A stretch of 64,000 bases of DNA from Magnetococcales bacterium (lineage in GTDB: Bacteria; Pseudomonadota; Magnetococcia; Magnetococcales; Magnetaquicoccaceae). Below the pieces are notes generated by a model, which was not told where the DNA came from, did no database searches, and saw only the letters and a list, made by a program, of their open reading frames with translations. This document shows, piece by piece, positions 1-64,000 of the stretch (position 1 is the stretch's first letter; every line of letters begins with the position of its first letter). The stretch spans positions 62,001-126,000 of the forward strand of contig JADFWP010000001.1 in assembly GCA_015234115.1 (NCBI GenBank), written 5' to 3'. The position numbers were made by a program, and so were the translations under genes.

Positions 1-2218
1 GCCATAGATCCGTTCGATGCTGATCAGCGAACGGGCACTCAGATCCACCTGTCCTGCCGAGGCCAGATAGAGAAAATTCGAATAATCCCCGCCCCGGATC
101 GTGGTAAAAAGGTTCAACTGGGCCGGCGTCATGGTGACACTGGACGAACTGCCCAATTGCAGGGTCTCCACATTGCTCAACATGGCCAGGGCGCTGTTGA
201 AACTGCTGTTGACTTGCAGGGTGTCGTTGCCGGCGCCCCCGTTCACCGTTTCGGCCAACCCTTCGATCTCGGAGGAGGAATTGTAGACAAAAAGATCATC
301 CCCATCCCCACCCACCAACGTATCGGTGCCTGCGCCGCCATTCAGGGTGTCGTTGCCCGCGCCGCCATCCAGGGAGTCATCCCCGCTTTCGCCATACAGC
401 AGATCGTTGGCCGCGCCGCCATTCAGGGTGTCGCCGCCATTGCCGCCGTACATCGTATCCACGCCCGTACCGCCGGTCAGGGTGTCGTTGCCGTCCTGAC
501 CATAATACTGACGGTCGGTATTGTCCCCGGTGATGAGATTGATACCGGCAGAGCCATAAATCCGCTCGATGCTGGTCAAGGTCTTGCCGATCAGATTCGC
601 ACTGCCATCCGTCGCCAGATAGAGATAATTGTCGTAGTTTCCACCCTGGATGGTCGCGAACATGTTGAACTGGTCGGTCGTCAGGGTCGGACTGGTGGAA
701 CTGGCCAGAATCAGGGTCTCGATATTGACCAGCGTGGCAAGCGCGCTGTTGAAACTGCTGGTCGTGACTTGCAGGACATCGTTCCCGGTCCCGCCATCCA
801 CCGCCTCGGCCAGACCTTCGATCTCCGATCCCGAGCTGTAAAGGAAGGTGTCATCCCCCTCCCCACCCGACAGGGTATCGGTGCCCGCACCGCCGGTCAG
901 GGTATCGTTGCCCGCACCGCCACTCAGGGAGTCGTCCCCGCTCTCGCCGTACAGCAGATCGTTGGCCCCGGCCCCGCTCAGGCCGTCGCTGCCGTTGCCG
1001 CCATAAAGCGTCTCGACGCCACTGCCCCCTTGAATGACATCATTGCCGTCCTGGCCATAATACTGCCGATCCAGCGTGTCGGTAATGATCACATTGTTGC
1101 CAGAGGAGCCATAGATTCTTTCGATGCTGGTCAAACTTTTTCCGGTCAGATCCGCGCTCCCCTCCGAGGCGAGATAGATGTAATTATCATAATTCCCCCC
1201 CTGGATCGCGCTGAACATGTTGAACTGGGCCGTGGTCAACGTGGGACTGGTGGAACTGGCCAGAATCAGGGTTTCCAGATTGCTCAGGGTGGCCAGAGAG
1301 CTGTTGAAACTGCTGGTGGTGATCTGCAAGATATCGGTGCCAGCCCCGCCGTTCACGGACTCGGCCAGACCTTCGATATCGGTGTAGGAGCTGTAAATGA
1401 AGGTGTCATCCCCATCCCCACCCGCCAGGGTGTCGGTGCCCGCGCCTCCGGTCAGGGTATCGCTGCCCGCGCCGCCATCCAGGGAGTCATCCCCGCTTTC
1501 GCCGTACAACAGGTCATTGCCCAGGCCGGCACTCAGCGTATCGCCCCCGTTGCCGCCATAGAGGGTATCGACCCCGCCGCCCCCCTGGATGGTATCGTTG
1601 CCATCCTGGCCATAATAGGTGCGGCCCGTCTCATCCCCGAGGATGGTATTGTTGCCCGCCGAACCATAAATCCGCTCAATGCTGGTCAGGCTTTTCCCGG
1701 TCAGATCCGCGCTCCCCTCCGAGGCGAGATAGATATAATTATCATAATTCCCCCCCTGGATCGCGCTGAACATGTTGAACTGGGCCGTGGTCAACGTGGG
1801 ACTGGTGGAACTGGCCAGAATCAGGGTTTCGAGATTGCTCAGGGTGGCCAGAGAGCTGTTGAAACTGCTGGTGGTGATCTGCAAGATATCGGTGCCAGCC
1901 CCGCCGTTCACGGACTCGGCCAGACCTTCGATATCGGTGTAGGAGCTGTAAATGAAGGTGTCATCCCCATCCCCACCCGCCAGGGTGTCGGTGCCCGCGC
2001 CTCCGGTCAGGGTATCGCTGCCCGCGCCGCCATCCAGGGAGTCATCCCCGCTTTCGCCGTACAACAGGTCATTGCCCAGGCCGGCACTCAGCGTATCGCC
2101 CCCGTTGCCGCCATAAAGGGTATCGACCCCGCCGCCCCCCTGGATGGTGTCGTTGCCATCCTGGCCATAATAGGTGCGGCCCGTCTCATCCCCGAGGATG
2201 GTATTGTTGCCCGCCGAA
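1..2218. repeat. Tandem 555-bp repeats inside the RTX gene
   Basis: A marker sequence (ccataaatccgctc and variants) recurs at positions 2, 554, 1109, 1664 and 2219, giving unit lengths of 552, 555, 555 and 555 bp (184-185 codons). The unit is in frame and encodes one RTX block plus one spacer. The copies at 1109-1663 and 1664-2218 are nearly identical at the nucleotide level, including silent sites, while the outer copies are more diverged. This points to recent duplication or gene conversion. Confidence 0.9.
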
Positions 2219-3156
2219 CCATAAATCCGCTCGATGCTGACCACGCTCTTGCCGGTCAGATCTGCGGTTCCTTCGGAAGAGAGATAAATATAATTATCAT
2301 AATTGCCGCCCCGGATCGTACTGAACAGCATCAGTTGTGTGGCTGTCAGGGTCACGCTGGTGGAACTACCAAAAACCAGGGTTTCGACATTGGTCAGCGT
2401 GGCAGACGAGAGATCCACCGTGGTATTCAATTGCAAGGTATCGGTCCCGGCACCGCCATCGACCGATTCGGCCAATCCATTGATATCGTAGCTGGAATTA
2501 TAGACAAAAGCATCATCCCCCTCCCCGCCCGACAGAATGTCCGCCCCGCTGCCACCGGTCAGGGTGTCGCCGTCAGCCGTACCGGTCAGGGTATCACTCC
2601 CCGAAGTGCCGGTCAGCGTGGCGAGCAGGTGGGGAAAATCCGGTGGATTGGCCGCAGCAAACAACGCCGCTGCTTCAATCGGGCCGGAAGCCACTTCCAG
2701 CGTCCAGTTTCCGCCCAAGGCCGCCGCACCGGTCTGGTCGGAGGAGGCAGTCACATCGGCCTCCAGCACCCCGGCGAGTCGCGTCAGCAACGTTTCGCCG
2801 GCAACTCCGGCAGCCACGTCACAGCCATACAGCAGCAGATCGGCATTTTCGGTCAGGGAGGTGCGCCATTGGGCCAGTGAAGCGGCATACTGGTTGAAGT
2901 TGTCCCCGTTCAAGGTCACGGTCCCGAGCCGGATCGCTCCCGCAGCACCATGGCCAAGCAGATGAATCTCGGCCACGGCTCCGAACTGTTGCAGTGTCCG
3001 AGAGATCCGGGCCATGCCGTCTTCGTGCGGATCGATCCAGACCACCTGCACTCCGGCGGGAATGGCGGCAACCAGCGTGGCGGCATCTTCCAGACCAGCG
3101 TCGATGAAGGCCAGACGCGCACCGGTCACATGCGAAGAAACGGAAGAAAGGGTCAT
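1..3156 (-). CDS. DUF4347-type RTX repeat protein, C-terminus cut by window edge
   Basis: The 1052 visible codons run off the window at base 1, so the C-terminus and any secretion signal are not seen. Residues about 10-165 match the DUF4347 pattern: a LLGHGAAGAIRLG-like strand followed by a LLLYGCDVAAG motif and a VTASSDQTG stretch. This domain is known at the N-terminus of very large secreted adhesins. From about residue 180 onward the protein consists of glycine/aspartate nonapeptides (GGxGxDxLx) that bind calcium in RTX proteins, alternating with a non-RTX spacer that carries GNYDNYIYL and SIERIYGSAGNN motifs. The start codon is preceded by GGGAGG at a spacing of 10. A role as a type I-secreted surface protein or adhesin is inferred from the family. 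No transporter genes are adjacent. Confidence 0.88.
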   Translation of the reverse strand, partial: MTLSSVSSHVTGARLAFIDAGLEDAATLVAAIPAGVQVVWIDPHEDGMARISRTLQQFGAVAEIHLLGHGAAGAIRLGTVTLNGDNFNQYAASLAQWRTSLTENADLLLYGCDVAAGVAGETLLTRLAGVLEADVTASSDQTGAAALGGNWTLEVASGPIEAAALFAAANPPDFPHLLATLTGTSGSDTLTGTADGDTLTGGSGADILSGGEGDDAFVYNSSYDINGLAESVDGGAGTDTLQLNTTVDLSSATLTNVETLVFGSSTSVTLTATQLMLFSTIRGGNYDNYIYLSSEGTADLTGKSVVSIERIYGSAGNNTILGDETGRTYYGQDGNDTIQGGGGVDTLYGGNGGDTLSAGLGNDLLYGESGDDSLDGGAGSDTLTGGAGTDTLAGGDGDDTFIYSSYTDIEGLAESVNGGAGTDILQITTSSFNSSLATLSNLETLILASSTSPTLTTAQFNMFSAIQGGNYDNYIYLASEGSADLTGKSLTSIERIYGSAGNNTILGDETGRTYYGQDGNDTIQGGGGVDTLYGGNGGDTLSAGLGNDLLYGESGDDSLDGGAGSDTLTGGAGTDTLAGGDGDDTFIYSSYTDIEGLAESVNGGAGTDILQITTSSFNSSLATLSNLETLILASSTSPTLTTAQFNMFSAIQGGNYDNYIYLASEGSADLTGKSLTSIERIYGSSGNNVIITDTLDRQYYGQDGNDVIQGGSGVETLYGGNGSDGLSGAGANDLLYGESGDDSLSGGAGNDTLTGGAGTDTLSGGEGDDTFLYSSGSEIEGLAEAVDGGTGNDVLQVTTSSFNSALATLVNIETLILASSTSPTLTTDQFNMFATIQGGNYDNYLYLATDGSANLIGKTLTSIERIYGSAGINLITGDNTDRQYYGQDGNDTLTGGTGVDTMYGGNGGDTLNGGAANDLLYGESGDDSLDGGAGNDTLNGGAGTDTLVGGDGDDLFVYNSSSEIEGLAETVNGGAGNDTLQVNSSFNSALAMLSNVETLQLGSSSSVTMTPAQLNLFTTIRGGDYSNFLYLASAGQVDLSARSLISIERIYG

Positions 3157-3338
3157 GGATGGACAACCTCCCAATAAATTTGACATGGTGGGGGAAGCAC
3201 CCCCTCACCCCCAACCGTGGACATCCCTGACGGGAGTTTCACGGTAAAATAATGAGTTGTAACATCCATGCAGGATACCATATCACCCTCCATGGCTGCA
3301 ACAACCGTTTGGGAGTTTCCGCAGGCCGGAATGGACAG

Positions 3339-3364
3339 AAAACCCCGCAGCATTGCGGGGTTTT
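3339..3364. terminator. Bidirectional intrinsic terminator hairpin
   Basis: The 11-nt arms aaaaccccgca and tgcggggtttt pair perfectly around a GCAT tetraloop. The arms carry A and T tracts at their outer ends, so the hairpin can terminate transcription on both strands. It lies directly after the small membrane-protein gene that ends at 3390 on the minus strand. Confidence 0.85.
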
Positions 3365-3389
3365 CCGGGGAGAGAAATCAGGCGGGAGA

Positions 3390-3659
3390 TCAGGAGCGGG
3401 AGAGGCGTTTTTTCCAGAAGAGAATCTTGCCGCAGGCTTCGCACTTGGTGACATTGGCCAACAGGTGGATGACGCCCAACGTCAAAAAAAGTGGAATGAT
3501 GATCCGGCTGGCTGCGATAATGGGGCCCAACAACAAATCGTTCCGGATCAACTCGCCTGGATTGTCCAGGATGCCATGCAGGGTGAAACCCATGATGACC
3601 ATGGCGCCCAGGGTGATCAGGCTACGTGTTCCGACCAAAGGTTTTGTCTTGTGTGCCAT
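3390..3659 (-). CDS. Small two-helix membrane protein with C-terminal CxxC
   Basis: This 89-residue protein begins MAHKTKP. The start was chosen because a perfect AAGGAGGTG ribosome-binding site lies just upstream of it; a longer in-frame start at 3761 lacks such a site. Two hydrophobic segments (about residues 14-31 and 44-68) suggest two membrane helices. They are followed by a basic tail with a KCEACGK motif that could bind a metal or heme iron or form a disulfide. The gene stands alone, transcribed toward a strong terminator. I do not recognise a named family, and the function is unknown. Confidence 0.7.
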   Translation of the reverse strand: MAHKTKPLVGTRSLITLGAMVIMGFTLHGILDNPGELIRNDLLLGPIIAASRIIIPLFLTLGVIHLLANVTKCEACGKILFWKKRLSRS

Positions 3660-3805
3660 ATACACCTCCTTAAAGTCGTTGCCACTTTCAGAAGAGATGG
3701 TTACATTCTGTTGCAACTCCAGCCACAAAGCAAGGAAAAATTGATCACCAATAAAATCCATTATACATTTTCACACGTTCTCACACGTCCGGGAGTGACG
3801 CTCCG

Positions 3806-6277
3806 ATGTTGCCCCCTGTTCTCTATATCGGCGCAGCCGCCCCCTTTCCCAAGCGGGAAATGGCCGGAAAATGGGCTTTGAACACCATGAATCCGCACGA
3901 AAAACCGCCAGATCCCCCGGCAAACGGCACCCGCAAACAGGCTCCGACCGCATTGCCCGCACTGTTTTTGGCCTGGATGATTGTCGGAATTATCGCAACC
4001 TTGCCGGTTTTGGCCGACTCGCGAGCCATCCTCCTCACCTTTGCCCTGCTTCCAGCCGGAGCCGCCCTCTGGGCACGACGCGAGACCGGTCGGACCGCCG
4101 CCGCCGGATGGGTGGTGCTGGCCGGGATGATCTGGGGTGGCCTGGTGGTGACGCTCCCGCCCCTGACCCGGATGGCCGAACCGCTCCCGGCCAGGGGAGA
4201 GAAAATCACGATTCAGGCCGTGGTGGCAGACCGGGAAGACCGCAGCGATTCGCTGCTGCTGCTCCTGGATGAAGTCACCTCCCCGGCCTGGAATCCGTCG
4301 GGCATGATCCGGGTTTCGTTCCACCGGCAAAGCACGACCGTGCTGCCCGGCGACCGGGTTGCGCTTCAGGTGCGGGTGCGTCCCCCATCCCCGGTCACCA
4401 ACCCTGGCGGCTTCGATTATCGTCAATACCTGCTGGATTCGGGCATCGTGGCCACCGCGACCGGCAAAGAGCCGCCGCAACGGATCGGCACCACGAACCA
4501 ATGGTTCTGGAACCGGCTGCGCCAACAAACCGCGGACTGGATCGCCGCCACGCTGCCCCCCTCCCAGCGCGGCCTGACCGAAGCCTTGCTGCTCGGCAAA
4601 CGGGGCCATCTGGATGGGGAACTGCAAAATGCCCTGTTCGCCTCCGGCACCTTTCATCTGGTGGCCATCTCCGGCATGCATCTCACGCTTGTGGCAGGCG
4701 CGGTCTATTTCCTGGTGCGACTCGGACTGACCCTGATCCTGCCCCTCTCCCGACGCTGGGACATGAAACGACCGGCGGCACTGCTCTCCCTGGTGCCGGT
4801 CACGGCCTATGCCGCCCTTGCGGGCTGGTCGGTCTCGACCCAGCGGGCCTACATCATGGTGGCGCTCTTCATGCTGGCCGTCGCCCTGCAACGGCAACGC
4901 CACTCCTGGCGGCTGCTGACCCTGGCTGCCGTGGTCCTGCTCTCCTGGCATCCCAACGATCTGCTCAATGCCGGATTTCAGTTGTCCTTTCTGTGTGTGG
5001 CGGTGATTCTGTATCTGCTCGACCATCTGCCGGGCCACACCTGGCGCGACCGGGTGGTGCTGACCCTCGGTTCCACCGTGGCCATCGGCCTGGTGACCGC
5101 ACCCATTGCCCAGCATGCCTTTCACCGCGTCTCCCCCTACAGCATGGCGATCAACTTCGTGGCCATTCCCTGGGTGGGGGAACTCTCCACGCCGCTGGGA
5201 CTGCTGGCCATGGTGGTGCAGCCGCTCTGGCCTGAACTCGGCAACGGACTGCTCCGCGTCACGGGCTGGACCCTGGAAATCTATCGCTGGCTGGTGGAGT
5301 GGTCGGTCCTGTGGCCTGGGGCGGAAATGCGCAGCGCGGGACCATCCCTGCCCGGCATGACCTGCTTTCTGGCCATCGGTTTTGTGGCCGCCGGTCTGCG
5401 CGCCTCCGGAGGCCGGGGGTGGAAACGGGGCGTGCTGGCGCTGCTGGCCGTGGCAGGTCTGGCCTGGCCCGGAGAACAAACCCCCGCCGAGAGTCTGCGG
5501 CTGATCGTGCTCGATGTGGGACAGGCGCTGGCCGTGGTGACGAAAATGCCGGGGGGAGGCTGGTCGGTCTACGATGCGGGCGGCACGGTCAGTCCGCGTT
5601 TCAACGTGGGCGAAGCGGTGATCTCCACCGCCTTGTGGCACCATGGGGTCAAACGGCTGGAGCGGGTGGTGTTGAGCCATCCGCAGCACGATCACATGGC
5701 GGGCATGACGCAACTGTTGCGCAATTTTCCGGTGGGTGCGTTGTGGCTCTCCCGTCTGCCTGCCCAGGAAGAAAAACGACCAGAACTGGTCGAACTGCTC
5801 GCCCTGGCCCGACAGAACGGCGTCACCGTGCGCCGTTTTGACACAGAAGAGAGCTTTCCGGATGGCACAGCCCAGGTGCGGATCCTGCCGCCGCTCCCGG
5901 CCCATCACGCCACCAAACCCAACGACCACTCCCTGGTGATGGAACTCAAACACGGCAACCACCGGTTTCTGCTGACCGGCGACATGGAGGCGGCGCAGGA
6001 GTCCTGGCTTGTGGAACAGCATGCCTTGCAGCCGGTCACCATGCTGCTCGCCCCCCATCACGGCAGTCTCACCTCCTCGACCGCCCGCTTCGTGGACCAG
6101 GTACATCCCGAACATGTGGTGTTCAGCGTGGGCGCGGACAATCCCTGGGGATTTCCCAAACCCGAGGTGCTGCAACGCTGGGCCGCAAGCGGAGCGCACC
6201 TGTGGCGCACGGATGTGAACGGCGCCATCGACTTTCTCAGCGATGGCCACCGTCTTCAGGTCACAAGCGCCCGCTAG
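3806..6277 (+). CDS. comEC: ComEC/Rec2-family DNA uptake channel
   Basis: ComEC forms the inner-membrane channel that moves single-stranded DNA into the cytoplasm during natural transformation. The 823-residue protein has the usual order. An N-terminal pair of membrane helices and an OB-like DUF4131 region (about 30-230) come first. The multi-helix competence domain follows (about 240-540, with the ISGMHLTL motif typical of the family). A C-terminal metallo-beta-lactamase-like domain (about 570-820) carries SHPQHDHMAG, NDHSLV and LAPHHGS metal-site-like motifs. The chosen ATG has a GGGAG upstream; internal starts at MAGKW or MNPHE are possible. A comF homologue lies 1.1 kb downstream on the other strand. 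No pilus or ComEA genes are in the window, so transformability is not shown. Confidence 0.92.
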   Translation: MLPPVLYIGAAAPFPKREMAGKWALNTMNPHEKPPDPPANGTRKQAPTALPALFLAWMIVGIIATLPVLADSRAILLTFALLPAGAALWARRETGRTAAAGWVVLAGMIWGGLVVTLPPLTRMAEPLPARGEKITIQAVVADREDRSDSLLLLLDEVTSPAWNPSGMIRVSFHRQSTTVLPGDRVALQVRVRPPSPVTNPGGFDYRQYLLDSGIVATATGKEPPQRIGTTNQWFWNRLRQQTADWIAATLPPSQRGLTEALLLGKRGHLDGELQNALFASGTFHLVAISGMHLTLVAGAVYFLVRLGLTLILPLSRRWDMKRPAALLSLVPVTAYAALAGWSVSTQRAYIMVALFMLAVALQRQRHSWRLLTLAAVVLLSWHPNDLLNAGFQLSFLCVAVILYLLDHLPGHTWRDRVVLTLGSTVAIGLVTAPIAQHAFHRVSPYSMAINFVAIPWVGELSTPLGLLAMVVQPLWPELGNGLLRVTGWTLEIYRWLVEWSVLWPGAEMRSAGPSLPGMTCFLAIGFVAAGLRASGGRGWKRGVLALLAVAGLAWPGEQTPAESLRLIVLDVGQALAVVTKMPGGGWSVYDAGGTVSPRFNVGEAVISTALWHHGVKRLERVVLSHPQHDHMAGMTQLLRNFPVGALWLSRLPAQEEKRPELVELLALARQNGVTVRRFDTEESFPDGTAQVRILPPLPAHHATKPNDHSLVMELKHGNHRFLLTGDMEAAQESWLVEQHALQPVTMLLAPHHGSLTSSTARFVDQVHPEHVVFSVGADNPWGFPKPEVLQRWAASGAHLWRTDVNGAIDFLSDGHRLQVTSAR

Positions 6278-6289
6278 GCTCCACAGGAA

Positions 6290-7099
6290 TCACAATTTCC
6301 GGTGGGTCAGACAGGGGATGCGCTGGCGGCAACGGGCCACCCGCTCCCGCTCCAGCGGTGCCAGCGCATAACCGATGCCATCGGCACACTGGGCCACCAC
6401 CGTGCCCCACGGCTCCACCACCATCGAACGCCCATAGGTCTGACGCCCGCCGGCATGCTGCCCCCACTGCCCGGAGGCCAGCACATAGGCAAAATTTTCA
6501 ATGGCGCGCGCCTTGACCAGCGGCTCCCAGTGATCCCGTCCGGTGATCACCGTGAACGCGGCAGGCAAGGTGAAAATTTCCGCATTCTGCGCAGCCAGGG
6601 CGCGGAACAGTTCCGGAAAGCGCAGATCATAACAGATCGTCAGCCCGATGCGTCCGAACGGCGTCTCCACCACCACCGGACGTTTGCCGGGTCGGACATG
6701 TTCGGATTCCCGATAGCGGGTGCCATCCCCCACATCCACATCGAACAGATGGATCTTGTCATAGCGTCCCTGCACGTTCCCGGTATCATCCACCAGAAAA
6801 CAGGTATTGAGCGCCTTGCTCGATCCCGGATCCGCCAGAGGAATCGACCCCCCGGAAATCCATACCCGATGGCGTGCCGCGAAATCTTTCAGAAAGGTGA
6901 GACTCGGGCCTTGCACCGGATCTTCACGCGCGGCCCGTTTCTCCTCCTCGCTGCCACCGAGAAAGGAGAAATTTTCCGGCAACACCAGCAGGGCCGCCCC
7001 CTGTCCGACCGCCGCTTCCATCAGTCGTTCGGCCATCGACAGGTTGATCCCCCGGTCGAGACCGGAGTTCATCTGAATCACCCCGGCCAGCGGTGCCAT
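6290..7099 (-). CDS. Carbon-nitrogen hydrolase, Nit1/Nit2-like amidase
   Basis: The 269-residue protein is a nitrilase-superfamily enzyme. The Glu-Lys-Cys catalytic triad is visible as LPENFSF (Glu near residue 42), YDKIHLFDVDV (Lys near 115) and ICYDLRFPE (Cys near 153). The KIHLFDVDV and CYDLRFPE signatures are those of the Nit branch, which hydrolyses deaminated glutathione or alpha-keto acid amides in metabolite repair. The start codon overlaps the stop of the glutaredoxin gene (TGATG), so the two are translationally coupled. A pairing of glutaredoxin with a deaminated-glutathione amidase is chemically sensible. The exact substrate cannot be decided from the sequence. Confidence 0.9.
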   Translation of the reverse strand: MAPLAGVIQMNSGLDRGINLSMAERLMEAAVGQGAALLVLPENFSFLGGSEEEKRAAREDPVQGPSLTFLKDFAARHRVWISGGSIPLADPGSSKALNTCFLVDDTGNVQGRYDKIHLFDVDVGDGTRYRESEHVRPGKRPVVVETPFGRIGLTICYDLRFPELFRALAAQNAEIFTLPAAFTVITGRDHWEPLVKARAIENFAYVLASGQWGQHAGGRQTYGRSMVVEPWGTVVAQCADGIGYALAPLERERVARCRQRIPCLTHRKL

Positions 7100-7356
7100 C
7101 AGGGCACCAGCATGGGATCCAGTTTACCCGCCTGATCCAGGGCATGCAGATCGTCGCAACCGCCAACGTGTTGACCATTGATGAAAATCTGCGGGACCGT
7201 CCGCCGTCCGCCCGCGCGCTGGACCATTTCGTCCCGGCGCTCCGGATTCTTGTCGAGGTTGATCTCTTCGAAGGCGACATTTTTCTTGTTGAGCAGCATC
7301 TTGGCGCGCACGCAGAAGGGACAGACCGTCGTGCTGTAAATCACGATCTCGGGCAT
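7099..7356 (-). CDS. grxC: Glutaredoxin 3 (GrxC)
   Basis: This 85-residue thioredoxin-fold oxidoreductase has the dithiol active site CPFC at residues 12-15, the cis-proline TVP motif and the C-terminal GGCDD glutathione-binding loop, all typical of bacterial GrxC. It reduces disulfides using glutathione. Its stop codon overlaps the start of the downstream amidase gene. The length is normal for the family. Confidence 0.95.
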   Translation of the reverse strand: MPEIVIYSTTVCPFCVRAKMLLNKKNVAFEEINLDKNPERRDEMVQRAGGRRTVPQIFINGQHVGGCDDLHALDQAGKLDPMLVP

Positions 7357-7387
7357 AAAAAACTCCTTGGAAAGATAGGTTCACCGA

Positions 7388-8128
7388 TCATTTGCCATCC
7401 ATCACCCGGGCCAGACAGAGCGCACTCACCCGACTGGCGCCGGCCCGCTTCAAAACCGCCACCGCCGCCCCCAGTGTGGCCCCGGTGGTCATCACATCAT
7501 CCACCAGCAATACCGCGCGCCCCCGCACCCCCTCCCCCTGCACCCGGAAGGCGCCGCGCACATTCAACTGTCGCTCCCTGGCATGAAGCCGGGTCTGGGG
7601 TCGGGTTCTCCTGGGACGAAACAGCAGATCCGTCACCAAAGGTCGATCCAAATAACGTGCCAACTCGCCTGCCAGCAGTGCGGACTGATTGTACCGTCGC
7701 CCGATCAGACGCCAGGCGTGCAAAGGCATGGGAATCACCAGGTCCACCGATTCCCACCGCAACACCTCTCCCAGCCGCTCCCAGCACAACCGGCCCAGCA
7801 GACGACTTTGTTCCGAATGGTCTCCGAACTTCAACCCACGGATCAACTGCGCGGCCAACCCTTCGTAGGAAAAGGCAAAATAGGTGGCATCCGCCGCCTC
7901 GGGGTCATTGAGGCAGCGGGCGCAACCCGACTCGGGACGAGCGGTCATCCCGCCACAGCGCAAACAGTGATTTTCGGGTGGAGCAGGCAGCGAGGTCAGA
8001 CATTCCGGACACAATGCATGCGCCTGGGACAGCGCGGTCCGACACGATGCGCAAAAAGGCGGGAACAGTAAGTTCAGCAGGGACTGACACCATCCCATCC
8101 CCAGACCGCGCAACCGGTTCGTGACCAC
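7388..8128 (-). CDS. comF: ComF-family phosphoribosyltransferase-like protein
   Basis: The 246-residue protein has an N-terminal zinc-finger region with CxxC pairs (CASC, CPEC, CLRC, CARC). A PRTase fold follows, with the PRPP-binding loop VLLVDDVMTTGATL near residues 208-221 and the family motif RxRTRPQTRL. It starts at GTG (no better ATG upstream) and is adjacent to grxC on the same strand, 31 bp away. ComF proteins support DNA uptake in competent bacteria, but many non-competent species keep the gene. Confidence 0.9.
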   Translation of the reverse strand: MVTNRLRGLGMGWCQSLLNLLFPPFCASCRTALSQAHALCPECLTSLPAPPENHCLRCGGMTARPESGCARCLNDPEAADATYFAFSYEGLAAQLIRGLKFGDHSEQSRLLGRLCWERLGEVLRWESVDLVIPMPLHAWRLIGRRYNQSALLAGELARYLDRPLVTDLLFRPRRTRPQTRLHARERQLNVRGAFRVQGEGVRGRAVLLVDDVMTTGATLGAAVAVLKRAGASRVSALCLARVMDGK

Positions 8129-8172
8129 GGAAGCGACCTGAAAGCATCACGGGAACGGATGGTGAGGAGGCA

Positions 8173-8469
8173 TCATTGAATCGTGAACAGGGTGTGAAAA
8201 TTGGCCAGTTGCAACAATTTACGGATTTCGGTGCGGGGATTGATGATCAGGATATCCGAAGAGATGCCCCCCGAAGTTTCACGCAACAACAGCAACATTC
8301 CCAAGGCCGAACTGTCCATCCGTTCGACTTCCTGGAAATCGAGCTTGTATTTCGTGCCCAATGGATTGCCGCTGGTCGCCTGCTTGAAATCCGCCCGCAC
8401 GGCAAACCCAAACAATTTGGGCAGACGCAGCACGACCCGATCACCCTCTTTGGATACATTCAGTGCCAT
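8173..8469 (-). CDS. STAS-domain anti-anti-sigma-like protein
   Basis: This 98-residue single-domain protein folds as a STAS domain. The motif ERMDSSALGMLLLLRE contains the conserved Asp-Ser pair whose serine is phosphorylated in SpoIIAA/RsbV-type antagonists. Start choice: the ATG before ALNVSKEG with AGG upstream; an in-frame GTG four codons earlier is possible. No partner anti-sigma kinase or phosphatase gene is adjacent. It may act in a partner-switch pathway encoded elsewhere. Confidence 0.82.
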   Translation of the reverse strand: MALNVSKEGDRVVLRLPKLFGFAVRADFKQATSGNPLGTKYKLDFQEVERMDSSALGMLLLLRETSGGISSDILIINPRTEIRKLLQLANFHTLFTIQ

Positions 8470-8530
8470 TTCTTGCCTCACATTACCAATTATTTTTGCT
8501 TAGAGTGTCGAACCAAACCATCGTCTTGCA

Positions 8531-8959
8531 TCACGCGGATGCGACCTGTCCAAGAAGATAGCGGCACAATAGCCGGTCTACCCTGGCAATATGGTTTTCC
8601 AGCCAAGCGTACAAAAAATCTGCAATTTTCCTGGCGATTATCCTGGATTCCTCCGGCTCGGCCGCGCTCTGGAACTGTCCGTACAGCATCAGAACCCCCT
8701 CCGTCAAGGCGCGATGCCCCTCGCGGTGGGATTCGATGTCCGGATAATCCGTGGCCTCCATGGCCTCCTCCTCGAATTCCAGGTGGGTGGTCAGATAGAG
8801 ATTCAGCCCGAGGAAGATGTCTCCAAGGTCGAATCCGTCCTCTTCGCCATCCAGGGAGTGGCACACCTCATGATACAGGGCGAACAGCACCTCGTGCTGA
8901 ACGTCGATGGTCGGATGACCCAATACAAATTGTTCGGGCATGCATGGTTGCCTGTCCAT
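8531..8959 (-). CDS. Bacteriohemerythrin
   Basis: The 142-residue four-helix protein carries the diiron ligands of hemerythrins: His in DVQH (about 22), HLEFEE (about 59-64), HREGH (about 78-82) and HIARVDR (about 121-127). Such proteins bind O2 and are common in microaerophiles, serving oxygen storage or sensing. It is a stand-alone domain. The first ATG is used; a second ATG six codons later (MPEQF) is equally possible. Confidence 0.88.
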   Translation of the reverse strand: MDRQPCMPEQFVLGHPTIDVQHEVLFALYHEVCHSLDGEEDGFDLGDIFLGLNLYLTTHLEFEEEAMEATDYPDIESHREGHRALTEGVLMLYGQFQSAAEPEESRIIARKIADFLYAWLENHIARVDRLLCRYLLGQVASA

Positions 8960-9161
8960 CTTCCGACGAACTCCTCAGAAAGCAGGTGGTCCTCCACAAG
9001 TCGGGGTGTTCACCAACCAATCAATCCTACTCTGCCGACCTGGATATTGTACAGGCAAAAATCACAGGATGACAGGAAAAGGACGTTTCCAACCAGAGGG
9101 AAGCAGGGTATGATGGCTCCTTGACCCATTCCAGAAACCCGGCAGATTCGACCCGAAACCC

Positions 9162-10007
9162 ATGGAACCTTCCCTCCCGCTGCTCCAGCACACTCTGGCC
9201 CGTCTGGATCCCAAACGGGTGCGCCGCGCTTTGGGACGCGCCGCGCCGGTCATGCCGGAAGATCTGCTCGCCGCCATCCACGTCTCCCTGCTCGAACGCT
9301 GCGCCGAAATTCGCTTCACCCCGGAGCAACTGCTGGAAGTGGGGCGCGTGCCCGGTCCTTGCGCCCAGGCACTCCAAAGCCGACATCCCAAGGCGCGCGT
9401 CCTCTCGCTCGGCATCGCGCCGCCCGGTGCCTCGTGGACGCCCCGGCTGCGCCTGCCCTGGAAACACCATCCCCTGGCCGTGACCGGCGATCCGCTCCGC
9501 TTTCCCTTGCCTGCGAACCATTTCGATCTGGCGCTCTCCAACATGATGCTCCACTGGTCCAGCGATCCGCTAGCCACGCTGCGGGAGCTGCGCCGGGTGC
9601 TCAAACCCGAAGCTCCGCTGCTGCTGGCCACCCTGGGAGAAAGCTCGCTCAAGGAGTTGAAACAAACCCTCGCCACCCTCGATCAGACCCGTCATGGTCG
9701 CGTCTGGCACCGCGTTCCCGCCTTCCCGGCCCTGCCCGATCTGGGCGATCTGCTGGTCGCGGCCGGATTCTCCCGCCCGGTGGTGGATCGGGATCTCTGG
9801 CAACCCCGCCTGCCGGACGGCCATACCCTGTTGCACGAAATGCGACGCATCGGCGCCACCAACCCCCATCGCCAACGCCCCCCCTGCCTGATGGGCAAAG
9901 GGTATCTGGCAGAGGTGAACACCCTCTATTCCGTCAACCATGGCACCGAAGATGGCTCCATTCCCGTCACCCTGGAAATTCTCTTTGGCCACGCCTGGAA
10001 AAAGTGA
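9162..10007 (+). CDS. SAM-dependent methyltransferase, BioC/NDUFAF5-like
   Basis: The 281-residue class I methyltransferase contains the post-II motif region FDLALSNMMLHW (about residues 124-135). The LRELRRVLKPEAPLLLATLGESS stretch (motif III) follows. This is the pattern of BioC-type and NDUFAF5-like methyltransferases. The N-terminal glycine-rich SAM loop is degenerate: where an E/DxGxG is expected there is LEVGRVPGPC and VLSLGIAPPG. No bio genes are adjacent; the next gene starts 9 bp downstream, so it may be cotranscribed with the REC-GGDEF gene. The substrate is unknown. Confidence 0.78.
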   Translation: MEPSLPLLQHTLARLDPKRVRRALGRAAPVMPEDLLAAIHVSLLERCAEIRFTPEQLLEVGRVPGPCAQALQSRHPKARVLSLGIAPPGASWTPRLRLPWKHHPLAVTGDPLRFPLPANHFDLALSNMMLHWSSDPLATLRELRRVLKPEAPLLLATLGESSLKELKQTLATLDQTRHGRVWHRVPAFPALPDLGDLLVAAGFSRPVVDRDLWQPRLPDGHTLLHEMRRIGATNPHRQRPPCLMGKGYLAEVNTLYSVNHGTEDGSIPVTLEILFGHAWKK

Positions 10008-10016
10008 GTCGCGCCC

Positions 10017-11327
10017 ATGACCGATCCGCATCCCATGCCAGACCCCGATCACCTGAAAGAGTTGACCGTCCTGTTCGTGGAGGATGATCCGGACATCCAT
10101 CAACTGCTGGATCGGGTCATCCTGCGGCACGCACGCACCCTGATCACCGCCCACGATGGCCAGGAAGGCTTTCGACAATTCCGCAGTCAACGTCCCGACA
10201 TCATCGTGACCGACATTCTCATGCCCACCCTCGACGGTCTGGCCATGACCAAAATGATCCGGGAAGCCGATTCCGAAATCCCGATCATCGTCACCACCGC
10301 CCACAACGATGAAGAGTATTTCCTGCGCTCCATCGATCTGGGAATCGACCGCTATGTGCTCAAACCCACCAATCCCCAAACCCTGCTCAAGGCCATGAAC
10401 CACTGCGCCCGCGCCCTCTGGCGCCGCCGGGAGCAGGAGTCGGCCAACCGGTATGTGCGTTTCATTCTCGACATTCAACCCAATCTGTTGCTGGTCACCA
10501 ATCACCAGCAACTGGAATACATCAACCGCGCCTTCCTGAAGCTGCTCGGTTATCCCTCCCTGGACCATTTTCTGGCCAGTGGCGAATCCCTCGGAGAACG
10601 TTTCCTGACCCGTCAGGGTGATCCTTTTCCCCAAAGCGGTCATGCCGGCGATTGGATCGAAACCCTGCTGACCCAATGCCATGAACAGGGAATCGTCCAT
10701 CTGCGCTGCATCGATCCCCAACAGGTCAAGGCGATTCCTTTTGCCGTCACCTTCAACGCATTGCCGGAATTGAACCGCTATATCTTCTCCTTTTCGGATG
10801 TCACCCATCTGGAACAGGAAAAACAACGGCTCGAAATCCAGGCCTATACCGACGCCCTGACCGGCACCTGCAACCGGGCACGACTGCAAGGCGTGCTGAA
10901 CACCGAGTTGCGGCGCGCCCATCGCCACGACCTGCCGCTATCCGTGGTGTTGTGCGATATCGATCATTTCAAGAAAGTCAATGACCGGTTTGGCCATCAG
11001 GTCGGGGATGATGTCTTGCGCACGTTTTCCGCGCTGGTGGCGGCCAACATTCGCGCCGAAGACATTCTGGCCCGCTGGGGCGGGGAGGAGTTCATGATCG
11101 TCTCGCCGCAAACCGATCTGGAAAGAATGCGACAAATGGCGGAAAAATTGAAACATCTGGTTGAGCATACCGAATTCCCAACCGTTGGTCGCATCACCGC
11201 CAGCTTTGGCGTGGCGCAAAGGAAGTCCCACGACACCATCCGGGAGTTGACCGAACGGGCCGATCAGGCGCTCTATGCCGCCAAAAACGCAGGACGCAAC
11301 CGGGTCGAGATCGCCCAAGAAGATTGA
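10017..11327 (+). CDS. Response regulator with GGDEF (diguanylate cyclase) output
   Basis: The 436-residue protein has a receiver domain (about 15-135: acidic pair EDD, phospho-Asp in VTDILMP, Lys in VLKPT). A PAS-like middle segment (about 150-265) is followed by a GGDEF domain (about 275-432). The catalytic loop reads GGEEF, an active variant in known cyclases, and CNRAR/DIDHFKKVND match the substrate and metal sites. The protein is predicted to make c-di-GMP when phosphorylated. The cognate kinase is not adjacent. Confidence 0.92.
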   Translation: MTDPHPMPDPDHLKELTVLFVEDDPDIHQLLDRVILRHARTLITAHDGQEGFRQFRSQRPDIIVTDILMPTLDGLAMTKMIREADSEIPIIVTTAHNDEEYFLRSIDLGIDRYVLKPTNPQTLLKAMNHCARALWRRREQESANRYVRFILDIQPNLLLVTNHQQLEYINRAFLKLLGYPSLDHFLASGESLGERFLTRQGDPFPQSGHAGDWIETLLTQCHEQGIVHLRCIDPQQVKAIPFAVTFNALPELNRYIFSFSDVTHLEQEKQRLEIQAYTDALTGTCNRARLQGVLNTELRRAHRHDLPLSVVLCDIDHFKKVNDRFGHQVGDDVLRTFSALVAANIRAEDILARWGGEEFMIVSPQTDLERMRQMAEKLKHLVEHTEFPTVGRITASFGVAQRKSHDTIRELTERADQALYAAKNAGRNRVEIAQED

Positions 11328-11390
11328 TCAAGAGGATTGAACCGCAACCCACTTCATTGCCCGCAGGGCATTCACGTTTGCAGAATATGG

Positions 11391-11861
11391 ATGGATGAAC
11401 CGATCATGGAAACAGTTGCTGATGAGATTCCCTTCCCCCAACGTCTGGAGGGCCGTTTCGATGGCATGATCCGCCTGGCAGATGTCGCGACCTTGCGGAA
11501 CGAGGTGGAGCGGTTGGATGGATGGTATGTGGTGGAACCGCGTCAGCCCCTCCCGGAAGCGCCGGTGGAGGGTTCCATCGTCAGCGCCCAGTTGCAGGAC
11601 ATGGTGGAAGAAATTTTACGCGAAGAGCGTGGGGTCTGGACCACGATGGTCTATGTGCAGAGTGTCGAAAATCCGGAAATCATCAAGGTTTTTCATCCCA
11701 GGCGGGCCGGGTGCGGCTGTGGCGGCGGGGGAGGCATTCTGCCGTGGCGGGTTTTCAGTCGTTTCAGACCGGAATCGGTTCCGGCCTGGGATGAGGGATC
11801 TTGCGCGACGAACCCCGGTTCCACGGCTGCCGGAAAATCGTGGTTGAGGAAATTTCTTTGA
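11391..11861 (+). CDS. Hypothetical protein with Gly-Cys-rich motif
   Basis: This 156-residue protein starts MDEPIMETVADE. An in-frame TTG at 11337 and an ATG at 11406 are alternative starts; none has a clear ribosome-binding site. The middle region (EGSIVSAQLQDMVEEILREERGVWTTMVYVQS) looks like a compact alpha/beta fold. It is followed by RAGCGCGGGGG, a Cys-Gly stretch that could bind metal or serve as a flexible linker. I recognise no family. It is convergent with the MFS gene and may be cotranscribed with the REC-GGDEF gene. Confidence 0.6.
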   Translation: MDEPIMETVADEIPFPQRLEGRFDGMIRLADVATLRNEVERLDGWYVVEPRQPLPEAPVEGSIVSAQLQDMVEEILREERGVWTTMVYVQSVENPEIIKVFHPRRAGCGCGGGGGILPWRVFSRFRPESVPAWDEGSCATNPGSTAAGKSWLRKFL

Positions 11862-11876
11862 ACCTCACTCCTCTTA

Positions 11877-13169
11877 TCATGGCGACACATACCGGCAACA
11901 GGTCTCCCGGATGAACAGTGTCGCCACCAACCCCATCACCGCAAAAATCAACAACAAAGCGATACCGGACTGATACTCCGCCAATCCTGGCGTGGTCTGG
12001 TGGGCCGCCTGCAACGCGGAATCGACCGCCCATCCCACCGCAGGTTGCAAGATGGCCGTGCCGAGGAACGCGCCGATGTTGACCACGCTGGTGGCCATGC
12101 CGGAAAGCGCATGGGCATTGACCTCCTTGGCACATGACCAACTCAGGGTAAAACTGGAGGCGCACAACCCCATCACAAAGAACACGCCATACCCGATCGA
12201 ACCGGTCAGCGTCACGCCACACAGCATCGACAACCAGCACAGACTGTAGGCCACCCCGCCCGCGATCATCACCGGCTTGCGTCGACCCAGCCGATCGGAA
12301 ATCGTCCCCACAAAAAACGCACCAATGGAAAATCCCAACAGCAAGAAGGTGGTTCGATCCGTTGCCGCCACCCGATCCATGCCATAGGCATCCCGCAAGA
12401 AAGGCACGGCCCACAATCCGCCAAACGCGAACAAAGAACCCGCCACGCCCATGTTCACCCACAGACCCGGCCAGGTGGCCCGATTGTTCAGGACGATTTT
12501 CAACCCCTCATACCAATGTCCCGGATGGGACGGGTGAGCCGCCTTGCCGTCAAGTTCCCGCAAACTGGGCAGTCCGACCTTGCCTGGATGGTCCCTTACC
12601 AACCCCCAGGCCAACACCGCCAGCAATACGGAAAACGCTCCCACCCCAACAAACACGATGCGCCATGACATGAATGCCAACACCCACGTCAATGGTGCCG
12701 CCGCCAGCAACGCCCCGCTATTGCCCAACAAAATGGTGGCACCGGTAATCGTCGCGAAATGTCGGTCATGAAACCAGACCGCGTTGAGCTTGAGCAAGGC
12801 AATGAAGGTGACCGATACCCCCAATCCGATCAACAACCGCCCGACCACCGCCGCCGAAAGCGTGTCGGCCATGCCGAACATCCAGGAACCGACACCCGCG
12901 ATCAATCCGCCCATCACCACCACAGTGCGCGGGCCGACGGTATCCACCAGAATGCCGGTGGGGATTTGCATCACCATGTAGACATAAAAATAGGTGGCAG
13001 CCAGTCCACCCAGTTCGACCCCGGTGGCCTGAAACGTGCGTTGCAGCTCACCCGCAATCGTCGCCGGCGCATAGCGATGAAAAAACGACAACATGTAGGC
13101 CAAACCGACGATCACAAATGCGGTCCAACGCAATCGGACCAACCGATGATGCTGACTGGAATGCAACAC
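11877..13169 (-). CDS. Major facilitator superfamily transporter
   Basis: The 430-residue protein has about 12 hydrophobic segments and the MFS loop 2-3 motif (GILVDTVGPR, the GxLxDxxGxR pattern) plus a matching loop 8-9 motif (GTISDRLGRRK). This is a typical full-length symporter or antiporter. It carries no adjacent substrate-specific enzyme genes, so the substrate is unknown. It is transcribed alone on the minus strand. Confidence 0.9.
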   Translation of the reverse strand: MLHSSQHHRLVRLRWTAFVIVGLAYMLSFFHRYAPATIAGELQRTFQATGVELGGLAATYFYVYMVMQIPTGILVDTVGPRTVVVMGGLIAGVGSWMFGMADTLSAAVVGRLLIGLGVSVTFIALLKLNAVWFHDRHFATITGATILLGNSGALLAAAPLTWVLAFMSWRIVFVGVGAFSVLLAVLAWGLVRDHPGKVGLPSLRELDGKAAHPSHPGHWYEGLKIVLNNRATWPGLWVNMGVAGSLFAFGGLWAVPFLRDAYGMDRVAATDRTTFLLLGFSIGAFFVGTISDRLGRRKPVMIAGGVAYSLCWLSMLCGVTLTGSIGYGVFFVMGLCASSFTLSWSCAKEVNAHALSGMATSVVNIGAFLGTAILQPAVGWAVDSALQAAHQTTPGLAEYQSGIALLLIFAVMGLVATLFIRETCCRYVSP

Positions 13170-13319
13170 AACAAGCCATCCTGTATCAATTTGCTTCGGG
13201 GGTCATATCGGGTGCTTTTGCCATCCGTCCGCCTGCTGTTCCGATCGGTTGGTGACGAAACACACCATTTTCAAAGAAACCGGGGCAAGGCCATGGAAAA
13301 AGGACGGACAGCACCACAA

Positions 13320-13346
13320 AAAAATACCAGGGGGAGATCCCCCTGG
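13320..13346 (-). terminator. Intrinsic terminator of the 83-aa protein gene
   Basis: On the minus strand an 8-bp perfect GC-rich stem (ccaggggg/ccccctgg with a 4-nt loop, 13327-13346) is followed by TATTTTTT. It lies 34 bp after the stop of the small gene at 13380-13631. Confidence 0.85.
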
Positions 13347-13379
13347 CATCGTCATGCTTCCTGTAGAATCGGTCTGGTC

Positions 13380-13631
13380 TCAACCGAAGACCAATCCCCG
13401 TTGTTGTTGGGCCACCAGGGCTTTGTGTTCCATTTCGCCGATCAGCAGTTCGGTCAACTCCTGGGCCACGCCGAGGTCGGTGATCCCCTCGAAGAGACAG
13501 TCGCCGATCCGGGCATGATCGCTGCGGCACACACTGAAGCCATTGTCCCCCAACTCGATATGCACATGGTTACGCACGCCGTTGCACAGGCCGTAACTCT
13601 CCATTTCGTAGGAATCCAAAGCAGTGTTCAT
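13380..13631 (-). CDS. Small conserved-looking hypothetical protein
   Basis: The 83-residue protein (MNTALDSYEMESYG...) has a strong AAAGGAG ribosome-binding site and its own intrinsic terminator, which supports it as a real gene. It is acidic, with three cysteines (LCNG, SVCRSD, GDCLF) and a helical C-terminus. No signal peptide or membrane helix is visible. I do not recognise the family; its function is unknown. It stands as a single-gene unit between the MFS and dapB genes. Confidence 0.65.
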   Translation of the reverse strand: MNTALDSYEMESYGLCNGVRNHVHIELGDNGFSVCRSDHARIGDCLFEGITDLGVAQELTELLIGEMEHKALVAQQQRGLVFG

Positions 13632-13768
13632 TGTTGTTCTCCTTTCTTAGTAAGCACGTTCAGAACCTAAATGGACATTCACCAACATTCCATTGTCTGA
13701 AGAAACTTTCCCGTTCTCCATGATTGCCTGTTATGCTTCTTTGACTCTCGTCCGTGAGAGTTGGTTCC

Positions 13769-13797
13769 AAAAAAAAACGCGGCCTTTGTGGGCCGCG
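13769..13797 (-). terminator. Terminator of the grpE-dnaK-dnaJ-dapB cluster
   Basis: On the minus strand the stem cgcggcc/ggccgcg (7 bp, 6-nt loop) is followed by a run of nine T. It lies 33 bp after the dapB stop. Confidence 0.92.
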
Positions 13798-13829
13798 CAG
13801 GAAACCTAAAACAAATCAACGCGCTTGCC

Positions 13830-15813
<1,984 letters not shown>

Positions 15814-15814
<1 letters not shown>

Positions 15815-17751
15815 TATTTTTTATCTTTATCGGTGTGAACTTCTTCGTAGTCCGCTTCGACCACATCCTCCGGATGGCCGGATTGGGCACCCTTTTTCCC
15901 GCCTGCGGCGTGAGGATCAAATCCGGCACCACCAGGCGCGGCCTGCTCGTTTTCCTTGTAAACCGCCTCACCCAGCTTGAGCGCAGCCTCCATCAGGGCC
16001 TGGGTACGGCTTTCGATCGCCTCCGCGTCATCCCCGTCGATGACCGACTTCAAGGCGGCGACCGCATCCTCAATGGATTTCTTGACCGACGCATCCACCT
16101 TGTCGCCATGTTCTTTCAAGGATTTCTCGGTGCTGTAGACCAGGGAGTCGGCATGGTTGCGGGCATCGATGAGTTTGCGTTTCTTGGCATCCTCGCTGGC
16201 GTGGGCCTCGGCCTCGCGCACCATCTTGTCGATATCCTCCTTGCTCAAGCCACCCGAGGCCTGGATCTTGATGGACTGCTCGCGACCCGTGCCCTTGTCC
16301 TTGGCCGAAACATGGACCATGCCATTGGCATCGATATCGAAGGTGACTTCGATCTGCGGGATGCCGCGTGGCGCCGGCGGAATGCCCACCAGATCGAATT
16401 GTCCCAACAGCTTGTTGTCCATGAACATTTCGCGTTCGCCCTGGGCCACGCGGATGGTCACCGCCGACTGACTGTCGGAAGCGGTGGAGAAGACCTGCGA
16501 CTTGCGGGTCGGCACCGTGGTATTCTTGTCGATCAGCTTGGTGAAGACACCACCCAGGGTTTCGATGCCCAACGACAACGGCGTCACATCGAGCAGCAGC
16601 ACATCCTTGACATCGCCCTTGAGCACGCCACCCTGAATCGCCGCGCCGATGGCCACCACTTCGTCCGGGTTGACCCCCTTGTGGGGTTCCTTGCCAAAGA
16701 ACTCGGCCACCAGACTTTGCACCTTGGGCATGCGGGTCATGCCGCCCACCAGAATCACCTCGTGGACATCACGGGTCGAAATTCCCGCATCCTTCAAGGC
16801 GATGCGGCACGGCTCCAGAGTCCGTTTCAGCAGATCATCCACCAGCGCTTCCAGTTTTGCCCGGGTCATGCTCACGTTCAGATGCTTCGGACCCGAGGCG
16901 TCGGCCGTGATGAAGGGCAGATTGATATCGGTCTGGGTGCTGTTGGAAAGCTCGATCTTGGCTTTTTCTGCGGCCTCTTTCAGGCGTTGCAGGGCCATGT
17001 TGTCCTGGCGCAGATTGATGCCGCTCTCTTTCTGGAAGACCTCGGCCAGATACTGGATGATGGCGTGATCGAAATCCTCGCCACCCAGGAAGGTGTCGCC
17101 ATTGGTGGACTTCACCTCGAAGACGCCATCGCCGATGTCCAGAATCGAGATATCGAACGTACCGCCACCCAGATCATAGACCGCGATGGTCTGGCTGCCC
17201 TTTTTGTCCAGGCCATAGGCCAGGGCCGCCGCGGTCGGCTCGTTGATGATGCGCATGACGTTGAGTCCGGCGATTCGTCCCGCATCCTTGGTGGCCTGAC
17301 GCTGGGCGTCGTTGAAGTAGGCCGGAACCGTGATCACCGCATCCGTCACCTGCTCGCCAAGATAGTCCTCTGCGGTCTGTCGCATCTTTTGCAGGATCAT
17401 GGCGGAAATTTCGGAGGGACTTATTTTCTTGTCCCCGCCTTGCACCCACGCATCCCCGTTGTCCGCCTTGATGATTTCGTAAGGAACCAGTTTCCGGTCC
17501 CGTTGCGTGGTGGGATCGTCGTACCGACGCCCGATCAGCCGCTTGATGGCGAACAGGGTATTCTTGGGGTTGGTGACCGCCTGACGTTTGGCGGACTGGC
17601 CAACGAGACGTTCGTTGCTCGAAGTGAAAGCGACCATGGATGGCGTAGTGCGACTGCCCTCGCTGTTTTCGATCACTTTGGGGTCACCCCCTTCCATGAT
17701 TGCCACACATGAATTGGTGGTGCCCAGATCAATACCGATGACTTTGCCCAT
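15814..17751 (-). CDS. dnaK: Chaperone protein DnaK (Hsp70)
   Basis: The 645-residue Hsp70 starts [14 protein letters not shown] with the phosphate-1 loop and has the DLGGGTFD signature near 194-201. A substrate-binding domain and helical lid follow, ending in an acidic tail ([14 protein letters not shown]). It refolds proteins in an ATP cycle with DnaJ and GrpE. A sigma-32-like promoter lies in the gap to grpE, which gives dnaKJ-dapB their own heat-shock control. Confidence 0.98.
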
Positions 17752-17826
17752 ATTCAGATACCCTCACCCACATGCCGTTTGGCGCTCGTTGTTTGGAACC
17801 CGCTTGGATTGCGGGATGCGCGCTTG

Positions 17827-17855
17827 ATATGGGAATCCTTGCCCAACTTGTCAAG
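17827..17855 (-). promoter_or_regulatory. Sigma-32-like heat-shock promoter of dnaK
   Basis: On the minus strand a CTTGACA -35 element (17849-17855) and a TCCCATAT -10 element (17827-17834) are separated by 14 bp. This matches the RpoH consensus CTTGAAA-N13/14-CCCCATNT closely. It sits 75-105 bp upstream of the dnaK start in the grpE-dnaK gap. No CIRCE inverted repeat was seen. Confidence 0.65.
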
Positions 17856-17865
17856 ACCATCCGGC

Positions 17866-18528
17866 TCAAGAATTCCCTTCTTTGCTTCCGCCCGTCGAAA
17901 TCCCCACCATCGATGGCCGCAACAGCCGCTGATTGAGCAGGTAGCCGGTTTGCAGCTCCCGCACCACCCGATCCGGCGCAATCGTCGGATCTTCCACCTG
18001 CATCACCGCTTGATGGAGATTGGGATCGAATGGGGCGTTCATGGCCTGGATGCGCTCCACGCCATGTTTTTTCAAGGTGTTTTCCAATCCGGTCGCCACC
18101 ATGCGCACCCCGTCGGTCACGGCCACGCTCACCGGATCGTCACTGACCGGAATCGCTCCCAGGGCGCGTTCCAGGTTGTCCGCCACCTGCAACAGATCCT
18201 TGGCAAAGGCTTCGATGGCAAACTGTCTGGCCTGCTGGATCTCCCGTTGGGTGCGCTGACGCAGATTCTTCATATCGGCCAGAGCGCGCAGATAATCGTT
18301 GCGGTACTCCTCGGCCTTGGCCTGCGCCTGAATCAGCAATTCCATGGGTGAGATGTAACCTTCCTGCTGCTCTCCCTCCTCTGTGCGGTTCTCCGGGGAG
18401 GCGTGCCCTTCGCCCTCCTCCTCCATTACATCGAACTCTTCTTCGTTGCGACGCGCTTCGTCTTCTGCTTCGTTGCTCATGGAGTGCTCTTGCCCTTCTG
18501 CTGGGGTATTACTGGTCATCGTTATCAC
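17866..18528 (-). CDS. grpE: Nucleotide exchange factor GrpE
   Basis: The 220-residue protein has a long acidic, low-complexity N-terminus (about 1-65) and the GrpE coiled coil. The family motif (ADMKNLRQRTQREI, then FAKDLLQVADNLERAL) and the C-terminal beta domain (HQAVMQVEDP, GYLLNQRLLRPSMV) follow. GrpE releases ADP from DnaK. The N-terminal start is uncertain; an ATG 16 codons later (MSNEAEDE) is also plausible. It heads the chaperone cluster. Confidence 0.95.
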   Translation of the reverse strand: MITMTSNTPAEGQEHSMSNEAEDEARRNEEEFDVMEEEGEGHASPENRTEEGEQQEGYISPMELLIQAQAKAEEYRNDYLRALADMKNLRQRTQREIQQARQFAIEAFAKDLLQVADNLERALGAIPVSDDPVSVAVTDGVRMVATGLENTLKKHGVERIQAMNAPFDPNLHQAVMQVEDPTIAPDRVVRELQTGYLLNQRLLRPSMVGISTGGSKEGNS

Positions 18529-18772
18529 TCGTTATCATAAGGTCATGCCCGGTCTGCTGAGGACCACATCGGAAGAGCTGCTTGCGGGGATTCTTGGCAG
18601 GTAACTTTTTTCCCCGCCAGCCAATCTCAACCGGGTCTTTACGCGAATCATCAGCACAGCCTCTAACAGAATTCGGCAGCCAAGGCAAGGTTGGGCTTGT
18701 CAGCAGCCTGGGAACGGACTAAGAATGAACCGGAATCCATTTTTCAGATCCGATGGCCAGAGGGGAGGCTTG

Positions 18773-19597
18773 ATGAACAGCTCGCAAGAATCGGCACCCG
18801 TCAACCAGACGTTGGCGGAACATCGGCCAGCGCCGCCTCATGTCATCCAGGAGTGTGACGCGCTGAAACGACGACTGGCCTTGCGTACCCGGGAACTGGA
18901 ACTGGCCCGACACGATTTGCAGCAGTTCGCCTATGCCGCTTCCCATGATTTGCAAGAACCTTTGCGTCTGGTCTCCGGCTATGTCCAGCTTTTGCAAAAC
19001 CGCTATCGTGGTACGCTCGACGATAAAGCCGACGGCTATATCGACTATATCACGGGCGGCGTCCACCAGATGCAGACCATGCTCCATGGCCTGATGGAAC
19101 TCTCCCGGGTGGAGACCCGCAACGCCCCTTTTGTCCTGACCCGGCTGGATGACGCCCTGGATCATGCCCTGAACCACTTGCAGACCGAATTGCGTCTGTC
19201 CGGGGCGCAGATCATCCGGAATGCGCTGCCGGAGGTGGTTGCGGATGTGGCGCAACTGGCACTGCTGTTTCGGCATCTGATCAGCAACGCCATTCGGTTC
19301 AAGAGCGCAGAGCCACCAGAAATCCGCTTGTGGGCCAATCGGGAAGAGATCGGGTGGGTCGTTTCGGTGAGCGACAACGGCATTGGCATTCCGGCCAAAT
19401 TTGCCGAACGGGTCTTTGTCGTCTTTCAAAAACTTCACCCGCGCACCGAGTATCCCGGTATCGGCATGGGCCTGCCTTTGTGCAAGCGCATCGTGGAGCG
19501 TCATGGCGGTCGCATCTGGGTGGAACCGCGCCAGGAACCGGGTGCTCTGGTGCGCTTTGCGCTTCCCGACGCTCCTGCCGAGGAGGAACCATCATGA
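18773..19597 (+). CDS. Cytoplasmic sensor-less histidine kinase
   Basis: The 274-residue protein has only a short N-terminal coiled coil followed by a HisKA-like dimerisation domain ([20 protein letters not shown], His at about residue 60). An HATPase domain follows (N box [33 protein letters not shown]). It lacks a recognisable sensor domain, so its input must come from partners. The HDLQEPLR motif is shared with the next gene, a clear paralogue. Start chosen at the ATG after GGGGAGG; an ATG at 18725 is also in frame. Its stop overlaps the next start (ATGA), so the two kinases are coupled. Both lie upstream of the kai genes. Confidence 0.88.
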   Translation: MNSSQESAPVNQTLAEHRPAPPHVIQECDALKRRLALRTRELELARHDLQQFAYAASHDLQEPLRLVSGYVQLLQNRYRGTLDDKADGYIDYITGGVHQMQTMLHGLMELSRVETRNAPFVLTRLDDALDHALNHLQTELRLSGAQIIRNALPEVVADVAQLALLFRHLISNAIRFKSAEPPEIRLWANREEIGWVVSVSDNGIGIPAKFAERVFVVFQKLHPRTEYPGIGMGLPLCKRIVERHGGRIWVEPRQEPGALVRFALPDAPAEEEPS

Positions 19598-21816
19598 CAT
19601 GGTTCGGAAAGACCCCGGAAACCGCGCGCATGCTGCTGCTGATGGCCATCATGGCCGCTGTGGGAATCATCATGAGCGGCATTGCCATCGCCATCCTTTA
19701 CAATACCTCCTTTGAACAGTCCGGCCAGCGTCTGAGGCAGACCGTGGAAGGTCAGGCCCGCCTGATCGAGGCGATCACCCGCAATGAAATAACCCACTTG
19801 TCCCTGGCTGACGCGGCGTTCACCCCAGCCGTTCTGGAAGAGGCGGTCATGCAGCAGGTCCGGGAAGCCCATCATCAATTCAAGGGATTCGGAGCAACCG
19901 GCGAGTTCACCATGGGGCGGTTGGAAGGGGAAAATATCGTTTTCGTCTTGCGCCATCGCCATGCCGATCAAGACGAACACCTGCCGGCGCCCATGAATTC
20001 TGCCCGCGCCGAACCGATGCGTCGGGCGTTGCAGGGACAATCCGGGGTGCTGGTCGGCCTGGACTACCGGGGCGTCACGGTGCTGGCCGCCCACGAACCG
20101 TTGGCAATCCTGAATCTGGGGGTGGTGGCCAAGATCGATCTGGAGGAGTTGCGCCGTCCGTTCCTCCACGCCGGCTTGCTGGTGCTGGCCATCGGCGTGC
20201 TGGTCATCGTCATCGGCACCTTTCTGTTCTATCGGATCGGTCGTCCCGTGGTGCAACAACTCATGGAGACCGCCGCGCTGCGGGAAAATCGCGCCGCCTT
20301 GGCAGAAATCAAGACCGCCTTTCAGGAAACGGCGCTGCATCTGGACAACATCCTGCGCTCGACCGGGGATCTGGCCATCGTGGCCATGGATCTGAATTTT
20401 CATGTGAAATATTTCAATCCAGAGGCGGAACGACTCTTCGGATACACCATCGGTCAGTTGCTGGACCAACCTGTCAGCATCCTGCATGACGGGTTGCAGG
20501 AGGCCTCCCTGGTTCAGGCGCTCCCACACATTCAGCGACACGAAGAATACCTCTTCACACTGCTCCAGACGGTTGCCGAACGGGAATGCCTGCTGGAAGC
20601 CCGGCTGTCCGGCATTCTGGACCGTGTTGGCGCATTGAACGGTTTTTTGTTGATGATCAAGGACATTACCGAGGAGAGAATCGCATTGGAGGCGCTGGTG
20701 CGTTCCGAGCGACGGTATCGTCTGCTCATCGAGTCGGCCAACGACGCCATTCTCATCGCGGATGTCGATAGCGGCATCATTCGGGATGCCAATCTCATGG
20801 CCGGGGAACTGCTGGGTCGCCCGATCAACGAAGTGATCGGGATGCATCAGAGCGCACTGCATCCTGCCGCAGAGAACGAACGCTATCAGCAATTGTTCCG
20901 GGAGCATGTCCTGCTGGGCAACGGCCTGCTGACCGGAGTCGATGTGGTACGCAAGGACGGCACGTTGGTGCCGGTGGAGATCCGGGCCGCAGTGACCGAT
21001 CTTGGGGATCACCAGGTGATTCTGGGCATTTTCCGGGACGTGACCGAACGCAAGCGGATCGAGGACCGGCAGCGCGCCTTGAACCAGGAACTGGAACAAC
21101 GGGTGGCAGAGCGTACTCAGGAGTTGGACCGTTCCAACAAGGATTTGCAGCAGTTCGCCTATGTGGCCAGCCATGACCTGCAAGAGCCTCTGCGGTTGAT
21201 CACCGGTTATGTGCAACTGCTGCAAAAACGCTATGGCGGTCAACTGGATGAGCAGGCGGACAAGTACATCGCCAACGTCATCAATGGCGTCAACCACATG
21301 CAAAGCCTGATCAACAACCTGTTGAGTTACGCACGGGTGGGCAACAGCGAATCCGAACGGGTGACCACCGACCTGAATGGCGTGCTGGAGCGCACCCTGG
21401 CTTGTCTGGCGTCGCTCATTCGTGAGACGGGCGCCGTGGTCACGCACGACCCGCTTCCCACGTTGCATGCCAATCCGGTGTTGATGGGACAATTGATGCA
21501 GAATCTGCTTGGCAACGCCATGAAGTTCCGGGGCGACTCCCCGCCCTGCATTCATCTGACCGCCTTTCGTCAACACAAGGAATGGGTGGTCGCCGTCCGT
21601 GACAACGGCATCGGCATCGAACCCAAACATCAGGAGAGGATCTTCCTGATCTTCCAAAAGCTCCACTCCAGGGCGCGCTACGAAGGGACCGGCATCGGAC
21701 TGGCCATGTGCAAACGGATCGTCGAACGTCATGGTGGCCGCATCTGGGTGGCGTCCCAACCGGGTCAGGGCAGCACCTTCAGCTTTTCCATTCCGGAGGA
21801 CAACCCGTCTTTATGA
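19594..21816 (+). CDS. Membrane PAS-PAS histidine kinase upstream of kai genes
   Basis: The 740-residue kinase begins at an ATG preceded by AGGAGG that overlaps the previous stop. Two membrane helices (about 13-32 and 189-212) flank an extracytoplasmic domain of about 155 residues. Two PAS domains (about 250-370 and 375-490) and a coiled coil follow, then the transmitter: [20 protein letters not shown], then [16 protein letters not shown] and [21 protein letters not shown]. The transmitter is paralogous to that of the preceding gene; this type is known from phytochrome-like and other light- or redox-responsive kinases. It likely signals to the CheY-like regulator 125 bp downstream and perhaps to the receiver-KaiA-like protein. 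Confidence 0.9.
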
Positions 21817-21941
21817 ACGATTGTGTGGACAATACACTGCAATCCAGGATATCATTTTGCACACGCCTGAGAGCAGGCCACATCGGCTTGCAACATTCCG
21901 GTCTCAGGGCGGTTGAGAACCATATCAAGAGGGACAGACCG

Positions 21942-22400
21942 ATGGATCCAGGAAATGCAAAAGCCGTGGAAATCCTTCTGGTGGAGGACAGTCCCGGCGA
22001 TGTGGAACTGACCCGCGAAGCACTGGCCGACAGCAAAATGCTCAATCGGTTGAGTGTCGTGGAGGATGGCGAAGAGGCCATGGCCTATCTGCGCCAGCAG
22101 GGCAAATATGCCGATGCCATCCGTCCGGATGTGGTGTTGCTGGATCTCAACCTGCCCCGCAAGGATGGCCGGGAGGTGTTGGAGGAGATCAAGGCCGATC
22201 CGGAACTGAAAGCCATTCCGGTGGTGGTGCTGACCACCTCCCGGGCCGAAGAGGACATCCTGCGCACCTATCAACTCCATGCCAACTGCTACATCACCAA
22301 GCCGGTGGATCTGCATCAATTCTTCGCGGTGGTCAAATCGGTGGAGAATTTCTGGTTCACCGTGGTGAAACTGCCGCCCAAAAGCGGCGACCTCTTCTGA
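21942..22400 (+). CDS. Single-domain response regulator, Rcp1-like
   Basis: The 152-residue receiver-only protein has acidic residues in VEDSPGD, the phospho-acceptor Asp in [16 protein letters not shown] and ITKPVD. The extended loops and C-terminal [10 protein letters not shown] tail are typical of the Rcp1 family that partners phytochrome-type kinases. It probably relays phosphate from the two upstream kinases. The next gene (receiver-KaiA-like) starts 16 bp after its stop. Confidence 0.92.
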
Positions 22401-22416
22401 CAGGAATTGCCTGGTT

Positions 22417-23271
22417 ATGGTGGAACAGACGATCCGGGTATTGCTGGTCGAGGATGATCTCGGTTTTGCCTCCCTGCTGGACGAGTGGCTCGCGGACCTG
22501 GAAAGACAGCATTCCTCTTTTCCATCCGCCCGCATCCTCCTGAGTCAGGTGACGCTGCTCTCCCAGGCCTTGCAGGTGCTGGAAAACGATTCGTTCGACA
22601 TCCTGCTCATCGATCTGAATCTTCCCGACTCCGTGGGACTGGAGACCTTCGAGCGGATTCGTCACCACGCCATGACCTGTCCGGTGATCGTCCTGTCTGG
22701 TCTGGATGATGAATCCCTGGCCATTCAGGCGGTGCGCAGCGGCGCCCAGGACTACCTGGTCAAGAACACCATCGACGGCAATCTGCTGTTTCGTTCCATT
22801 CGCTATGCCATGGAACGCCACGCCATGAATCTGGCCCTGGAACGGGTGCGGGAGGAGGAGCGGCGGCGACGGGAACATGGCTCGCTGGAGCGGCTCTCCG
22901 AAAGGAATCTGAGCCGGGTTGCAGCGCAAATGCTGGGCATCCAGGAACTGAAACGGGATTACCAGGACCGTTTCTTGAATCTTGTCCTCCGATTCGGCAC
23001 GGTTCTCGACCGACAAATCCAGATGCGTACCCACAAGGTGGTCTACAATATTTCCGAAGAAGTCAAACAAATCGCCGCCGAACTTGGTTTTTTGCGTTGC
23101 GGACCCAGGGATGTGGTGGATCTCTATCTGGCCACCCTGGAGCAGCGGGAACAACCCGCCAATCCCACCAAGAACGAGGCGATTCATGAAGAGTGCCGTT
23201 ATCTGGCTTTCGAGTTGATGGGACATCTGGTGTCGTTTTATCGTCCTTACGCCATGGGTGGCGATGGATGA
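22417..23271 (+). CDS. Receiver protein with KaiA-like C-terminal domain
   Basis: The 284-residue protein has an intact receiver domain (about 5-130: D13/D14, phospho-Asp D66 in LLIDLNLPD, S94, K116). A charged coiled-coil linker (about 135-165) leads to a helical C-terminal domain of about 120 residues. By eye that domain shares a pattern with the KaiA C-terminal dimer that activates KaiC. VVDLYLATLEQ fits the KaiA VVEIHMELMDE helix, and ECRYLAFELMGHLVSFYR fits the KaiA DYRLTLIDVIAHLCEMYR helix. A REC-KaiA chimera (KaiA3) is known from some cyanobacteria next to kaiB3/kaiC3. Here the gene lies directly upstream of kaiB and kaiC. Unlike classical KaiA, whose N-terminal receiver is a pseudo-receiver, this one can in principle be phosphorylated. 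The receiver call is firm; the KaiA call is inference and could instead be another helical adaptor domain. Confidence 0.7.
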   Translation: MVEQTIRVLLVEDDLGFASLLDEWLADLERQHSSFPSARILLSQVTLLSQALQVLENDSFDILLIDLNLPDSVGLETFERIRHHAMTCPVIVLSGLDDESLAIQAVRSGAQDYLVKNTIDGNLLFRSIRYAMERHAMNLALERVREEERRRREHGSLERLSERNLSRVAAQMLGIQELKRDYQDRFLNLVLRFGTVLDRQIQMRTHKVVYNISEEVKQIAAELGFLRCGPRDVVDLYLATLEQREQPANPTKNEAIHEECRYLAFELMGHLVSFYRPYAMGGDG

Positions 23272-23275
23272 GTTC

Positions 23276-23299
23276 CCCGTGAGGGTCACGGGTTTTTTT
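23276..23299 (+). terminator. Intrinsic terminator just before kaiB
   Basis: A 7-bp perfect stem cccgtga/tcacggg with a GGG loop is followed directly by seven T. It lies 4 bp after the stop of the receiver-KaiA-like gene and ends 20 bp before the kaiB start. Transcripts from upstream must read through it to reach kaiB. Confidence 0.85.
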
Positions 23300-23319
23300 G
23301 GCTTGGGGGAGTGTCGGGC

Positions 23320-23619
23320 ATGACCGTAAACGACAAATATTTATTGAAACTGTACATCACCGGCCACACCCCCCGTTCGGAGCGCGCCATCAAGAATCTG
23401 CGGCGCCTCTGCGAACAGGAACTGGATGGCCGCTACGAGATGCGGGTCATCGACATCCTGGAACAGCCGCAACTGGCCGAAGACGAAAAGATCCTGGCCA
23501 CCCCGACGCTGATCAAGATGCTTCCCCCACCATTGCGACGCATCATCGGCGACCTGTCGGACACCGAAAAAGTGCTGGTCGGTCTGGATCTGCTTCCGGT
23601 GGAACTGAAACTGCAATAA
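23320..23619 (+). CDS. kaiB: Circadian clock protein KaiB
   Basis: The 99-residue protein matches cyanobacterial KaiB along its whole length. It has the [15 protein letters not shown]-terminus, the [31 protein letters not shown] core with the PPP turn and the fold-switch region, and the [10 protein letters not shown]-terminus. KaiB binds the KaiC CI ring during the dephosphorylation phase. ATG chosen at GGGGGAG spacing 9; an in-frame GTG three codons earlier is less likely. It is followed by kaiC after 43 bp. Confidence 0.96.
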
Positions 23620-23662
23620 CAGCCCGCTCTTTTATTTATCGCGCATGAGGATTGGCAAAATC

Positions 23663-25180
23663 ATGTCCAATGAAAATTCCAAAATACCCGTCGAAAAACT
23701 GGGAACCGGCATCGAGGGTTTTGATCTCATCTCCCAGGGTGGACTGCCCAAGGGGCGTACCACCCTGATCACCGGTACTGCCGGCAGCGCCAAGACGGTC
23801 TTCGCGGCCCAGTTTCTCGCCGAAGGGATTCGCAAATCCAATGAACCTGGCGTCTTCGTGACCTTTGAGGAACACCCTTCCGAGATTCGCAAGAATCTGC
23901 TCTCCATGAACTGGCACATCCAGGAGTGGGAAGAGCAAAACCTTTGGCGGTTCGTGGACGCCTCCCCTCAACCGGGCCACGAAACCATCGAATCCGGCGA
24001 GTTCGATCTGGGGGCATTGCTGGCCCGCATCGAATATGCCGTGCGTTCCATTGGTGCGCAAAGAATCTCCATTGATTCGCTGGGCGCGGTTTTCACCCTG
24101 TTCAACAACGCCACGCTGGTTCGTGCGGAGTTGCGACGTTTGAGCGCGGCCCTGAAGGGGATGGGGATCACGGCATTGATGACCGCCGAGCGCACCCAGG
24201 AGTTCGGCGAAATCGCCCGCTTCGGAGTCGAAGAGTTCGTGGCCGACAACGTGATCATCCTGCGCAACGTGCTGGAGGCGGAAAAACGACGCCGGACCAT
24301 CGAGATCCTGAAATTTCGCGGCACCACCCATCAAAAAGGGGAGTATCCATTTACGGTATTGCCGGATCAGGGAATCATCATCATTCCGTTGTCGGCCATC
24401 GAACTCAAGCAACGCTCCTCGGACATGCGGGTGCCTTCCGGCAGCCCGGAGATGGATCGGATGTGCGGCGGCGGGTTCTTCCGGGATTCCCTGATTCTGG
24501 TCTCCGGCGCCACCGGTTGCGGCAAAACCCTGATGACCGCCGAATTCATCCACGGCGGCGCCAAGAAGGGTGAAAAATGTCTGTTGTTTGCCTACGAAGA
24601 GAGTCGGGAACAACTGCTGCGCAACGCCAATGGCTGGGGCATCGATTTCGAAGCGCTGGAACGCAACAATCAGTTGCGCATGGTCTGTGCCTATCCGGAA
24701 AGTGCCGGGCTGGAGGATCATCTGATCGCCATCAAGCGGGAGATCGACTCTTTCAAGCCGGACCGGGTGGCGGTGGACAGCGTTTCGGCCATGGAACGGG
24801 TGGGAACCAACCGGGGATTCCGGGAGTTCATGATCAGCCTGGCGTCGTTTGTCAAACACCGGGAGATTCCGGGCATGTTCACGGCCACCACAGCCACGCT
24901 CATGGGCGGACCTTCCGTAACCGAGTCCCATTTTTCCTCCATCACCGACACCATCATCCTGCTGCGCTATGTGGAGATGCTCGGAGAGATGCGCCGGGGG
25001 GTGACGGTGCTGAAGATGCGCGGCTCCATGCACGAAAAGGATATCCGTGAATTCACCATCGACCATCAAGGGATGCACATCGGCAAGCCGTTCCGCAACA
25101 TTGTGGGCATTCTCACCGGCAAACCCGAGTACCTGAACATGGAGAGCATGGATCGTATTTCAGGCATGTTCCAGGATTGA
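23663..25180 (+). CDS. kaiC: Circadian clock ATPase/kinase KaiC
   Basis: The 505-residue protein has two RecA-like domains, CI and CII. The CI Walker A loop is GTAGSAKT at 38-45 with catalytic Glu pair 69-70 (TFEEHP). The CII Walker A loop is GATGCGKT at 282-289 with catalytic FAYEES. The phosphorylation segment around residues 418-429 reads SVTESHFSSITD. It keeps the T426 and S431 equivalents (T420, S425) but has Ser at the T432 position (S426). KaiC autophosphorylates here in the clock cycle. The C-terminal tail is shorter than in Synechococcus KaiC and its A-loop region is diverged. ATG chosen at 23663 with TGAGG upstream; an ATG six codons earlier has no ribosome-binding site. The protein is a full-length double-domain KaiC, not a single-domain RadA/KaiC-like protein. 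Confidence 0.96.
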   Translation: MSNENSKIPVEKLGTGIEGFDLISQGGLPKGRTTLITGTAGSAKTVFAAQFLAEGIRKSNEPGVFVTFEEHPSEIRKNLLSMNWHIQEWEEQNLWRFVDASPQPGHETIESGEFDLGALLARIEYAVRSIGAQRISIDSLGAVFTLFNNATLVRAELRRLSAALKGMGITALMTAERTQEFGEIARFGVEEFVADNVIILRNVLEAEKRRRTIEILKFRGTTHQKGEYPFTVLPDQGIIIIPLSAIELKQRSSDMRVPSGSPEMDRMCGGGFFRDSLILVSGATGCGKTLMTAEFIHGGAKKGEKCLLFAYEESREQLLRNANGWGIDFEALERNNQLRMVCAYPESAGLEDHLIAIKREIDSFKPDRVAVDSVSAMERVGTNRGFREFMISLASFVKHREIPGMFTATTATLMGGPSVTESHFSSITDTIILLRYVEMLGEMRRGVTVLKMRGSMHEKDIREFTIDHQGMHIGKPFRNIVGILTGKPEYLNMESMDRISGMFQD

Positions 25181-25357
25181 GGTGGCTGCCGATCATGCGG
25201 TACGCTCGAATCTGGACCTGTTGGAAAAGGCCGGACAAGCGGTCATCCGGGTGGTGGCAAGGATCTGTTGCAAGGAGGTCCGGTTGACTTGGCGGGATGA
25301 ATGGAGCATCCCACTGAATCCGAATAGGGAGTGCGCCCAGGGGCGTAATCGGTCGGC

Positions 25358-25669
25358 ATGAACGATGTGGGTTTGTACCAGTTCAGACTCTATGTAGTGG
25401 GTGACACCCCCTCCGGTCAGAGGGCCAGGGATAACTTCAAAAGAATCCAGGAGTATCTGCTCCCGGATGAGGTGCAACTGGAGGTGGTGGATATCCTTAA
25501 GGCTCCGGAACGGGCGGAGGTGGATCGCATTATCGCGGTTCCGACCCTGGTCCGGGTCGCGCCCCCCCCTGCCTTCAAAATCATTGGCGATCTTTCCGAC
25601 AGCGCGCATCTGCGGACTTTTTTCGCCATTGCCGAAGAAGGCAAAGACAAACTGAGTGTACAGCTGTGA
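25358..25669 (+). CDS. kaiB: Second, divergent KaiB paralogue
   Basis: The 103-residue protein has the KaiB pattern (FRLYVVGDTPSGQRA, VVDILKAPERAEVDRIIAVPTLVRVAPPPAFKIIGDLSD). It diverges from the first KaiB, mainly in its C-terminal part (LRTFFAIAEEGKDKLSVQL in place of KVLVGLDLL). The fold-switching PPP and IIGDL segments are kept. KaiB copies of the KaiB2/KaiB3 classes accompany extra kaiC genes in other bacteria. It begins 177 bp after kaiC, with no recognisable gene in that gap. It is not a SasA-type KaiB-kinase fusion: the reading frame ends after the KaiB domain. Confidence 0.9.
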   Translation: MNDVGLYQFRLYVVGDTPSGQRARDNFKRIQEYLLPDEVQLEVVDILKAPERAEVDRIIAVPTLVRVAPPPAFKIIGDLSDSAHLRTFFAIAEEGKDKLSVQL

Positions 25670-25796
25670 GCGTGGTGGCTTCCTGGGGATCCGGCTTGAC
25701 GGGCCAATATCGCCCGGGCAGTTTGTCTTTGGCACGAAACATCACATCAGGCATTTCTTAATTCAATGATTCATTTTTGTTTGTAACAATAAACGC

Positions 25797-27056
25797 ATGG
25801 ATATCCAAGAAGATTTTGTATCACTTCCAATCGGACAACTGGACCGGATCGTGACCACGATGGCCAACTCCATGGCGGACCGGGATGCCTTGCAGGAGAT
25901 CCTCGATGTCATGGTCAACGCGGTGGTCGTGATTGATGCCGATGGATGGATCAGCAAGGTCAATCAGGCGGCCTGCGAACTGCTGTGCCACTCCCGGCAA
26001 GCGCTGTGCGGAATGAACGTGGAGACGATTCTGGCAGAAGGTCGCCTCTGGATGGAAACCAACCTGCTGACGGTCTCGCATCAGGGGGCGATCCGCAATC
26101 TGGAAAGCTGGCTGCTCGCCGGCAATGGCAGAAAGATTCCCGTGCTGTTGTCGGTCTCTGCGTTGCGCTCTCGCGAAGGAGAGATCGACGGCTACGTCTG
26201 CGCCGCCCAGGACATCTCCGAGTCTCAACGTTTGCAGGAGGCACTGCACGCCAGCATGAGGAGCTTTCAGTCCATCGTCGAAAAAAGTGTCGATGGCATC
26301 CTGATTCTGGGACACGAAGGTCGGGTGGAGTTTGTCAACCACTCTGCCACGCTGCTGCTTGGCCGGGACAAAGAGGAGATGATCGGCTTGCCGTTCGGCT
26401 TTCCCGTACTCTCCGGCAGCGTTACGGAACTGGACGTGATGCGCAAGAATGGCGAGTTGGGGATTGCCGAAATGCGCACGGTGGTTACCCGCTGGCAGGA
26501 GCAGGAGGCCCTGTTGGTCTCCCTGCGGGATGTGACCGAAAATGTCCGGTTGCGGGACCAGCTGCGGCAACTCTCCATGGAGGACGAGTTGACCGGACTC
26601 AACAACCGACGCGGATTCTTTCTGCTCTCCTCCCAGGAGTTGACCATCATCCAGCGCAGCAATGCCAGTTTCCTGTTGTTTTTCATCGATCTGGATGGCA
26701 TGAAGCCGATCAATGACACGCTGGGGCACACATTCGGCGATCAGGCTCTGATCGAGACCGCAACGATCATGCGCCGTGTATTCCGCAAATCGGATATCCT
26801 GGCGCGGCTGGGTGGAGATGAGTTTCTGGCGCTTTCTTTGTGCATGGAAAAAAACAATCCCGCCGACAACATCCTCGCCCGTCTGGAAGGAGAGATTGCC
26901 CGCAACAATGCCCGACCGGAACGGGTTTTCCGCTTGTCCTTGAGCATCGGCCATGTGGAGGTGAACAAGAATTCGGCGCAGGATCTGGAGCAACTGATCC
27001 TTCAGGCCGATGCCCAGATGTATCGCGTCAAAATGGCGAAGAAGCAGGCAGGCTGA
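25797..27056 (+). CDS. PAS-PAS-GGDEF diguanylate cyclase
   Basis: The 419-residue soluble protein has two PAS domains (about 30-145 and 150-250) and a GGDEF domain (about 255-415). The active site is intact (DIDLDGMK-type metal site [12 protein letters not shown], loop GGDEF). The second PAS domain ([32 protein letters not shown]) is clearly paralogous to the PAS domain in the next gene. The two proteins probably sense the same cue or partner. It lies 127 bp after the second kaiB. Confidence 0.92.
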
Positions 27057-27058
27057 CC

Positions 27059-29059
27059 ATGTTACCTTCTGACATTACCATACTGTTGATCGAGGACCAC
27101 CCGGCCGAAGCGCAACTGATTCGGGAGCTGCTTGAAGGCAGCATGTTGGACAGCTTCCGGGTGGCCCATGCCGACACGCTGCATCATGGATTGCAATCAC
27201 TGACACAAAACCTTTTCCAGTTGATTCTGCTGGATCTGAATCTGCCGGACAGCCAGGGGTTGGCAACTCTGCATGCGGTACGGGCTGCCCATCCCCGTCT
27301 GCCCATCATCATTTTAACCAACCTGGACGACAAGGAACTCGCGTTGGAAGGGGTGCGATGCGGCGCCCAGGATTTCCTGGTCAAGACCGTGTTGCAGATG
27401 GATCCGGGCGATTTTCTTTCCCGTTCGGTGCAGTACGCCATCGAACGTCACCGCACCCATGTGCAATTGGAAGAGAGCCAGTCGGGTTTCCGTCATCTGG
27501 TGGAAAAGGTCGTTGACGGCATGCTGGTGGTGGACAGGGCCGGGATGGTGCGCTTTTGCAATCCCGCCGTGGATGCGATCTTCGGCAGGCGCGCTTTGCA
27601 GGTGGGGGACGAATTCGGCTTTCTGGTGGTGACCGGCGAAACCACAGAACTGGATATCGTGCCAGTCGGTGGCATGGAACGTCGCGTGGTCGAAATGCGG
27701 GTCGCCCAGATCCACTGGGAAGGAGAGACGGCCTATCTGGCCTCCCTGCGGGACATCACCCAGCGCAAGAAGGTGGAAGAGGAGTTGCGCCGGGCCAAGC
27801 TTGCCGCAGAGCAGGCCAACCAGGCCAAGAGTCAATTCCTGGCCATGATGAGCCACGAGATCCGCACGCCGATGAATGCCATCATCGGCATGGCAGACCT
27901 GATCAGCCAGGAAGTGCTGTCCGAAAATCATGCCCAGGCGATGACGATCATCAAGGATTCGGGTCAGGCGCTGCTGACCCTGATCAATGACATTCTCGAT
28001 CTGGCCAAGATCGAGTCCGGCGAGATTCACATGGAGTTGGAGCTGTTTTCTCCGCGTGATCTGTTGGAGAGCGTTTACAACATCATGCGGGTTCCCGCCG
28101 AACGGCAGAAGGGTTTGCGGCTCACCTGCCAGGTCATGCCGACGGTTTCCAAAGCGGTGCAGGCCGACTATCGGCGCATCCGTCAGGTATTGATCAATCT
28201 GGTGGGCAATGCCATCAAGTTCACCGAACAGGGTGAAATCCGGATTGCCGTGGAACAGGATCCCGCCTTTCCGGAGTCCCGTTTGCTGTTTTCGGTTGCC
28301 GACACCGGCATTGGGATTTCGGCAGACAAACTCGGGGCGATTTTCGGGGTTTTCGTGCAGGCGGATGCCTCCATTTACGGCAAATACGGCGGCACCGGAC
28401 TGGGACTGGCCATCAGCAAACGGCTGGTGGAGATCATGCAGGGAACCATCTGGGCAGAAAGCACCCCTGGCCAGGGCAGTGTTTTTTATCTCTCCATTCC
28501 CGCGCCAGTTCTGGAAAACGCTCCGACACAGGATGGAGTGGAGCCGGTTCTGGAGATCGCTCCGCTTTCGATTGCGCTGCCGGCAGCGGTCGCCTTTTCC
28601 GGCGTGGAGATGGAAAGGCGGCTGAAGGGAATGACGGTACTGATGGTGGAGGATGACCCGCTCAATCAACTGGTGATCCTGAAAATGCTCAAGAAAATCG
28701 GCTGTTGTCCCGATCTTGCCGCCAACGGTCGCGAGGCACTGGAGATGATCGCCGCCAAGGAGTATGCCCTGGTTCTGATGGATGTCCAGATGCCTGAGAT
28801 GGACGGACTGACTGCCGTGCGGATTCTGCGGGAGCGGGAACGGGAGACCGGACAGAAAATCCCGCGCAAGGTGATCGCAATGACGGCATTCGCCATGGCC
28901 GAGGATCGACAACGTTGCCTTGAGGCCGGCATGGACGACTTTCTTTGCAAGCCCATTCGCAACCACGATCTGACGGCGATGCTGTTTCGCTGGCTGGGCG
29001 GCGACCGCAACGCTTTCGAACGGTCCGATGCGTCCGATGCAGAGTCACCCAACGGGTGA
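27059..29059 (+). CDS. REC-PAS-histidine kinase-REC hybrid
   Basis: The 666-residue protein begins 2 bp after the previous stop. Order: receiver 1 (about 5-125, phospho-Asp in [13 protein letters not shown], closely similar to the receiver of the KaiA-like protein), PAS (about 140-245), HisKA ([17 protein letters not shown], His near 270), HATPase ([33 protein letters not shown]) and receiver 2 (about 525-650, phospho-Asp in [12 protein letters not shown]). A hybrid kinase with receivers at both ends suits a phosphorelay that integrates another regulator's state. Position and shared domains suggest it is an output or input arm of the kai locus. Confidence 0.93.
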
Positions 29060-29598
29060 TGGCGGAAGCGGATGATTGAGTCCCGCGCCGCAAACCCGGC
29101 CCCCCCCTTCCTTTCCCATGACGAATGCGTTGCAACAGCCTCTCCCCGCCTGCCACGGCAAGGGCCAGAAATTCCTGCGGATTGGAACGACCCCGCCCGA
29201 CTCATCCGGAATCCTGTCCTCTTCGACAATTTTGCGTGCCATCTTTGGTCCTTGCCTGTTCCGTTTGATGAGCGTGCAGCGGTCCGGCATGGCAACCCAT
29301 TGAAAAAAAGTCAATTCTCCATTTCCTCGCCGCCTGCTCCCGCACTTCAGGACAAAAACAGATTATAAAATCATTTTTTAATATTATCTGTCAGCACATC
29401 ACCCGTGCTAAACTGACCAAATTTCGTTCTACACCAAAAACCGGATGCTCCCGGAATGGATCGTTTGTTGTGTTGCGTTCCATGTCGCAATGGATTGCAC
29501 GACATCCAGGGAATTCCAATTTTGTTTCATGCTTGCATCACGATGCATGCGGTGCGCTCCAGGCCGGATGGTCGGCAACCAATCAGGAGGTATTCAGG
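29060..29598. other. Intergenic region upstream of the hydrogenase operon
   Basis: No convincing gene is present. A minus-strand frame of 65 codons (29045-29242, starting MARKIVEEDRIPD, with AAGGA upstream) overlaps the kinase gene end and is too weak to call. From about 29310 the sequence becomes AT-rich. It contains an interrupted inverted repeat, ACAGAT (29358-29363) and ATCTGT (29386-29391), around an A/T core. This is a candidate operator or promoter region for hydB, whose start lies 208 bp downstream. Confidence 0.4.
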
Positions 29599-30651
29599 AT
29601 GAGTGCGTTTTTTGTCCACAAGGAGGCCGTGACGCAATGGATCCGGCATCTGGCGCGAAGCAATACCGTCTATTTCCCGCAACGTGCCGGTCAATCCGGT
29701 TTCCGCTTCAAACCGGTGAAAGAGACCACGGAAATCCAGTTTGACCGCTACCAACCGACACTCGCGCCTCCCGGAAAAAAACTGGCTCCCGCCGAAGAAC
29801 CCCTGTTCCGCTATCGCAAACAGGGCGACGCAGCGCCGGAACTGGTGCCCATCCTGGACCAGTCCCCCCGGATTCTGGCCGGAGTCCGCCCCTGCGATCT
29901 CAAGGGCATCCACCTGATGGACCGGGCCAACCGGGAAGGCCACGGCGATCCGCACTATCTGACCCGGCGCACCCACACCATCCTGATCGCGCATGACTGC
30001 CTGCAACCCTGTGACGACTCCTGCTTCTGTGATGCGGTGGGTTCCCTGGGCTGGCGGGACAATGCCGATCTTTTCCTCACCTCCCTGGAAGATCATATCC
30101 TGATCGAGGTCCGGACCGGTCCGGGGGAAACCCTGATCCAGGGGATGAATTTCCCGGTATGCACCGATGTCGCCGCCGTGAAATCCCGCGCCGAGGCGCA
30201 ACGCGCCCAACCGTTCGGGCGTCAGTTTCACGCCGATCTGGCCCGGATTCCCGCCATTATCGCCAGTCAATGGCAGGCCCCGGTCTGGGAAAAACAGGTG
30301 GAGCGTTGTTTCTCCTGCGGCAGTTGCAATCTGGTCTGCCCCACCTGCTATTGTTTCGATGTCCACGACGATTTTGACCTCACCGACCCCAACGCCGGTC
30401 AGCGCACCCGCACCTGGGATGGCTGCATGCTGCCCCAGTTCGCCGAAGTGGCCGGAGGACACAATTTCCGTCCCAATCCGGCGGCCCGGCAGCGTCACCG
30501 GGTCAAGCGCAAATTCGAATATCTCACCGAACGATTCGCCGAAGGAAGTTTTTGTACCGGCTGCGGTCGATGCGGTCGCCAATGCACGACCGATATCGAC
30601 ATTTTCAACATTGTCAACGATCTGATCGACCACGCGGAGGCGAACTCATGA
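29599..30651 (+). CDS. hydB: Sulfhydrogenase beta subunit, 4Fe-4S protein
   Basis: The 350-residue protein is the ferredoxin-like electron-transfer subunit of group 3b [NiFe]-hydrogenases. Two cysteine clusters near the C-terminus (CFSCGSCNLVCPTCYCFD and CTGCGRCGRQC) bind [4Fe-4S] centres. The N-terminal half has the GVRPCDLKGIHLMD motif of the Fer4_22 family. The start has AGGAGG 9 bp upstream. Its stop overlaps the hydG start (ATGA). The four structural genes run hydB-hydG-hydD-hydA. Confidence 0.93.
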   Translation: MSAFFVHKEAVTQWIRHLARSNTVYFPQRAGQSGFRFKPVKETTEIQFDRYQPTLAPPGKKLAPAEEPLFRYRKQGDAAPELVPILDQSPRILAGVRPCDLKGIHLMDRANREGHGDPHYLTRRTHTILIAHDCLQPCDDSCFCDAVGSLGWRDNADLFLTSLEDHILIEVRTGPGETLIQGMNFPVCTDVAAVKSRAEAQRAQPFGRQFHADLARIPAIIASQWQAPVWEKQVERCFSCGSCNLVCPTCYCFDVHDDFDLTDPNAGQRTRTWDGCMLPQFAEVAGGHNFRPNPAARQRHRVKRKFEYLTERFAEGSFCTGCGRCGRQCTTDIDIFNIVNDLIDHAEANS

Positions 30652-31514
30652 GTGCGACCCCCCACGCATCCGACCCGGCCATCGATCCGGCGCTCTATCT
30701 GCCCCGGATGGCCCGCATTCTGGAAGTGACCCCCCTGACCGCACGGGAAAAATATTTCAAGGTCGAACTCCCCGAACCCCTGGGACACCGCCCCGGACAG
30801 TTTGTCATGCTCTCTTTGCTCGGCGTGGGCGAAGCGCCCATCTCCATCTCCTGCGGTCCGCGCGCGGACAACATGCTGGAAATGGTGATCCGCGATGCGG
30901 GCAGTCTGACCCATGTGCTCCACGGTCTCAAACCGGGTCAACAGGTGGGGGTGCGGGGTCCGTTCGGTTCCGGCTTCAATCTCGATGATTTTTATGGCAA
31001 ACAGGTTCTCTGTGTGGTCGGCGGGTTGGGACTGGTGCCGATGCGCTCCCTGATCCAGCCAATTCTGGCGCAACTGGACCGTTTTGCCTCTCTCACCATC
31101 ATCAGCGGTTGTCGCTCGCCTGCCGAGGAGCTCTACCGCGACGAGGTGCGCGCCTGGGAGCGACTCGGACAGGAGACCGGCAAGGTCCGGGTGATCCGTC
31201 TGGTGGACCGCACCCAGAATCTGCCCTGGGATGGCCAGGTGGGACTGGTCACCGCCCCGCTCTCCTCCTTGCCGATCGATCCGGCCCAGACGGTGGTTGC
31301 CCTGTGCGGACCGCCGGTGATGTACAAATTCGTCCTCCTGGAACTGACCGCGCGCGGACTTTCCCATGCCCAGATCTTCGTGGACCTGGAGAGGCGCATG
31401 AAATGTGGCGTGGGCAAATGTGGTCATTGCCAGATCAACCACGTCTATTGCTGTCAGGAGGGGCCGGTGTTCCGGTTCGACCAGATCGCGCATCTCCCGG
31501 AGGCGTTGCAATGA
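30648..31514 (+). CDS. hydG: Sulfhydrogenase gamma subunit, FAD/NAD(P)-binding
   Basis: The 288-residue flavoprotein belongs to the ferredoxin-NADP reductase superfamily, DHODB/HydG branch. It has the FAD-binding GQFVMLSL and PISISC motifs and the NAD(P)-binding VVGGLGLVPMRSL. A C-terminal [2Fe-2S] site follows (MKCGVGKCGHCQINHVYCCQEGP). It passes electrons between NAD(P)H and the iron-sulfur subunits. It is coupled to both neighbours by ATGA overlaps. Confidence 0.93.
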   Translation: MSATPHASDPAIDPALYLPRMARILEVTPLTAREKYFKVELPEPLGHRPGQFVMLSLLGVGEAPISISCGPRADNMLEMVIRDAGSLTHVLHGLKPGQQVGVRGPFGSGFNLDDFYGKQVLCVVGGLGLVPMRSLIQPILAQLDRFASLTIISGCRSPAEELYRDEVRAWERLGQETGKVRVIRLVDRTQNLPWDGQVGLVTAPLSSLPIDPAQTVVALCGPPVMYKFVLLELTARGLSHAQIFVDLERRMKCGVGKCGHCQINHVYCCQEGPVFRFDQIAHLPEALQ

Positions 31515-32305
31515 AACCAAAAGTGGCCTTTTTTGACTTTGCCAGTTGCGAAGGGTGTCAACTCGCGGTACTCAACTGCGAAGATATCCTGTTGGATATT
31601 CTGGGGCTGGTGGATATCGTCGAATTCCGCGAGGCGATGTCGGAAACCGCGCCGCGCTTCGATGTGGCCTTCATCGAAGGGAGCATCAACCGGGAGCAGG
31701 ATGCCGAACGGCTGAGAGACATCCGCGCCCGCAGCACCTATCTGGTGGCCATGGGGGCATGCGCCTGCATCGGCAATGTCCAGGCCCGCTCCAACTTCAT
31801 CGCGCCTGCGGAAAATTTCCAGCGGGTCTATGGGGTCGAAGATCGCAACATGGTGCAGACCGATCCGGAATTCTGGCCGCTCTGGGCGCATACCCGGGTG
31901 CGGGCGGTGAAGGAGATCGTGCCGGTCGATTTCGAGTTGCGCGGCTGCCCGTTGGTGCCCGAAGAGTTCGTCCATCTGGTCAAGGCGCTGGTCACCGGCG
32001 CCACCCCCCGTTTTTCGACCCAGGCGGTCTGCGTCGAATGCAAGATGAACGAAAACGAATGCGTCTATGATCAAGGCGAGACCTGCATGGGTCAGATCAC
32101 CCGAGGGGGCTGCAAGGCGATTTGCATCACCAATGGCTATCGGTGCGACGGCTGTCGGGGCATTCTGCCGCATGCCAATCTGGCGGCCCATCACGGACTG
32201 CTACAGAGCAAGGGGCTTTCCGAACCCCAAATCACCAATCGTTACCGCCTGTTCTGTAGTGCGGAATCCCTCGGTCGGGTCGGGAGAACCGGACATGACA
32301 AATAA
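31511..32305 (+). CDS. hydD: [NiFe]-hydrogenase small (delta) subunit
   Basis: The 264-residue protein has the proximal-cluster motif CEGCQLAVLNC at 13-23 and GACACIGN near 77-84. RGCPL and a C-terminal cysteine set (CVECKMNENEC, GGCKAIC, CDGCRG) complete the ligands. It has no Tat signal, as expected for cytoplasmic group 3 enzymes. Its end overlaps the hydA start by 11 bp. Confidence 0.94.
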   Translation: MKPKVAFFDFASCEGCQLAVLNCEDILLDILGLVDIVEFREAMSETAPRFDVAFIEGSINREQDAERLRDIRARSTYLVAMGACACIGNVQARSNFIAPAENFQRVYGVEDRNMVQTDPEFWPLWAHTRVRAVKEIVPVDFELRGCPLVPEEFVHLVKALVTGATPRFSTQAVCVECKMNENECVYDQGETCMGQITRGGCKAICITNGYRCDGCRGILPHANLAAHHGLLQSKGLSEPQITNRYRLFCSAESLGRVGRTGHDK

Positions 32306-33602
32306 TGCCAAAACCTACACGATCGATGTGCATCACGTCACCCGCGTCGAGGGACATGGCAACATCCGCATCAACACCCGCGACGGGGTGGTGGAGGATG
32401 TGAAACTCTGCATCGTCGAGGCCAACCGCTTCTTTGAAAGTTTCACGCGGGGCATGACCCCGCATGAAATCCCCTGGGTGGTGGGTCGCATCTGCGGCAT
32501 CTGCTGCGTGGGCCATCAGCTTTCGGCCACCAAGGCGGTGGAGGATGCCCAGGGCATTGCGGTTTCGCCCCAGACCGTCTTGTTGAGAAAAATGCTCAAC
32601 GAATCCCAGTTTCTGCAAAGCCATGTGCTGCATGTCTATTTTCTCGCGGTGCCGGATTTCGTCGGCGCGCCGAGTGTCATTCCGCTGATCAAGACCCATC
32701 CCGAGGTGGTGAAGCGCGCCTTGCGGCTGAAAAAACTCGCCAACGACTACACCGAGGTGATGGGCGGTCGCACCATCCATCCCATGAGCAACACCCTGAA
32801 AGGATGGCGCCGGTTGCCCGATCTGGAACGGCTCGAACAGGTCCGCAATCGTCTGGCGGCAGCGGTGCCGGATCTGCTGGAGACGGTCGGGATCGTCAAG
32901 ACCCTGAAAATCCCCGGCTACGAACGGGAAACCGAATTCGTCTCCCTCAAGCATCCGGATGAATATGCCCTGTACGAAGGGGATGTCTTCAGTTCGGACA
33001 GCAAAAGCAGCGTGCCGGTGAGCGCCTATCGTTCGGTGACCAACGAATTCACCGTGGCCCACTCCACCACCAAATGGTCGCGCTGGCATCGGGATGCCTA
33101 TGCGGTCGGCGCCTTGGCGCGGGTCAACAACAACTTCGACCAGCTCCACCCCGAAGCCAAAAGTGTCGCCGAGACTCTGGGGTTGAAGGTGCCCTGTTAC
33201 AACCCCTACATGAACAATGTCGCCCAGGTGGTGGAGATCGTCCACTGCGCCTACAACAGTCTGGCGATGATGGAAACCGTGCTCAATGGCGGTTTGCAGG
33301 AAGAGGATATCCACCACACCGCGCAAGCGGGGCGCGGATTCGGTGCGGTCGAGGTGCCGCGCGGCATTCTGTTCCACGAGTATGCCTTCGACGAGGCCGG
33401 GCGCTGTTGCGATGCCAATGCCATCATCCCCACCAGTCAGAATGTCAACAACATCGAGCAGGACATGAAGGCGTTCGTGCCGTTGATGCTGCCCGAGATG
33501 TCCCAGGAGGAGCTGACGCTGCACATGGAGATGCTGTTGCGGGCCTATGATCCCTGCATCTCCTGTTCGGTCCACATGTTGAACATCGATTTCGTTGCGT
33601 GA
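32295..33602 (+). CDS. hydA: [NiFe]-hydrogenase large (alpha) subunit
   Basis: The 435-residue protein holds the Ni-Fe active site. Its four cysteine ligands lie in RICGICCVGH (L1) and DPCISCSVH (L2) near the C-terminus. The L2 His is followed by an eight-residue tail (MLNIDFVA), the peptide removed by a maturation protease. The motifs fit the group 3b, bidirectional NADP-linked type. It needs HypABCDEF for cofactor assembly, and most of those genes follow directly. Confidence 0.95.
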   Translation: MTNNAKTYTIDVHHVTRVEGHGNIRINTRDGVVEDVKLCIVEANRFFESFTRGMTPHEIPWVVGRICGICCVGHQLSATKAVEDAQGIAVSPQTVLLRKMLNESQFLQSHVLHVYFLAVPDFVGAPSVIPLIKTHPEVVKRALRLKKLANDYTEVMGGRTIHPMSNTLKGWRRLPDLERLEQVRNRLAAAVPDLLETVGIVKTLKIPGYERETEFVSLKHPDEYALYEGDVFSSDSKSSVPVSAYRSVTNEFTVAHSTTKWSRWHRDAYAVGALARVNNNFDQLHPEAKSVAETLGLKVPCYNPYMNNVAQVVEIVHCAYNSLAMMETVLNGGLQEEDIHHTAQAGRGFGAVEVPRGILFHEYAFDEAGRCCDANAIIPTSQNVNNIEQDMKAFVPLMLPEMSQEELTLHMEMLLRAYDPCISCSVHMLNIDFVA

Positions 33603-33621
33603 ACCGGAAAGGGGCCGGAGT

Positions 33622-35253
33622 GTGGGTTGGACGGTGATCGGCGTTGGCAGTCGCGGGGCGCGGGATGATGCGATTGGATTGCTCCTGGTGGAGGCCCTGG
33701 CGCAATCCACGGCATCACCCGGCCTCACCCCCCTGTTGTGGGAGGATGCCGACGCCTTGACCGTGGCCCACGATCTGCTCGCCCTGACCGAACCGGTGCT
33801 GATCGTCGATTGTGCGAACATGGGGTTGGAGGGGGGTGCCTGGCGCCACTTCCGGCCTCGGGATGGAGAGCTGAAAATCACCCGCGATGCGCTCTCCACC
33901 CACGGACTGGGCATGGCCGAAGCCCTGGAAATCGCGTGTGGTCTGGGTTTTGACCATCCGGTGCGGGTGTTTGGCGTGCAACCATTCGATCTGTCGCCGC
34001 AACCGGGCCTGACCCCGGAGATGGCGCAGCGCATGCCGGAACTGCTGACCGGATTGCAAACGGTCGTGACACGCCTGCTGGCGGATTGGCCGCCTGAAGT
34101 GCCAGAGGTGCAGAGCGTGCTGCCGGTGCCGCTCCGCTTTGTCCGTCCGGTGTTGGCCCTGGGGATCGAAAGCAAGAACGCTCTGGCGTTTGGAGAGGGG
34201 ACATCGATCACCCTGTTTCAACCCTGTGGCGATCTGGCCGATCCAATGGCGCGCAGCGCCATGGAACAGGCGGTGACGGCCCTGTTGGACCATCCGATCC
34301 ATCCGCCCGAGGTGCTGGCGGTGGATCTGCATCCGGATCTTTATCCCTCGGTGCTGGGGCGTCGGCTGGCTGCCGAGCGTTCCCTGAAGCTGGTGGTGGT
34401 GCAGCATCATCAGGCCCACGCAGCGGCCTGCATGGCCGAACACGGTCTGCACGAAGCCCTGGCCGTGACCTGCGACGGCATGGGGTATGGTCTGGATGGG
34501 ACGATATGGGGCGCAGAACTGCTCCATCTGCACCCCCAGGGCTGGAGTCGCCTGGGATCTTTCGCGCCGATTCCCCTGCCGGGCGGGGATGCCGCCGTGC
34601 GCCAGCCGGTCCGCCAACTGCTCGCCCGTCTGCTGACCGCCGGAGTGACCATCGATGCCGCCTGGCAAGAGCGGCTCGGGGTGTCGCCGCTCGAATGCGA
34701 CCTCTGGAGCCGCCAGTGTGGCCAGGGGATTCATGCGCCCATGAGTCATGCCGCAGGACGGCTGTTCGATGCCTTTGCCGCCTGGCTCGGCTCCGCCCCG
34801 CGCTTCATTGCCCACGAAGGGGAGGCGGCCATGGGACTGGAGGCTGTGGCGCATGGCTGGCAGGGCAAACCGGAAGATCTGCCCCCTCTCCCCTTCGCAC
34901 TTCGGGAAGAGGCGGGCCTGATCCGGGTGGATTGGTCGCCGCTGTTTGCCGCGCTTCCGGTGGAGCCGGTGCCAGAAGCCGAACGTCCGGCCTGGGCGTA
35001 TGGGTTTCATCGCGCTTGCGCCGAGGCACTGGCAGCCATGGTGCAACAGGGGGTGCAAAAAACCGGTTTGCAAAGCGTGGTCTTGAGCGGTGGCGTCTTC
35101 CTGAACCGTCTGCTCAAGGCGTTATTGCTCGCCCGGTTGCAGGAATTGAATGTTCAACTCTTTGACCATCGGCGCCTCACGACCGGGGATGGCAGCCTGG
35201 CGGTGGGACAGCTCTGGGTTGCCGGAAGAAAGGATGATTCCTCATGTGTCTAG
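33622..35253 (+). CDS. Fusion of hydrogenase maturation protease and HypF-type carbamoyltransferase domain
   Basis: The 543-residue protein joins two maturation activities. Residues about 1-160 are an M52 protease like HybD/HyaD: VIGVGSRGARDDAIG (Asp where HybD has the nickel-ligand Glu16), LIVDCANMG (Asp62 equivalent) and THGLGMAEAL (His93 equivalent). Residues about 180-543 are the Kae1-like C-terminal domain of HypF: VLALGIESKNALAF, VVQHHQAHAAACMAEHG, CDGMGYGLDGTIWG, LSGGVFLNRLL, TGDGSLAVGQ. The HypF acylphosphatase, zinc-finger and YrdC domains are absent. The GTG start at 33622 begins right before the protease fold and has GGAG upstream; a TTG at 33595 overlapping hydA is possible. It overlaps hypC by 10 bp. 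Confidence 0.85.
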   Translation: MGWTVIGVGSRGARDDAIGLLLVEALAQSTASPGLTPLLWEDADALTVAHDLLALTEPVLIVDCANMGLEGGAWRHFRPRDGELKITRDALSTHGLGMAEALEIACGLGFDHPVRVFGVQPFDLSPQPGLTPEMAQRMPELLTGLQTVVTRLLADWPPEVPEVQSVLPVPLRFVRPVLALGIESKNALAFGEGTSITLFQPCGDLADPMARSAMEQAVTALLDHPIHPPEVLAVDLHPDLYPSVLGRRLAAERSLKLVVVQHHQAHAAACMAEHGLHEALAVTCDGMGYGLDGTIWGAELLHLHPQGWSRLGSFAPIPLPGGDAAVRQPVRQLLARLLTAGVTIDAAWQERLGVSPLECDLWSRQCGQGIHAPMSHAAGRLFDAFAAWLGSAPRFIAHEGEAAMGLEAVAHGWQGKPEDLPPLPFALREEAGLIRVDWSPLFAALPVEPVPEAERPAWAYGFHRACAEALAAMVQQGVQKTGLQSVVLSGGVFLNRLLKALLLARLQELNVQLFDHRRLTTGDGSLAVGQLWVAGRKDDSSCV

Positions 35254-35528
35254 CGGTTCCCATGCAGCTCGTGGCCATGGGTGCGGATGAAACCGGCACC
35301 GTGGAACTGGATGGCATTCAACATACCATCGGCTTGCTGCTGATCGAAGATCCAAAAATTGGCGAGTATCTGCTGATCCATGCCGGCTATGCCATCGAAC
35401 GGCTCGACTGCGCCGAGGCCGAAGCCCGTCTGGCCCTGTTTCGCACCCTGGCCGAAATTCAGCGTCAGGAGACGGGTCAGGAGGTCTCCCTGGTGGCCCC
35501 GGCGCGCAAACCGGGGGAGCGGGCATGA
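35244..35528 (+). CDS. hypC: Hydrogenase maturation factor HypC
   Basis: The 94-residue chaperone starts with the essential MCLAVP motif (Cys2 binds the Fe(CN)2CO unit and the large subunit) and has the conserved LIHAGYAIERLD strand. It forms the cofactor-assembly complex with HypD. It overlaps both the preceding fusion gene and hypD. Confidence 0.95.
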   Translation: MCLAVPMQLVAMGADETGTVELDGIQHTIGLLLIEDPKIGEYLLIHAGYAIERLDCAEAEARLALFRTLAEIQRQETGQEVSLVAPARKPGERA

Positions 35529-36634
35529 ACTACATCGATGGTTTCCGCGACCCGGATGCCGCAGCCCGCTATCGGGTGACCCTGGCGCAACTGGGCCAGG
35601 AGCTGGCGGATCAGGGAGGCCGCGCCTGTTTCATGGAGGTCTGCGGCAGCCATACCATGGCCATTGCCCGTTTTGCGATTCGGGATTTTCTGCCGCCTGC
35701 GGTGACGCTGGTCAGTGGACCGGGCTGCCCGGTGTGCGTGACCGATCCGGGCTACATCGATGCGGCCATTGAACTGGCCGGGCAGGGAAAAATCATCGTC
35801 ACCTTCGGCGACATGATGCGCGTGCCCGGCTCCCGCTCCACTCTGGCCAAAAGCCGGGCCGCAGGGGGCTGGATCGAAAGCTGTTACTCTCCGGTCACGG
35901 CGCTGGAGTTGGCCCGCGCCCATCCGGAACGGGAAATCGTCTTTCTGGCCATTGGCTTTGAAACCACGGTAGCCCCGGTGCTGGCCATGCTCGATACCGC
36001 GCGACGCAGCGCGCTCCCCAACCTGACGCTGCTGGTCGCGTTCAAGCTGGTGCCGCCGGTGCTGGCCGCGCTGATCGCGGATCCGGAACTGAAAATCGAT
36101 GGCTTTCTCTGTCCGGCCCATGTCAGCGCCGTGATCGGGGCCAACGCCTATCGACCCTTTGCCGAAAACCACGGGGTGGCGTGCGTGGTGGCCGGGTTCG
36201 AGCCTTTGGATATTCTTTATGGAGTGGAGGGGCTGCTGCGCCAGAAGATCGCCGGACGCGCCACGGTGGACAATCAATACAACCGGGTGGTGCGACCCGA
36301 GGGCAATCCGGTCGCGCAACGGCTCATGGACCACTACCTGATGCCCGCCGCCGTCTCCTGGCGCGGACTGGGCGTGATCCCGGCCAGCGGTTTGGTGTTG
36401 CGCCCCGAATTTGCCCAATTCGATGCCGAGCAGCGCCATCAACTGACCCTGCAACCCGGTCGTCCCAATCCCCACTGCCTGTGCGGCGAGGTGCTGAAGG
36501 GCAAAATCCGTCCTGCGCAATGCGCCTTGTTCGGGGTGGCCTGCCATCCGGACCATCCGCTCGGTCCCTGCATGGTCAGCTCCGAAGGGAGTTGCGCGGC
36601 GGAATATCGTTTCGCTTCCGGAGTCACACCATGA
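35525..36634 (+). CDS. hypD: Hydrogenase maturation factor HypD
   Basis: The 369-residue scaffold protein carries MEVCGSHTMAIARF, GPGCPVCVTD and the C-terminal cysteine cluster for its [4Fe-4S] centre (CLCGEVLKG, CALFGVACHP, GPCMVSSEGSC). It builds Fe(CN)2CO together with HypC and HypE. The start overlaps the hypC stop (ATGA) and its stop overlaps the hypE start. Confidence 0.96.
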   Translation: MNYIDGFRDPDAAARYRVTLAQLGQELADQGGRACFMEVCGSHTMAIARFAIRDFLPPAVTLVSGPGCPVCVTDPGYIDAAIELAGQGKIIVTFGDMMRVPGSRSTLAKSRAAGGWIESCYSPVTALELARAHPEREIVFLAIGFETTVAPVLAMLDTARRSALPNLTLLVAFKLVPPVLAALIADPELKIDGFLCPAHVSAVIGANAYRPFAENHGVACVVAGFEPLDILYGVEGLLRQKIAGRATVDNQYNRVVRPEGNPVAQRLMDHYLMPAAVSWRGLGVIPASGLVLRPEFAQFDAEQRHQLTLQPGRPNPHCLCGEVLKGKIRPAQCALFGVACHPDHPLGPCMVSSEGSCAAEYRFASGVTP

Positions 36635-37641
36635 ATCACGATCACATCCTGCTCGCCCATGGGGGTGGAGGGCGACTCTCTCACCAGTTGATCACCCAGG
36701 AGATCCTGACGCGCTTCGGTTCCGGCCCATTGGCCTCGCTGCCCGATGCCGCCGCACTGGAACTGGACTCCTCCCGGATTCGTTTCACCACCGATGGATT
36801 CGTGGTGCAGCCGCTGGAATTCCCTGGCGGCAATATCGGGGATCTGGCGGTGCACGGGACGGTCAATGATCTGGCCGTGAGCGGCGCCCGACCGCGCTGG
36901 CTCTCCCTGGGGCTGATTCTGGAAGAGGGATTGCCTTTGACCCTGTTGCGCCGGGTGTTGGATTCGGTCCAGCGGGCCGCAGCGGATTGCGGGGTGATCG
37001 TGGCCACCGGTGATACCAAGGTGGTGCGACGCGGCCAATGTGACGGACTCTATATCACCAGCTCCGGCATTGGCGAGGCCCTGCCTGGCTTCGATCTGCG
37101 GCTGGATCGGATTCTGCCCGGTGATCGCATTCTGGTAAGCGGTCCGCTTGGGGATCATGGCGCCGCGATCCTGGCTGCGCGGGAAGGGTTTGAAAATTTT
37201 CACACGCCGGTCAGTGATTCACGCCCGGTCCATCGACTGGTGGAGGGGGTGGCCTCCCTGGCCTGGGGAATCCGCTTCATGCGCGATCCGACCCGAGGCG
37301 GATTGGCCACGGTCTTGAATGAAATGACGACCGGGCAGGATTTTGGTATGCTGATTCGCGCCCGCGAGCTGCCCTTTTCGCCGGGCACGGCAGCCCTGGC
37401 GGAGATGATGGGACTGGATCTGCTGCATGTGGCGTCGGAAGGGTGTCTGGTGATGGTCTGCGCGGCGGAGGTGGCCGAGGCGATCCTGGAATTCTGGCGC
37501 ACTCTGCCCGAGGGAGAAAAGGCCCGCGCAATCGGCGTGGTCACGGCGGATCAGGCGGGTCGGGTGATCCTGGAAAGCGCCATTGGCGGTCTGCGGGTGG
37601 TGGATGTGCCCAGTGGTGAACTGTTGCCAAGGATCTGCTGA
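36631..37641 (+). CDS. hypE: Hydrogenase maturation factor HypE
   Basis: The 336-residue AIR-synthase-like protein begins with LAHGGGGRLSHQLI and contains VHGTVNDLAVSGARP. It ends in PRIC, whose C-terminal Cys receives the carbamoyl group from HypF and is dehydrated to thiocyanate. The start overlaps hypD (ATGA) and the stop overlaps hypA (TGATG). The partner HypF domain lies in the upstream fusion protein. Confidence 0.96.
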   Translation: MNHDHILLAHGGGGRLSHQLITQEILTRFGSGPLASLPDAAALELDSSRIRFTTDGFVVQPLEFPGGNIGDLAVHGTVNDLAVSGARPRWLSLGLILEEGLPLTLLRRVLDSVQRAAADCGVIVATGDTKVVRRGQCDGLYITSSGIGEALPGFDLRLDRILPGDRILVSGPLGDHGAAILAAREGFENFHTPVSDSRPVHRLVEGVASLAWGIRFMRDPTRGGLATVLNEMTTGQDFGMLIRARELPFSPGTAALAEMMGLDLLHVASEGCLVMVCAAEVAEAILEFWRTLPEGEKARAIGVVTADQAGRVILESAIGGLRVVDVPSGELLPRIC

Positions 37642-37985
37642 TGCACGAACTCAACATTGCCATGGCCCTGGTGGAACAGATCCGGGAATTCATGGTGAAA
37701 GAAAACGCCCACGAACTGATTTCGGCCACAGTGGCGGTCGGCGCCTTGAGTGGCGTGGAAGCGGATGCTTTGGCCTTTTGTTTTCCTCTGGCCATCGAAG
37801 GCACGCCGATGCAAGGCGCCCAACTGCATCTTGAACCGGTTCCGGTGCGGCTCCGTTGCCGGTCATGCGAGGCCAAATCGCAACCCGAAGAGAGCCACAT
37901 GCTCCACTGTGTGGTCTGTGGTTCTGGTCAGGTGGAGATCGTCACAGGCCATGATCTGATTTTGCAATCCCTGGAGGTGAGCTGA
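37641..37985 (+). CDS. hypA: Hydrogenase nickel incorporation protein HypA
   Basis: The 114-residue protein begins MHE (His2 binds nickel) and has a zinc site from CRSC near residue 75 and CVVC near 92. Together with HypB it delivers nickel to the large subunit. The spacing to hypB is one base. Confidence 0.94.
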   Translation: MHELNIAMALVEQIREFMVKENAHELISATVAVGALSGVEADALAFCFPLAIEGTPMQGAQLHLEPVPVRLRCRSCEAKSQPEESHMLHCVVCGSGQVEIVTGHDLILQSLEVS

Positions 37986-37986
37986 A

Positions 37987-38784
37987 ATGTGCCAAGATTG
38001 TGGTTGTGACAGTGGACCCCCTTTGCATTCCCACCCCCATGCGCATGGGACTCCCCATGATCACCCTCATGATCATGGCCACGATCACACCCATGATCAC
38101 ACCCATGATCACACCCATGATCACACCCATGAGCGGACCATTCTGCTCGAAACCAGGGTGATGGCCAAAAATGCCGCCCTGGCCGAACAGAACCGCCAAT
38201 GGCTGGCCGCGCGCAGGATTCGGGCCATCAACCTGATCTCCTCTCCTGGCGCGGGCAAGACGTTGCTTCTGGAGCGCACCCTGGAGTTGCTGCGGGATCG
38301 ACTGCCTTGTGCGGTCCTCGTGGGCGATGTGCAAACCGATCACGATGCCAGACGTCTGCAAGGCAAGGGGGCGCGGGTCTGTCAGATCGAAACCCGCACC
38401 TCGTGTCATCTCGATGCCCGACAGGTGGGTCAGAGGCTGCCGGAACTCTTTCCCGTTGGTGGGCCGGAACGGTTGCTGATCATCGAGAATGTCGGCAATC
38501 TGGTCTGTCCGGCGGCCTTCGATCTGGGGGAAGATCTGAAAATCGCCCTGCTTTCGGTGACCGAAGGCGAGGACAAGCCGGTGAAATATCCGACTCTGTT
38601 TCATCAGGCGCCGGTGGTGGTGATCACCAAGGTCGATCTGATGCCCCATCTGGACTGGAAAATGGAGCGCTGCCGGGCGGCCATTCTTCAGGTGCGACCC
38701 GATGCGCGGATTTTTGAGTTGAGTGCCACCACAGGTGTCGGCATGACGGCGTGGATTGAATTTCTTGAGCAATGGGTGGCCTGA
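37987..38784 (+). CDS. hypB: Hydrogenase nickel incorporation GTPase HypB
   Basis: The 265-residue GTPase has the N-terminal CQDCGC nickel-binding motif. A long histidine-rich stretch (about 15-50, HxHDHTHDH pattern) can store nickel. The G domain follows (P-loop SSPGAGKT, GDVQTDHDA, TKVDLM). The His-rich stretch is encoded by short tandem repeats. The next gene, a histidine kinase, begins two bases after its stop. Confidence 0.96.
   Translation: MCQDCGCDSGPPLHSHPHAHGTPHDHPHDHGHDHTHDHTHDHTHDHTHERTILLETRVMAKNAALAEQNRQWLAARRIRAINLISSPGAGKTLLLERTLELLRDRLPCAVLVGDVQTDHDARRLQGKGARVCQIETRTSCHLDARQVGQRLPELFPVGGPERLLIIENVGNLVCPAAFDLGEDLKIALLSVTEGEDKPVKYPTLFHQAPVVVITKVDLMPHLDWKMERCRAAILQVRPDARIFELSATTGVGMTAWIEFLEQWVA
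38083..38130. repeat. Four tandem 12-bp repeats in hypB
   Basis: The unit gatcacacccat occurs four times in a row without change. Each copy encodes Asp-His-Thr-His, extending the nickel-binding tract. Such repeats can vary in number by slippage without shifting the frame. Confidence 0.93.
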
Positions 38785-38785
38785 A

Positions 38786-40243
38786 ATGACCCGACCCGCT
38801 GCCAACTCCGCCCCTCCTTTTTTCGAGTGGGATACCAGCATCTGCGAAAAGGGACTGCGCACCACCGAGATGTCCGAGCGGGGCTGGTGGTTCATTCGCA
38901 CCCGTTGGAACGCGACCGCCCTCTGTTTTCTCGGCGCCCTCTGGTCGGTGCTGCCCCCGCTGGAAGCCACACCGCGCTTCGTGATCGATTATCGGTTCTT
39001 TCTGGTGGTCGGCGTTCTGCTCGCGGCCAGCAATCTGCTGTATGCCAACATGGCGAAATACCTGATCATCGGCCAACCCTCCAAGAAAAGACTCTGCCGT
39101 TTCTTAAGCTTGCAGGTGTTGACCGATTATTTCAACCTGTCGATCCTCACCTACGGATTGGGCGGGATCGAAACGCCGATCATGATCCTGTTTCTGCCGC
39201 ACATTATTTTGTTGACGCTATTCTTTTCCCGTTCTTACAGCTTTGTGATGACCTGGGTCGGAATTTTCTTCGCGAGCCTGCCGATCTTGCTGGAATACAT
39301 GGGTTGGGTGCCGATCGTTTCCATTTTCGATATTCTGCACAAGACCAACGGCATCAGTTCCAATCTGGTGATCACGTCGAGCTACATTCTCGGGATCACC
39401 GCCGCTTTTCTCATTTGCTGGTATCTGGTCGGAGACATCACGGCGATTCTTCTGACCCGCGAACGGCAGTTGGAGGAGGCTTTCAACCGCCTGCAACTGC
39501 TGGATCACGAAAAATCCCAGATCACCTTGCGGGCCACCCACGAACTGAAGGCGCCATTTGCCGCCATCAAAAGCTACGTCTACACACTGCGGGATGGCTA
39601 TTGCGGCGTGCTGCCGGACAAGGCGCAACAGGTGATCGAGCGGATCGGGGATCGCTGCGACCTGCTGATGGAAAAAATCTCGGATATCATTCATCTGAGC
39701 AATCTGCGCACCGCCACGCCCGCCAATGCGGGGCTGACCGAAAACGATCTGGCCGCCGTTGTGCTCAAGGAGGTCGAGGATGCCCGCCTGATCGGCAAGC
39801 CGCGCCGCGTGGAAGTTTTATTGCCAGCCGATCCGCTCCCCTGCCCGATCATGGCCTCCAGAGAACATCTCTCCACCATGATTTCCAACCTGTTGCGCAA
39901 TGCGGTCAACTACTCCAATCCGGACGGCGTGGTGGAAGTGACGCTGGAACCTCTGGAGCAGGAAGTGGTGCTGAAAATCCGGGATCACGGCATCGGGATT
40001 CCCGAGGAGCACCTCGACAAGATTTTCGAGGAACATTTTCGTTCCAACAATGCCGTCCGTTTCAATCCAAACAGCAGTGGCATGGGACTGGCGCTGGTGC
40101 AGGAGATCGTCCGTCTGCACGATGGCACCATCCAGGTTTCCAGCCAACTTGGTGCGGGGTCCTGTTTTACCGTGACCCTGCCCCGTTTACCCAATCCATC
40201 CAAACGAGGAGACGAACATGGCCAGAATTCTGATCATCGATGA
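38786..40243 (+). CDS. Membrane histidine kinase linked to the hyp operon
   Basis: The 485-residue kinase has about six hydrophobic segments (about 48-215) as a membrane sensor region. A coiled coil and HisKA-like domain follow (RATHELKAPFAAIKSYVYTL, His near 255), then an HATPase domain (LLRNAVNYSNPDG, DHGIGIPEE, SGMGLALVQEIVRLHDG). The start lies two bases after hypB, which suggests coupling with the hydrogenase operon. The signal is unknown; hydrogen turnover, redox state or nickel would fit the context. Its end overlaps the response regulator gene by 26 bp. Confidence 0.92.
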   Translation: MTRPAANSAPPFFEWDTSICEKGLRTTEMSERGWWFIRTRWNATALCFLGALWSVLPPLEATPRFVIDYRFFLVVGVLLAASNLLYANMAKYLIIGQPSKKRLCRFLSLQVLTDYFNLSILTYGLGGIETPIMILFLPHIILLTLFFSRSYSFVMTWVGIFFASLPILLEYMGWVPIVSIFDILHKTNGISSNLVITSSYILGITAAFLICWYLVGDITAILLTRERQLEEAFNRLQLLDHEKSQITLRATHELKAPFAAIKSYVYTLRDGYCGVLPDKAQQVIERIGDRCDLLMEKISDIIHLSNLRTATPANAGLTENDLAAVVLKEVEDARLIGKPRRVEVLLPADPLPCPIMASREHLSTMISNLLRNAVNYSNPDGVVEVTLEPLEQEVVLKIRDHGIGIPEEHLDKIFEEHFRSNNAVRFNPNSSGMGLALVQEIVRLHDGTIQVSSQLGAGSCFTVTLPRLPNPSKRGDEHGQNSDHR

Positions 40244-40610
40244 CGACCAGGACATCACCGACAACCTGACCATGATCCTGGAAGGGATTGGTCATCAGAT
40301 CACCGTCAAGGCCGATACCGATCACCTGCTGGAAGATGTCCGCGCTGTCCATCCGGACCTGATCATCCTCGACATCATGATGCCCGAAGATTCCCAGGCC
40401 GGCTTCAAGGCCGCCCGTCTGCTCAACCAGGATGAAGCGATCGGCAAAATTCCGGTGTTGATTCTTTCGGCGGTCAATCAGCGCAGCAAGCTCTCCTTCG
40501 GTTTTTCAGAAAGTGATATCAGCACAGACTTTATGCCTGTTGAAGCCTTCATTGAAAAACCGGTTGAACCAAAAATTCTGATTGAAAAAATCAACAGTCT
40601 TCTCTCCTGA
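40218..40610 (+). CDS. Single-domain response regulator
   Basis: The 130-residue receiver has IDDDQD, the phospho-Asp in LIILDIMMPEDS and EKPVEP with the conserved Lys. It has no output domain, so it must act through protein contact or a phosphorelay. A good ribosome-binding site (AGGAG) lies inside the end of the kinase gene. It is the cognate partner of the preceding kinase. Confidence 0.92.
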   Translation: MARILIIDDDQDITDNLTMILEGIGHQITVKADTDHLLEDVRAVHPDLIILDIMMPEDSQAGFKAARLLNQDEAIGKIPVLILSAVNQRSKLSFGFSESDISTDFMPVEAFIEKPVEPKILIEKINSLLS

Positions 40611-40690
40611 TCGCTGATTCTTTGTCGTCAGCGGTCATGACGCACTCTTTGCTTTTGTGTATGCTATGCAACAACTTAGAGGATTAAAAA

Positions 40691-42217
40691 TTGAGAAATA
40701 ATCTTCTTTCCTTCCTCAGCGTCCAACAACGAATCTGGTTGTTGATTCTGCTGGCGATCCTGTTCCTGATCGGGCGCGAGGCCATGGTTTTTTATACCCT
40801 GGACCAGGAGATCAAGGCCAGTCGTCAGGCCAAAATCCAACAATTGACCGATGTGGCTTACAGCGTGTTGCACCACTTCCATGAATTGGAGAAAAAGGGG
40901 GGATTGACTCGCGAGCAGGCGCAGGAGAGCGCCTTGAAGACGGTCGAGATCCTGCGTTACCAGGAGAAGGATTATTTCTGGATCAATGATCTGCACCCGA
41001 ACATGATCATGCATCCCTTCAAGCCGGAAATGAATGGCAAAGACATCTCCGGTTTCAAGGATCCGGAAGGCAAGGCGCTGTTCGTGGCCATGGTGGAAGA
41101 GGTGAAAGCGCATGGTCAAGGGTTCGTGGCCTACATGTGGCCCAAACCCGGCCTGGACAAACCCGTTCCCAAACTCTCTTTTGTGCGGGGATTCTCTCCC
41201 TGGGGCTGGGTTGTCGGCACTGGACTCTATATGGACGATCTGAATGATATTTTCTGGAATGAAGCACGAAAAATGCTTTATATTTTCACTGGCGGGGTGA
41301 TCATGCTGATCGTGCTGGCCTACCTGCTGGCCCATTCCATCACCCTGCCTTTGTCCCATGTGGTCAGATTTTCTCAACAAATCGCCGAAGGAAACCTGGG
41401 TTCCACGCTTGGGATGGTGCAACGGGATGAAATCGGCCTGCTGGGTCAATCCCTCGATCACATGGTGACCCAATTCCGTCAGGTGGTGCGGGAGGTTCAC
41501 CTCGCTGCGGCAGCGGTCAGCGCAAGCAGCACGCTGATGACCGAAAAAGTGGGCTTCATGGCCGAGGCCGCCGCCTCCCAGGCCGCATCGGTGGAAGAGA
41601 CCACCGCATCCGTGGAAGAGATGACCACAGGGATTCAACAAACCTCGGAACACGCCCAGGAGACAGAACGAATCTCCGGGCAGGCCGCGCAAGAGGCCAT
41701 CCGGGGAGGGAGCGCCGTGGAACAGGCGGTGATGGCCATGCAGGAAATTGCGGGCAAAATTTCGGTCATCGAGGAGATCGCCCGACAAACCAATCTGCTG
41801 GCCCTCAACGCAGCCATCGAAGCGGCACGCGCCGGAGAACAGGGCAAAGGATTTGCCGTCGTGGCCGCCGAAGTGCGCAAATTGGCAGAACGCAGTCAGA
41901 GCGCAGCCGCGCAAATCATCGAAATCTCCGCTTCCAGTGTCGCGGTGGCCGAACAGGCCGGAGCGATCATCCAGCAACTGGGTCCAGAGATTCAGCGCAC
42001 CTCGGATCTGGTGCGTGAGATTGCCGCATCCAGTGCCGAACAGAGCCATGGCATTCAGAACATCAATCAGGCGGTGCAGAATCTGGATCAGGGGATCCGG
42101 CAACATTCCAGCACAACCGAACAATTGTTGCATTCTGCCGAAGATCTCTCCAGTCAGGCCCAGCGTCTGTCCGAATCGATCCGATTTTTCCGCACCGGAC
42201 CGGAGGGCGCCGGATGA
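40691..42217 (+). CDS. Methyl-accepting chemotaxis protein with single Cache domain
   Basis: The 508-residue receptor has an N-terminal helix (about 14-34) and a periplasmic sCache_2 domain (about 40-180). [27 protein letters not shown] and the [14 protein letters not shown] motif are visible in that domain. A second helix, a HAMP domain (about 215-270) and the MCP signalling hairpin follow, with [33 protein letters not shown] at the tip. It starts at TTG with AGAGGA 7 bp upstream. Cache domains of this type usually bind small organic acids or amino acids. It may belong to the taxis machinery that responds to the same environment as the hydrogenase. Confidence 0.94.
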
Positions 42218-42247
42218 TGCGGAAACAACGCTCCCCTGGTTCCGCAG

Positions 42248-42691
42248 TCAACACTGCACCCAGGGCAGTCCACGAAAACGCCAACCGTTGATGCTGGAGC
42301 GGTGATGGTGTTCGTCTTTGTCCCCTTCGAACCCTTCCAGAACGTGAAACACCTGTTCGAAACCCTCCCGAATCAACAGATTGCCAGCATCAATGGAACG
42401 GTGTCCGGAGCGACAGATCAGCAGGATCCGCCGATTTTTACGTTGCGCCGCCAGCAGCACCTCCTGCACGAAACGGGGATTGATCTCAAAATCCGGGGCG
42501 TCCTGCCACGGAATATTGAAAATATGTGGAGGACTGCCGACAAAAAAATGTTCCGCTTCGGAGCGGATGTCGATGAAAACGGTTTCCGGATCGGTGATCC
42601 ATGCAAACGCGGCTTCAGGGGTGAGTTGACCCAGTTTCGGGTGTGCCGCACTGTGCGGAGAAGATGGCAACTTGATGGCGGTCGGACTCAT
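42248..42691 (-). CDS. Rhodanese-like sulfurtransferase
   Basis: The 147-residue single-domain rhodanese has the active-site loop CRSGHRS (Cys near 93) and FIDIRSEAEHFFVGS at the N-terminal CH2A-like motif. The C-terminal tail is His-rich (DEHHHRSS). It may carry sulfane sulfur in the sulfur-relay context of the nearby tusE-like gene. ATG chosen; a TTG two codons upstream is possible. Confidence 0.9.
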   Translation of the reverse strand: MSPTAIKLPSSPHSAAHPKLGQLTPEAAFAWITDPETVFIDIRSEAEHFFVGSPPHIFNIPWQDAPDFEINPRFVQEVLLAAQRKNRRILLICRSGHRSIDAGNLLIREGFEQVFHVLEGFEGDKDEHHHRSSINGWRFRGLPWVQC

Positions 42692-42720
42692 CTGCAAACA
42701 CTCTTTCTTCAGGTGAATGG

Positions 42721-42754
42721 AACAATCGCTTGATTGTTTGGTGCGAATAGCACC
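42721..42754. repeat. Two adjacent short inverted repeats
   Basis: aacaatc/gattgtt (42721-42738, 4-nt spacer) is followed by ggtgc/gcacc (42740-42754, 5-nt spacer) in the gap between the rhodanese start and the stress-protein stop. They could form an operator for the rhodanese gene or RNA hairpins at the end of the cys-usp transcript. Neither has a clear T tract. Confidence 0.4.
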
Positions 42755-42798
42755 ATTAGAATTATATTCTCAGAAAAAGGTCGGCTCAACCGAACCGA

Positions 42799-43647
42799 TC
42801 ACCGGTTAACGATCAGAACCGGACAGGCAGACTCGCCGATGATCCGTTCGATCACGCCCCCCAGGATTCTTTCCCGCAAGGTGGTGTGTCCGAAGCCGCC
42901 GCCGACGATCAAATCCGCGTGCAACCGGCGGGCGGTCGCAATCACCGTGGCCGACGGCTCCCCCTCTTCCACCAATCCATCCACCGTGATTCCTTCCCGT
43001 TTGGCGAAGTTCACCACCCGCGCAACCGCTTCTTTGGCCAAAGCACGACGCTCCGGGGCATGTTCCGGACGATTGACGGTCAGGACGGTCAGCGGCAACG
43101 CACCGACACGGGCCAGTCGCAACGCGGTCGCTGCCGCCGCATCCCCGTGCCGGGATCCATCCAGGGCCAACAGAATACGATAGCGCCAGAAAGAGGCGTT
43201 CTGCGGCACCACCAGCACTTTGCAACTCCCCTGACCCACCACCCGACTGGTCGCCTGACCCACCAGCAGCCGGGACCATAAACCACGGCGTCCCCGCCTG
43301 CCCATCACCACAGCATCGGCGCACAATTCATCCGCAGCCTCCAGAATGGCATCTGCCGGATCCACACCGTAACGCAGTTGCACAGCACAGGTCACACCCC
43401 GCAAGGCGCATTGCTCGCGGATCGCATGCAGATGCAACAAGGCGTCGTCTTCGTCCTTTCTGAGTCGGGCGGGAGCAGTGGCGGCATATTCGTCGTTATT
43501 CACCACCATGCGCATGATGTGGACTTCGGCATGACACAAACTGGCCAACGACATCGCCACCCGGTCGGCACCTTGGCTGTAATTCGACCCTTCCGAAGCC
43601 AGCAGGATGCGCTCAAAATGATTGGTGGGGGACAGTTGATCTTCCAT
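42799..43647 (-). CDS. Tandem universal stress protein
   Basis: The 282-residue protein contains two UspA domains. The first (about 10-150, ILLASEGSNYS... VVMGRRGRRGLWSRLLVGQATSRVVGQGSCKVLVV) has the ATP-binding G2xG9xG(S/T) motif. The second (about 155-282, ILLALDGSRHGD... LIVGGGFGHTTLRERILGGVIERIIGESACPVLIV) lacks part of it. Start after AGGAG. It follows cysA by about 20 bp and is probably the last gene of the sulfate transporter operon. Confidence 0.93.
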   Translation of the reverse strand: MEDQLSPTNHFERILLASEGSNYSQGADRVAMSLASLCHAEVHIMRMVVNNDEYAATAPARLRKDEDDALLHLHAIREQCALRGVTCAVQLRYGVDPADAILEAADELCADAVVMGRRGRRGLWSRLLVGQATSRVVGQGSCKVLVVPQNASFWRYRILLALDGSRHGDAAAATALRLARVGALPLTVLTVNRPEHAPERRALAKEAVARVVNFAKREGITVDGLVEEGEPSATVIATARRLHADLIVGGGFGHTTLRERILGGVIERIIGESACPVLIVNR

Positions 43648-43667
43648 GCTGCATCTCCTGTTGGCCT

Positions 43668-44765
43668 TCAATTGGGTACAACGCTTCCTTTGGGAGCATC
43701 GGTGAAAATCCGTACCTGCGTAGGCAGGGCAAACACCGTCTCGCCCGGTTGGAAGCGATGTTTGTCATATTGTTCCCGGGTCAATTCCACATCAATACTG
43801 CCCGCCCCCTGCAAAGACTCCAAACCCAGCCGAACGACCGCACCAGACGGGCGCAGATGACGCACCACGGTATGCCAGGTGCGTTGCCCGTTGGGTTGAC
43901 GCCCCAACTGCCAATCGTGAGAACGAATGCAGATCACCGGAGAACAGGAGGCTGCGTCGGCAACCGATGCCTGAAAAGGAGCGCTTTCCAACAAAATCTC
44001 ACCGATCCGGGTGGTTCCGTTTTCCATGCGACCGTGAAACAGATTGGCTCCGCCCATGAAATCGGCCACAAAGGGAGAGGCGGGATTGGCATGGAGTTCG
44101 TCCATGGTGCCGATCTGTTCGATGCGCCCCTGTTTCATCACCACCACACGTTCCGCCACCTCCACGGCCTCTGTCTGATCGTGGGTGACAAACAAAGTTG
44201 TGACCGGCACCAGAGCATGCATCTGCCGCAACCATTGCCGCAGATCATGACGCACGCGGGCATCCAAGGCTCCGAAAGGTTCATCCAGCAGCAACAGACG
44301 CGGCTCGGCAGCCAGGGCACGGGCAAAAGCGATCCGCTGCCGTTGTCCCCCGGAAAGTTGCGCCGGATAACGGCTGGCCACAGGCTCCAGTTGCACCATG
44401 GCCAGCAGATCCAGCACCCGTTTCCGGATGACTGACTCTGCGGGACGCTGTTTTCTGGGTTTGAGCCGCAGACCGAAAGCGACATTTTCAAAAATGGTCA
44501 TGTGGCCAAACAGCGCGTAATGCTGAAACACGAATCCCACCCGCCGTTCCTGAACCGGAGTATGGGTGGCCTCCACACCATCAAAACACAACATGCCGTG
44601 ATCCAGTGACTCCAAACCGGCGATGATCCGCAGCAAGGTGGTCTTGCCGCAGCCGGATGGTCCCAGGATGGCCACCATTTCCCCTGCCGGAATGTGCAGA
44701 TCCAGCTGATCCAATGCCCTGTATTGCCCAAACTGTTTGATGGCGCCCTGCACTTCGATTCTCAT
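43668..44765 (-). CDS. cysA: Sulfate/thiosulfate ABC transporter ATPase CysA
   Basis: The 365-residue ATPase has Walker A GPSGCGKTT (about 35-43), the Q loop FQHYALF, signature LSGGQRQR (about 139), Walker B LLLLDEPFGALD and the switch His THDQTEA. A C-terminal TOBE-like regulatory domain completes it. It powers import of sulfate through CysT and CysW. Genes are arranged sbp-cysT-cysW-cysA. Confidence 0.95.
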   Translation of the reverse strand: MRIEVQGAIKQFGQYRALDQLDLHIPAGEMVAILGPSGCGKTTLLRIIAGLESLDHGMLCFDGVEATHTPVQERRVGFVFQHYALFGHMTIFENVAFGLRLKPRKQRPAESVIRKRVLDLLAMVQLEPVASRYPAQLSGGQRQRIAFARALAAEPRLLLLDEPFGALDARVRHDLRQWLRQMHALVPVTTLFVTHDQTEAVEVAERVVVMKQGRIEQIGTMDELHANPASPFVADFMGGANLFHGRMENGTTRIGEILLESAPFQASVADAASCSPVICIRSHDWQLGRQPNGQRTWHTVVRHLRPSGAVVRLGLESLQGAGSIDVELTREQYDKHRFQPGETVFALPTQVRIFTDAPKGSVVPN

Positions 44766-44772
44766 CGGTTGA

Positions 44773-45645
44773 TCACTCCTTTCCCTGTTTTTCCACCTTG
44801 ACCTCTCCCTGCTGTCGCTCCATCCAGACCTTGCACACCAGCGTCACCAGGGCCAACGCCACCAGCAACGAAGCCACCGCAAATGCCGCAGCTCCTTGAT
44901 ATTCATTGTAAAGGGTCTCCACATGCAGCGGCATGGTATTGGTCAATCCACGAATGTGACCGGAAACCACCGAAACCGCTCCGAACTCCCCCATGGCGCG
45001 GGCGTTGCACAAGATCACCCCATAAAGCAGTCCCCATCGGATGCCGGGCAGAGTGACATGCCAAAAGGTTTGCCATCCACTGGCCCCCAGCACCCGTGCC
45101 GCCTCCTCCTCCTGGCGGCCGCGCGCCTGCATGATCGGGATCAACTCCTTGGCCACAAAGGGCAAGGTCACGAACAGCGTGGCCAGGACAATCCCCGGCA
45201 CCGCAAAAATGATCTTGATCTGCCAGTCGTTCAACCAGGTGGCCAGCCATCCCTGGGCACCGAACAACAAGACGAAAATCAACCCCGAAATCACCGGTGA
45301 AACGGCAAAAGGGAGATCGATCAAGGTGATCAAAAGGTTTTTGCCCCGAAATTCCTTTCTGGCAATCGCCCAGGCCGCGCACACACCAAAAACCAGATTG
45401 ACGGGAACCACCAGCAGCGCCGTGAGCAGCGTCAAACGGATCGCGGCCAGGGAATCCGGATTGGACAAGGCGCTCCAATAGACATGGATCCCCTTGCCGA
45501 ATGCCTGTACGCCGATAAAGATCAAAGGCAGCACCAGAAACAACATCAGAAACAGCACCACCATCCCGCTCAACAACCGGCGGACCCACAAAGGATCCTG
45601 CGTGACCGGACTGCTGTATCGCGACCAATCGAGAACAGCGCTCAT
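44773..45645 (-). CDS. cysW: Sulfate ABC transporter permease CysW
   Basis: The 290-residue permease has six hydrophobic helices and the EAA loop (EEEAARVLGASGWQTFWHVTLP) that docks on CysA. Its C-terminus is charged. It is 7 bp upstream of cysA and pairs with CysT to form the channel. Confidence 0.94.
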   Translation of the reverse strand: MSAVLDWSRYSSPVTQDPLWVRRLLSGMVVLFLMLFLVLPLIFIGVQAFGKGIHVYWSALSNPDSLAAIRLTLLTALLVVPVNLVFGVCAAWAIARKEFRGKNLLITLIDLPFAVSPVISGLIFVLLFGAQGWLATWLNDWQIKIIFAVPGIVLATLFVTLPFVAKELIPIMQARGRQEEEAARVLGASGWQTFWHVTLPGIRWGLLYGVILCNARAMGEFGAVSVVSGHIRGLTNTMPLHVETLYNEYQGAAAFAVASLLVALALVTLVCKVWMERQQGEVKVEKQGKE

Positions 45646-45664
45646 GACAGGTTTCCCGACCCAC

Positions 45665-46486
45665 TCACACAGGATAACGACGACTCATCCATGCCTGCAT
45701 CAGGTTGATGAGCAACAACAACAGAAAAGAGACCGCCAGCATGATCATGGCCAGGGCCGTGGCCCCGATCACATCGTACTGTTCCAGATGGGTGATGATC
45801 AGCAACGGGACAATCTCCGAAACGAACGGACGATTGCCGGCAATGAAAATCACCGATCCGTATTCTCCCAATCCACGGGCGAACGCCATGGTGAATCCGG
45901 TCAACACCGCTGGAATCAAGGTGGGCAGAGTCACCCGCCAGAAGGTCTGCCAGCGACCGGCACCCAGGCTGGCCGCCGCCTCTTCCAAGCCGCCGTCCAC
46001 GGCCTGCAAGACCGGTTGCACGGTACGCACGACAAAAGGCAGTCCGATGAAAGTCAACGCCAGCACAATTCCCGAAGGCGTATACGCCACCGGAATTCCA
46101 ATGCGTGCCAGCAGGGAGCCGATCCAGCCGGTTGGCGAATAGAGGGCCGCCAGGGTGATCCCGGCCACGGCGGTCGGCAGGGCAAAGGGCAGATCCACCA
46201 AGGCATCGAGAATTTTCTTGCCCGGCAATGGGTAGCGCACCAATACCCAGGCGGTCAGAAAACCCAACACGCCATTGATCATTGCTGCCGTCAGCGCGCT
46301 GAAAAAACTGACCTGAAAAGCGGCCAGCACCCGAGGCGAGGTGAAGATCTGCCAAAACAACTCAGGCCCCGGTTGCAGACTCTTAAGAATCGTCAGCGAC
46401 AACGGCAGCAACACGACCAGACCGAGATAAAACAAGGTGATCCCCAGGGTCAACGACACCCCGTCAGGATGAACGGTCCGTTTCAT
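45665..46486 (-). CDS. cysT: Sulfate ABC transporter permease CysT
   Basis: The 273-residue permease has six helices and the EAA motif ([22 protein letters not shown]). ATG at 46486 chosen because it overlaps the stop of the binding-protein gene (ATGA). It forms the channel with CysW. Confidence 0.94.
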
Positions 46487-47523
46487 GGCTTGGCCGGAGG
46501 CGCCATCATCCGGTCGAACTCCCCCCCATCGGCGAAGTGGATCTGTTGCGCCTGGTCCCAACCCCCGAACACTTCATCGATGGTGAACAGCGTGATCGGC
46601 TCAAAGATTTCAGCCGCCTTTCCGGCCTTTTTCGGATCAGCGGGACGGTAAAAATGTTTGGCCACGATCTGCTGGCCCGCTTCGGAATAGAGATACTCCA
46701 AATACCCCTGGGCCACGGCGCGGGTTCCCCGTTTGTCCACCACCTGATCCAACAACGCCACAGGCGGTTCGGCCAGGATGCTCAACGATGGATTCACCCG
46801 CTCGAACGAATCCGGACCCAGTTCCTGGATGGCCAGGTGGGCCTCATTCTCCCAGGTCAACAACACATCCCCGATGCGTCGTTCGACAAAGGTAGTCGTG
46901 GCCCCTCTGGCTCCGGAGTCGAGCACCGGAGCGTTCCGGAACAGTCGGGTCACAAAGGCTCTGGCCTGTGCCGGATCCTGATGATTGTGTTTCAGGGCAT
47001 AGCCCCAGGCGGCCAGATAGTTCCAACGCGCCCCGCCCGAAGTCTTGGGATTGGGGGTGATCACCTGGATCCCCTCCTTGACCAGATCATCCCAATCGCG
47101 GATCCCTTTGGGATTGCCTTTGCGCACCAGAAAAACGATGGTCGAATAATACGGCGCGCTCTGATTGGGCAACCGCTGACGCCAGTTCTCCGGCAACAGT
47201 CGCGCTTTTCTGGCGATGGCATCGATGTCATACGCCAACGCCAATGTCACCACATCCGCCTCCAGACCATCGATCACGGCCCGAGCCTGTTTGCCCGATC
47301 CCCCATGGGATTGTTTCACCGTCACCTGGTCGCCGGTCCGCGCCAGCCAGAACCTGGAAAAAGCACCGTTGAATTCCTGATACAACTCCCGTGTCGGGTC
47401 ATAAGAGACATTCAGCAGACTGACCTCGGCGGCGTGGAGCGTTGGGATTGCCAGTGCCAGGCCCGTGACCGCCATTGCGAAAAGGATGATTTTTTGCCAT
47501 GCGAACCGCATTGAAGATGACAT
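46483..47523 (-). CDS. sbp: Periplasmic sulfate-binding protein
   Basis: The 346-residue protein has a signal peptide ([31 protein letters not shown], cleavage near residue 31). The sulfate-binding signatures [15 protein letters not shown] and [19 protein letters not shown] fix the family as Sbp/CysP. It hands sulfate or thiosulfate to CysTW. It is preceded by AAAGGAG and a likely promoter, so it heads the transporter operon. Confidence 0.95.
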
Positions 47524-47558
47524 GGACCCACACTCCTTTCACTTCATGTTTATTGTAG

Positions 47559-47564
47559 ATTATA
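47559..47564 (-). promoter_or_regulatory. Candidate -10 element of the sulfate transporter operon
   Basis: A perfect TATAAT on the minus strand lies 36 bp upstream of the sbp start in an AT-rich patch. No convincing -35 hexamer is seen at 16-18 bp, which suits a promoter that needs an activator such as CysB. Confidence 0.45.
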
Positions 47565-47609
47565 TTAGTTAAGAAAAACCCAAAATGCGGCCCAATATCC
47601 GCCCATGGC

Positions 47610-47643
47610 CCACCCGCATGACCAAGCAATGTCAGGCGGGTGG
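47610..47643 (-). terminator. Long hairpin after the tusE-like gene
   Basis: The outer stem ccacccgc/gcgggtgg and inner stem tgac/gtca enclose a short loop. It begins 21 bp after the tusE stop and precedes the sbp promoter. There is no T tract, so it may be a weak terminator or an mRNA-stabilising 3' structure. Confidence 0.45.
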
Positions 47644-47664
47644 AGTCCATGAATCAGAGCTGGA

Positions 47665-48000
47665 TCAATCGCAAGAACAGGGCATGGGAAGACCGGCGAT
47701 CTTCAGAGCCTGCATGACGGGTCCGCAGGGGTATAAATCGTACAAATAGCGAAGATTGGCCTTTTCCTGGCCCATTCTCTTGCCCACCGCCTTGAGCAGG
47801 GTCCGGATCATGGGCACGATTTTGTACTCTTCGTAATAGGCGCGCAAAATCTCGACCACAGCCCAATGGGCCTCGGTCATTTCCACATTTTCGCGCTGTG
47901 CAATCATGGCCGCCACCTCGGGATTCCAGTCTGCGGGATTCACCAGATAGCCGCTGAGGTTGAGGGTGTAGGGATGGGTGTTGATCGTCATACTGCTCAT
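47665..48000 (-). CDS. tusE: DsrC/TusE-family sulfur carrier with unusual cysteine tail
   Basis: The 111-residue protein matches the DsrC/TusE family: LVNPADWNPEVA, MTEAHWAVVEILRAYYEEY and YLYDLYPCGPVMQALKIAGLP. The family's sulfur-carrying Cys sits one residue before the C-terminus and is present (the end reads PCSCD). The second Cys of true DsrC, which lies in QAC before KIAG, is replaced by Leu, as expected for TusE-like proteins. Two extra cysteines occur, in YPCGP and two residues before the carrier Cys. Start after AAGGAG. Its position between the sulfate transporter and sulfur genes suggests a sulfur-relay role, but no dsr or tusBCD genes are here. Confidence 0.85.
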   Translation of the reverse strand: MSSMTINTHPYTLNLSGYLVNPADWNPEVAAMIAQRENVEMTEAHWAVVEILRAYYEEYKIVPMIRTLLKAVGKRMGQEKANLRYLYDLYPCGPVMQALKIAGLPMPCSCD

Positions 48001-48127
48001 GGTCTCTTCTCCTTGTCGATCATGGTGGGGTGCAGAACTGCGGATCCGCTCCAGGGGGAGAATAACGAATCCGTTCGCTCTGTTTTGTGCAGTGCATGAT
48101 AGCAAAGGACAAGAAAAAATGATAATG

Positions 48128-48165
48128 ATATAAAAATATTATAGAATCTCTGGCAATGCTAAATC
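48128..48165. promoter_or_regulatory. AT-rich element upstream of tusE, shared with sulfite reductase promoter
   Basis: The 16-bp atataaaaatattata (48128-48143) matches 59638-59653 at 15 of 16 positions. The flanking aatc and tgcta-N-atc blocks occur at the same spacing in both places. It lies 128 bp upstream of the tusE start, compared with 136 bp for the sulfite reductase start. This is a candidate binding site for a common sulfur regulator. Confidence 0.45.
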
Positions 48166-48199
48166 GATCCATTTTAACATTAATAAAATGTAAAATTCA

Positions 48200-48217
48200 G
48201 GGGTGTTTCGACACCTC
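48200..48217 (-). terminator. Likely terminator of the binding protein-GGDEF operon
   Basis: A 7-bp stem with a tetraloop (TTCG on the plus strand, CGAA in the minus-strand RNA) lies 20 bp after the GGDEF gene stop. In the minus direction it is followed by GAATTTTACATTTTA, a loose T-rich tract. Confidence 0.55.
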
Positions 48218-48237
48218 CGCACGACGCACCAATACAT

Positions 48238-50658
48238 TCAAACCGGGGATGCACTGGAATCCGGATTGCCGCTCTGCTCCCACGCCATATCTTCCAATCG
48301 TGCATAGCGAAAACCGTTGCGCCCGTTCTGCTTGACCCCATACATGGCCCGGTCGGCCCGTACCAGGAGCATTTCCACGGTTTCGCCGTGTTCCGGGAAC
48401 AAGGCGATGCCGATGCTGACCCCAATGGCGCAGGAGGTCTCCTGAATCATGAACGGTTGCATCAGGCTGTGGACAATTTTTTCAGCCACGATGGCGACAT
48501 TCAAGGGATTGGGCAACTCTTCGATCACCAGGCCAAATTCATCCCCCCCCAGACGGGCCAGCAGATCCGAAGCACGCAAGGTCTGTTTGATCCTCTGCGT
48601 GACCAGGAGCAACAATTGATCCCCTGCGGCATGGCCCAGGGTGTCATTGACCTGCTTGAAACGGTCCAGATCCAGCAGCATGACCGCCAGCATGGAACGG
48701 GAACGAATCGCTTTGGAGAGCAACTGCTCGGCATGTTCCCGGAACAGGGTCCGATTGGGCAATCCGGTCAGGGGATCGTGGTGGGCCAGATGCTGCAAAT
48801 GCTCTTCCATCCGCTTGCGTTCGATCACACCAGCCAGGGTATGGGCAATCGTGGTCAACAGGGCAATCTCATCGGGATTTTGATGATGATGTTCGTCCAG
48901 ATGCAAGGTGAGTACCCCCAAGGGACGACCCGAAGAGAGAATCGGAATGCAATAATGGCCATGCCGTTCGGCCTCGTCATGGTCGATCACATGCCGTTCA
49001 TCCCCATTGTCGGCAAAGACGATCTGGCCCGTGGCCAGAGAGGTGCCGCACAGACAGTGACCAGAAGCCACCTGCGCGCACAACTGTTGTTCGGCATTGG
49101 AAAAGCCGATGTGAGCGACCAGACGCAACGCTTCCGACTCTCTTTTATCCACCAGGAAGATGGCGATGTCGTTGTTCCAGACCCTGAGCCAGGGGACGCT
49201 GCGGATGATCCGCAATGCGGTCATGAGATAGTTTTGCAAGGTCAAAGGCAGCAGGGATGTCTCCAGCAGGGCGTTGATGGCGATGCGTGACATGATGCTG
49301 CGCACATCCGCGCTTTCCAACCGGTCCAGAGTCTGGGCCAGGGTGTTGACCGTGGCACCGATCTCGTCCAGTTGATCCCCATTGCCCGCCAAGGGCACCC
49401 GCCGGGAGTAGTCCCCTTCGGCACACCCTTGCAAGGCATAGATGATTTGCACCGTCCGACCCATCAACCAACGCAAAAAGAAAAAAATCGCTCCGGCCAA
49501 CAGCACCGGCGCCAGCAGACTGACCAGAATCAAGGTCCAGCGATTGGCCTGCACCACCTGACGCGCATCGGTGGCGATCTCGCCACGCAGCAGTCCGGCT
49601 GGTGAAGAGAGCCGTTCCACATCCCGGAGCACCCGCGCAGATGCCTGGGTCAGTTTGAGATTGCCGATCCGCAACTGCTCGTTGTCCTGGAACATGGTGT
49701 GCAGCAGAGCGTACAGAGAGTCCTGGTCTGCGACCAACAGGCGCGGCATGTTGTGATAATGCGCCTCCAACTCCAAGGTCAGAGAATGCAACTCCGAATG
49801 CTCCGGAACCTGTTCCTGCAAATAGGACAACGCCGCCCGGATCCCCTCCAGGGCCGGATCGATGCCGTTGGAACGAATGCTGATCAGCAGATCCTGATGA
49901 CGCTCCATGATCAATTGCCGACTGAGCAATGCCAGTGTCAGACTGCCATGACGAATCCTGGCCGTGGCCTCCTGAAGATCGGGTCGGGCCTCCTGCCATT
50001 GTTGGCGCAACACCTCCAGAGCCTCGGGACTTCCCGGCCCCTTTTCCAGCAGAGGACGCAGCCGTCTTTGGGTGCGCTGTCCTTCCAGACGGGCCTTGCC
50101 TGCCAGGGCTTCGGCCTGCTGGATCATGGCTTCGGCCTCCTGTTCCACCTGTCGGGTGCGTTCCTCCAGCAGGGCAATCCGTTGCAGCCATTGTTCCCGC
50201 TGCTCGGTCAGGCGCGTATCGGCATCAAGCAAGGCATCGAAATGGCGATCCAGATCGCCAAGCAACTCTCTGGAAGCCGGAAATCTCTCCAACAGTTTGT
50301 CCAGGTTGTGACGTTCCTGCTGGAAATTTTTCTCCAATGGGATACGGGAAGGAATCCGGATGAACTCTGCATGCGTGGTGCTGGTCATCATCTCGTGTTG
50401 CCGGTCGGTCAGGCGCATGACGGTTTCCAACACCCCGCGCACCGCCTCGCTGACCGGGAAAGCCTCCTGGAGCAACTCCTCCTGGTATTGGGCCATCCGG
50501 TGATTCGAGACCAGGGCCACTCCGGCCAGCAACAGAATCGCGCTCCCGCTGACCAGACCCAATCCCATCAACATGCGACGAATGCTCAAGGTCAGGCCAT
50601 GGGCCTTGAAAAATCCCGTCCAGGGCCATGACACCGGCTGCTCCGATTCCTTCATCAT
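48238..50658 (-). CDS. Membrane diguanylate cyclase with HAMP and GAF domains
   Basis: The 806-residue protein has an N-terminal helix (about 29-50) and a long helical periplasmic sensor region (about 55-375, rich in heptads). A second helix (about 378-398), HAMP (about 400-455), GAF (about 460-620) and a GGDEF domain (about 640-795) follow. The GGDEF domain has the intact GGDEF loop, DLDRFKQVND metal site and GLPNRTLF. It begins directly after the stop of a periplasmic binding-protein gene. The binding protein likely presents its ligand to the periplasmic sensor, giving ligand-controlled c-di-GMP synthesis. Confidence 0.93.
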   Translation of the reverse strand: MMKESEQPVSWPWTGFFKAHGLTLSIRRMLMGLGLVSGSAILLLAGVALVSNHRMAQYQEELLQEAFPVSEAVRGVLETVMRLTDRQHEMMTSTTHAEFIRIPSRIPLEKNFQQERHNLDKLLERFPASRELLGDLDRHFDALLDADTRLTEQREQWLQRIALLEERTRQVEQEAEAMIQQAEALAGKARLEGQRTQRRLRPLLEKGPGSPEALEVLRQQWQEARPDLQEATARIRHGSLTLALLSRQLIMERHQDLLISIRSNGIDPALEGIRAALSYLQEQVPEHSELHSLTLELEAHYHNMPRLLVADQDSLYALLHTMFQDNEQLRIGNLKLTQASARVLRDVERLSSPAGLLRGEIATDARQVVQANRWTLILVSLLAPVLLAGAIFFFLRWLMGRTVQIIYALQGCAEGDYSRRVPLAGNGDQLDEIGATVNTLAQTLDRLESADVRSIMSRIAINALLETSLLPLTLQNYLMTALRIIRSVPWLRVWNNDIAIFLVDKRESEALRLVAHIGFSNAEQQLCAQVASGHCLCGTSLATGQIVFADNGDERHVIDHDEAERHGHYCIPILSSGRPLGVLTLHLDEHHHQNPDEIALLTTIAHTLAGVIERKRMEEHLQHLAHHDPLTGLPNRTLFREHAEQLLSKAIRSRSMLAVMLLDLDRFKQVNDTLGHAAGDQLLLLVTQRIKQTLRASDLLARLGGDEFGLVIEELPNPLNVAIVAEKIVHSLMQPFMIQETSCAIGVSIGIALFPEHGETVEMLLVRADRAMYGVKQNGRNGFRYARLEDMAWEQSGNPDSSASPV

Positions 50659-51819
50659 TCACAAAGCCTTCCAATCCAGAGGGATGAATCGTCCATGGCG
50701 ATAGATCGTGGGCCAGACATGATGGCTGGCCTGATGCTCTTCCCGGCTCAGATGCAGCTCAGGCCCCATGCCGATATCCACGCGGCCCAGATTTTCCAGC
50801 GCATTGAGCACCCCGGTGCGGGTTGGATTCGGACCCGCCTTTTCCAGACCCAGGGTGAACAGGCGTGCCGTCAAATAACCCTCCAACGACAAATAGCCCG
50901 GTGCGATGCCTGCCTCTGCCATGAGTTGACGATATTCCTGCACCGCCGTACCGGGATCATCGAGCGCGGGCACCACCTGGGTCACGATCACCCCTTCGGC
51001 ATCACTGTCCAACTCCCGGACCAGGGGTTCGCTGCCGACAAAGGAGACATTGAGAAACAAAGTTTTTGGCAGCTCGCGTTTGGCCAATCGCACAAAAGCC
51101 GCGCACGGCTTGTAGGAACCCACCAGAATGATCGCGCGCGGCTCCACCGGAGCGGCGAGAATCACGCTCAACCCCTCTTCGACATTGACGGTGTTGCGGG
51201 TGTAACGTCCATGAGGCAATTTGTCGGCTTTCTGGAAACCCAGTTCATGCAACGTTTCGACCGCGCCGCGATGACCATCGTCACCAAAGCTGTCGTTCTG
51301 GGTGAAAAAGGCGATCTCTTCGGGTCGGATGCCGGAGGCCAACAGGCCCCGGACCATCGCCGCAGTCTCTTCACGATAGCTGGCGCGGAAATTGAGGATG
51401 TAACGATCCGGGGGGCGTTTGCGCAGCAGGGCAGCGCCGCTGTAGGCGCCGAACAGCACGGTGTGGGCTTGTTGGGCAATCGGCACGGTCACGACCGCCG
51501 TCGGCGTGCCGACATTGCCGATCAGGGCCAGAACCTGTTCCTTTTCGATCAATTGTCGCACATTGGGGGCGGCGCGGTGGGGTTCGTAACCATCGTCCAG
51601 GGCAATCAGACGCACGGGATTTCCATGAATGCCCCCACTGGCATTGACCTGTTGCAGTCGGGCTTCGACCCCCTGGCGGATCCCGGTTCCCAGGGCTGCG
51701 GCCAACCCGCTGAAGGCGGAAGACATGCCGATTTTCAGTTCATCCGCTCCAACCGGTTGGAGCGGTGCCAGCACGATCATCATCCATGCCCATGGCCATA
51801 AACGCGATCTGTGGGTCAT
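50659..51819 (-). CDS. Periplasmic type 1 ligand-binding protein (LivJ-like)
   Basis: The 386-residue protein has a signal peptide (about 1-25) and the Peripla_BP_6 pattern: IGMSSAFSGLAAALGTGIRQG, VNASGGIHGNPVRLIALDDGYEP, ALIGNVGTPTAVVTVPIAQ, FFTQNDSFGDDG. These normally bind branched-chain amino acids, amides or urea. No ABC permease genes are nearby; instead the next gene is a membrane GGDEF protein with which it is translationally linked. A sensory rather than transport role is likely. Start after GGAGAATGC. Confidence 0.9.
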   Translation of the reverse strand: MTHRSRLWPWAWMMIVLAPLQPVGADELKIGMSSAFSGLAAALGTGIRQGVEARLQQVNASGGIHGNPVRLIALDDGYEPHRAAPNVRQLIEKEQVLALIGNVGTPTAVVTVPIAQQAHTVLFGAYSGAALLRKRPPDRYILNFRASYREETAAMVRGLLASGIRPEEIAFFTQNDSFGDDGHRGAVETLHELGFQKADKLPHGRYTRNTVNVEEGLSVILAAPVEPRAIILVGSYKPCAAFVRLAKRELPKTLFLNVSFVGSEPLVRELDSDAEGVIVTQVVPALDDPGTAVQEYRQLMAEAGIAPGYLSLEGYLTARLFTLGLEKAGPNPTRTGVLNALENLGRVDIGMGPELHLSREEHQASHHVWPTIYRHGRFIPLDWKAL

Positions 51820-51957
51820 GCATTCTCCTTCAAGGAAAGCGGCCTCCAGGCTCCCGGACCCGGGGGGGGCGGTGGATCGGGCGATCCGGACAGGCAATTG
51901 GGGCTTGGTCCCGACGTGGAAGAGTATAGCATGGGAACGGCCGGGGCCGTTAATAAC

Positions 51958-52060
51958 CAATTGAGATAACAAAATCGTTTTTTGACGGCCTCCGCCCTCA
52001 CGGAGGCCGTCAGGGGGGATCAGGCGGATTTGGCGTGAAGTCCACACTCTTTGGTCACCG
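51958..52060. repeat. 103-bp direct repeat, upstream copy (remnant of cysH 3' end)
   Basis: This 103-bp segment matches 56581-56683 with two mismatches. It contains, on the minus strand, the last 12 codons and stop of cysH (52020-52060) and the stem-loop that follows it (gacggcctccg/cggaggccgtc). Homology stops abruptly inside the coding region. There is no cysH body here, so it is a duplicated fragment. Confidence 0.92.
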
Positions 52061-52093
52061 TTGAAGAAAAAGGCAGGAAACAGGCACGATTTC

Positions 52094-52121
52094 TTGACAA
52101 GGAATTGGAAATGCATCTAAA
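52094..52121 (+). promoter_or_regulatory. Candidate promoter of the FG-GAP/RTX gene
   Basis: A perfect TTGACA -35 hexamer (52094-52099) is followed after 16 bp by TCTAAA (52116-52121), which matches four of six -10 positions. It lies about 125 bp upstream of the gene start and just inside the direct-repeat boundary. Confidence 0.4.
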
Positions 52122-52242
52122 TAGGTTCAATAGGCAGAGGCTAACTTAACCTGTATCCTGTGTTTCAACCGTTATACAGCACAGTCACACCTGCCGTCAT
52201 CTGAAACAATTAAAACAAGCCAACCAAAAAAGGTTTCTCCCT

Positions 52243-55200
52243 ATGCCGATGTTCGTTCCTGTCATCAATCAAATCGACGCCCGTGGCGAACCTGCTATCA
52301 GCGATTTTAATAATGATTCCATCCCTGATATTGCGGTTGGTTCTTCTGGGCAACTCAGCATAATGTTTGGGAATGGAGATGGGACGTTCAGGTTATCCCA
52401 GAGTTTCCAAAATAGTCTCTATAATTATCCTTTATCGGCCGTTGCTGATGTCAATGATGACGGTAACAGGGATATTGTTTTTGTAACACAACCCCTCAAT
52501 AATATAATAAAATTGTTTGTTGCATCTGGGAATAGGGATGGAACTTTTAACGAACCAACACTTAGTAAAGAGATACAGCAAATAACTAACGGAGTATTTA
52601 AGCTATATGTTGTTGATATAAATAATGACGAAGATTTCGATGTTATAGTTTGTGGTCGTGATGATGGGTTGTTGACTTTCATTGGAGATGGCGACGGGAC
52701 ATTTACAGAATATGATCGTTATGAAAACCCTATTGGAGATGGAGGGCAAATCGGTGACGTAAATAACGATCAATATATGGATATTGTGACAGCTCATCTT
52801 TATGCGAATAATTTTTATATTTACTTTGGAAATGAAACGGGAAATTTTACAGGCCCAAGCCAAGCGTCGGGTGGCGCAAGCCCTAATTTCTCTGCTTTAG
52901 CGGATTTGAATAAGGATGGAAACCTAGATATCATTGCTCCAAATGCTTATTTTCATAACACAGTAACAATCTCTTTCGGGGATGGAAATGGTGTCTTTGG
53001 GAATAATATTGTTCTGTCTGTGCCTGAAGATTCACAAATGGTTTCTGTTGGGGATTATGATAACGATGGCAACCTCGACGTTGCTTCCTTATCAAACGAG
53101 TACGGGACAACAAATTGTCATCTCATGATTTTTCTCGGTCATGGTGATGGAACATTTTCAAATGGAGTTGACAATACGTTTTCTGGAATCAATATCGGAC
53201 AATTAAAGACTACAGACTTCAACAAAGACGGATTGCTTGATCTCTCCATCTCAACCGATGTTTTTGCGGTTCTGTTGAATCAATCAGAGACTGCCCAATC
53301 TAGCGTCACCCTCTCCGGCCCCGCCACCCTCACCGAGGGCCGCACAGGAACTTATACCGTCACCCTCTCCGCAGCCCAAACCTCTGCGGTGACGGTCTCT
53401 TATGCCACCGCCAGTGGCACCGCAACCATCGGGCGGGATGTCGGCAGCATCAATACGCTTCTTACGATTGCCGCAGGCCAAACCAGTGCCACTTTCACCG
53501 TACCAACTGTGGACGACTCAACGCACGAATCGAACGAAACCTTCACGGTTTCGCTCTCCAATCCCTCCGGTGCCACGCTGGGCACGACCCGTTCGGTGAC
53601 AACCACCATCACCGACAACGATGCGGCTCCATTGCCCACGCTCACCCTCTCCGGACCGGCCTCGATTGCCGAGGGCAACAGTGGTTCCAGCAATGCCACC
53701 TATACCGTCACTCTCTCCGCAGCCCAAACCTCAGCGGTGACGGTTTCCTATGCCACGGCCAATGGTTCTGCGACGGCAGGGAGCGATTTTGGCAGCATCA
53801 ACACGCTCCTGACCATTGCCGCAGGCCGCACCAGCGCCACTTTTACGGTGCCCATCGTGGGCGATACGACGCGCGAAGCCGACGAGACCTTCACGGTTGC
53901 GCTTTCAACCCCCTCCGGCGCCACCCTGGGCACGACCCGCTCGGTGACGACCACCATCACCAACGATGACAGCGCCATTCCGACACTGACCCTCTCCGGC
54001 CCCTCCTCGGTTCAGGAAGGCAACACCGATTCCAACAATACGGCCACCTATACCGTCACCCTCTCTTCCTCTGCAACCACGGCGGTGACGGTGGTTTGTC
54101 TGACCTCAGGGAATACGGCCACGGCAGGCATCGACTTCAGCAATGTCGGCAATGTCATTACCATCGCGGCAGGCCGCACCAGCGGCACCTTTACTGTGCC
54201 TATCCTGGGCGACACCGCTGCCGAGGCACACGAAACATTCAGCGTGGCGATTTCCAATCCCACCGGCGCCACCCTGGGTGGCACCACTTCGGTCACCACC
54301 ACCATCCGCGACGACGATGGAACCACCACCACGCCCGATGACACCACCAGTGGAACCACGGATGCCGTACAGAGCGCAACCACCCGCACCCTGGGCAACG
54401 ACGAACAAAACCTGACCCTCACCGGCACCAGCGCCATCGACGGTATCGGCAACTCCCTCGACAATATCATCACCGGCAACAGCGCGGCGAATACCCTGCA
54501 AGGAGAATCGGGTAATGACCAACTGTTTGGCAAGGGAGGCGATGACATCCTGTACGGCGGATCGGGTAACGACGACCTGGATGGCGGTAGTGGCAGTGAT
54601 CGAATGATTGGTGGCACTGGCAACGATACCTATCATGTTGCCCAATCCGGGGACCGCGTTTCCGAAGAGGTGGATTCTGGAACCGATCTGGTAGCGAGTT
54701 CCGTCACCTGGAGTCTGGGCAACAACCTGGAAAATCTCACTTTGACTGGCACCAGCGCCATCAACGGCACGGGCAACAGCCAGGAAAACATTCTCACCGG
54801 CAACGACAGCGACAACACCCTGACCTCTGGCGACGGGAACGATACCCTCTCCGGCAATGCCGGAGACGATACCCTGTTTGGTGAGGCTGGGGACGATCTT
54901 CTGGATGGTGGCACCGGCGCTGACAGGATGATCGGCGGCAGCGGCAACGATACCTATAGGGTTGGAAACGCCTCTGACATCACCACCGAATCGACCAACG
55001 CCGGCACCGATTGGGTGCAGGCCTCCCTCTCTTGGACTCTGGCCGAGAACATCGAGAATCTGACCCTGACTGGCACCAACTCCACCAATGGTACAGGCAA
55101 CAGTGCTGCCAACACCCTGCGCGGCAACCGCAGCGCCAACACCCTGCGCGGCCAGGGAGGAGCGGATCAGCTTTTTGGAATGGCGGGCGAAGATGCTCTT

Positions 55201-55587
55201 TATGGCGGCGATGGCACCGATCGCTTGATTGGCGGAAGTGGGCAGGATACCCTTTCTGGAGGCGCAGGTGCCGATCAGTTCAAGTGGAGCCAACCCTCTG
55301 ACGGCGGGGATGACATCACGGACTTCAGCGCCTCCCAGGGAGACCAGTTGCTGTTCGTCAGTTCCAATTTCGGCAATCTTTCCGTAGGCAAACTCGGATC
55401 CTCCCGTCTTGCCCTGAGCAGCACCGGCAGAGCCTCCAACACCAGTCAGCGATTCATCTTCAACACCAGCACCGGCGTTCTCAAATACGATGTCGATGGC
55501 AGTGGCTCCGTTGCCGCGACGACGATTGCCACGCTGGGAGGCGTTTCGACGTTGTCCGTAAACCAGATTCAAATCGTGACGAGTTGA
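52243..55587 (+). CDS. FG-GAP/VCBS, Calx-beta and RTX chimeric secreted protein
   Basis: The 1114-residue protein has three sections. Residues about 10-345 are FG-GAP/VCBS repeats (DFNNDSIPDIAVG, DVNDDGNRDIVF, DLNKDGNLDI, DYDNDGNLDV) forming a beta-propeller with Ca-binding DxDxDG loops. Residues about 350-695 are three Calx-beta repeats (TLSGPATLTEGRTGTYTVTLSAAQTSAVTVSYATA...). Residues about 710-1000 are RTX calcium repeats (GNDTLSGNAGDDTLFGEAGDD). It ends in the DISDFSxxxGD-like C-terminus typical of type I-secreted proteins. No N-terminal signal peptide. The propeller section (to about 53280) is visibly AT-rich while the rest matches the GC-rich neighbourhood, which suggests assembly from two sources. 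A role as an adhesin or matrix protein is inferred. Confidence 0.9.
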   Translation: MPMFVPVINQIDARGEPAISDFNNDSIPDIAVGSSGQLSIMFGNGDGTFRLSQSFQNSLYNYPLSAVADVNDDGNRDIVFVTQPLNNIIKLFVASGNRDGTFNEPTLSKEIQQITNGVFKLYVVDINNDEDFDVIVCGRDDGLLTFIGDGDGTFTEYDRYENPIGDGGQIGDVNNDQYMDIVTAHLYANNFYIYFGNETGNFTGPSQASGGASPNFSALADLNKDGNLDIIAPNAYFHNTVTISFGDGNGVFGNNIVLSVPEDSQMVSVGDYDNDGNLDVASLSNEYGTTNCHLMIFLGHGDGTFSNGVDNTFSGINIGQLKTTDFNKDGLLDLSISTDVFAVLLNQSETAQSSVTLSGPATLTEGRTGTYTVTLSAAQTSAVTVSYATASGTATIGRDVGSINTLLTIAAGQTSATFTVPTVDDSTHESNETFTVSLSNPSGATLGTTRSVTTTITDNDAAPLPTLTLSGPASIAEGNSGSSNATYTVTLSAAQTSAVTVSYATANGSATAGSDFGSINTLLTIAAGRTSATFTVPIVGDTTREADETFTVALSTPSGATLGTTRSVTTTITNDDSAIPTLTLSGPSSVQEGNTDSNNTATYTVTLSSSATTAVTVVCLTSGNTATAGIDFSNVGNVITIAAGRTSGTFTVPILGDTAAEAHETFSVAISNPTGATLGGTTSVTTTIRDDDGTTTTPDDTTSGTTDAVQSATTRTLGNDEQNLTLTGTSAIDGIGNSLDNIITGNSAANTLQGESGNDQLFGKGGDDILYGGSGNDDLDGGSGSDRMIGGTGNDTYHVAQSGDRVSEEVDSGTDLVASSVTWSLGNNLENLTLTGTSAINGTGNSQENILTGNDSDNTLTSGDGNDTLSGNAGDDTLFGEAGDDLLDGGTGADRMIGGSGNDTYRVGNASDITTESTNAGTDWVQASLSWTLAENIENLTLTGTNSTNGTGNSAANTLRGNRSANTLRGQGGADQLFGMAGEDALYGGDGTDRLIGGSGQDTLSGGAGADQFKWSQPSDGGDDITDFSASQGDQLLFVSSNFGNLSVGKLGSSRLALSSTGRASNTSQRFIFNTSTGVLKYDVDGSGSVAATTIATLGGVSTLSVNQIQIVTS

Positions 55588-55617
55588 GTGATGACTGTGA
55601 CTCCAGGAGGCCATGAC

Positions 55618-56538
55618 ATGAGCAAACGTCGTCTCATCACCTTCGACTGGGCCTTGAAAAGACTCCTGCGCAGCAAGGCCAATTTCGAGGTGCTGGAGGG
55701 CTTCTTGAGTGAATTGCTCTCCACGGAAATCAGCATCGTCGATATTCTGGAAAGCGAAAGCAACAAAGAGGATGCCAAGGAGAAATTCAACCGTGTTGAC
55801 ATGAAGGTCAAGAACAGCGAGGGCGAACTGATCCTGATCGAACTGCGATATGAACGAGAGTTCGATTATCTTCAACGATTGCTTTTCGGCATCGCCAAGA
55901 CCATCACCGAGCATGTGGATGAAGGAGAACCTTACGCCAAAGTCCCGAAAGTGATCTCCATCAATATCCTTTACTTCGATCTCGGAGAGGGCAAGGATTA
56001 CGTTTACCTGGGCGAGACATCATTCAGAGGCGTGCATACCGCCGATGAACTGATCCTCAGCGATGCGCAAAAGGAGATGTTCAAACGCAAAATGGTCCAG
56101 GAGATATTTCCGGCGATCTACCTGATCATGGTGAAACGGTTCAATGAAGTCGCCAAGAATACTCTGGACGAGTGGATTTATTTCTTGAAAAAAGGAGAAA
56201 TCCGAGAAGAGTTCACTGCCCGTGGCCTGGAAAAGGCCAAGAAGGTCTTGGACATCCTGCAACTCTCCGATGCCGAACGCCAGGCCTACGAGCGCTACCA
56301 GGAGGATCTCCGCTTCCAGGCCAGCATGGTCAACAACACCTGGTATGCTGGAAAAATAGAAGGCAAAAAGGAGGGCAAGGCCGACACGCTCTTGAAACAG
56401 ATGCGCCGCAAATTCGGCCAAACACCTGACTGGGTGGTCAAGAAGGTGGAGGATGCGAGCCTGGAACGGATTGAAGTCTGGAGCGAAAACATCCTGTTCG
56501 CCAACTCCGTGGACGAGGTATTCATCGACCGGCATTGA
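55618..56538 (+). CDS. Rpn family nuclease / PD-(D/E)XK putative transposase
   Basis: The 306-residue protein matches the Rpn/PDDEXK_2 family: N-terminal FDWALKRLLRSKANFEVLEGFLSELL, then the nuclease core RVDMKVKNSEGELILIELRYE, and a C-terminal helical tail with KIEGKKEGKADTLLKQM. These proteins promote RecA-independent recombination or act in phage defence. Start chosen at 55618 after AGGAGG at spacing 7; an earlier ATG at 55588 lacks a site. It lies 30 bp after the RTX gene, within the repeat-bracketed module. Confidence 0.9.
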   Translation: MSKRRLITFDWALKRLLRSKANFEVLEGFLSELLSTEISIVDILESESNKEDAKEKFNRVDMKVKNSEGELILIELRYEREFDYLQRLLFGIAKTITEHVDEGEPYAKVPKVISINILYFDLGEGKDYVYLGETSFRGVHTADELILSDAQKEMFKRKMVQEIFPAIYLIMVKRFNEVAKNTLDEWIYFLKKGEIREEFTARGLEKAKKVLDILQLSDAERQAYERYQEDLRFQASMVNNTWYAGKIEGKKEGKADTLLKQMRRKFGQTPDWVVKKVEDASLERIEVWSENILFANSVDEVFIDRH

Positions 56539-56580
56539 TTGAAACGATACCTTGAATCATCCTGATCTTGACCAATATAA

Positions 56581-56683
56581 CAATTGAGATAATAAAATCG
56601 TTTTTTGACGGCCTCCGCCCTCACGGAGGCCGTCAGGGGGGATCAGGCGGATTTGGCGTGGAGTCCACACTCTTTGGTCACCG
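56581..56683. repeat. 103-bp direct repeat, downstream copy (spans cysH 3' end)
   Basis: The intact counterpart of the copy at 51958-52060. It covers the last codons of cysH and the downstream stem-loop (arms gacggcctccg and cggaggccgtc). On the cysH strand the stem is followed by an A tract rather than a T tract, so it is not a canonical intrinsic terminator. Confidence 0.92.
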
Positions 56684-57326
56684 GCGATTCCCACCACCAG
56701 CGACCGGCACGCAACTCCTCATTGGCAGAGATGGCGCGGGTGCAGGGGGCGCAACCGATGCTGGGAAAATTCTGGTCATGCAGCACATTGTAAGGCACGG
56801 CATTGGTATGGAGGTAATTCCAGATCTCCTCCTGACTCCACTCCAGCAGAGGATTGAATTTCTCCAACCCGTAAGTCGGATCCGGGGCGCGACTCGCCAA
56901 CCCTTCCCGCGTGACCGCCTGTTCGCGACGCAAGCCGGTCACCCAACTGCCCGCCCCGTGCAATGCCCGTTGCAGAGGCTCGACCTTGCGCACCTGGCAG
57001 CAACTTTTACGCAATTCGACACTTTCATAAAAAGCGTTGGGGCCATGGGTGTTCAGATGCGCTTCCAGCAGATCGTGGCGCGGAAAATAGACCTGGATCG
57101 GAATCCGATAACGGGCCAGGGTCCGATTCATCACATCGTAGGTCTCCTGATGCAACCGCCCGGTATCCAACGTGAATACACGCACTTCCGGGGCGTGTTT
57201 GGCAATCAGATCGATCAATACCTGATCTTCCGCCCCAAAACTGGTGGAAAAACGCGCCTGGGCAAACGCCTGGCCCGCCTGACGCAGCAGTTGAATACTC
57301 TCTTGAATTTTAATGGCAAGACTCAT
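56643..57326 (-). CDS. cysH: Assimilatory APS reductase (CysH type)
   Basis: The 227-residue enzyme reduces adenosine 5'-phosphosulfate to sulfite using thioredoxin or glutaredoxin. Two cysteine pairs (KSCCQVRK near residue 109 and CAPC near 193) bind a [4Fe-4S] cluster, which marks the APS-specific class rather than the PAPS class. The catalytic ECGLH motif lies at the C-terminus. FSTSFGAEDQVL is the PP-loop. It starts after AGGAG and follows the sulfite reductase gene by 49 bp in the same operon. Confidence 0.94.
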   Translation of the reverse strand: MSLAIKIQESIQLLRQAGQAFAQARFSTSFGAEDQVLIDLIAKHAPEVRVFTLDTGRLHQETYDVMNRTLARYRIPIQVYFPRHDLLEAHLNTHGPNAFYESVELRKSCCQVRKVEPLQRALHGAGSWVTGLRREQAVTREGLASRAPDPTYGLEKFNPLLEWSQEEIWNYLHTNAVPYNVLHDQNFPSIGCAPCTRAISANEELRAGRWWWESPVTKECGLHAKSA

Positions 57327-57375
57327 GATACTTCACTCCTGTCCGGTTACGATTTGCAGTTCTTGAAAATGTCCA

Positions 57376-59502
57376 TCAAGCCACTTCACGGTTGTTCACA
57401 GCTTCGCCCAACGCCTCTTCATCAGACCCGTCATCGGGGAGCGCCGCTGGCAGGTAGGGAGAGAGATGCAAGGTGACATCCTCCCCCATCCACAATTGCG
57501 CCAGCTCCAGGGTCCAACGGTCCACATCGCCCAGCAACGCCCCAAAACCACTGTGCGCATCGGGATGACACTCCAGGAAACCTTGCTGTTCACTCAATTC
57601 CAACAGTCTCTGCCCCAACGGACTCCCCAAATAAGGCCGCCGACAGGCCTGAAAGGCAACCTGCTCCAGGTCCAGTTCGGACAGGGCAACCGGCAGCTTG
57701 CTGCTTGCCAGCAACGTTGCGCCCAGTCCCTGCAAAATCTCTCTGGTCCGGACCAGACTGGCCGTCACCTGGCCCAGATTCCACAACTCCTGACAACAAC
57801 TCCGCTCGTGGGCCGCGCGCGCGAAAACGGCCTCGATGTTGAGCTTGCGACTGCCGGCACATTCGTTAAGCCCGGTCTGGGTGGCAAAACCGGCCTGATC
57901 CCGCTGACCCTGGGCCAGTTCTGCCGCCTCCTCTGCGGAGAGTTGATCCAGATCTTTCAGCAGCAGCGCCAGATCCTGCTCCGATTGACCCGTCACCCAG
58001 GCGGAAAACCCCTGTGCGCTCTGACCGCTGCGGGCAAAGGCATCCTGAATGATCTCGACCGCCCGTGGCGCGCGCGCCGCAGGAAAGGAGCCGATACACC
58101 GTCCCAGAACTCCATCCCCGATACCCCGGCCACCGGTCAACAACCGGTAAAAAGGCATGGCAATCCCGTGCGGACGCCGGATCTCACCGGTCAGACCGAT
58201 GTCGCACAGATCCGACTGAACACAGCCGTTCTGACAGCCGGAAACCCGCACTTTCAAGTCAAACGGTCCGCCCGTCAGTTGCCGCGCCAAAAGCGGAGCC
58301 GCCGTCAGCCCCAGGTTGCACACCGCCGACCCCACACACGCCGATACATCGTCCCCGGCCCTGGGCAAACGCAAATTCAACGCTTGCAACAACTCCGGAA
58401 GTTGCTGCAACGCCGAAGCCGTGACATGCAGCAGCAACAGATTCATCTCGGTGGTGATCCGGATCTCCGGAATCGCCAGCCGTGCGGCCAGCGCGCTCAA
58501 TCCCTGCAACTGCTCCAGGGTCAGATCCCCCAACGGCACCTGAACCGGCACGCTGAACAATCCGGATTGCTTCTGCGCCACGACCGCGCGGGTCACTCTC
58601 TGCGGAAAATCCGCAAGCGCGACCGGCACCCACTCACGCTCCGGAATGATCGCGCGCGCCGCACTCCTCATGGTCTGGCGGGTCTGTTTCAGCTCTTCCC
58701 GGTAAAGGCTGCGCAACTGCCCGTCGGCAAAACGCTCCCAGAGAAACTTGAGACGGGCCTTGGATTTCCTTTCCCGATCCGAATGGCGGTGATGCAGTCG
58801 CAACACGGCTTCGACCACAGGCAGCAATTCCGACTCGTTCACCCAGGATTCGAGCCGCTTGCCTTTCCGGGGTTTGTGACCCAGCCCACCGCCCATGCTC
58901 ACCCGATAGCCCAAGTGCCCCTGGGCATCCCGTTCGGCGGTGATCCCCAGATCGTTGAAAGGATCCTGGGCGCACTCCTGCGCACAGCCTGAAACGGCGA
59001 TCTTGAATTTGCGCGGCAGAAAACGGGTCAGGGGGTTGCCCAGATAACGCGCCATCAGACGGTGCACCACCGGCAACACATCGCGCTCTTCCCTGGGACA
59101 GACCCCGGCCAAAGGACAGGCCACGATATTGCGCACCGTCGGTCCCCCGGCTTCGCGGGTGATCAAACCGATCTGGTGGATCCGACGCAACAGCGCCACC
59201 AGTGCGGAACCGGGAATCGATTTGAGCTGGATATCCTGACGGGTGGTCAGATGCACCGAACCCGCATTGGGTAGCGCGTCGAGAATTTCGGTCAGTGCCG
59301 CAAGGCGCGCTGTGGTGATGCATCCTCCGGGCAATTTCAGGCGCACCATGTATTCCCCTGGCTGACGCTGGGTGTAGACCCCCAACGACATCCGCAAGGC
59401 CAGAAATCGGTCCTCATCCAATCTGCCCTGATTGAACAGGGCCAGAGCCTCTTCAAAACGATCCAACTCCTCGTTTATGGCAATCCCGGCGTGGTCATTC
59501 AT
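57376..59502 (-). CDS. cysI: Siroheme [4Fe-4S] sulfite/nitrite reductase with C-terminal extension
   Basis: The 708-residue protein has the duplicated nitrite/sulfite reductase fold: GGCITTARLAALTEI, TTRQDIQLKSI and TVRNIVACPLAGVC in the first half. The second half carries the siroheme and cluster ligands (ACVGSAVCNLG, then SGCQNGCVQSDLCDIG). About 150 residues beyond the usual core (from about 555) contain NECAGSRKLNIEAVFARAAHERSCC, a helical segment that looks like a HEPN-like tail. Sulfite reduction is favoured because it lies next to cysH. The second ATG (MNDHAG) has AGGAG at spacing 9; the first ATG is too close to the site. Confidence 0.9.
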   Translation of the reverse strand: MNDHAGIAINEELDRFEEALALFNQGRLDEDRFLALRMSLGVYTQRQPGEYMVRLKLPGGCITTARLAALTEILDALPNAGSVHLTTRQDIQLKSIPGSALVALLRRIHQIGLITREAGGPTVRNIVACPLAGVCPREERDVLPVVHRLMARYLGNPLTRFLPRKFKIAVSGCAQECAQDPFNDLGITAERDAQGHLGYRVSMGGGLGHKPRKGKRLESWVNESELLPVVEAVLRLHHRHSDRERKSKARLKFLWERFADGQLRSLYREELKQTRQTMRSAARAIIPEREWVPVALADFPQRVTRAVVAQKQSGLFSVPVQVPLGDLTLEQLQGLSALAARLAIPEIRITTEMNLLLLHVTASALQQLPELLQALNLRLPRAGDDVSACVGSAVCNLGLTAAPLLARQLTGGPFDLKVRVSGCQNGCVQSDLCDIGLTGEIRRPHGIAMPFYRLLTGGRGIGDGVLGRCIGSFPAARAPRAVEIIQDAFARSGQSAQGFSAWVTGQSEQDLALLLKDLDQLSAEEAAELAQGQRDQAGFATQTGLNECAGSRKLNIEAVFARAAHERSCCQELWNLGQVTASLVRTREILQGLGATLLASSKLPVALSELDLEQVAFQACRRPYLGSPLGQRLLELSEQQGFLECHPDAHSGFGALLGDVDRWTLELAQLWMGEDVTLHLSPYLPAALPDDGSDEEALGEAVNNREVA

Positions 59503-59508
59503 GCCCAT

Positions 59509-59703
59509 ACACTCCTATTCAACATTAATATTTTGTGATTCACAGCAGACAAATGGTGCCATCCAAAGTGGCCGATCCTGCCACTGCCCCATTTATTTTG
59601 CTTGCAGCATAGCTGGAACCAAAATATAATAATAACAATATAAAATTATTATATAATCGTTTTTGGTGCTAGATCACGAACGGCAATCAACAGGGAGATT
59701 AGT
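59509..59703. promoter_or_regulatory. Divergent control region of the cysI-cysH operon and the cysB-like gene
   Basis: This AT-rich gap separates two divergent transcription units. It holds the element at 59638-59675 that is shared with the region upstream of tusE. It also has a TATAAT (59651-59656) facing the cysB-like gene, about 48 bp before its start. No separate gene is visible. LysR regulators commonly bind such divergent regions, so autoregulation by the cysB-like product is likely. Confidence 0.5.
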
Positions 59704-60690
59704 GTGAAATTTCATCAGCTCAAATATTTGTGCGAGGTGGCGCGACGCGGATTGAACGTGACTGCTGCATCGGAGCGGCTGCACACCTCCCAGTCCGGTG
59801 TATCACGACAGATTCAACTGCTGGAGGAAGAACTCGGCGTGGAGGTTTTTGTGCGCAACGGCAGGCGACTGGTGGGCGTGACCGAATCCGGTCAAATGAT
59901 CCTGGATATCGCAAAACGCATTCTTCATGATACAGAGAATCTGCGCATGGTGGGACGGGAATTCAGTTCCGAAAGCCGGGGCAGCCTGACCATTGCCACC
60001 ACCCACTCCCAGGCCCGTTACGTCCTGCCACGGGTGATTCCCACCTTCATGCAGAAATATCCCAATGTCCGCCTGCGGCTGCATCAGGGCAATCCCCCCC
60101 ATGTGGTGGAGATGGTGGCTTCGGGACAGGCCAATCTGGGAATCGCCACCGAGGCGATTGCCGAGTGCAAGGAGTTGGTCAGCTTTCCATGCATGGAGTG
60201 GCAACATGTCGTGGTGGCGCCGACGGGTCATCCTCTTTCCAAAGAATCCCCGCTCCGGATTGACTCTTTGGCCTGCTATCCGCTCATCACCTACGATATC
60301 GGGTTTGCCGGACGCAGCAAGATCGATCAGACCTTTCAGGACCACGGACTGACCACCAACATCGTCCTGGAGGCCATTGACGCGGACGTGATCAAAACTT
60401 ATGTAGAATTGGGGTTGGGGGTTGGCATCGTGGCGGAAATGGCCTTTGATCCGGTACGCGACAAGAATCTGGAGGCGACCAATGTGGGCGATCTGTTCGG
60501 CATGAACACCACCCGCATCGGCATCAAAAAAGGGGCGCATGTCGCGCGCTATGTGATCGATTTCATGGAACTGGTCGCACCAAGAAAAAAACGCTCGGAA
60601 ATCGAGGCCGTGCTCCAGGGCCATGCGGAGCCGCCCTTGCACACCCCTCTGCCCACGGCAACGCGCCCCTTGCGGAAAGAGTTGGTGTGA
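59704..60690 (+). CDS. cysB: LysR regulator, CysB-like
   Basis: The 328-residue protein has the N-terminal winged helix starting MKFHQLKYLCEVARRGLNVTAASERLHTSQSGVSRQIQLLEEELG. An effector domain (about 93-300) with TTHSQARYVLPRVIPTF and GFAGRSKID follows; this is the CysB/Cbl pattern, whose inducer is O-acetylserine or a derivative. It is divergent from the sulfite and APS reductase operon, which it probably activates. Confidence 0.92.
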   Translation: MKFHQLKYLCEVARRGLNVTAASERLHTSQSGVSRQIQLLEEELGVEVFVRNGRRLVGVTESGQMILDIAKRILHDTENLRMVGREFSSESRGSLTIATTHSQARYVLPRVIPTFMQKYPNVRLRLHQGNPPHVVEMVASGQANLGIATEAIAECKELVSFPCMEWQHVVVAPTGHPLSKESPLRIDSLACYPLITYDIGFAGRSKIDQTFQDHGLTTNIVLEAIDADVIKTYVELGLGVGIVAEMAFDPVRDKNLEATNVGDLFGMNTTRIGIKKGAHVARYVIDFMELVAPRKKRSEIEAVLQGHAEPPLHTPLPTATRPLRKELV

Positions 60691-60728
60691 GCTGTGCTGG
60701 TTGAAATCACCACCGAGGAGATCAAATC

Positions 60729-61649
60729 ATGAGTTTCTGCGACGCACGTCTGCAAGTGTTTCATACGGTTGCCAAACACTTATCATTCACGCGTGCTGCC
60801 GAAGAACTGGAACTGACCCAACCGGCGGTCACTTTTCAGATTCGTCAGTTGGAGGAGCATTTCAACACCAGGCTGTTTGAACGCCAACACAATCGTGTCT
60901 CTTTGACCGAAGCCGGATCCCGTGCCTTTCACTATGCGGGTCGGATCATTGAACTGTATCGTGAGACGGAAAAGAAGATCAATGTCATGACCGGCCACGC
61001 ACGCGGCGAATTCCGTCTGGGTGCCACCACCACGCCGGGCGGCTATCTGGTGCCCGAAATTCTGTGTCGTTATCATGATCTTTTCCCGGGCGTCAAGGTC
61101 AGGCTGAGTCTTCACAACACCGGGATGGTCCTGCGCAAACTGGAAGACGTGACCATCGATATCGGCATGGTGGAAGGACCGGTGGATGAAGAAAAGGTCG
61201 AGGTCGTTCCATGCATGATCGATGAACTGGTTCTGATCCTGCCTCCGCGTCATCCACTGGCCTCTTTGTCGGAAATCTCCGTGACGCATTTGCCGCACTA
61301 CCCATTCATCTCCCGTGAGGAGGGATCCGGAACGCGCGCCGTGATTGCGGCGTTTTTGCAACGATTTGACATTCAATATCATGACATGAAAATTATTCTT
61401 GAGGTTGGAACCACGGAATCGATCAAAAGCGCCGTAGAGGCTGGCATTGGATTCAGCATTGTTTCCAGGATGGCCCTGCAAAAAGAGAGATCATTGAGAT
61501 CCTTGGAGGTGCGACATCTTGGCGAAGGAACTCTGGCGCGACAAATCAATCTGGTCATGGACAAACACCGCATCATCTCGAAAATTACGGATGATTTCAT
61601 CCGCTTCGTTCAAATCGAGTGCAAAAGGATTTCGGCGACCGCTGGCTGA
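60729..61649 (+). CDS. LysR-family regulator
   Basis: The 306-residue protein has a LysR winged helix (LQVFHTVAKHLSFTRAAEELELTQPAVTFQIRQLEEHFNTRLFER) and a periplasmic-binding-like effector domain (about 90-300). The HTH sequence resembles the CbbR/CysL group. The gene follows the CysB-like gene by 38 bp. Control of sulfite reductase genes, as for CysL in Bacillus, would fit the context but is not shown. Confidence 0.9.
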   Translation: MSFCDARLQVFHTVAKHLSFTRAAEELELTQPAVTFQIRQLEEHFNTRLFERQHNRVSLTEAGSRAFHYAGRIIELYRETEKKINVMTGHARGEFRLGATTTPGGYLVPEILCRYHDLFPGVKVRLSLHNTGMVLRKLEDVTIDIGMVEGPVDEEKVEVVPCMIDELVLILPPRHPLASLSEISVTHLPHYPFISREEGSGTRAVIAAFLQRFDIQYHDMKIILEVGTTESIKSAVEAGIGFSIVSRMALQKERSLRSLEVRHLGEGTLARQINLVMDKHRIISKITDDFIRFVQIECKRISATAG

Positions 61650-61782
61650 TGCCAGCATGATCTGGCAGGCGTTTTCCCGCGAAATTTCGCGACTCCGGGT
61701 TGCCATATTGCCGGAGGCATGTTAGATTCATGGGATTTTTCCAGGAAGTCGCCGTCTTCTTTACTTGAAGGATGCCCGTTCC

Positions 61783-64000
<2,218 letters not shown>

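Follow-up and report, generated by a model that had tools for sequence, protein, structure and literature searches.

A hydrogenase maturation protease fused to the Kae1-like half of HypF in Magnetococcales, and the question of its carbamoyl-adenylate source

In the textbook account of HypF, the unstable carbamate and carbamoyl-adenylate intermediates stay inside one protein. A gene in a group-3b-like hydrogenase operon, related to the sulfhydrogenase type, of a Magnetococcales MAG raises a testable question that we regard as its main value: what is the source of carbamoyl-adenylate when a HypF is without its own synthase? The window analyzed is a 64,000-nucleotide stretch of contig JADFWP010000001.1, and all positions are given within it.

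The gene (33622–35253, forward strand) encodes a protein of 543 amino acids and reads as one open frame from a GTG start at 33622, with an AAGGGG-type ribosome-binding sequence upstream, to a stop codon at 35251–35253; the frameshift between its two parts that the preliminary description of this DNA had named as fatal to its reading is absent. The first part is an M52 hydrogenase maturation endopeptidase domain (33628–34077, residues ~3–152), delimited by TIGR00072, the HycI Pfam family and ligand alignment. It is followed by a linker of variable length (34078–34131, residues ~153–170), which appears as a gapped column block in the alignment, and by the Kae1-like carbamoyltransferase half of HypF (34132–35226, residues ~171–535), delimited by PF17788 and PF22521 and by column analysis. 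The protein scores 70.8 bits against NCBIfam hydrog_prot TIGR00072 (cut-off 47.45), and thus passes the M52 family score; against the Pfam families HycI/M52 (PF01750), HypF_C and HypF_C_2 it scores 33.4, 72.3 and 196 bits (cut-offs 23, 23 and 27 respectively). The match to hypF TIGR00143 covers only model positions 387–739 of 741, at 207.6 bits versus an equivalog cut-off of 466.1. Pfam and NCBIfam profiles find no acylphosphatase, zinc-finger or YrdC domain on the fusion protein, in agreement with what had been read from the sequence at the outset. An AlphaFold2 model built from five sequences only (pLDDT 73) gives E. coli HypF as its top Foldseek match, and is too weak for judging domain orientation.

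Five further Magnetococcales genomes (G031, G028, G042, G043 and G045) carry this fusion, with 52–80% identity over the whole length, and it is therefore not an assembly error; the single open frame and the five orthologous fusions together rule out either a frameshift or an assembly error as its source. Both halves show purifying selection, with dN/dS of 0.17–0.26 against three relatives. The fusion of M52 to the Kae1-like C-terminal part of HypF, first proposed in the preliminary description, is thus real and conserved, and is a new architecture made of known parts; a literature search for an M52-HypF_C fusion found no report.

Other members of the order carry these parts in other arrangements. 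Three relatives (G019, G001 and G003) have separate, adjacent genes for M52 and a truncated HypF, and in G001 a single TGA lies between the two genes, with the ATG of HypF_C 8 nt later. HypF_C is present without M52 in two genomes inside the fused clade (G036 and G047), and M52 without HypF_C in related operons of G025, G004 and G032. The HypF_C tree forms a ladder from full HypF (G025, G035 and the Acidobacteria contig L149) through the adjacent pair to the fused clade, which has eight rows and support of 98/91; the lower rungs are weakly supported (80/51 and 95/54), and in a larger tree the truncated Magnetococcales rows, 11 in all, group as a single clade (SH-aLRT 98). In L149 a full-length HypF, which runs off the end of the contig, comes immediately after an M52 gene; in a deltaproteobacterial contig (L148) with matching synteny, a HypF coding region broken by frameshifts comes after M52. 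The history that these sequences make most probable is that an ancestral full-length HypF shed its acylphosphatase, zinc-finger and YrdC half, that a single fusion followed, and that M52 was then lost twice; the fusion most likely arose by loss of the stop between two adjacent genes.

The fusion gene is flanked by hydA and hypC, in the order hydB-G-D-A, fusion, hypC-D-E-A-B, with all genes on the forward strand. Upstream are a hydB-like Fe-S subunit (29572–30651; NF040829/NF040833) and, by profile match, a hydG-like FAD/NAD subunit (30648–31514), a hydD-like small subunit (31508–32305) and a hydA-like large subunit (32295–33602). Downstream, likewise by profile match, are hypC (35244–35528), whose start overlaps the 3' end of the fusion gene by 10 nt, hypD (35525–36634), hypE (36625–37641), hypA (37641–37985) and hypB (37987–38784). 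The HypB N-terminus carries a long His-rich tract (HDHTHDH..., encoded at 37987–38110) and a role in nickel storage is likely. hydA is the sole PF00374 gene found in the window genome, which is 77% complete, and its product has a tail after DPCxxCxxH, as M52 precursors do (DPCISCSVH-MLNIDFVA). HypE ends in PRIC, with the carbamoyl acceptor cysteine kept, and every copy read retains both this terminus and the HydA tail.

Are both halves of the fusion protein still enzymes? In the protease half, alignment shows conserved metal ligands at D16 (33667–33669), D63 (33808–33810) and H94 (33901–33903), matching the nickel ligands Glu/Asp16, Asp62 and His93 of HybD/HycI. The preliminary description had remarked on Asp in place of the usual Glu; the Asp is there, but it also occupies the Glu16 position in 37 of 37 relatives and in E. 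coli HycI, and we rejected it as a special feature since it is the normal state of the M52 family here and of HycI. This half resembles HycI-type proteases and those of group-3b-like operons in scoring over the cut-off, in its Asp/Asp/His ligands and in adjoining a HydA with a cleavable tail. It differs in being fused to HypF_C, whereas the relatives found outside Magnetococcales are unfused. The protease role has very probably been kept, and HydA is its likely substrate.

The HypF half is similarly well preserved. Its Kae1 ligands H262 (34405), H266 (34417), D285 (34474) and D523 (35188) correspond to H475, H479, D502 and D727 of E. coli HypF and are invariant across fused, adjacent, stand-alone and full HypFs in the alignment, and column analysis shows that nearly all conserved Kae1 residues are retained. 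The canonical protein (E. coli, PDB 3tsp; TIGR00143) has the same metal ligands and is 33% identical in the Kae1-like half by structural alignment; an internal tunnel and the acylphosphatase, zinc-finger and YrdC domains set it apart from the fusion. Conservation of this kind makes it very probable that the transferase role is kept, with carbamoyl transfer to HypE, the likely substrate.

With HypF_C and HypF_C_2 matches, no N-terminal domains, and a hyp operon encoding a HypE that ends in PRIC, the fusion belongs with the Kae1-only, or HypF1-type, proteins. HypF_C occurs in frames of ~380–440 amino acids well beyond Magnetococcales in a survey of 398 genomes of the phylum, including three complete single-contig genomes (G090, G123 and G245). 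The form is already known from the published HypF1 of Cupriavidus necator (394 aa), and the fusion is a new variant of it. Like the fusion, HypF1 has only the Kae1-like domain, with the same ligands and neither His nor Tyr at position 418 (E. coli numbering), and lies in a hyp operon that also encodes an intact HypE; unlike it, HypF1 has no protease fusion and stems from a separate truncation event in the tree. C. necator also differs from many of the genomes found here in having a full-length HypF2 (807 aa). HypF1 was called truncated by its authors, who proposed that it needs carbamoyl adenylate, and it is seemingly inactive anaerobically (PMC9100943); an attempt to complement an E. coli hypF mutant with it was unsuccessful, and no clear HypF1 band was seen there (PMC5350229).

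Position 418, in the motif S416-x-H418-x-G-D, separates the two forms. Of 75 full-length HypFs, 71 have His here and four have Tyr, and neither residue is found in any of 34 Kae1-only HypFs; the fusion has Pro201 (34222–34224) at this site. Two rows were left out of the count. The 'short' HypF of G290 is a frameshifted full HypF, and the 616 aa frame of G073 combines a decayed HypF with HypC beside an IS3-type transposase. In the latter (contig L134, 7945–9792) an acylphosphatase start is joined to a YrdC end, followed by Kae1 and then HypC in frame; the transposase lies upstream, HypB is frameshifted and His418 is kept, which has the appearance of recent decay. The Kae1-only state arose about five times independently in Pseudomonadota (99-row tree, the decayed case set apart), and His/Tyr418 was lost in all five truncations; a sign test on independent pairs for loss at 418 against truncation gives p = 0.06, the minimum possible with five pairs. 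This pattern suggests that residue 418 may take part in transfer from the YrdC site, and it provides a one-residue marker by which Kae1-only HypFs can be recognized in genomes.

The altered 418 site also bears on the proposal, made in the preliminary description, that the C-terminal domain has acquired a new role in gating proteolysis by cofactor status; on this reading it would no longer carbamoylate HypE but would sense HypE or the cofactor and gate the protease. One half acts at the start of maturation and the other at its end, and their linkage could couple them, but the 418 change is found equally in unfused Kae1-only HypFs, both catalytic sites are kept, with all Kae1 metal ligands and nearly all conserved residues of the HypF half, and each half occurs apart from the other (two genomes of the fused clade carry HypF_C but no M52, and others carry M52 but no HypF_C). 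Moreover, a sensor-only half would leave seven genomes that are 95–100% complete without a recognizable HypE carbamoylator, even though the PRIC cysteine is kept. We consider gating very improbable, and the proposal is not borne out.

Could the missing HypF parts be encoded elsewhere? The zinc-finger domain zf-HYPF was not found in a genome-wide search of the window genome (77% complete), nor in any of the 11 Magnetococcales genomes with a Kae1-only HypF, seven of which are 95–100% complete; 10 further members of the order gave a hit in the same search. It is likewise absent from 20 of 20 Kae1-only genomes checked outside Magnetococcales. A split hypF was therefore rejected, since zf-HYPF is not found in the Kae1-only genomes searched, and no full hypF is present in the relatives that are 95–100% complete. 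That a full-length HypF or a detached N-terminal half was missed in the assemblies, with the HypF_C of the fusion being accessory, draws on the incomplete state of the window genome and on C. necator, which has both HypF1 and HypF2. However, zf-HYPF and an extra HypF_C are both absent from the seven nearly complete genomes of the order and from the complete G090, G245 and G123, and the search does detect both in relatives; this reading is close to refuted and we give it hardly any weight. The preliminary description had named, as an outcome that would overturn it, a full hypF elsewhere combined with a domain lacking its ligands, and both the genome-wide result and the intact Kae1 ligands go against this.

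Attention thus turns to the free YrdC-family proteins. One or two genes of this family are present in each of the 11 Kae1-only genomes of the order, and a tree identifies their products as orthologs of TsaC and YciO. Such orthologs also occur in relatives that have no HypF, and none groups with the YrdC domains of HypF. In one other genus there are three YrdC domains in genomes with full HypF and two in those with truncated HypF. A YrdC survey of Kae1-only genomes found no dedicated supplier gene, and we rejected a dedicated third YrdC gene, as the free TsaC and YciO copies do not track truncation. A recruited acylphosphatase was rejected as well, its distribution being patchy: it is in some fusion genomes, and searches of G031 (97% complete) and G045 (99% complete) gave no such domain. 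G169 has a HypF1-like Kae1-only gene (contig L120, 8373–9506) that is the only recognizable hyp gene in the 18 kb examined there, and a single YrdC-family protein (347 aa) in the genome; with no hyp genes nearby, its single-YrdC state was not used against YciO as a universal supplier.

On balance we favor the interpretation that the fusion is a single chain with two functional maturation enzymes and that carbamoyl-adenylate is supplied in trans. The HycI-type, nickel-checking N-terminal half would cut the 8-residue tail of the adjacent HydA after nickel insertion, and the HypF_C half would move carbamoyl from carbamoyl-adenylate to HypE. With the N-terminal half of HypF lost, carbamoyl-adenylate would be made in trans and then diffuse or be handed over, in the manner of TsaC, which delivers threonylcarbamoyl-AMP to TsaD (PMC9654439). 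A housekeeping YrdC-fold enzyme, TsaC or YciO, would be the most probable supplier. By analogy with t6A synthesis, in which a separate YrdC-fold protein makes an acyl-adenylate and a Kae1-fold protein transfers it, although substrate, acceptor and family differ, we put a YrdC-type supplier at about even chances; a supplier non-homologous to YrdC is possible. The earlier suggestion that another protein supplies carbamoyl-adenylate is supported by the intact Kae1 ligands and the lack of a full hypF in the nearly complete relatives. Against supply in trans, carbamoyl-adenylate is labile and is channeled within full HypF (PMC6022934; PMC12134894), which would make such a route wasteful. The unsuccessful complementation by C. 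necator HypF1, its seeming anaerobic inactivity, the lack of a dedicated supplier gene and the incompleteness of the window genome also weigh against it.

An alternative is that Kae1-only HypFs use other chemistry or a non-YrdC enzyme, for example taking carbamoyl phosphate or another donor directly at the Kae1 site. This would agree with truncation bringing no extra YrdC protein, with no acylphosphatase domain being found in the two genomes named above, and with the repeated loss of a residue that is invariably His or Tyr in channeling HypFs; but the Kae1 metal site is unchanged and published Kae1-family carbamoyltransferases use adenylate from a YrdC-like domain (PMC9654439, PMC6022934), and we think a different donor unlikely. 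For Kae1-only HypFs as a whole, the fusion included, we lean slightly toward a carbamoyl route outside the known HypF channel, either TsaC or YciO in trans or another donor, with the loss of His/Tyr418 marking the switch about five times. Entire lineages apparently build the [NiFe] cofactor while lacking the HypF parts that make carbamate and carbamoyl-adenylate, and it follows that these intermediates can be supplied from outside or that there is another route to the cyanide precursor.

The fusion itself is a natural construct uniting the first and last maturation activities. It probably serves mainly for co-expression and stoichiometry and not for a new regulatory activity; as G036 and G047 have HypF_C without M52, fusion carries no obligatory advantage.

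The surrounding genes vary more widely. The fusion operons of one genus (L089, L090 and L091, from G043, G045 and G042 respectively) are without hypA and hypB, so that genes for nickel insertion must be elsewhere or replaced. In contig L094 (G003 C51), M52, HypF_C, hypA and hypB form a group, and the 20 kb examined there contains neither hypCDE nor hydrogenase subunits. In the window, the hyd/hyp genes are immediately followed (38756–40610) by genes for a membrane histidine kinase and a response regulator. The pair is similarly placed in nearly all Magnetococcales clusters (L087–L091, L093, L094, L098, L100 and L101), persists in clusters that lack hypA/hypB or every hyp gene, and is probably tied to hydrogenase control.
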